From an uncultured Ruminococcus sp. (lineage in GTDB: Bacteria; Bacillota; Clostridia; Oscillospirales; Ruminococcaceae): a DNA stretch of 32,281 nucleotides. The position numbers and the translations under genes are program-made. Within the stretch, counting starts at the first letter, position 1. Each line of letters starts with the position of its first letter. Below, in pieces: positions 1 to 32,281 of the stretch. Under the pieces are notes generated by a model. The model ran no database searches, was not told the origin of the DNA, and saw only the letters and a program-made list of their open reading frames with translations. The stretch is from NCBI GenBank assembly GCA_947587925.1, contig CANPYF010000006.1, forward strand, positions 1-32,281. The letters are read 5' to 3'.

Positions 1-1349
1 CCGCAGCCCGAAGAGCAGGCTTCGTTGAGCATTATGCTGTCTATCGCGCCGTTTTTTATTTTAAAGCATTTGATGTCCTGTCCGCCTATGTCTATAATGA
101 AATCGACATCGGGGCAGAAGTAAGCGGCGGCTTTATAGTGAGCGACCGTTTCAACAATGCCGTAGTCCACTCCGAGAGCCGACTTTATAAGTTCCTCGCC
201 GTAGCCCGTGACCGCGCTCGAACGTATATTCAGTTTTGGTGAAGCTATCGAGTAGATCTCTTCAAGTTTTGAGGCGATTATATCAAGAGCCTGTCCGCTG
301 CTCGAGCAGTAATGCTGATAGAGCAGTCTGCCGTCAGGGGTGATAAGCGCAAGCTTTGTGGTAGTCGAGCCCGCGTCTATGCCGAGATAAGCGTCACCCT
401 CATAGGTCTTTATATCGGCATATTTAAGGTCGGAACGCTTATGCCTGTTGACAAAGGCATAATAATCCTCTTTTGTTTCAAAGAGCGGTCTGCCCTTTAT
501 TATATCATCTGAAACGGGCGCGTTAAGTATCTTGTCGAGTGTTTCATCTATAGTCATAGCCTGAGAAAGTTCCTCGGCGCGGAGCGCACAGCCGTAAGCC
601 GTAAAGCAGGGGGCAAGGTCGGGGAACACGGCGTGTTCATCATCAAGGTGAAGGGTCTCCTTAAAAGCCTTGCGCAGACCTTTGAGGAAGGAGAGCGGCC
701 CGCCGAGGAAGAGTACCTTCCCCGCTATTTTCCTGCCCTGTGCCAGACCCGAAACGGTCTGGTCGACCACCGCCTGAAAGATAGAAGCGGCGATATCCTC
801 TTTTTTTGCGCCCTGATTGAGCAGCGGCTGGATATCGCTTTTTGCGAAAACTCCGCATCTTGAAGCGATAGGGTATATCCTCTGACTTCTGAGCGACATT
901 TTATCCAGTTCGTCCGCCGTAACGCCGAGCAGCTGAGCCATCTGGTCGATAAAAGAGCCTGTGCCGCCCGCGCATGAGCCGTTCATGCGCTGTTCAACAC
1001 CGCCCGTGAGGAAGATTATCTTTGCGTCCTCACCGCCGAGTTCAACTACAGCGTCAGCGTCCGGATAAGTCTTATTAACTGCGATAAACGCAGAATAGAC
1101 CTCCTGCACGAACGGTATACCGCTTGCCTGAGCAATACCGAGCCCTGCCGAGCCTGTTATCGCCGTGTGGAAAAATTTACCTTTAAATTTTTCACTGATA
1201 GTGCGAAGCTGCGAAGCGGCTGTCTCACGAACGTGGGAGAAGTGGCGTTCATACTTTGTATATACTATGTCATCATTAAGCAAAACGACCGTTTTAACAG
1301 TCGTAGAACCGACATCTATACCCAATCTGTATATTTCCTTAGTTTCCAT
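1..1349 (-). CDS. 2-hydroxyacyl-CoA dehydratase activase-like protein (BadF/BadG/HgdC ASKHA family), partial, runs off the left edge
   Basis: Manual reverse-strand translation starts METKEIYRLGIDVGSTTVKTVVL and contains VVELGGEDAKIIFL, NGSCAGGTGSFIDQMAQLLG, and a second YLGIDAGSTTTKLALI...VDFIIDIGGQDIKCFKIKNG...LNEACSSGCG. AGGAGGT-like RBS (acctcc on +, 1362-1367). Absent from the ORF track because it is truncated. Confidence 0.9.
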   Translation of the reverse strand, partial: METKEIYRLGIDVGSTTVKTVVLLNDDIVYTKYERHFSHVRETAASQLRTISEKFKGKFFHTAITGSAGLGIAQASGIPFVQEVYSAFIAVNKTYPDADAVVELGGEDAKIIFLTGGVEQRMNGSCAGGTGSFIDQMAQLLGVTADELDKMSLRSQRIYPIASRCGVFAKSDIQPLLNQGAKKEDIAASIFQAVVDQTVSGLAQGRKIAGKVLFLGGPLSFLKGLRKAFKETLHLDDEHAVFPDLAPCFTAYGCALRAEELSQAMTIDETLDKILNAPVSDDIIKGRPLFETKEDYYAFVNRHKRSDLKYADIKTYEGDAYLGIDAGSTTTKLALITPDGRLLYQHYCSSSGQALDIIASKLEEIYSIASPKLNIRSSAVTGYGEELIKSALGVDYGIVETVAHYKAAAYFCPDVDFIIDIGGQDIKCFKIKNGAIDSIMLNEACSSGC

Positions 1350-1566
1350 ATTATATACATTACCTCCGATACGGGGAAATCTGCGAATACATACACATAT
1401 AATTATATCACAAAAAAGGAGATTTGAAAAGGGGTTTTGCAAAAAAATTTTGATGTAATTACAGCAATAATAATGATATTTTTTAGTAAATCTTTTTTAC
1501 GGTACTTTACAAACCCGATAAATTGTGCTATAATAGTTGTGTATAAAGCATAAGAGGTGAACGCTC

Positions 1567-2397
1567 GTGGAAGAATATTCTCGTGAATATGCCGCAAGCC
1601 GCGCTGATGAACTGCGCGGGATCTATGATTCTCATTGTCATTATGACGATTCCGCGTTCGATAACGACCGCGGGCAGCTGCTCGATTCTCTTTTTGCTGA
1701 CGATTCCCCCGTGGACAGGCTTATGCACGCAAGCGTTGATAAGGCTTCTTCGGAGTTCGGTATCGCGGCGGCGGATAGGTATGAGCGGTTTTTTACCTCC
1801 GTGGGTTTTCATCCCGAATATGCAGACGCTGTAATGGACGAATACGGCAAAAAAGGTGTCACGGATACGCTCGCCGCTCTTGCCGCTCACCCCAAGGTAA
1901 AGGCTGTCGGCGAGATAGGTCTTGATTATCATTATGATGACTGCGCCGACCGCGCAGTTCAGTCGGAACTTTTTGAAACGCAGACCGCGCTTGCGGTCTC
2001 GCTTGACCTGCCTGTGATAATACACTGCCGTGACGCGCTCGAAGACGTTTTGCGGATAGTTAAAAAATATCGCCCCAAGGGCGTTATACACTGCTTTTCG
2101 GGGTCTGCGGAAACGGCGATTGAATTTGTGCGGCTGGGTATGTATATCGGCTTTACCGGTGTGCTTAGTTTTAAAAATGCTAAAAAGGTGAAAAAAGCGT
2201 TCCTTGCCGTGCCGCAGGACAGGTTTTTATTTGAGACCGATTGCCCCTATATGTCCCCCGAACCGTTCAGGGGCAAACGCTGCGACAGCAGGCTGATAGC
2301 CTATACCGCGCTTGAAGCGCAGCGTATCAGCGGCGTTGACGCTCAGAAACTTATAGATAAGGCGGCTGAAAACGCCGCGGAATTGTTTGGAGTGTGA
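1567..2397 (+). CDS. TatD family hydrolase / DNase (GTG start)
   Basis: GIYDSHCHYDD..., VGFHPEYAD, VGEIGLDYHYD, PVIIHCRDA, GVIHCFSGS, LFETDCPYMSPEPFRGKR: canonical TatD motifs. Confidence 0.95.
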   Translation: MEEYSREYAASRADELRGIYDSHCHYDDSAFDNDRGQLLDSLFADDSPVDRLMHASVDKASSEFGIAAADRYERFFTSVGFHPEYADAVMDEYGKKGVTDTLAALAAHPKVKAVGEIGLDYHYDDCADRAVQSELFETQTALAVSLDLPVIIHCRDALEDVLRIVKKYRPKGVIHCFSGSAETAIEFVRLGMYIGFTGVLSFKNAKKVKKAFLAVPQDRFLFETDCPYMSPEPFRGKRCDSRLIAYTALEAQRISGVDAQKLIDKAAENAAELFGV

Positions 2398-2401
2398 GCT
2401 T

Positions 2402-2614
2402 ATGAAAAAGAAGATAATCATCGCCGTTATATTGTGCGTTATCCTGCTTACGCCGATACCGCGCTTTTTAAAGGACGGCGGAACGGTGGAATATAACGCC
2501 GTGCTGTATTCGGTCAGAAAGGTACACAGCATCAACGGTGACGGCTACAATGTCGGCACGGAGGTAAGGCTGCTTTTTTGGGAGGTCTACAGCAGCGTGG
2601 AGTATCAGCCTTAA
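2402..2614 (+). CDS. small hypothetical protein with N-terminal hydrophobic segment
   Basis: Track ORF 2387..2614; ATG at 2402 (MKKKIIIAVILCVILLTPIPRF...) gives a signal/TM-like start, overlapping closely with the tatD stop. Confidence 0.6.
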   Translation: MKKKIIIAVILCVILLTPIPRFLKDGGTVEYNAVLYSVRKVHSINGDGYNVGTEVRLLFWEVYSSVEYQP

Positions 2615-2674
2615 CGATAAAAACAGATAAACAAAAGAAAAAGGATAAAGAATAAAAAGCAAGGAGGTCAAAAA

Positions 2675-3634
2675 ATGCCTGAGATACTATATATCGTTAT
2701 ACCCTGCTATAACGAGGAGGAAATGCTGCCGATAACGGCTAAAGCACTGATAGAAAAAATGGATACGCTTATATCGGACAAAAAAATATCCCCTAAAAGC
2801 AGAGTGATGTTTGTAGATGACGGCTCAAAGGACAGAACGTGGGAGCTTATCTATCGTTTTCACAAAAGCTGCGAGCTTTTTACGGGTCTGAAACTTTCAA
2901 GGAATAAGGGTCATCAGAATGCGCTGCTTGCGGGACTTATGACTGCAAAAAATTATGCGGATATCATAGTTTCCATGGACGCGGACCTGCAGGACGATAT
3001 AAACGCCATTGACGGCTTTCTCGAAAAAAGAGCCGAAGGCTGCGAGATAGTCTACGGGGTCAGAAGTTCGCGCGAAACGGATACGGGATTCAAAAGGTGG
3101 ACGGCGCAGAGCTATTATAAGGTGCTGTCGGCTATGGGCGTGGATATTGTTTACAATCATGCCGATTATCGGCTTATGAGCAAAAAGGCTGTCGAAGCGC
3201 TCGCCGAATTTGAAGAGGTCAATCTGTTTTTGCGCGGCATAGTGCCTATGGTCGGCTTTAAGAGCGATATAGTTACCTATGAAAGGGCGGCGCGTCAGGC
3301 AGGCGAATCGAAATATCCGCTCAAAAAGATGATAGCGCTGGCGGTGGAGGGCGTCACCTCGCTGTCCATAAAACCGATAAGATTGATAACCGCGCTCGGC
3401 ATTACTATTTTTATTATCTCGATAATAATGCTTATATATTTTCTTGTCATACACGCGCTCGGCAGGACCATAGCGGGCTGGACGACTACCGTCGTTTCGG
3501 TGTGGGCGCTCGGCGGACTGCAGCTTTTTGCAATAGGCATAATAGGCGAGTATATCGGAAAGATATACCTTGAGACCAAGGCAAGACCAAAATATATCAT
3601 AGAAAAAAATCTTGAAGAGACAAAGGAGTTTTAA
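2675..3634 (+). CDS. glycosyltransferase family 2 (DPM1/GtrB-like) with two C-terminal TM segments
   Basis: IVIPCYNEEEMLP, VDDGSKDRTWELI, SMDADLQDD, VNLFLRGIVPMVGFKSDIVTYERAAR; hydrophobic C-terminal helices; AAGGAGG RBS upstream. Confidence 0.93.
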   Translation: MPEILYIVIPCYNEEEMLPITAKALIEKMDTLISDKKISPKSRVMFVDDGSKDRTWELIYRFHKSCELFTGLKLSRNKGHQNALLAGLMTAKNYADIIVSMDADLQDDINAIDGFLEKRAEGCEIVYGVRSSRETDTGFKRWTAQSYYKVLSAMGVDIVYNHADYRLMSKKAVEALAEFEEVNLFLRGIVPMVGFKSDIVTYERAARQAGESKYPLKKMIALAVEGVTSLSIKPIRLITALGITIFIISIIMLIYFLVIHALGRTIAGWTTTVVSVWALGGLQLFAIGIIGEYIGKIYLETKARPKYIIEKNLEETKEF

Positions 3635-3636
3635 AC

Positions 3637-4155
3637 ATGGCAGAAGAGAACATCATCAAGAATGACGCGCTGATAGAGGCGGTCGCGCAGATGCGTGAGG
3701 ATTTTAATCAGCAGACGCAGAACAAGGTAATAAATACCGCGCTAAGGTGCGAATTTCTTGTACCCGCGAATATCAGCAGAAACACGCAGCTTGTTCAGGA
3801 TAAGGATAATCACCTTAAATTTCAGGACAAGCCGCAGGCAAGATTCATGCTGATAAAGCATAAGACAAACGGCACGTTTTTCCCCGTATTTACCGATAAA
3901 GAGCAGTTTGACAAGCTCGAAAAGAAGGAAGAATTCAGCGCCGTAAAGATGAAATTCGCCGATATAGCAGCACTTACCGAGCAGTCGCCCGCCGTTGTCG
4001 GATTTGTTATAGACCCCATGGGGATAAACCTTCCGTTTACAAAAGAAATGCTCGCTTCGATAAGAAAAACGCTCCAGGCGGCAAGAGAACGTCAGGCGGC
4101 AGCACAGAACGCCGATGCGCCGAGCATAACGGTGACAGAGGGAGAAAACGGCTGA
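3637..4155 (+). CDS. SseB family protein
   Basis: RCEFLVPANIS...FMLIKHKTNGTFFPVFTDKEQFDKL...AVVGFVIDPMGINLPFTKEML is typical of SseB N-terminal domain proteins. Confidence 0.75.
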   Translation: MAEENIIKNDALIEAVAQMREDFNQQTQNKVINTALRCEFLVPANISRNTQLVQDKDNHLKFQDKPQARFMLIKHKTNGTFFPVFTDKEQFDKLEKKEEFSAVKMKFADIAALTEQSPAVVGFVIDPMGINLPFTKEMLASIRKTLQAARERQAAAQNADAPSITVTEGENG

Positions 4156-4195
4156 TAAGCCGTTTATAGATCTTGAAATTATGGCATAATAAACC

Positions 4196-4228
4196 GCCGC
4201 TTGAAAAAATTTTTTTGAGCGGCTTTTT
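4196..4228 (+). terminator. Rho-independent terminator
   Basis: GCCGCTtgAAAAAA/TTTTTTTgAGCGGC stem followed by TTTTT. Confidence 0.7.
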
Positions 4229-4241
4229 GCAATGAATTAAA

Positions 4242-4760
4242 ATGGGGGCAAAAATGGAGGGGAAATACGAGCATATAGTCCACGGCTTTGAGCCCGTGTT
4301 TGACGCTGAAAGCAGGATACTGATACTGGGAAGTCTGCCCTCTGTTATGTCGCGCAAAAATAATTTTTATTACGGCAATAATGCCAACCGCTTCTGGCGG
4401 GTAATGGCTGAACTTTTTGAAAGCGGCCTGCCGACTACGATAGAGCAAAAAAAGGAACTGATGTTATCCAACCGCATTGCGCTGTGGGACGTTATCGCCG
4501 AGTGCGATATAATAGGCTCGTCAGACGCAAGCATACGGAACGTAAAGCCCGCGCGGCTTTCGCGCATAACCGAAAGCTGTGACATAAAAGCGGTCTATGC
4601 AAACGGCACGGCAGCCGCGAGGATATACAATAAATATCAGCGTGACATAACGGGAATGGATATTACCGTGCTGCCCTCGACAAGCGCCGCCAACGCCGCA
4701 TGGAACTTTGAAAGGCTGACAGCGGCATGGAGGGTAATAATGCAGACTTTGGAAAAATAA
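4242..4760 (+). CDS. DNA-deoxyinosine glycosylase / uracil-DNA glycosylase superfamily
   Basis: HGFEPVFDAESRILILGSLPSVMSRKNNFYYGNNANRFWRVM...NRIALWDVIAECDIIGSSDASIRN...LPSTSAANA. Confidence 0.88.
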   Translation: MGAKMEGKYEHIVHGFEPVFDAESRILILGSLPSVMSRKNNFYYGNNANRFWRVMAELFESGLPTTIEQKKELMLSNRIALWDVIAECDIIGSSDASIRNVKPARLSRITESCDIKAVYANGTAAARIYNKYQRDITGMDITVLPSTSAANAAWNFERLTAAWRVIMQTLEK

Positions 4761-4889
4761 TCGGATAATTTTTTTAGATTTTCACGAGGTCAACATATTG
4801 CTGTGGTATTTTTGGTTATTAGGGCAGGTATCGCCGCACCTGACAGCGGGAAACTGTTAAAAAAGAATATGAAAACGGAGGAATAGCTT

Positions 4890-5564
4890 ATGCCAAGGCT
4901 TTTGGTAGTTGATGATGAGGAAAGGATACGCGATATTATAAGAGAATACGCGGAATTTAACGGGTTTCAGGTAACAGAAGCCGCTGACGGAATGGAAGCG
5001 GTGGAGTGCGTAAAGAAAAACGATTTTGATATGATCGTTATGGATATAATGATGCCGAAGTTAGACGGTTATTCCGCTTATAAGGAAATAAAAAAGATAA
5101 AGGATATACCCGCTATAATGCTTTCGGCACGCGGCGAGGAGTACGACAAGCTGTTCGGCTTTGAGATAGGCGCGGACGATTATGTTGTCAAGCCCTTTTC
5201 GCCCAAGGAGCTTATGGCAAGGATACGCGCGGTCATGAACCGCGTAAATTCCGCCAAGAAAACTGAGGACGTTATAACCTATAAGGGACTGGTGATAAAT
5301 TTCACCGCCCGCGAGGTGACTATAGACGGCGTAAGAGCGCAGATGACGCCGAAGGAATACGACCTGCTGTTTTATCTGGTAAAAAATATGAATATCGCGC
5401 TTTCAAGAGAAAAACTGCTTGAAGAAGTGTGGGGCTTTGATTTTTACGGGGACGACCGAACGGTCGATACGCATATCAAAATGTTAAGGAACAGCCTCGG
5501 TCCTTACCGCAATCTTATAATCACCCTGAGAGGAATGGGATATAAATTTGAAAAGATCTCATAA
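4890..5564 (+). CDS. OmpR/PhoB-family response regulator
   Basis: LLVVDDEERIRDIIREY, MDIMMPKLDGY, VKPFSPKELMARIRAV, and a winged-helix C-terminus (TPKEYDLLFYLVKN...EEVWGFDFYGDDRTVDTHIKMLRNSLG). Confidence 0.95.
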   Translation: MPRLLVVDDEERIRDIIREYAEFNGFQVTEAADGMEAVECVKKNDFDMIVMDIMMPKLDGYSAYKEIKKIKDIPAIMLSARGEEYDKLFGFEIGADDYVVKPFSPKELMARIRAVMNRVNSAKKTEDVITYKGLVINFTAREVTIDGVRAQMTPKEYDLLFYLVKNMNIALSREKLLEEVWGFDFYGDDRTVDTHIKMLRNSLGPYRNLIITLRGMGYKFEKIS

Positions 5565-7050
5565 GGCAAACGCTAAGCGTCAAAAACGCCGCAGAAAGTT
5601 TCGGCTGAAAACATATGTGCTGCTGTATTTTATGGTGGTCGTTATTTTTATACTGGTGATACTCTGGCTTTTTCAGTATTTTTTTCTGCCGAGATATTAC
5701 CGAGCCGCCAAGATAAGGGACGTATCAGATGTGGCTGACAGGCTTATCGGCGGCTTTGACAGCAGCGACACCGCCTTTGAGGTCAGAAAAATGGCGTTTA
5801 ACAACAATATGTTTATCCTTATCACCGACAGCGAGGGCAACGACGTTGCGCTTGAAAATAATCTTGGCAACTATTCATTTTTCGGAAAGGATAAGGATAA
5901 AAATTTCGGTAAAACGCTTTATCAGTTCCGCAGAAAGTTAGACAGCGAGAATACCGACCATGTCACCAGCATAGTGCCGAGCGACGAATTTGGCGGAGAA
6001 GAGATATTCTTCTGCAAAAGCTTTGAAAACGGCGGCGAGGACTATTTTCTGTTTATCGAAGCGCCGATAGAACCGATAGATTCCACCATTGACATAATCA
6101 GAGAACAGCTTGTTTATATAACGATAATCCTTTTTGAACTTGCGTTTATCGTTACGGTGCTTATTTCCTACAGGATATCAAAGCCGATAGAGCAGCTTAC
6201 CGAAACGGCGAAAAAATTCGGCGAGGGCGATTACGACATAGAGTTCAAGGCGGAGGGTTACAGCGAGATAGAGGAACTTTCCGTTGTGCTTGACGACGCA
6301 AGAAATGACGTAAAAAAGGTCACGGATCTGAAAAAAGATCTTATCGCAAACATTTCGCACGATCTGAGAACGCCGCTCACCATGGTAAAGGCTTATGCGG
6401 AAATGATAAGAGATCTTTCGGGGGACGACCCTGTAAAGCGCGAAAAGCACTGCATGATAATAATAGAAGAAGCCGACAGGCTTTCAAACCTCGTCAATTC
6501 TATTCTGGAACTTTCAAAACTCGAAAGCTCGAACGGCGAGCTTAACAAGAGCGATTATTCCGTACATTCGCAGATAGAGGACGTGCTTAAAAGGTATACG
6601 CTGCTTATCGAGGAAAAGGGTTACGATATCGCGTTTTTGCCTGACGAGGATATAAATATCACAGCCGATTATGAAAAACTCTCGCAGGTGATATATAATT
6701 TTATCAACAACGCCATAAACTACAGCGGCGAGCATAAATATATACGCATAAGGCAGATAAACGGCGCGGATACGGTGCGTATCGAGGTAAGCGACAACGG
6801 TCCGGGCATTCCTAAGGATAAACTTTCGCATATCTTTGAAAGATATTACCGCGGCGGCAAGGTAAAGCGTGAAACGGTCGGCACGGGACTGGGGCTTTCC
6901 ATTTGCAAGGAGATACTGCGGCTGCACGGCTTTGCCTTCGGCGTAGCCTCCGAGGAGGGAAAAGGCTCGACCTTCTGGTTTGAAGCGGACATTGCGAAGA
7001 AGTCCTTGCCTGCTTCGACGTCAAAGACCACTGACAGCCGAACGGCATAA
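5548..7050 (+). CDS. HAMP-domain sensor histidine kinase (TTG start, overlaps the RR gene)
   Basis: HAMP-like SYRISKPIEQLTETAKKFGEGDYD, H-box ANISHDLRTPLTMVKAYAEMI, N-box NFINNAINYS, G-boxes SDNGPGIP / GTGLGLSICKEI. Confidence 0.95.
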   Translation: MKRSHKANAKRQKRRRKFRLKTYVLLYFMVVVIFILVILWLFQYFFLPRYYRAAKIRDVSDVADRLIGGFDSSDTAFEVRKMAFNNNMFILITDSEGNDVALENNLGNYSFFGKDKDKNFGKTLYQFRRKLDSENTDHVTSIVPSDEFGGEEIFFCKSFENGGEDYFLFIEAPIEPIDSTIDIIREQLVYITIILFELAFIVTVLISYRISKPIEQLTETAKKFGEGDYDIEFKAEGYSEIEELSVVLDDARNDVKKVTDLKKDLIANISHDLRTPLTMVKAYAEMIRDLSGDDPVKREKHCMIIIEEADRLSNLVNSILELSKLESSNGELNKSDYSVHSQIEDVLKRYTLLIEEKGYDIAFLPDEDINITADYEKLSQVIYNFINNAINYSGEHKYIRIRQINGADTVRIEVSDNGPGIPKDKLSHIFERYYRGGKVKRETVGTGLGLSICKEILRLHGFAFGVASEEGKGSTFWFEADIAKKSLPASTSKTTDSRTA

Positions 7051-7052
7051 TG

Positions 7053-7097
7053 GCATAATGTTATTATGCATAATAATTATGCATAATAACATTATGC
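7053..7097. repeat. 45-bp perfect palindrome (22-bp arms, 1-nt centre)
   Basis: gcataatgttattatgcataat-a-attatgcataataacattatgc; starts 2 nt after the histidine kinase stop codon. Confidence 0.95.
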
Positions 7098-7098
7098 T

Positions 7099-7144
7099 AA
7101 AAAACAGCGGGACTGCAAAGGAAAATTGCAGTCCCGTTTTTTTG
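7099..7144. terminator. Bidirectional Rho-independent terminator
   Basis: AAAAAA..CGGGACTGCAA-aggaaaa-TTGCAGTCCCG-TTTTTTT, between convergent genes. Confidence 0.9.
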
Positions 7145-7165
7145 TCGGTGTTTATATTTTTGATA

Positions 7166-7483
7166 TTATTTGAGCAGATTGCCGAATTCCAGCGCTTTGC
7201 CGACATCTCCGTCTACCTTCAGCTTGCCCATTGTGAAGGCTGCCACAGGGTTGAGCTTGCCGTCTATAAGCTTGTTGAAATTATCCATGTTCATGGTTAT
7301 GGCGCAGCTGCGGTCGTTGTACTCGTAAGGCTCTATGCTGACAACGCCGTTTTTGATCTCCACATAGAAAACGCCGCCGTTTTCGCCCGTGATGTTTACC
7401 TGAACGGCAAGAAATTCAACGCCCGAAACGTCAAATTTTTCTGCCATTTTGCGAACCTTTGCAAGAAGCTGATCGAATGTCAT
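7166..7483 (-). CDS. SCP2 sterol-binding domain-containing protein
   Basis: Size and motif pattern (VYVEIKNGVVSIEPYEYNDRSCAITMNMDNFNKLIDGKLNPVAAFTMGKLKVDGDVGKAL) typical of stand-alone SCP2 proteins. Confidence 0.85.
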   Translation of the reverse strand: MTFDQLLAKVRKMAEKFDVSGVEFLAVQVNITGENGGVFYVEIKNGVVSIEPYEYNDRSCAITMNMDNFNKLIDGKLNPVAAFTMGKLKVDGDVGKALEFGNLLK

Positions 7484-7496
7484 TTTTTAACCCTCC

Positions 7497-8783
7497 TCAG
7501 ATCTTAGGGGTCCTGAAGATCATATCCTCTCTCTTAGGACCGTTAGAAACCATAGTTATCGGGCAGCCGATATGCTGCTCTACGAAATCTATGTATTTTT
7601 TACAATTTTCGGGAAGCTCGTCATACTCCCTTATGCCGCGTATATCGCACTTCCAGCCGTCAAGCGTTTCGAGAACGGGCTTGCAGCGTTCAAGCTTTCT
7701 TGTGGTGGGGAAGTCGGTGATGACCTCTCCGTCAAGTTCATATCCCACGCATACGGGTATCTTATCCAGATATCCGAGTGCGTCAAGCACGGTGAAGGCA
7801 ACGTCCGTTGTTCCCTGCATACGGCAGCCGTATTTTGAAGCAACGCAGTCGAACCAACCCATTCTGCGGGGTCTGCCCGTTGTCGCGCCGTATTCTCCGC
7901 CGTCACCGCCGCGTTTTCTGAGTTCGTCAGCCTCTTCGCCGAAAATTTCCGAAACGAACGCGCCCGCGCCGACTGCCGAGGAATAAGCCTTGCAGACGGT
8001 AACTATACGTTTTATCTCATAAGGCGGGATACCCGCGCCGACCGCGCCGTAAGCGGCAAGCGTGGAAGACGAGGTTACCATAGGATAGATCCCGTGGTCG
8101 GGGTCTTTGAGCGAACCGAGCTGACCCTCTAAAAGAATATTCTTTCCGTCCTTTATCGCATTATACAGATAAAGCGAAACATCAGCGACATACGGAGCAG
8201 CCATTTCGCGGTACTGCATAAGTGTCTCGAAAAGCTTATTGCGGTCTATCTCGGGTTTATTGTAAAGATATTTAAGCAGCACATTTTTCTGTGCGCATAC
8301 GCTGTCTATCTTTTTCTTTAAATATTCCTCATCAAAAAGTTCCTGCACCTGAAAGCCTATTTTTGCATACTTATCCGAATAGAACGGCGCAATGCCGCTT
8401 TTGGTCGAGCCGAAGCTTGCCTTGCCGAGGCGTTCTTCTTCATATTGGTCAAAAAGCACATGATAGGGCATAACTATCTGCGCCCTGTCGGAGATCATAA
8501 GTTTAGGGGCGGGAACGCCCTTTGAAACGACCTCGTTAAGCTCGTCAAAGAGCTTTGGTATATTCAGCGCAACGCCGTTGCCGATGATATTAACGGTATT
8601 TTCGGAGAAAACGCCCGAAGGCAGCGTATGGAGCGCAAATTTTCCATAATCGTTTACGATCGTGTGACCTGCGTTTGCGCCGCCCTGAAAGCGGATAACG
8701 ATATCCGACTGCTGTGCGAGCATATCGGTGATCTTTCCCTTACCCTCATCGCCCCAGTTAGCGCCTACAATTGCACTTATCAT
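7497..8783 (-). CDS. purA: adenylosuccinate synthetase
   Basis: VGANWGDEGKGKITDMLA, RFQGGANAGHTI, GSTKSGIAPFYSDKY, LEGQLGSLKDPDHGIYPMVTSSS, GEYGATTGRPRRMGWFD, VSNGPKR. Confidence 0.97.
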   Translation of the reverse strand: MISAIVGANWGDEGKGKITDMLAQQSDIVIRFQGGANAGHTIVNDYGKFALHTLPSGVFSENTVNIIGNGVALNIPKLFDELNEVVSKGVPAPKLMISDRAQIVMPYHVLFDQYEEERLGKASFGSTKSGIAPFYSDKYAKIGFQVQELFDEEYLKKKIDSVCAQKNVLLKYLYNKPEIDRNKLFETLMQYREMAAPYVADVSLYLYNAIKDGKNILLEGQLGSLKDPDHGIYPMVTSSSTLAAYGAVGAGIPPYEIKRIVTVCKAYSSAVGAGAFVSEIFGEEADELRKRGGDGGEYGATTGRPRRMGWFDCVASKYGCRMQGTTDVAFTVLDALGYLDKIPVCVGYELDGEVITDFPTTRKLERCKPVLETLDGWKCDIRGIREYDELPENCKKYIDFVEQHIGCPITMVSNGPKREDMIFRTPKI

Positions 8784-8843
8784 TTTGAAAAATTCATTCC
8801 TTTCATAAGGTATCGGGCATTACCCGACAGAAATACACTATAT

Positions 8844-8872
8844 AGTTTACCACATTATTGTGAGAATGTCAA
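8844..8872 (-). promoter_or_regulatory. sigma70-type promoter for purA
   Basis: On the minus strand TTGACA-17 bp-TAAACT (plus-strand tgtcaa 8867-8872, agttta 8844-8849). Confidence 0.7.
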
Positions 8873-8900
8873 TAGTCGGGGAAAGGAATTTCAAAAGTTT

Positions 8901-10031
8901 TTACTCGTATTCCTCCCACCACCGCACCTGATAATTCTCAGCTTCGCTGAGCAGCATGGTCTCGCAGAGCTTGGGGGTCGCTGTTTGGATATTTCTTTGT
9001 TTGCAGGCGGCGGCCGAACGTTCGACAGAGTCGTCCCAGCCGTGGTCGGACAGTACGAACGCGCCCCAGTGTATCGGCATGACGAGTTTCGCGCCGAGCG
9101 TCTGCGCAGCCATTGCGCTTTCTTCGGGGAACATATGCCAGTAATGCCAGTTGATGTTATATTGTCCGCAGTCGGGCAAAAACAGATCTACATCTCCGTA
9201 ACGCTTATGTATCTCCTCAAAATGCGCACCGTAGCCGGTATCGCCGCTTTCATAGATCTTATGCTGACCGTCATCAAGCAGCCATGAACAAAAAAGCGTT
9301 GTCTGCTGATTGTCGAGCGCCCTGCCCGTTCTGTGATTTGCGGGAGTACAGTTTATCTTCAGCCCGTCAAGTTCAAAGTTTTCCCACCACGCAAGTTCCG
9401 TTACCTTGCTGTCGTCATCTATCCACCTTTTAATATGCTTTTCAACGCCGAGCGGGACGATATAATGCGCCGTTTTGCCTTCAAGCTGTTTTATCGTCTG
9501 CATATCAAGATGATCGTAATGGTCGTGGGTGATAAGTACAGCGTCGATAGGCGGAAAATCGTCCGCGGTCACGGACGGCTGAGTGAATCTTTGCGGACCT
9601 GCCCACTGAACGGGCGAGGAACGCTCGCTGAAAACGGGGTCTATGAGAATATTTTTCCCGTTCATCTGTATGAGCAGCGAGGAATGACCCAGCCATGTTA
9701 CGGCTGTGTCACCGGGCAGTGACGATTGGATCTTTGTAAAATCGGGTGTTTCTATCGGAAGTTCGTCCGTCGGTACAGTACCCTTTTGGGATACCCTGTT
9801 ATCGGAGGATACGCCCGCCAGTTCCCACTTAGCAGGATAAATAAAATGCTCTCCGTCAAAGTAACCGTCCGCACGTTTTGCATAATCGGCTCGGTCAGCC
9901 TTTGAGGGTCTGCCGCCGAACGCGGGGAACGCTCTCATAAAAATAAACGCAAATATCACAAGCGCGGCAATGACCGCAATTATCCATAACAATATCCTCA
10001 CAGCCTTATATTTTTTTAAAAGACCCTTCAT
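8901..10031 (-). CDS. MBL-fold metallo-hydrolase (NAPE-PLD/UlaG-like) with N-terminal TM helix
   Basis: VTWLGHSSLLIQMNGKNILIDPVFSERSSP, VLITHDHYDHLD, YESGDTGYGAHF, VMPIHWGAF; N-terminal LLWIIAVIAALVIFAFIFM. Confidence 0.92.
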   Translation of the reverse strand: MKGLLKKYKAVRILLWIIAVIAALVIFAFIFMRAFPAFGGRPSKADRADYAKRADGYFDGEHFIYPAKWELAGVSSDNRVSQKGTVPTDELPIETPDFTKIQSSLPGDTAVTWLGHSSLLIQMNGKNILIDPVFSERSSPVQWAGPQRFTQPSVTADDFPPIDAVLITHDHYDHLDMQTIKQLEGKTAHYIVPLGVEKHIKRWIDDDSKVTELAWWENFELDGLKINCTPANHRTGRALDNQQTTLFCSWLLDDGQHKIYESGDTGYGAHFEEIHKRYGDVDLFLPDCGQYNINWHYWHMFPEESAMAAQTLGAKLVMPIHWGAFVLSDHGWDDSVERSAAACKQRNIQTATPKLCETMLLSEAENYQVRWWEEYE

Positions 10032-10076
10032 TGCACATACCCGCTTTTTATGTTAAATCTATGCTACTATTATAAT

Positions 10077-11519
10077 TTATTTATTTGCAATTGTCAACGG
10101 TTTTAAATAAATATTTTCGACCCCCAGTTCCGCGTAAGTCTTTGCTATCAGATACAGCGCGATAATAAATGTAAGAATATCGGATAGCGGCATGGAATAT
10201 AAAATGCCGTCAAGCCCGAAAAATCGCGGCAGTATCAGCGCAAAGCCTACGCCGAATACTATTTCACGCACCATTGACAGCAGAGTGGAAGATACCGCTT
10301 TTCCCATTGCCTGCAAAAATATAAAGCAAGCCTTGTTCACACAGGCAAATATCATCATGCACAGATAAATGCGGAACGCCTTTACGGCAAATTGTGTGTA
10401 GTATATGCTCTCGTTCACCGCGCCGAAGATGTTTATAAGCTGCTTGGGGAATATCTCAACGATAAGCAGCGCTGCCGCGCCTACGGCGGCTTCTGCGGTC
10501 AGCAGTCTTGTAAAAAGCTGTTTTACGCGGTCTTTTCTTCCCAAACCGATATTGAAACCGACAACGGGTATGCAGCCCGCAGCCATGCCGACCACAATTG
10601 AAATAACTATCTGGAAAAATTTCATTACTATGCCGACTACCGCCATGGGTATCTGCGCGTATTGCTCCTGACCGAAAAACGGATCGAGTGCGCTGTATTT
10701 TCTTATCATGTTATTTATCGCAGCCATAGCGGCGACCAGTGAGATCTGCGAGAGAAAGCTCGTTATTCCCAACGCAAGCGTTTTGCGGCAGATATGTCCG
10801 TCGGGCTTAAAGTCAGCCTTTGAAGGCTTTATTATTTTCATATTAGCCGCATAGACGGCGGCAAGCAGGGCGGTCACCGCCTGTCCGATAACGGTAGCGG
10901 CTGCCGCGCCTTTCATACCCCATTCAAAAGCAAATATAAATATGGGGTCGAGGATAATGTTGACGACAGCGCCGGCAAGCGTAGATGCCATTGCAAAACG
11001 CGGGCTTCCGTCGGCGCGAATTATTGGATTCAAAGCCTGCCCGAACATATAAAACGGTATGCCGAGCGTGATATAAAAGAAATAATCCTTTGAATAACTA
11101 AACGTCTCGGCGTTGACCGTTCCGCCGAACATAGCGATTATCCTATCGCTGAATATCAGGTAGACGGCACTCAGCAGTATACTGCTGACTATTACCATGA
11201 CAATGGAATTTGCCGCACTTTTCTTTGCCGTTTCGGGCTTACCCTGCCCGAGGCTCAGGCTGACGAACGCACAGCAGCCGTCCCCTATCATAACAGCGAT
11301 AGCGAGCGCTATCACCGTGAGCGGGAATACCACGGTATTTGCCGCGTTTCCGTAAGAACCGAGATAGGAAGCGTTAGCGATAAATATCTGATCGACAATG
11401 TTATACAGCGCACCCACCAGCAGCGAGATGATACACGGGACGGAATATTTCAGCATCAGCCTGCCCACACGCTCTTCGCCAAGAAGTTTATCCGCTCTTT
11501 TTTCCATAATTACATACAC
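10077..11519 (-). CDS. MATE family efflux transporter (start may be the internal ATG at ~11507)
   Basis: 480-aa polytopic protein; MLKYSVPCIISLLVGALYNIVDQIFI, two-fold hydrophobic repeat, typical of MepA/NorM-like MATE proteins. Confidence 0.93.
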   Translation of the reverse strand: MYVIMEKRADKLLGEERVGRLMLKYSVPCIISLLVGALYNIVDQIFIANASYLGSYGNAANTVVFPLTVIALAIAVMIGDGCCAFVSLSLGQGKPETAKKSAANSIVMVIVSSILLSAVYLIFSDRIIAMFGGTVNAETFSYSKDYFFYITLGIPFYMFGQALNPIIRADGSPRFAMASTLAGAVVNIILDPIFIFAFEWGMKGAAAATVIGQAVTALLAAVYAANMKIIKPSKADFKPDGHICRKTLALGITSFLSQISLVAAMAAINNMIRKYSALDPFFGQEQYAQIPMAVVGIVMKFFQIVISIVVGMAAGCIPVVGFNIGLGRKDRVKQLFTRLLTAEAAVGAAALLIVEIFPKQLINIFGAVNESIYYTQFAVKAFRIYLCMMIFACVNKACFIFLQAMGKAVSSTLLSMVREIVFGVGFALILPRFFGLDGILYSMPLSDILTFIIALYLIAKTYAELGVENIYLKPLTIANK

Positions 11520-11533
11520 CCTTTCATAAAAAA

Positions 11534-11708
11534 GTGCAGCCCAAAGCCGCGGGGCGGGCTCTGATGTTTGTTTGAGCTTTTACGTTTGCTCGCCCGCCCT
11601 CGAAATTCGCCTTTGGCGAATTTCCCAAACGTTTGTTCACCGACTTTTTGCTGAAAAAAATAAACGTGCAGCCCTCAACCGGATTTACGCAGTTGAAAAG
11701 CTACACGT
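11534..11708 (-). promoter_or_regulatory. Structured 5' leader of the MATE gene (candidate riboswitch/attenuator)
   Basis: Minus strand: ACGTGTAGC...TCAACtgcgtaaatccgGTTGA..GGCTGCACGT then TTTATTTTTTC; a second GGGCTGCACTTTTTT is at 11534-11542 next to the start; a 10-bp hairpin lies between them. Confidence 0.6.
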
Positions 11709-11717
11709 TGTATTAAT

Positions 11718-11746
11718 ATTATAACCCGAACAGGCAAAAAAATCAA
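11718..11746 (-). promoter_or_regulatory. Promoter for the MATE transcript
   Basis: Minus strand TTGATT-17 bp-TATAAT; predicted TSS falls at the base of the 5' leader hairpin. Confidence 0.65.
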
Positions 11747-11845
11747 GTGGTGATTCTGACGGTTTTAAAAATTTTTATTTCTTGCTATTTTGGACAGTTT
11801 GATGAAAAAGGGAGCTGTACCCTTTCAAAAATGATCCCCGCGCAG

Positions 11846-11874
11846 TTGCATTCTTCCCCAAAATGTGATATAAT
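11846..11874 (+). promoter_or_regulatory. Promoter for the hybrid kinase gene
   Basis: TTGCAT-17 bp-TATAAT with TGnTATAAT extended -10. Confidence 0.65.
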
Positions 11875-11917
11875 GTATAATGGGTGGATACATAAACACC
11901 AATGAGGGAGAATTTAT

Positions 11918-14506
11918 ATGTCGGATAAAATAAAAAAGAATGTAAGATCTGATAAGACGCTGACCGCTACTTGGATAGTTATAGCTGTTATCGCCGCACT
12001 GCTTATTACCGGTTATATCGGCATAGATACGGCACTGCGCAACCGTGCTTTCAGGCGTATGGAAGAGTGCGTAAAGACTATTACCGAAGAGGTGGAGGTC
12101 AAGATCAAGCGCGACAGTCAGATACTTAACGCTACTGCCGAAATGCTTTCGCAGTTGGACGATTTTAATATAGATACCGCTTCGCAGGTCATGAAAACTA
12201 ACGATATCCTTATGGAGACCATGCAGGTGCGCGTGCTTTTGCCGGATAATACTCTGCTTTCTCCCGACGGCACTACACAGGCTGTCCCGCTGTCGGATAT
12301 GTCATTTGAAAAGGAAGCCGCACTGGGCGAGCATATTTCCGAACGCTGCGAAAATATCTTTACCGGCGTTCCCATACTGCGGCATTATGTGCCTATAGTC
12401 CATAACGGGGAGACTATCGCTCTGCTTTACGGCGTCACCGACTTGGGAGAACTGCCCGACAGCATCAACAATCAGGTCATCTTTGACGCTTCGGCAAGCG
12501 TTTATATAATAGATACCCGCAACGGCGATTTTATCCTCGATACCTTCCCGGGACATAATGAGCTTGGAAATATAAAGGATCACGCTTCGGACAAATATCC
12601 GCGCGAAACTAAGGGAAAACTAAGCTGGGAGGATTGCACCGACGATATTGTCGCACACGGAACGGGCTATGTGGTTTTCCGTACGGCTAAGACAAGCGGC
12701 TGGGATTATATGTACTACAGCCCTATGGATATAAGCGAATGGTCGATAGCCGTTGAGATACCCGAAAGCGTAGCTTTTGAAAGCGTTTTCCGCACGCGTC
12801 AGATATACTTTATTTTGGGTATAGCTATGGCTTGCGTTATTTTCATCTATTACATTTGCGTAAGGAAAAATGCAAAGCAGATGACCGAACAGGCGGTAAA
12901 GCAGGCAGTGCTTTCCGAAAAGCTCCGCAAGGCGGAAGCCGCCGACCGCGCAAAAAGCATTTTCCTGTCAAATATGTCGCACGATATAAGAACGCCCATG
13001 AACGCGATAATAGGTTATACGACGCTTGTTCAGACCTGTCTTGACGACCGCGAAAAGACCGAGGAGTATTTAAGAAAAATACTTTCTTCGGGCAATCATA
13101 TGCTCTCTCTTGTAAATGATGTGCTCGACATGAGCCGTATCGAATCGGGCAAGCTGAATATCGAGGAAAAGGACTGCTCTATCTCGGATATTTTCAGGGA
13201 TATGCGCAATATCATACAAGCACAGATGCAGTCCAAACAGCTTAATTTTTACATGGATACCATAGACGTTATCAACGAGGATATCTGCTGTGACAAGCTC
13301 CATGTAAATCAGGTGCTGCTCAATCTGCTGTCAAACGCCATAAAATTTACCCCCTCGGGCGGAACGGTCGCGCTGACCGTTCGTCAGAAACCGGGCGCAC
13401 CGACCGGTTACGGCGCATACGAGATCCGCGTTAAGGATACGGGTATCGGAATGAGCAAGGAATTTATCGAGCATATTTTTGAACCGTTTGAACGCGAACG
13501 CAACACCACCGCCAGTGGTATCCAAGGCACGGGGCTGGGCATGGCGATAACCAAAAATATCATTGACGCAATGGGCGGTACAATAACCGTTGAGTCGGAG
13601 CAGGGAAAGGGTACGGAATTTATCATTGAACTGGAATTCAAGCTGTTGACCGGATCGAAAAAATCCGAGGAGATCAAGGAACTTAAAGGGCTGCGTGCGC
13701 TTATTGCCGACGACAGCTTTGTCACCTGCGACAGCGTTTCAAAAATGCTTCATCAGATAGGAATGTACGCCGACTGGGTACTGCACGGAAAAGAAGCGGT
13801 ACTGCACGCAAAACAGGCGCATGAAATGGGCGAGGATTACCATGCGTATATAATAGACTGGCTGCTGCCCGACCTTAACGGTCTTGAGGTAGTCCGTCAG
13901 ATACGCGGCATAATCGGCGAAAATACCCCGATAATAATAATCACCGCCTACGACTGGACTCAGATAGAGGACGAAGCTAAAAGCGCGGGCGTCACGGCAT
14001 TTTGCAGCAAGCCGATATTCCTTTCGGAACTTCGGGATATACTTATCGCAGCGGCAAAGGAATTTCAGCCGTTCGAGCATGAGCCCGAAAAACAGCCCGA
14101 GGTCACTGACAAAAAGCGTCTGCTGCTCGTGGAGGACAACGAGCTCAACCGCGAAATTGCCGAGGAACTTTTATCCGCAAGCGGATTTGAGATAGACAAA
14201 GCCGAAAACGGCAGCATTGCCGTTGAAAAGGTGAAAAACTCCGAATACGGCTATTATTCGCTGATACTCATGGACATACAAATGCCCGTGATGAACGGCT
14301 ATGAAGCCGCAAAGGCTATCCGCGCGTTAGATGACAAGCAGCTTTCCTCGATACCGATAGTTGCCATGACCGCAAACGCCTTTGAGGAGGATAAACAGCA
14401 GGCACTCGAAAGCGGCATGAACGCCCATGTCGCAAAGCCGTTTGATATCAACGAACTTACCGAGCTGATAGGGGAGATATTGAAGAAAGGCGAGGAAGAT
14501 CAATAA
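11918..14506 (+). CDS. hybrid sensor histidine kinase with two receiver domains
   Basis: N-terminal TM pair flanking an extracellular sensor region; H-box SNMSHDIRTPMNAIIGYT; LLNLLSNAIKFTPSGG; GTGLGMAITKNI; REC1 ALIADDS...IIDWLLPDLNG...CSKP; REC2 LLLVEDNELNREIA...LMDIQMPVMNG...AKPF. Confidence 0.95.
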   Translation: MSDKIKKNVRSDKTLTATWIVIAVIAALLITGYIGIDTALRNRAFRRMEECVKTITEEVEVKIKRDSQILNATAEMLSQLDDFNIDTASQVMKTNDILMETMQVRVLLPDNTLLSPDGTTQAVPLSDMSFEKEAALGEHISERCENIFTGVPILRHYVPIVHNGETIALLYGVTDLGELPDSINNQVIFDASASVYIIDTRNGDFILDTFPGHNELGNIKDHASDKYPRETKGKLSWEDCTDDIVAHGTGYVVFRTAKTSGWDYMYYSPMDISEWSIAVEIPESVAFESVFRTRQIYFILGIAMACVIFIYYICVRKNAKQMTEQAVKQAVLSEKLRKAEAADRAKSIFLSNMSHDIRTPMNAIIGYTTLVQTCLDDREKTEEYLRKILSSGNHMLSLVNDVLDMSRIESGKLNIEEKDCSISDIFRDMRNIIQAQMQSKQLNFYMDTIDVINEDICCDKLHVNQVLLNLLSNAIKFTPSGGTVALTVRQKPGAPTGYGAYEIRVKDTGIGMSKEFIEHIFEPFERERNTTASGIQGTGLGMAITKNIIDAMGGTITVESEQGKGTEFIIELEFKLLTGSKKSEEIKELKGLRALIADDSFVTCDSVSKMLHQIGMYADWVLHGKEAVLHAKQAHEMGEDYHAYIIDWLLPDLNGLEVVRQIRGIIGENTPIIIITAYDWTQIEDEAKSAGVTAFCSKPIFLSELRDILIAAAKEFQPFEHEPEKQPEVTDKKRLLLVEDNELNREIAEELLSASGFEIDKAENGSIAVEKVKNSEYGYYSLILMDIQMPVMNGYEAAKAIRALDDKQLSSIPIVAMTANAFEEDKQQALESGMNAHVAKPFDINELTELIGEILKKGEEDQ

Positions 14507-14548
14507 AAATATTTTTTAAAATATTTTTGCCGTAAGCTTGCACAAAAA

Positions 14549-14576
14549 CCCCCTTTTCCCATTGAGGAAAAGGGGG
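14549..14576 (-). terminator. Rho-independent terminator for the 14585..16504 gene
   Basis: CCCCCTTTTCC-cattga-GGAAAAGGGGG; on the minus strand followed by TTTTTG. Confidence 0.8.
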
Positions 14577-14584
14577 CGTATTTG

Positions 14585-16504
14585 TCATATTCCCTCGACG
14601 GCAGAGCCGCCGTCGGGTGTAAATCCTCCGTCAGGTCTGTTCCCGCGTCCGAAATTTCCGTCGGGAGCGAATCCGCCGCCGTTGTTGGGGTCAAAATTCT
14701 CGTCAGGAGCAAAACCACTGTTATTGTTAGGGTCAAAATTTTCGTCAGGTGTAAAACCGCCGCCGTTGTTTGGGTCAAAGTTTTCTCCGCGGTCAAAACC
14801 GCCGCCGCGACCGAATCCGCCGCCGTTTTGAGCAGTACCGCCGCCGTAAACGGTGCTTGTCATCTCTATCTCGGTGGAGGTATCGCCTATCGTCAGTGTG
14901 TAGGTCTCACCTTGTTTTATGGACGGGTCGCTGAGGATAACGCAGGAGAAGGACTGCTCGGCAGTATGCTCTATCAGCACATTTCCGCTGCTGTCGGTCA
15001 GCTTGACAGCCGTTCCCGCCGATTGGGTATTCACACTTGACATTATTGTGCCTTGGGTCGAATCGGTGCTGAAATTCTGCGCCATGCCCGACGCGCCAAG
15101 CCCGATAAATGTGCCGCCGCTGATAACGCCCGCAGAATCATAGTCGAGGATAGAAGTATCGCCGCTGACCGCGCCCGATACCGTGATGTTGCCGCCTGTA
15201 ATGTTCAGAGCGCCGTTGGCGTCAACGCCGTCACCGCCCATTTGGATAAAAATATCGCCGCCCGAAATGGTCATGCTGCCCGTTGAGGAGGAAAAATTGC
15301 CCCTGCCCGGACGGGTCATCATGCCGTCTGTTTCGGAAGAATTGCCGCCCGCAGCGTTCAGACCGTCATCATCCGCCTTGACCGAAATGTTTCCGCCTTT
15401 GATATACAAATTGGTGGCTTCGATACCCTCATAACTTTTTTGCACGTCAATTTTGGTTGACGAATCGGAAATCTCTAAATCGGTGTCGGCATGGATACCG
15501 TCATCACCCGAGGAGAGCGTGTAATCGCCGCCCGAAATGGTTATCGTTCCGTTTGAATGAATGCAGTCGTCCTGCGAGTTGACATTAAAAACGCAGTTGG
15601 TGAGATAAATATCCGAAGCGGCTTTCAGCCCTTTATACGATTCGGACGAAGCGGTAAGCGATTGTGTGCTGCCCGCGCCCGCGCTGACGGTCATCTCGGT
15701 ATTTTCCGCATTGACTATCGTTTCAGCCTGTATGCCGTCATTTTGGGCGGTTATATCAAGCTTAGCGCCCGAAAGCGAGACAAAGCCGCGCGCGCTGTCC
15801 TCCGTATTATCCGAACGGATACCATCACTGCCCGCGCTGACGGTTATATCGGTGTCACCTATTTTCACGCAGTCCTTGCCGCAAAGTCCGACATTTTCAG
15901 CCGTGACCTGCACATTGCCCGAAGTGATGATAAGATCGTCCTTAGAAACTATCCCATGTTTATTATTGCCGTTGACTATCAGCGTACCGCCGCCGCAAAC
16001 GGTAAGATCGGCTTTGCTGAAGACCGCGCCGTCCAAGTCCGAATCATCATCTGTAACAGAATAGCTGTCACCATCAGAAACGGTGTTGACCGTGCCGTCT
16101 GCGAGCGAGAGCGTGACATTTTTTGCCGACTTGACATAAATTGCAGGGCCGGTACTGTTTTGCAGGGTAACGCCGTTTAATATCAGCGTCACATCAGAAT
16201 CCTGCGCGTCAACGGTGACCATAGTATCGGACTTAGTACCGCTAAGGGTATACGAGCCGCCGGAAGTGATCGAGTAATTTTCGGAGGGCAGGGAGGACAG
16301 ATCGAGCGGAGTACCGTCTGCGGGGTCAGGCGCAGGCGTATTTGTATCGACCGAAAGATCCATACCGGAGGTATCCGCCTTAGTGAGGGAGTTGGAAGAA
16401 CCGGCTGATCTATCGGAAGCGGAAGAGCTATCGGAATCGGACGAGCAGCCGGTGACGGCGAAGCAAGTGAAAGCAGCGGCAAGCAGCAAAGAAAATTTTT
16501 TCAT
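14585..16504 (-). CDS. carbohydrate-binding domain (DUF4353-type) beta-helix-like lipoprotein with Gly/Asn/Pro-rich repeat tail
   Basis: Lipobox-like LLLAAAFTCFAVTGCSS; repeated VTLILNGVTLQNSTGPAIYVKSAKNVTLSLADGTVNTVSDG, GGTLIVNGNNKHGIVSKDDLIITSGNVQVTAENVGL, DDGIHADTDLEISDS motifs; C-terminal FDPNNGGGFTPDEN repeats. Confidence 0.85.
   Translation of the reverse strand: MKKFSLLLAAAFTCFAVTGCSSDSDSSSASDRSAGSSNSLTKADTSGMDLSVDTNTPAPDPADGTPLDLSSLPSENYSITSGGSYTLSGTKSDTMVTVDAQDSDVTLILNGVTLQNSTGPAIYVKSAKNVTLSLADGTVNTVSDGDSYSVTDDDSDLDGAVFSKADLTVCGGGTLIVNGNNKHGIVSKDDLIITSGNVQVTAENVGLCGKDCVKIGDTDITVSAGSDGIRSDNTEDSARGFVSLSGAKLDITAQNDGIQAETIVNAENTEMTVSAGAGSTQSLTASSESYKGLKAASDIYLTNCVFNVNSQDDCIHSNGTITISGGDYTLSSGDDGIHADTDLEISDSSTKIDVQKSYEGIEATNLYIKGGNISVKADDDGLNAAGGNSSETDGMMTRPGRGNFSSSTGSMTISGGDIFIQMGGDGVDANGALNITGGNITVSGAVSGDTSILDYDSAGVISGGTFIGLGASGMAQNFSTDSTQGTIMSSVNTQSAGTAVKLTDSSGNVLIEHTAEQSFSCVILSDPSIKQGETYTLTIGDTSTEIEMTSTVYGGGTAQNGGGFGRGGGFDRGENFDPNNGGGFTPDENFDPNNNSGFAPDENFDPNNGGGFAPDGNFGRGNRPDGGFTPDGGSAVEGI
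14652..14777. repeat. Approx. three tandem 42-bp coding repeats (14 aa: FDPNN(G/N)(G/S)GF(T/A)PD(E/G)N)
   Basis: Read from the protein: FDPNNGGGFTPDEN / FDPNNNSGFAPDEN / FDPNNGGGFAPDGN. Boundaries approximate. Confidence 0.85.
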
Positions 16505-16554
16505 AAAAAATACTCCTTAAAAAAATACGGTATAGCAATCAAACGAAAAGCCCA

Positions 16555-16882
16555 AACAACCGTGGGGTATATCAGTTTAGGATAGGGATCAAAGGGGATA
16601 ACCCTTTTTAAAGGGTTTCCCCTTTGCAGGGGCGCGGGGGCAGAGCCCCCGTCAAGGCACAAAAGAAGGAATCACATCAACCCAAACCGAGCGAACAATC
16701 CAAAAATTTTAAATCGGCGACCAATACAACACAGGGATAAAAAATCCAACAGAAAAGCGCCATCACCCGAATCAAAATCGCAGTAAAAAAGCCGATTTAA
16801 ATCGCAAACAAGAGCCACTTGCCCCTAAAGGGGCAGGTGAGCGAATTGTTCGCGAGACATAAAACGCGCGACAGCGCGTTCC
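16555..16882 (+). repeat. Structured intergenic element, copy A (~328 bp)
   Basis: Reverse-complement match along its length to 20508-20838. Hairpins AACCCTTTTTAAAGGGTT (16600-16617), CCCCTTTGCAGGGG (16619-16632), GGGGGCAGAGCCCCC (16636-16650), CACTTGCCCCTAAAGGGGCAGGTG (16816-16839), AACGCGCGACAGCGCGTT (16863-16880). Confidence 0.92.
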
Positions 16883-16909
16883 GAACCAACGAAGGAGAGA
16901 ACTGACCGC

Positions 16910-17602
16910 TCAAAGTTCCGCAACCGAATTTTCCTGCTTGGAAACGGTAATTTCAAGATTTCCGTTGCGGCAGCGTATTTTGTCGATCATTTCTTTTTCC
17001 TTTTTGGGGTCGCGGAGAGTGATCTGATAGGTCAGGCGGAACATACTGCCCATGTTGGTGGTTTTGACGCGTTCAAGTTCGTGTTCAACGGTGTAGGTGT
17101 CAAAAATGTCCTCGAAGACGTCCGAATAGTCCAGATCTTCGGGAATGGTTATCGAGAGCATTTTGTAAAGTTCCGCGCTTCTTTTTATGCCGAATTTAAG
17201 ACGGTTGTATAGCAAAAAGACCGCACTTAGGATCAGGGTGAATAAAACGGCAAATCCCAGATAACCCATGCCCGCGATAAGTCCTGTACTCATGGCTAAA
17301 AAGAGCGCACAGATCTCTTTTGCAGTACCCGGGGCGGAGCGGAAACGTACCAGACTGAAAGCGCCTGATACCGCAACGCCTGTGCCGATGTTGCCGTTTA
17401 CCATCATTATGACAATGCAGACGACTGCGGGCAGCAGCGCAAGCGTTACCACAAAACTTTTGGTGTACCTTGTTTTATACATATAACTCCATGCAAGCAG
17501 CAGCCCCAGCACAAGCGAAACGCTTATGCATAAAAGAAAATCCGACAGGTCTATGACCATTGCGTTTTGGTCGAATATCCCTTTGAACAGATCGTTAAGC
17601 AT
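16910..17602 (-). CDS. DUF4956 domain-containing membrane protein
   Basis: N-terminal TM helices, NGNIGTGVAVSGAFSLVRFRSAPGTAKEICALFLAMSTGLIAGMGYLGFAVLFTLILSAVFLL; adjacent to the VTC-domain gene. Confidence 0.88.
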   Translation of the reverse strand: MLNDLFKGIFDQNAMVIDLSDFLLCISVSLVLGLLLAWSYMYKTRYTKSFVVTLALLPAVVCIVIMMVNGNIGTGVAVSGAFSLVRFRSAPGTAKEICALFLAMSTGLIAGMGYLGFAVLFTLILSAVFLLYNRLKFGIKRSAELYKMLSITIPEDLDYSDVFEDIFDTYTVEHELERVKTTNMGSMFRLTYQITLRDPKKEKEMIDKIRCRNGNLEITVSKQENSVAEL

Positions 17603-18389
17603 AGCGAACCTCCTTTGGAAGTGAAATATTTATTTTTTGGGCGGGAACGTTTTGGATAAAATTATCTTGGATAAACTCGCCGCAAGCGGGCTCGCCCCGA
17701 ACGGCTATCAGTTTTTTGTACGCCGTGCCGTATTTGGAAAACGAAGTTTTGTAGATCTTTTGCTGCGAAAGGATACTCATCATCCAAAGCGGTATGCCGC
17801 CCGAACATTTTATTTCCATAAGCGTCATGCCGTCTTCGAGCAGCGGATAACCGCCGATGTCGGAGCACAGCGAAAGGTCGGACAGACGGGCGAGGATCTG
17901 CTCGTCAAAGGTCACGCGGAAATCGCTTCCGTCTGTTGCATAAAACGCTTCGCGTTCGTAGGATAAAAACGCGCGGGGACGCAGCGTGCCGTAATATTTC
18001 ATGAAATATTCTATCTCGTCGGCGATCTGCGTTTTTTTCGGACAGGGGGATATCCCGCTCAGCCAGAGGGTGGCGTCGATCTCACTCAGCGCGATACGCC
18101 GTTTGTAAACTACCGAGTCAAACTTCTTTTTCAGTTCGACAAAGACCGTGCTGTCCGATGTTGCCTGCGAGTAGCTGCGTATACGCAGCTTTTCTTTATA
18201 TACGGGACGTTCTATCGAACGGCGCACCAGCCGAAATTTGTCCGTGTCAAAATAGATATTGCTTATAGCCGTCCGTCCGTAGCTGTCAAGTTTCATATGC
18301 GCCGCAAGCGCATCGCAGACGGCTTGCTTTTGCTCCTTGGTCAGTAAATATTTTAGTTCGTAACGCTTAAATACGGTTTGAAATGCCAT
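17595..18389 (-). CDS. polyphosphate polymerase (VTC) domain-containing protein
   Basis: KRYELKYLLTKEQ, NIYFDTDKFRLVRRSIERPVYKEKLRIRSY, VFVELKKKFDSVVYKRRI, FLSYEREAFY, RVTFDEQI, LMEIKCSGGIPLWM, TSFSKYGTAY: VTC-domain pattern of conserved basic and acidic residues. Confidence 0.9.
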   Translation of the reverse strand: MAFQTVFKRYELKYLLTKEQKQAVCDALAAHMKLDSYGRTAISNIYFDTDKFRLVRRSIERPVYKEKLRIRSYSQATSDSTVFVELKKKFDSVVYKRRIALSEIDATLWLSGISPCPKKTQIADEIEYFMKYYGTLRPRAFLSYEREAFYATDGSDFRVTFDEQILARLSDLSLCSDIGGYPLLEDGMTLMEIKCSGGIPLWMMSILSQQKIYKTSFSKYGTAYKKLIAVRGEPACGEFIQDNFIQNVPAQKINISLPKEVRYA

Positions 18390-18583
18390 ATACCGAGCCT
18401 CCCTTAGTTTATAAAACCAGTATAAGCGTCAAAACTTAACTAAGCTTAAAAGTGCGAAAAGTTTTTAAAAAAATTTTTTTGCAAAAAAATTCAGCGTTCT
18501 TTTAGGCTCAATTAATGTTTGCCTGTTATAATCATAATAAAGTAAAAACTTTACGGACAAAAGTGTAAGAGAGGTTTTTAAAA

Positions 18584-19255
18584 ATGAGGATTTTATTGGC
18601 GGAGGACGAACGTCCGCTTGCTAAGGCGCTCGTTAAGATCTTTGAAAAAAATAATTATTCTGCCGACGCGGTGTATAACGGCGAGGACGCGCTGAATTAT
18701 CTGGAGCTGGGCGATTATGACGCCGCGGTGCTTGACATCATGATGCCGAAAATGGACGGTATCACGGTACTGAAAAAGGTGCGCGAATCGGGCAGCAGGA
18801 TACCTGTTTTGCTGCTTACTGCCAAATCGGAGATAGACGATAAGGTGTTGGGGCTTGACAGCGGCGCAAATTATTACCTCACCAAGCCGTTTGACACAAA
18901 AGAACTGCTTGCAGCCGTACGCGCTATCACGAGAAGTCAAAGCGGCACAGATTCGCGGCTTACGTTCGGCAATATCACGCTCGACCGTGCGACATTTGAA
19001 CTGTCCTCCCCGTCAGGCAGTTTTCGTCTTGCCAACCGCGAATTTCAGATGATGGAGATACTTATTTCAGACCCTCATCACATCATTTCCGTTGAGAGGT
19101 TTATGGAAAAGATCTGGGGTTACGATACCGACGCTGAAATAAGCGTGGTATGGGTGTATGTTTCATATCTGCGCAAAAAGCTGACCGCGCTCAACGCGGA
19201 TATTCAGATAAAAGCGCACCGCAATGCGGGGTATTCTCTGGAGGGATCGGCATGA
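18584..19255 (+). CDS. OmpR-family response regulator
   Basis: ILLAEDERPLAKALVKIFEKN, LDIMMPKMDGITVLKKVRE, LTKPFDTKELLAAVRAI; wHTH C-terminus. Confidence 0.95.
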   Translation: MRILLAEDERPLAKALVKIFEKNNYSADAVYNGEDALNYLELGDYDAAVLDIMMPKMDGITVLKKVRESGSRIPVLLLTAKSEIDDKVLGLDSGANYYLTKPFDTKELLAAVRAITRSQSGTDSRLTFGNITLDRATFELSSPSGSFRLANREFQMMEILISDPHHIISVERFMEKIWGYDTDAEISVVWVYVSYLRKKLTALNADIQIKAHRNAGYSLEGSA

Positions 19256-20487
19256 TACGAAGGCTTCGCATACAGTTCATTGTGCTTGCAATGCTCTCGC
19301 TGCTTCTGCTGCTTGCCGTTATCGTAACGGGAATGAATTTGCTCAACTACCGTTCGGTCATCAGTGACGCGGACGAGGTACTGTCTATAATTTCGCAGAA
19401 CAGGGGAGTATTCCCCAACATGGACGGCGGTCAAGGACCGTTCGGTCGGCATCCTCACGGAATGTCCCCCGAGCTGCCTTATGAATCAAGATATTTTTCC
19501 GTACTGCTGGCAGATGACGGCACGGTCATTCGCGTAGACACGGGGCGTATCGCTTCCGTTGACGAAAGCCAAGCCGTTGCTGATGCAAAAGCGGTCGCAA
19601 AATTAGATAACGAAAAAGGATTTTTCGAGCAATTTCGTTACATCAAAACAAATGACGGACAGGGAACGCTGATAACCTTTTTAGACTGCGGGCGCAAGCT
19701 GGACGCTTATCATAATTTTCTGCTCATCAGCATTGTAATGGCATCTGCGGGATTTTTCATTGTCTTTTTTGTTATTGTATTTTTTTCGGGAAAATTTATT
19801 CGTCCTATCGCCGAAAGCTACGAAAAGCAAAAGCGTTTCATCACAGATGCGGGGCATGAGATAAAAACGCCGCTTACCATTATAAACGCCAACACCGACC
19901 TGCTTGAAATGGACATTGGCGAAAATGAATATGTTGACGAGATCAGACAGCAGGCAAAGCGCCTTACGGGGCTTACCAACGATCTTGTCAGTCTTGCGCG
20001 AATGGAGGAATCGGATCGGACGATGCCGATGATAGAATTTCCGCTCTCCGAGGTCGTACAGGACGCGGCAGCGTCCTTCAAAGCGCCCGCGCAGGCGCAG
20101 AACAAGCAGTTTAACTGCAACATCAAACCCATGCTTTCCATGAACGGAAACGAAGAAGCGATAAGCAGGCTGGTGCTTTTGCTTTTGGACAACGCGCTCA
20201 AATACTCGCCCGAAGGGGGCGTCATTTCCTTAGAGCTTGCGCGGCAGGGCAAGCATCTGCTCTTATCGGTATGCAACACCGTTGCGGAGGAGATAAACTC
20301 GGAGCAGCTTTCCCATGTTTTCGACCGTTTTTATCGTTCCGATCCCTCCCGAAATTCACAGACAGGCGGACACGGGATAGGACTGTCTATCGCCAAAGCG
20401 ATCGTTACCGCGCACGGCGGCAAGATAACCGCGCAGGTCAAGGGCGGGGATTCGTTTCTGATCTCGGTCGTTTTTTCGGGGGGTTGA
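19252..20487 (+). CDS. sensor histidine kinase (ATGA overlap with the upstream RR; true start ~19252, not 19150)
   Basis: MIRRLRIQFIVLAMLSLLLLLAVIVTGM TM; FITDAGHEIKTPLTIINANTDLLEM H-box; LLDNALKYSPEGG; GGHGIGLSIAKAIV. Confidence 0.95.
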   Translation: MIRRLRIQFIVLAMLSLLLLLAVIVTGMNLLNYRSVISDADEVLSIISQNRGVFPNMDGGQGPFGRHPHGMSPELPYESRYFSVLLADDGTVIRVDTGRIASVDESQAVADAKAVAKLDNEKGFFEQFRYIKTNDGQGTLITFLDCGRKLDAYHNFLLISIVMASAGFFIVFFVIVFFSGKFIRPIAESYEKQKRFITDAGHEIKTPLTIINANTDLLEMDIGENEYVDEIRQQAKRLTGLTNDLVSLARMEESDRTMPMIEFPLSEVVQDAAASFKAPAQAQNKQFNCNIKPMLSMNGNEEAISRLVLLLLDNALKYSPEGGVISLELARQGKHLLLSVCNTVAEEINSEQLSHVFDRFYRSDPSRNSQTGGHGIGLSIAKAIVTAHGGKITAQVKGGDSFLISVVFSGG

Positions 20488-20507
20488 GTTGGGGTCGCTT
20501 GCGTGGG

Positions 20508-20838
20508 GGAACGCGCTGACGCGCGTTTTGTGGGGGTCGCGAACAATACGCTCACCTGCCCCTTAAAAGGGGCAGGCGGCTCTTGTTTGCGATTTAAATC
20601 GGCGTTTTTACTGCGATTTTGCGGGGGTTGATGGCGCTTCTCTGTTGGGGCTTTAACCCTGTGTTGTGTTTTTCGCCGATTTAAATTTTTTGGATTGTTC
20701 GCTCGGTTTGGGTTGATATGTTTCCTTCTTTTGCGCCTTGACGGGGGCTCTGCCCCCGCGCCCCTGCAAAGGGGAAACCCTTTAAAAAGGGTTATCCCCC
20801 TTGACCCCTATCCTAAACTTTTATGCCCCGCGGTTGTT
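20508..20838 (-). repeat. Structured intergenic element, copy B (~331 bp), inverted relative to copy A
   Basis: AACGCGCTGACGCGCGTT (20510-20527), CACCTGCCCCTTAAAAGGGGCAGGCG (20553-20578), GGGGGCTCTGCCCCC (20743-20757), CCCCTGCAAAGGGG (20761-20774), AACCCTTTAAAAAGGGTT (20776-20793), in the same order as the reverse complement of copy A. Confidence 0.92.
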
Positions 20839-20935
20839 GGACGTCTTACTTCTTACAGTCCGAACTTGTTCGGACGTCTGACCTCTTACAGTCCGAACTT
20901 GTTCGGACGTCTGACCTCTTACTTCTAACCTCTAA
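20839..20935. repeat. ~33-bp tandem repeat array with palindromic cores
   Basis: GTCCGAACTTGTTCGGAC at 20858-20875 and 20891-20908, joined by GTCTGACCTCTTACA-like segments. Confidence 0.9.
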
Positions 20936-20941
20936 TAGTAT

Positions 20942-20976
20942 AGCGGAGCAGTCTTTCCGTCCTGCTCCGCTTTTTT
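20942..20976 (+). terminator. Rho-independent terminator
   Basis: AGCGGAGCAG-tctttccgtc-CTGCTCCGCT followed by TTTTT. Confidence 0.88.
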
Positions 20977-20983
20977 CTATCTT

Positions 20984-22399
20984 CTAATTATCAAACGTGA
21001 AGCTCTCAAACTCTGCTTCCCCGTCTCCGTAAAATTCAAAGTATATCGCCCTTTTGCCGATAATTCCGCAGTTTAGCGGTACATTCTGCCCGCCGCCGCT
21101 TAGATCAATGTCCGCAATGACCTTTCCTCGGTAACTGTCCGCACGCACTCTCACACTCATCTGACCTTTGACCTTCGCCGTCACTGTCACACTTTTTGGA
21201 GATGTTTCCCCGAATTGTAAGTATCTGAATCCCGCCGTTGTGCCGTCCTTGATGTTCACAATAGGCGCGGAAATGCCGTCTATCTGCTCGTAGACAGCCT
21301 TTATGTACGCTTGGTGGAGCGGGCTTATGTGGCACGCGTACCCCGCCGATATTATCTTGTAAGCGTCTATTCCGTTTACGCTCGCACCTGATGAAGTCAT
21401 CTCGACCGGCTTTGAGGATACCGGCTCGCCGTTTATGTAGGTAATATCGCCGATGTAGATCTTGCCGTTTTTGCCTGTCGCAATGTCGACCGGTTCTATC
21501 ATGCCCTGCCGCGCAAATTCGTCAGTACCCGTGTGACGGTGGTAAAATATGTACCATTGACCGTTTATTTCCACAAGCCCGCCGTGGTTGTTGCCCCAGC
21601 GGTAGGTCTGCTGACCGCTTCCGTCAGGGAGCTTTAGTATCTCGCCGCCGTTAAAGGAAATGTCGCCGCCGTCCTGATAGCCGTCAAGCGGACTGTCCGA
21701 CCATTTATATGAAAGAAAACCGTTGTTATCCTCATAGACCCCCAGTTCGGGCATGGGCGTAACGCATCTTTTTGAATACACATAAACATATTTTCCGTTT
21801 ATCTTACGCGGACTTGAAGCCTCAAAAAATGCGTCCCTTAAATCAATGTGCGCGGTATCGGCATTCTCGTTCCACGGGTCGGGTACATGACCTATCGGGT
21901 GAGCCTTGAACGTTCCCTCTTTAATTGTCGCCATATCTTCTTCAAGTTCGGCGCAGTAGCAGGAGCAAAATCCCCAATAGGCGTATACCCTGCCGTCATC
22001 ATCTACCAGAACGCCGGGGTCGAAGCCGAGCTTTGTTTCAACGGGGTCGGTAAAAGGTCCTGCGGGATCTTTTGACGAAGCGACTACTATTCTTCCGCCC
22101 TGATCTTCAGCGGCATAAAGATAAAATGTGTCACCCTTCTGAACGACATCGGGCGCATAGAGTATCGAGCCGTTTGTTGCGGTATAGCACACGCCGTGAT
22201 AGGTCCAGTCGGTAAGGTCGTCAAGCGGTGCGCTCCATACCACCTGATCTCTGCCGCAGTAGGCGGTTTTTTCCGTATCGTGAGAACCGTAGACATAAAG
22301 CCGCTTTTCGCCGCGATACTCAAAGACCCTCGGTTCGCCGTCAGGGATATGCTCCCAAAGCGGCAGATACGGATTAGCCGATCTTAAAATTTCTTTCAT
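20984..22399 (-). CDS. glycoside hydrolase family 43 protein
   Basis: NPYLPLWEHIPDGEPRVFEYRGEKRLYVYGSHD, YAPDVVQKGDTFYLYAAED, FDPGVLVDDDGRVYAYWG, FFEASSPRKINGKYVYVYS, NNHGGLVEINGQWYIFYHRHTG; C-terminal CBM6-like beta region. Confidence 0.92.
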   Translation of the reverse strand: MKEILRSANPYLPLWEHIPDGEPRVFEYRGEKRLYVYGSHDTEKTAYCGRDQVVWSAPLDDLTDWTYHGVCYTATNGSILYAPDVVQKGDTFYLYAAEDQGGRIVVASSKDPAGPFTDPVETKLGFDPGVLVDDDGRVYAYWGFCSCYCAELEEDMATIKEGTFKAHPIGHVPDPWNENADTAHIDLRDAFFEASSPRKINGKYVYVYSKRCVTPMPELGVYEDNNGFLSYKWSDSPLDGYQDGGDISFNGGEILKLPDGSGQQTYRWGNNHGGLVEINGQWYIFYHRHTGTDEFARQGMIEPVDIATGKNGKIYIGDITYINGEPVSSKPVEMTSSGASVNGIDAYKIISAGYACHISPLHQAYIKAVYEQIDGISAPIVNIKDGTTAGFRYLQFGETSPKSVTVTAKVKGQMSVRVRADSYRGKVIADIDLSGGGQNVPLNCGIIGKRAIYFEFYGDGEAEFESFTFDN

Positions 22400-22539
22400 A
22401 TCTTGACCTCCTGTCAGAAATTTTTTTATTTCTAAATTTTATTTTTAAATATTATACCATACTTTTTTTGAAATAGCAATATTTAAATTATGCAAAGCTG
22501 AAATATATCCTGTTTTCCGCGGTTTTACGCGTGTATTTA

Positions 22540-22568
22540 TTGACTTTTTTAATAATGTTTAGTATAAT
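22540..22568 (+). promoter_or_regulatory. Promoter for the WYL regulator
   Basis: TTGACT-17 bp-TATAAT. Confidence 0.7.
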
Positions 22569-22610
22569 CAAATAAGAGAAGATCAAAATTTTGAACAGGA
22601 GGAAAAAAGT

Positions 22611-23597
22611 ATGTCACGGGAACGTATTTTACATATTCTTGATTTTATTTCGCATAACACGGACGAGGATCACGGCGTGACCCTTAAAGAGATCAGCAAT
22701 TATCTTAAAGAAGAGAAAAATCAGGGGAATATCTCACCGCTCACCATAAGGCGCGACATAAGCAAGCTTGTGGATCTGGGGTACGGTATTGCCGAGGAGC
22801 ATGGTGCGCACAATACTGCTTATTACAAATTGGTCGAAAGGGATTTTACATTTAATGAGATAAGATTTATCGTAGATTCCGTATCAATAAATAAATTTCT
22901 CACACCGCAGCAAAAGCGATCGCTGATAAATAAATTTGAGAAATTTTCCACACCTGCCGAACTGCGGCAGCTTTCAAGCAGGATCTCGCTTGAATATACC
23001 GCTTCGCCTTCGCTCGATCTGCTGGATAATCTTGATAAGATACATACGCTCATTTCGCAGAAACGGTTTATTGATTTCAGTTACGGTAAATTTGATACAG
23101 ATCATAATGTAGTATATTATAAAAAATCGCGCTCGGTGCTGCCTGTAAGGGTGGTATATTTTCACGATAAATTTTATTTAAAATGCTTTGATGTACAAAA
23201 CGATCAGTTCAGGACATACCGCGTTGACCGTATGAATGAAATAACCGGCGGTGATGTATATGACAAGCCTTTGCCGAAGGAGCATAAGCATAATGCTTTT
23301 ATTGCCGATATGTTCCCGCCCGATTATTTTGACACCGTTACGCTGAGGATCAAAAAATTTCTGCTTGATGAGATGATAGAACAGCTTTGCAGCTATGCTT
23401 CGGTGCGGGAAGATTTTGACGATCCTGAATATGATGTGGTCCATGCGCGTGTCGGAGTAAACAGGCAGTTCTTTTTATGGATAATGAGTTACGGCGACGG
23501 CGTTGAGATACTTTCTCCGGTCAAGGTAAAGGAGCAGTTTATTGAAGAATTGAAAAAGGTTTGCAGTCAATACCCTGAAATGACCGATATGTTATAA
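22611..23597 (+). CDS. WYL-domain (HTH) transcriptional regulator
   Basis: N-terminal HTH (RERILHILDFISHNTDEDHGVTLKEISNYL...PLTIRRDISKLVDLGYGI) and WYL-like core (RFIDFSYGKF...SVLPVRVVYFHDKFYLKCFDVQNDQFRTYRVDRMNEI). Confidence 0.88.
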   Translation: MSRERILHILDFISHNTDEDHGVTLKEISNYLKEEKNQGNISPLTIRRDISKLVDLGYGIAEEHGAHNTAYYKLVERDFTFNEIRFIVDSVSINKFLTPQQKRSLINKFEKFSTPAELRQLSSRISLEYTASPSLDLLDNLDKIHTLISQKRFIDFSYGKFDTDHNVVYYKKSRSVLPVRVVYFHDKFYLKCFDVQNDQFRTYRVDRMNEITGGDVYDKPLPKEHKHNAFIADMFPPDYFDTVTLRIKKFLLDEMIEQLCSYASVREDFDDPEYDVVHARVGVNRQFFLWIMSYGDGVEILSPVKVKEQFIEELKKVCSQYPEMTDML

Positions 23598-23602
23598 CGG
23601 CT

Positions 23603-23629
23603 GCGGAGATCTCCGTTTCTCCGCTTTTC
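23603..23629 (+). terminator. Terminator downstream of the WYL gene
   Basis: GCGGAG-atctccgttt-CTCCGC followed by TTTT. Confidence 0.6.
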
Positions 23630-23681
23630 ACAAGCACCCTAAACGATAAATTTCACCAAACTATCACAAAATTTTCACCCG

Positions 23682-23701
23682 TTTTTTTTTTTTTTTTTTT
23701 T
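23682..23701. repeat. Homopolymeric T tract (20 nt)
   Basis: Direct count of T between cacccg and aaaattg. Confidence 0.9.
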
Positions 23702-23756
23702 AAAATTGTATAGAAACATTTTTAAAAAAGCGTCAAAATCGTGTTATTTAACAAAT

Positions 23757-23834
23757 AACAGGGATAATTAAAATGTAAGAAACATTATCCCGTTATGATC
23801 TGCGTGATAGATCATACGGCGGGATACCGCACTT
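23757..23834. other. Cluster of hairpins upstream of the large surface protein gene
   Basis: AACaGGGATAAT..ATTATCCCGTT (23757-23794), TATGATCT-gcgtgat-AGATCATA (23794-23816), CGG..CCG short stem. Confidence 0.6.
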
Positions 23835-23876
23835 CGATAATATTTTTATATTGAGCAAATATTTTTATATTTTCCC

Positions 23877-23905
23877 TTGACGATCCCGAGGGTATATGAT
23901 ATAAT
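23877..23905 (+). promoter_or_regulatory. Promoter of the large surface protein
   Basis: TTGACG-17 bp-TATAAT with TGaTATAAT extended -10. Confidence 0.8.
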
Positions 23906-24010
23906 ATACATACTTTTATAGTATATTTAATCTAACACATAAAAATCATAAATTTTTGCAATAGGTTTCGGCATAATATTCCCATTATATTTTGACAAAG
24001 GGGTGTCAGT

Positions 24011-27000
24011 ATGAGCATACATAAAAAACAAAGCTCCCGTAAACTGTTTATGCGTATCAAAGCGGGTATTCTTTCCGCTGTCGTGTTTGCAGGCTCTGTA
24101 ATGTCAAATTATGCGGGGCTTATAGATGATCCCGCAATGTACGCCGCAGGCGAAGGATCTTCCGTGTCAGGCGAAAGCTCCGCCGTAGTTATCCCGGAAG
24201 GTCTGAATTATGAGATCGAATTAAAATCAAACGCACAGTGGAAAGTGACTTTCAGCGGCAGCGCGGCTATTCCCGCGAATATCCTTGATGCCGATGTGTT
24301 CAGCGCGTATAGGGATAATATTGATGAGGTAGAGATCGGAGAAGGTATTTCTAAAATACCTGAAAATGCTTTTAAAGGGCTGAAAAGTCTGCATATCGTT
24401 GATTTTGGCAAAAATTCGGCTGTTACAGAGATAGGTGCATCTGCGTTTGCCGGCTGCACTTATCTTGAAATTGTCGATCTGGAAAATTGCACCGATCTGC
24501 AAACAATTTCAGACGCCGCTTTTCAGAATACGGGGCTTGTTGAAGTGACTATCCCCGCAAATTTAACAACGATAGGCAACAGCGCTTTCAATCAATGCGG
24601 CAGTCTTACCGACGTACATTTTGAAAAAGATTGCAAAGTCAGCAGTTTCGGGGATAAGGCATTCGATAACTGCAAATCGCTTGTAAATGTCGAACTTGAA
24701 AACTGTACGGCAGCACAGATCACTTTCAATCATTCGGATTACACAGGCGCATTTTCAAATTGCAATTCGCTGAAAAAAGTAACCGTTCCGGCAGGTGCAT
24801 GGAGTGATATCGGCAGTATTTTCAGAGAATCACACTCACTTGAATCAGTTACTTTTATGCCTAATAGCAATGAAATAAAAGGTATCGGAAATATTGTTGC
24901 GGAAACATCGGTGGACGTCCTTGACTTTTCTCCTCTTGAAGGATTGACCAACATTGGCGCATGGCAGGTCAGGGGCAACTCGGTGACAAAAGTCGTTTTC
25001 CCCTCTTCTGTGAGCGGTGTTGGTCAACAGGCAGTCGGCGATATGCACGCGCTTACCGTGGTCGAATTTAAGCCGAATAATACGCTTGCTTATATCGGCG
25101 GACAAATGTTTCAAAATGACGATGCTTTGGTTTCCGTCAATCTGGAAGCTCTCACAAATCTTCAGTGGATAAGCTCTCAGGCATTTGAGAATTGTGAAAG
25201 CCTGACCTCCGTTACTTTCCCAAAAACATTGACTAAAATAGAAAGCAGCGCTTTTAACAACTGCAAAGGGCTGATAGATGTAAAATATGACGCCGCAAAT
25301 TTGTCCGAGGTTCAGGATAACATTTTTAACGGCGCAGGCTCTTTCGACCTGACTATATGTGAAAATGTAAAGACTATCCCTGCAAGTTTTCTGCTTCAGG
25401 CACAGGACCATATTTCGGGTCTTAAATTTGAAGGCACACCGACTTTCACTATAACAGGCGAAGGCGATCTGAAAGAACCGTTTGCGGCAGGCGGTGAATA
25501 CACCGTTGACGAGGGCGGAAATCTTTATAAAGTTGACGGTGATAATGCCATACTTGTCTATGCAAATAAAACGGCAGGAGAAATAACTATCCCCGATTCC
25601 GTGAACGGTCATACGGTAACAGGCATAGCAAAAAATGCTTTCAGAAATTCAAATGTGACCGAGCTGACGTTTGAAAAACCTGAAAATATTACATCAATTG
25701 AGGAGTATGCTTTTGCAAATGCAATGCTGCTTGGATCGATCAACGGAGAAACTATAGACAGCGAAATCAAAGCACTGTTTACAAGTGCAAGTGCGATAGG
25801 CAGCAATATTTTCTATAATACGGAAATACAAAATGACAGCGGTACTAAAATTACAGAAGATGTTTTCTCAAATGGAGCAACGCCTGAAGAACATGGTACT
25901 GCAATTGAAATTTATAGAAGTGACACAAGAACCCTGAACTACACTGTTAGTAATCATACAGACGAAACCGACGGCAAATTCCTGACAGGTGAGACCGCAA
26001 AAGTGGAGTTCGCCTATAACGGCGGCCGTCCTGTAAGAATTTACATCAGAGCAGATAAAAATGCGGTCATCGAATTCAACGACAACGGCATTTCTCTTCA
26101 AGAAACAGGTGTTGATGGAATTTATTACTATGATGTTGTGCATGAAGGAGCATCAACAAGCAATAATATCCTTAGTCTGAGCTATCCGAATTTCACTCCT
26201 CCCGGCAGTAAAATGCAGGTATGGGCAGTTGAATTTGATGATAATGATGCATTTTATAATTATTTTAAAGATGAAAATAAAAATGCAGTCATTTATCCTG
26301 ATGATAAAGACGGAACAGGTAAATACGAGGTTTCGGATAAATATTTTGAGATCGAGTGGACGACAAAACCTAATGAATTTAAATTGACTAAAACTTATGA
26401 CTCTTCCGCTAATCCTTATTTTATCAAATCATCAGACGACAAAATAACTCTCAAAGACCTTAAATACAGGGTCACTTTTACTAAAGAAAATGCAGAGGCG
26501 GCTGATATAAATATCGGAAGCGATATCGTCCGCTATGTTGATTATGCGGATACGCTTGCTCTGCCCGAAAAGCTGAAATGGCTTGACGGAATAAATACAA
26601 GTTATACAGATACTCATTTTATCAAAAACGGTGACAGCGGTACGCTGTATATCAATATCGGCGGCAAGGACTACGAAATGTTTACGCTCTCAGGCGTGCA
26701 GAATCTTGTTGATATGTCTGTCAAGCCGACCAATGACGGAAAAATTTCGCTCTGCTGGCGGCTGGCAAATACAAGCTCGACTGCGGAGATAACCCCTTTT
26801 GACGGGTATATCACCTTCGGCTCGGAAGTAATTGTCGCTGACAATGATGTCACCGCAGGAATGGCTATCGGAGATATAAATAATAGTATTTCCGCAAATG
26901 AATATTTTACCTTTTCAAGAATGCAAAGCGACTCGGGCGCTGTCACAGTTACAAACTTTACCGCGCCCGACAGCAAACTTATTTTCAGCAAAGATGTGCT

Positions 27001-30000
27001 TGATACCGTTACCCGCATGGGCGAAGATGTGCGGTATAAGATAACGGTCGAAAATCCGTCTGCATTTGATTATACGGGTATGACGAAAATTACAGATGAT
27101 CTGAATGCAGATAAGCAAAGTATCCATTACATCAAGCCCGAAAATATGCAGGCTCTTTTTGACGAAGACTACGGCGATAAATTAACTATCACTATCAGCA
27201 ACGCAGTACTGGCAAAAAAATTGACACAATCAACAAATGTTCATACGATCAACAAAACAGACACTGCAACCATTTCCGAACAGAATACAGCCGCTAATGA
27301 CGATTTAGCGTATAAAGGCATGGCAAAAGCGGATTCGAGTGTTGCCTATAAAGATGTTACAATTACGCTGCACAAAAATAGTGATGGTTATATTGAACTT
27401 AAATATAATGAAGGTTCAGTTGATAAAACAATAACTATAGGCGTAGGAAGGGACAATCCTTCCATTGCTGACGCACTTGATTCAATAGGTTATATTGTCA
27501 CAGTATCAGACAGTTATAAATTGGAATGGGATTTTAAAGATTATACATTTGAGGGCGGCAAAAAGATAGAATTTGACATCAATGCGTCCCTTAAAGATTC
27601 GCTGATGTATCTGCCGGAAAAGGATCATAACGCTTATTATAACGCGCCGAGCGGTATTGAGATACCTACTTTTAATAGGGCGGATCTTAGCGGAGATGAA
27701 CCTGATTCTGCGCAAACGCCCGAACAAAAAGTGTATCATGATCTTAAGATCAGAAAAGGCGCTTATATCGGCGGGGAGGAGATGAACGAGAACTACCAGC
27801 CGAAGGATAATGATGTTCTTGATTATTTTGTAAAGGTCTCTCATGAAGGCTCGGGCAGCTATGATGTTCTGCCCGTGGTCGACCATATGACGGGCAAACA
27901 GGCGGTCATTGTTGAGTTTGAGCGGAATAAAAACGCCAAATGGGCTACAGAGCTCACTTGGGTCAATTATCCCGAATCGGAAGGCGAAAACAAAATAATC
28001 ACTATTGACGGAGTAAAATACTATGTTCTGAATCAAGATCATACTTACAATGGCGTTTATACAAGCGAATATTATGCCGATTCGATCACGGTAAAGAAAA
28101 CCGAAGACGGTCTTGACACGCTGATAAAATACTATATTGAAAATACACCCGAAAGAGATTTTGACCTTGATGTGACCTACAAAGCGATAACAAGTCAGGA
28201 ACTTGCCGGCAATGTATACACAAACGATAAGTTTACTCTTGGAAATGAAGCATGGCTGAACGACCGCCCCGGACACAGAATTTATGATGAGATCGGCGTG
28301 AGCGGCTCTGCCGTTGAGATAGATAAGAAAATACTTATCGGTGAAATGAAAGATGATCCGGAAGACGAAGACGTTGTCGAAGAGCTCCCTATCAAGCAGA
28401 GCGAAAATCAGGTCACCTACAGGCTTATGCTGCACAGCATAGCGGTGAAAACCGATGACGACGGAAATATCACGGATATTGGTTCCGAACTGACGGTGAA
28501 CGGCAATGATATTTTTGATATGCTGCCGCTTACGGGAAGTGCGTTTGATTGGTCGAAAGACAACATCAGTAATATTACTTATAAGGCCGGCGAAGCGGGC
28601 TATCGAAAAGAAGAGGATAGCTTTATAAAAGATGTTCCCGGAAAATTCACTTATAATGGCGTAGAATTAAATGGTAAAAGTGGCGGAAGCGAATGGGAAG
28701 TTAAAAAATATAGTGAAGGCAGTCCTTCGGAAATAGTTAAACCGACAGACACCGCCGACCAGCAATATATTAAATGGAACGAGAATTTCAATGTAATACT
28801 CCCGCCTGACGCGACGGTGTATATGTATGTGACGCTCACCTTCCCCGGAAAAGATAAAGATGAACAATGGGATACATTCCTGAAAGAAAAGGGTACTGAT
28901 AAACTTATCAACACATTTTATGTGTACAATATGCCCTCGCCTGTTTCTCACACCCTCGCCGACCCGCCTGTTGCGCTGCTCCAGAAGGGCGTTTATGAAA
29001 CGGGAACTTATGTCACTAAAAATGAATGGGCAGAACTGACAAATCAGTATTTTATTGGACCGGACAGATTCCATTATTCAAACACTTATACGGGAAGCAG
29101 ACTGAAAAACACGGTAACTTATTATGTCGTTCTGCGCAATTCGGGAAATACTAATTTGTATCTCGCCCCGCTTTATGATATTCTGCCGCCGGGATTTTCT
29201 TATATGGCGCTGCGAACAGCTGACGGAAGTGATCCGACTTCAAATCAGCATGTAGGCAGCAGTGAAGTTTATTGGAGTTCTAAAGGTCAAGCTACTGATA
29301 ACCATGTAGGAATTATCGCAAAGCCTAAGGACGATAACAATGATGATTTTGCAAATATTTTACCTAATTATGAAAATTATGTAAGAACCAAGGTGAAATA
29401 TTCCTATGCTGAAGACAGTGAAAAACATGAAACCGATGATGGACGCCAAATACTTAAATTTGAATTTGAAAACGATAACTCTTACACCGGACTTCCATAC
29501 GATGACAAAAAAGACGCATATTACCTTGAACCCGGTCAATTTTTGCAATTTGCATACACCTGTTACACGGGTGATAATGAGATCAACGAAGCTGAAAATA
29601 CGATCGTTATGCAGAGTTATGACCCGTACAATACGGGTGCGTCGCCCGAAATAGATGATACCACGGACGTTGTTGTAAAAAATATTCACAAGACTGCGCC
29701 GAACAATGACGGCGGGCGTGAACTCTGGACAAATAAAGATGCTGAAAATGCAGATTTTAAAGGCGAAGGTATTGACATAGTAGGAGATGATAAAGAGCCC
29801 TATTGGTTTGCGTCTTCCGTCAAGGTCACAAGGGATAAAATTTCCCCGGGCATTAAGAAAACGGTAAAAGAACCTATGATAGCATCCGGTGATAAAGCTG
29901 AATGGACGGTAACTTCATTTAACAATTCGCCTTCCGAAATTTCAGGCTATAAGATCACAGATACGCTCGATCTGCCGCTGCAATTTTCGGGAAATTTCAA

Positions 30001-31795
30001 CTATTGTATGTATGGACGTAATAATAACGGTACGGATAGTTGGTATGTCTGCGCGGGCGGAAACCCCGAAAGTGATGACAGCTATCTGTTCAATATGACC
30101 AGGGACGGAGATAATATTACAGTAACTTCAAATACAGGTGATTCCGCAACTCTGACAATTGGCGGAGAAGAAAAAGAATTAAGCATAAAAACCGTATGCA
30201 ATAAAAATTTGACCGAAGATGTCAGAGCAAAGATCACCGTACAGATCTCCCATGATGAAAATAATCATGAAGTTTTAACTATAGGTTTCCCCGATAAAAA
30301 ATGGGGTATGCTCCCGAACGGTTACAGCAAATTGACGTTTTCCACCGGTCCGAAAGAAGTTGCCGCAGGCAAAGGTATCGACCCCGGAACATATACAAAT
30401 ACGGCGATGTTCAGCCCCGAGGACAATAAATATGATGACCGCATTACACAAGGCAGACTTGTCAAAGATAAAGACGGCAACAATATTGGTGTAGAATCTT
30501 CCGCAGTCGTCAGCATTTACGAGGGCAGCCCGTCAGGTTCGGTCAAGATGATCGAGGAAAAAGGTAAACCGGCTAATTTCACCACTTCCGAAAGAGATGA
30601 TAATTATATCAGTCTCAAGAATAAGAAGGATATATTTACTTATACGCTGGAAGTGCGAAATGTCAACGATGCAGAATCAATGAGTAATCTGGTCATCATC
30701 GATAATCTTCCTCAGACTGATGACGCAACAACGCTCCGGCAGGAAAGCAAGCGTGAAAGTGAATTTAAGGTAAGCCTTGCGGAAAATCCTGATGTCCAAG
30801 TATGGCTCTATGAAGATGCGAAAGCGCTGAATGAAATAACGGGTAGAGATAAAACATCTCCTGCTAAATATGATACGAGTATAACTCCTAAAGTTCTTGA
30901 ACAGGGCAAAGATTACATCGTCGAATACAGCGATAAACCCAATGACTTCAATGAGGACGACTGGACAGGGAAAAATTATCCGATCGAAACAGGTGGTAAT
31001 ATGTGGTATGACGCCCCTACATCATCTACCCGCTCAATAAGAATACACTTTACGACGGACAGGGATATTGAGAAAAATCAGGCTGTCCAGATACGCTTTG
31101 ACGCGCATATAGACGACACGGCTGCTTCACCGGGTCAGATCGCATGGAACACTTTCGGCTACAGCTACAGCATTCGCAGCTTGGTCGCAAAAGCCTCGCC
31201 GAACAAAGTAGGTATATGTATTCCCGGCTGCCCGACACTTTCCAAAAAAGTTGTAAACTCAAAAGGCGAAACCTCGGCTGTACCCGAAAATACAACGTTT
31301 GGATTTATCATCTATAAGAGCGATAAACCTATTGATTTCAAGGACTGCACGGCAAAAACGGTTGGAGAAGCATTGACGGGCGTAGATTTTATGTACACTG
31401 AACTTACTGTTGAAAAAGATCAATCCGAATCTGCTGAAAAGATGTTAGAAAAGTTCGTGAAATGGGAGTATACCGCCGGAGATGGATTTAAGAGTACATC
31501 GGCAGTAAGTGACTGGGACACGGAAGCAGCATATCACATTGTTGAATTAGATGCCGGCGAAAATTATAGTTATAGAAGCACCAATAATGCGGAAGAAAAT
31601 AACTACGAATTTAAGCTCGCGCCGATAGGCAATACTTCGCTGAATTTTGTCAATGAGAATATGATCTCTGCCCCTGTGGAACTGCCTTCGGCAGGCGGCA
31701 AAGGTACAAGAATGTTTATTATCGGCGGTCTGATGACGCTCTGTTCGGGTGCATTTTTCCTTATGCGGAATAAGCGCAAAAATACAAAGGCATGA
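24011..31795 (+). CDS. 2594-aa cell-wall-anchored surface protein: signal peptide, BspA-like leucine-rich repeats, repeated DUF11/isopeptide-type stalk domains, FctA-like C-terminal domain, LPSAG sortase signal
   Basis: MSIHKKQSSRKLFMRIKAGILSAVVFAGSVMSNYAG signal; LRR_5 repeats (IPENAFKGLKSLHIVDFGKNSAVTEIGASAFAGCTYLEIVDL...); stalk segments (RNSGNTNLYLAPLYDILPPGFSYM, ITDTLDLPLQFSG); C-terminus LPSAGGKGTRMFIIGGLMTLCSGAFFLMRNKRKNTKA. Confidence 0.93.
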   Translation: MSIHKKQSSRKLFMRIKAGILSAVVFAGSVMSNYAGLIDDPAMYAAGEGSSVSGESSAVVIPEGLNYEIELKSNAQWKVTFSGSAAIPANILDADVFSAYRDNIDEVEIGEGISKIPENAFKGLKSLHIVDFGKNSAVTEIGASAFAGCTYLEIVDLENCTDLQTISDAAFQNTGLVEVTIPANLTTIGNSAFNQCGSLTDVHFEKDCKVSSFGDKAFDNCKSLVNVELENCTAAQITFNHSDYTGAFSNCNSLKKVTVPAGAWSDIGSIFRESHSLESVTFMPNSNEIKGIGNIVAETSVDVLDFSPLEGLTNIGAWQVRGNSVTKVVFPSSVSGVGQQAVGDMHALTVVEFKPNNTLAYIGGQMFQNDDALVSVNLEALTNLQWISSQAFENCESLTSVTFPKTLTKIESSAFNNCKGLIDVKYDAANLSEVQDNIFNGAGSFDLTICENVKTIPASFLLQAQDHISGLKFEGTPTFTITGEGDLKEPFAAGGEYTVDEGGNLYKVDGDNAILVYANKTAGEITIPDSVNGHTVTGIAKNAFRNSNVTELTFEKPENITSIEEYAFANAMLLGSINGETIDSEIKALFTSASAIGSNIFYNTEIQNDSGTKITEDVFSNGATPEEHGTAIEIYRSDTRTLNYTVSNHTDETDGKFLTGETAKVEFAYNGGRPVRIYIRADKNAVIEFNDNGISLQETGVDGIYYYDVVHEGASTSNNILSLSYPNFTPPGSKMQVWAVEFDDNDAFYNYFKDENKNAVIYPDDKDGTGKYEVSDKYFEIEWTTKPNEFKLTKTYDSSANPYFIKSSDDKITLKDLKYRVTFTKENAEAADINIGSDIVRYVDYADTLALPEKLKWLDGINTSYTDTHFIKNGDSGTLYINIGGKDYEMFTLSGVQNLVDMSVKPTNDGKISLCWRLANTSSTAEITPFDGYITFGSEVIVADNDVTAGMAIGDINNSISANEYFTFSRMQSDSGAVTVTNFTAPDSKLIFSKDVLDTVTRMGEDVRYKITVENPSAFDYTGMTKITDDLNADKQSIHYIKPENMQALFDEDYGDKLTITISNAVLAKKLTQSTNVHTINKTDTATISEQNTAANDDLAYKGMAKADSSVAYKDVTITLHKNSDGYIELKYNEGSVDKTITIGVGRDNPSIADALDSIGYIVTVSDSYKLEWDFKDYTFEGGKKIEFDINASLKDSLMYLPEKDHNAYYNAPSGIEIPTFNRADLSGDEPDSAQTPEQKVYHDLKIRKGAYIGGEEMNENYQPKDNDVLDYFVKVSHEGSGSYDVLPVVDHMTGKQAVIVEFERNKNAKWATELTWVNYPESEGENKIITIDGVKYYVLNQDHTYNGVYTSEYYADSITVKKTEDGLDTLIKYYIENTPERDFDLDVTYKAITSQELAGNVYTNDKFTLGNEAWLNDRPGHRIYDEIGVSGSAVEIDKKILIGEMKDDPEDEDVVEELPIKQSENQVTYRLMLHSIAVKTDDDGNITDIGSELTVNGNDIFDMLPLTGSAFDWSKDNISNITYKAGEAGYRKEEDSFIKDVPGKFTYNGVELNGKSGGSEWEVKKYSEGSPSEIVKPTDTADQQYIKWNENFNVILPPDATVYMYVTLTFPGKDKDEQWDTFLKEKGTDKLINTFYVYNMPSPVSHTLADPPVALLQKGVYETGTYVTKNEWAELTNQYFIGPDRFHYSNTYTGSRLKNTVTYYVVLRNSGNTNLYLAPLYDILPPGFSYMALRTADGSDPTSNQHVGSSEVYWSSKGQATDNHVGIIAKPKDDNNDDFANILPNYENYVRTKVKYSYAEDSEKHETDDGRQILKFEFENDNSYTGLPYDDKKDAYYLEPGQFLQFAYTCYTGDNEINEAENTIVMQSYDPYNTGASPEIDDTTDVVVKNIHKTAPNNDGGRELWTNKDAENADFKGEGIDIVGDDKEPYWFASSVKVTRDKISPGIKKTVKEPMIASGDKAEWTVTSFNNSPSEISGYKITDTLDLPLQFSGNFNYCMYGRNNNGTDSWYVCAGGNPESDDSYLFNMTRDGDNITVTSNTGDSATLTIGGEEKELSIKTVCNKNLTEDVRAKITVQISHDENNHEVLTIGFPDKKWGMLPNGYSKLTFSTGPKEVAAGKGIDPGTYTNTAMFSPEDNKYDDRITQGRLVKDKDGNNIGVESSAVVSIYEGSPSGSVKMIEEKGKPANFTTSERDDNYISLKNKKDIFTYTLEVRNVNDAESMSNLVIIDNLPQTDDATTLRQESKRESEFKVSLAENPDVQVWLYEDAKALNEITGRDKTSPAKYDTSITPKVLEQGKDYIVEYSDKPNDFNEDDWTGKNYPIETGGNMWYDAPTSSTRSIRIHFTTDRDIEKNQAVQIRFDAHIDDTAASPGQIAWNTFGYSYSIRSLVAKASPNKVGICIPGCPTLSKKVVNSKGETSAVPENTTFGFIIYKSDKPIDFKDCTAKTVGEALTGVDFMYTELTVEKDQSESAEKMLEKFVKWEYTAGDGFKSTSAVSDWDTEAAYHIVELDAGENYSYRSTNNAEENNYEFKLAPIGNTSLNFVNENMISAPVELPSAGGKGTRMFIIGGLMTLCSGAFFLMRNKRKNTKA

Positions 31796-31905
31796 AAACG
31801 CCCTCTTTTACGGATATCCCGCCTGCAAACGGCAGGAGCATGACCGATCATTAAACGAATGCGCTCTGCTGACCGTGTGCAGCTTCAACTCCGTTTACCT
31901 GTATT

Positions 31906-31933
31906 AAAAAAGCCCGTGTTTACGGGCTTTTTT
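31906..31933. terminator. Bidirectional Rho-independent terminator
   Basis: AAAAAAGCCCGT-gttt-ACGGGCTTTTTT. Confidence 0.93.
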
Positions 31934-31983
31934 GCTTTTCGGATCTCGTCAGGTACGCCGTTCGGCGCTTTAGACGAAAAAAT

Positions 31984-32235
31984 TTAATTAATATCGCCGA
32001 TCATTTCAAGAAATTCTTTTTCGCTTAAAATAGTTATACCGAGCGATCGGGCTTTGGAGAGTTTACTTCCCGCTTTTTCTCCTGCAATAAGATAATCGGT
32101 TTTATAAGAAATACTGCTCGTTACTTTTCCGCCTTTGCTTTCAATAAGCTGTGCAGCTTTCGCCCTTGGCATGGATGAAAGCGTTCCTGTAAGTACGAAG
32201 GTTTTTCCTTCGGTAACATTATCGGCAAAAAAATG
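31984..32235 (-). pseudogene. BRCT-domain C-terminus (LigA-like BRCT), apparently frame-disrupted at its 5' side; continues toward the right edge
   Basis: Reverse-strand reading [71 protein letters not shown] is a full BRCT domain. The annotated ATG at 32172 would delete its first strand, and an in-frame TAA sits at 32236-32238. Confidence 0.6.
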
Positions 32236-32281
32236 TTATCGGCAATTATTGAAATAATGGCGCTAATAGGCAGTTTGTAGT

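Follow-up and report, generated by a model that had tools for sequence, protein, structure and literature searches.

Two copies of an intergenic repeat of about 330 nt lie as one inverted pair in the window, by which we mean the whole stretch of 32,281 nt from an uncultured Ruminococcus sp. that was analysed here. They belong to a repeat family that is shown in the following to be genus-restricted, multi-copy, intergenic, inserted and species-specific in position, and that folds into helices which covary between species. We regard it as moderately probable that these repeats form a single mobile family, non-coding and non-autonomous, which would spread as folded single-stranded DNA (ssDNA) through the action of a trans-acting enzyme. 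A previous sequence-only reading of the same DNA had proposed a structured RNA or ssDNA element with nested pairing. The structural constraint that it noticed holds, while the high-copy mobile nature of the repeat went unrecognised; of the two natures that it named, ssDNA fits better than RNA. The small mobile repeats known in bacteria thereby gain an undescribed, genus-wide family with quantified covariation.

Layout of the two copies and their shared fold

Copy A (16555-16882, plus strand) and copy B (20508-20838, minus strand) were delimited by their inverted-repeat match to each other and by alignment of the copies of the genome, which holds seven full copies and one that is truncated at a contig end. 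We refer to the written strand of copy A, which is the strand that folds, as strand A. On the plus strand, copy A carries an accessory hairpin module GGGGATAACCCTTTTTAAAGGGTTTCCCC (16594-16622), the same as in ten genomes of the genus and found standing alone too in G005, and an accessory hairpin CGGGGGCAGAGCCCCCG (16634-16651) that is also evident in the seven-copy alignment. The conserved core (16707-16857; match to covariance model R1 in cmsearch, 79.4 bits) comprises two helices. P3 is formed by a 5' arm TTTAAATCGGC (16708-16718) and a 3' arm GCCGATTTAAA (16791-16801), and H2 by the arms TCGCaAACAA (16802-16811) and TTGTTcGCGA (16846-16855). An extra hairpin within the H2 apex (16816-16839), visible in the alignment and in the list of loops, is an insertion of the window species, and similar ones occur in some copies of G007 and G008. 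The hairpin H1, AACGCGC-GACA-GCGCGTT, follows at 16863-16880; other species have H1 with different sequences.

In copy B, on the minus strand, the core spans 20535-20686 (76.6 bits). Comparison of the seven copies places the 5' and 3' arms of P3 at 20674-20686 and 20592-20604, those of H2 at 20583-20592 and 20537-20546, the accessory hairpin at 20742-20759 and the accessory module at 20771-20799; H1, with the loop GTCA, lies at 20510-20527. Beside copy B, a 33-nt unit GGACGTCTKACYTCTTACAGTCCGAACTTGTTC occurs in two tandem copies (20839-20904). Heptad-like pyrimidine repeats border many copies of the family (window positions 20839-20930; flanks in G000, G011 and RUG12685), with the heptads CTTCTAA in the window species, TTTCTTA in G011 and ATTCCGA in RUG12685, and they have the same strand relative to the repeat in the copies read. 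They may represent a target, a tail or an independent repeat.

Folding of the 201-nt region of copy A gave z = -5.9 with DNA parameters and -7.5 with RNA parameters, and copy B reached z = -6.5 (DNA parameters). None of 200 shuffles folded as well as the real copies, and the pairing in copies A and B is not due to chance. All four complementary segments named in the sequence-only reading are present at their places in copy A and have counterparts in copy B. It had joined them into a long-range outer helix, with the left arm GCGAACAAT (16691-16699) and a right arm coinciding with the H2 3' arm, which encloses an inner pair identical to P3 and a further hairpin, giving a three-way junction. Since two copies are too few for judging conservation, the seven full copies of the genome were compared. 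The inner pair is complete (11/11) in all seven, so that this part of the claimed nested pairing is conserved; the outer pair is complete (9/9) only in copies A, B and C120, with 6, 4, 7 and 4 of the nine positions paired in the other four. H2, which is intact in 7/7 copies, uses the ATTGTTCGC segment of the outer pair, so that the two helices are mutually exclusive. We therefore reject the outer helix as a conserved fold: it is complete in 3/7 copies, incompatible with H2 and unsupported by covariation. Both A and B, when folded singly, form the outer helix, which accounts for the fold originally drawn, and with the enclosing helix not conserved, the three-way junction is not the shared topology. 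The shared fold consists of three neighbouring units: P3 with a loop of about 65 nt, H2 directly after it, and the small hairpin H1. That the pairing goes beyond what terminators explain was correctly noted; a T-run is absent behind the hairpins of the repeat, and an ordinary terminator was rejected.

Distribution, insertion and orientation in the genus

A DNA search of the genus (uncultured rumen and rabbit "Ruminococcus") recovered related repeats in 10 of its 13 species. A pattern scan of genome contigs, in which many chance matches arose beyond Ruminococcus and only Ruminococcus loci were kept, places uncultured Ruminococcus RUG12685 (rumen) and Lapin-002 bin99 (rabbit) among the hosts. 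With the covariance model we counted 7 copies in the genome of the window species and 13, at least 150, 66, 36, at least 150, 108, 11, 54 and 9 in the others, and zero in three of the 13 species. The genus thus offers a natural experiment, with ten species that have 7 to at least 150 copies and three that have none. Among 249 genomes from 126 genera of the family, the covariance model with stricter filters found the repeat in this genus alone. A search of Rfam (4227 families) returned nothing above the gathering threshold in the window, nor at the repeat in the loci of seven relatives. Phages and plasmids gave zero DNA matches, and 12 viral contigs that had matched the pattern by chance failed the covariance model; a phage or plasmid origin was rejected.

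On strand A, other species of the genus have TAAATCGGC, about 65 A/C-rich nt, GCCGATTTA and H2 as the core, then one or more small H1 hairpins, with accessory hairpin modules upstream. The H2 stems differ widely among species and copies around a constant apical motif, AGC-loop-GCG. The accessory hairpin module GGGGGAAACCCTTTTGAAAAAGGGTTATCCCCC together with CCTAAAACTTTTAAT stands on its own at many sites in G005 (loci L045-L058), so that its spread is separate from that of the core. Another genus has a single exact copy of the GGGGAAACCC...GGGTTATCCCC module without the core (L099, G237:C19:25542), through either transfer or contamination. RUG12685 contains a second repeat with hairpins GTAGGGGCG...CGCCC that resembles the canonical REP form (L175:2631 and other loci), one copy of which (about 100 nt) is inserted within the folding repeat, just after GCCGATTTAA. 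Many contigs of this genome terminate in or right beside a copy of the folding repeat (e.g., L125, L130, L158, L163 and L169), suggesting that it breaks metagenome assemblies, as such repeats probably do in general.

Copy A is flanked by the genes for a Cthe_2159-type carbohydrate-binding protein (14585-16504) and a DUF4956 protein (16910-17602). Together with a VTC domain protein they occupy 14585-18389 of the window, in an order conserved across most of the genus, and this gene group is possibly a functional unit. The same gene order is found in the loci of nine relatives, and the repeat is absent from the DUF4956/Cthe_2159 gap in all nine. The intergenic distance is 76-142 nt in seven of these relatives (the other two were left out of this comparison as their start codons are ambiguous) versus 405 nt in the window. 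In G005 a copy lies at another place, upstream of VTC. Similarly, orthologues in G011 and G004 of the genes adjoining G007 copies have no repeat within 1.5 kb. A single gain at the copy A site is likelier than a loss in every relative, and the repeat at this site is an insertion.

Of 64 placed copies, 60 are intergenic, and the remaining 4 overlap only ORFs of 91-110 aa. Their orientation is biased. The gene upstream of the repeat on strand A lies on the same strand in 45/60 cases, and tandem intergenic sites place strand A on the coding strand in 30 cases ('>>') against 9 ('<<'; p = 0.001), as did 33 of 40 sites (33:7) in an earlier, partly overlapping set that included a few mis-oriented duplicates. 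In 44/60, strand A shows positive GC skew. Sites where gene direction and skew conflict are split evenly, so that replication and transcription are inseparable as the cause of the bias. Copies less than 400 nt apart are inverted in 7/7 pairs, with their H1/H2 ends facing each other as in REPIN/BIME. Further along the window, at 24011-31795, a 2594-aa ORF encodes a leucine-rich-repeat-like surface-protein sequence with a C-terminal membrane-anchor-like end.

The preference for the coding strand (30/39 tandem sites, and 33/40 in the overlapping set) would also suit a structured RNA, that is, an untranslated-region element or small RNA acting in transcripts, whose many copies would be retained for stabilising or regulating the adjacent mRNAs. 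We consider this unlikely, though individual copies may act as RNA. Both window copies break the orientation rule, copy A being antisense to both neighbour genes and copy B lying between convergent genes; a promoter or terminator was not found at the repeat; its position differs between species, and copies range from none to at least 150 within one genus.

Covariation and the level of constraint

Covariation was first evaluated on 41 copies, drawn from nine or ten species and aligned with MAFFT blind to structure. Over P3 and H2, 89.9% of the cells were paired versus 74.9±0.8 in shuffles, and the covariation score was 0.372 versus 0.124±0.010; shifting the partners by 1-3 columns as a sliding control gave scores of at most 0.143. 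The shuffles leave kinship uncorrected, the sliding control retains it, and many pairs occur with three or four Watson-Crick types. A second alignment of 127 distinct copies, which was built with the covariance model and thus leans towards structure, scored 0.383 versus 0.129±0.005 in shuffles, with both sides changed in 18 of 27 pairs. The P3 core (AATCGGC/GCCGATT) is near-invariant, while the ends of P3 and almost all of H2 covary. On the strength of these comparisons the helices P3 and H2 are shown to be under structural constraint across species, the fold being kept while the letters change. Covariation over homologues and an Rfam search were among the checks that the sequence-only reading had suggested. 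The first gave a strong signal that backs the inner helix P3 and not the outer helix, and the second gave zero matches, in keeping with its proposal of an undescribed structured element.

Covariation of this strength is compatible with folding as RNA, as are the P3 loop, which is A/C-rich on strand A as is often the case in unpaired RNA, and the tandem G·A pairs that occur on strand A next to the H2 apex in 27/41 copies and for which strand A is the preferred strand. The apical loops and the mismatches point in another direction. The pattern caught 106 H2 apical loops, 104 of which belong to the classes GNA (50), GNNA (42) or GNAB (12) and are closed by C-G. According to what Yoshizawa in 1997 and Nakano in 2002 are said to have found, these are extra-stable loop classes of DNA. 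They include GGA, GCA, GAAC, GAAT and GNYA, which are not favoured in RNA, and the RNA-favoured GNRA accounts for only 35 of the 106 and is thus not preferred. GCGAAGC is a solved DNA mini-hairpin (PMC5430850), and aptamers are reportedly stabilised by a mini-hairpin DNA (PMC4686876). Variable pairs contain 40 G·T versus 49 A·C, with no wobble excess on strand A; H2 alone has 35 G·T versus 19 A·C, mainly in one column pair, a slight lean to RNA. The stable-DNA apical loops, G·T not exceeding A·C and the lack of terminal repeats and target duplications (see below) make DNA look likelier than RNA, and the evidence favours constraint at the DNA level. Loop classes combined with G·T versus A·C counts provide a testable way of separating DNA-level from RNA-level selection on hairpins. 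As a practical warning, mobile DNA that folds can produce intergenic covariation in gut and rumen Firmicutes, which can then be wrongly catalogued as structured RNA.

Covariation could also arise from mutation instead of selection for a fold, if template switching in replicating quasi-palindromes makes the compensatory changes. Hairpins reportedly can arise and be preserved through template switching (PMC8794818), and the similar rates of G·T and A·C intermediates agree with it. As an account of the covariation seen here it is nevertheless distinctly unlikely: motifs beyond the variable stems are conserved (AATCGGC/GCCGATT, the apical AGC...GCG and the loop classes), and the arms of P3 covary although they lie about 65 nt apart. 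Template switching would explain the perfection of stems and not the spread of copies, and is therefore compatible with a mobile repeat.

Candidate mobiliser and related systems

Terminal inverted repeats were not found: the four copies with script-set ends have no in-register match of 3 nt or more, and none was seen by eye in the rest. Nor was a consistent target site duplication found at the approximate ends of the copies; ACTTCT on both sides of two copies is the surrounding heptad repeat. Both results speak against a MITE moved passively by a conventional cut-and-paste (DDE) insertion sequence, which we consider very unlikely. Dispersal, the absence of coding capacity and autonomy, and species-specific insertion would be expected of such an element, but conservation between species is internal and not terminal, and among the DNA matches in its own genome, all of them full or contig-end copies, none has the ends of the repeat around a transposase gene.

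For a spread as folded ssDNA, the RAYT-like genes (REP-associated transposases) provide a candidate enzyme. Full-length genes were found in G004, G006, G007 and G011 and a fragment in G008, so that a RAYT-like Y1 gene is present in 5/6 genomes with at least 36 copies versus 0/7 others (p = 0.005, kinship uncorrected). PF01797 matches in G005, G012 and G008 C18 were rejected as RAYT, since they are either fragments of IS200 type or pieces at contig ends; the PF01797 match in G001 is of the ordinary IS200 type. As the repeat does not flank the RAYT genes in any of the five genomes, and G005 (99% complete, 66 copies) is without one, RAYT is a candidate only and not a proven mobiliser. Neither a transposition intermediate nor a recent excision was observed.

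We propose that the transposing form would be strand A folded as single-stranded DNA, for example where it is exposed on the lagging-strand template. An enzyme supplied in trans might recognise the hairpins and move the repeat without terminal inverted repeats or target duplication, on the model of the Y1 (HUH) transposases that move IS200/IS605 and REP elements. In high-copy species the most likely candidate for this enzyme would be the single-copy RAYT-like Y1 transposase; in species without RAYT, including that of the window (83.5% completeness), the copies may be relics or rely on another enzyme. Inserted copies, mostly downstream of a gene on the coding strand, may incidentally supply transcripts with RNA hairpins. 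More tentatively, it is conceivable that the repeat represents a new kind of ssDNA transposing unit, in which a bipartite fold of about 130 nt (long-looped P3 and mini-loop-capped H2) instead of two short end hairpins would be read whole by a trans-acting transposase, with large expansions within the genus.

Among known systems, the REP/BIME/REPIN elements share much with the repeat: they are high-copy, intergenic, non-autonomous hairpin repeats with inverted dimers, their structure is recognisable despite sequence change between species, they form species-specific subfamilies, and they are associated with RAYT (TnpA-REP), as RAYT-like genes are present in 5/10 repeat-bearing genomes here. REPs are, however, single hairpins of 20-40 bp, whereas the present core of about 130 nt has two helices, a loop of about 65 nt and accessory hairpins, and the full repeat measures about 330 nt or more. 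RAYT genes are usually flanked by their own REPs (PMC6006769) and the known RAYT partners are GTAG-tagged REPs (PMC3733652), whereas the RAYT genes here are unflanked by the repeat, and inspection of the copy alignments revealed no GTAG or GTGG tag at the base of H1, H2 or P3. For these two reasons we do not file the repeat as a REPIN/BIME, though it works like one.

With IS200/IS605-type (Y1) elements the repeat has in common hairpins on one strand, the lack of terminal inverted repeats and target duplication, and an orientation bias that fits the lagging-strand template (30:9; GC skew 44/60), transcription fitting equally well. It differs in having no internal transposase; left and right end hairpins and cleavage tetranucleotides were not identified, and its enzyme partner is a candidate. 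Like the structured RNAs of Rfam, the repeat possesses covarying helices and conserved motifs; it differs from them in matching no family and in that its position and number are not conserved. BOX, RUP and RU elements are modular, intergenic, non-coding repeats that have been proposed to be non-autonomous and mobile. Compared by description only, the present repeat is likewise modular, intergenic and non-coding, and it is set apart from them by a fold that extends across the genus, for which covariation was measured, and by its conserved apical motif.
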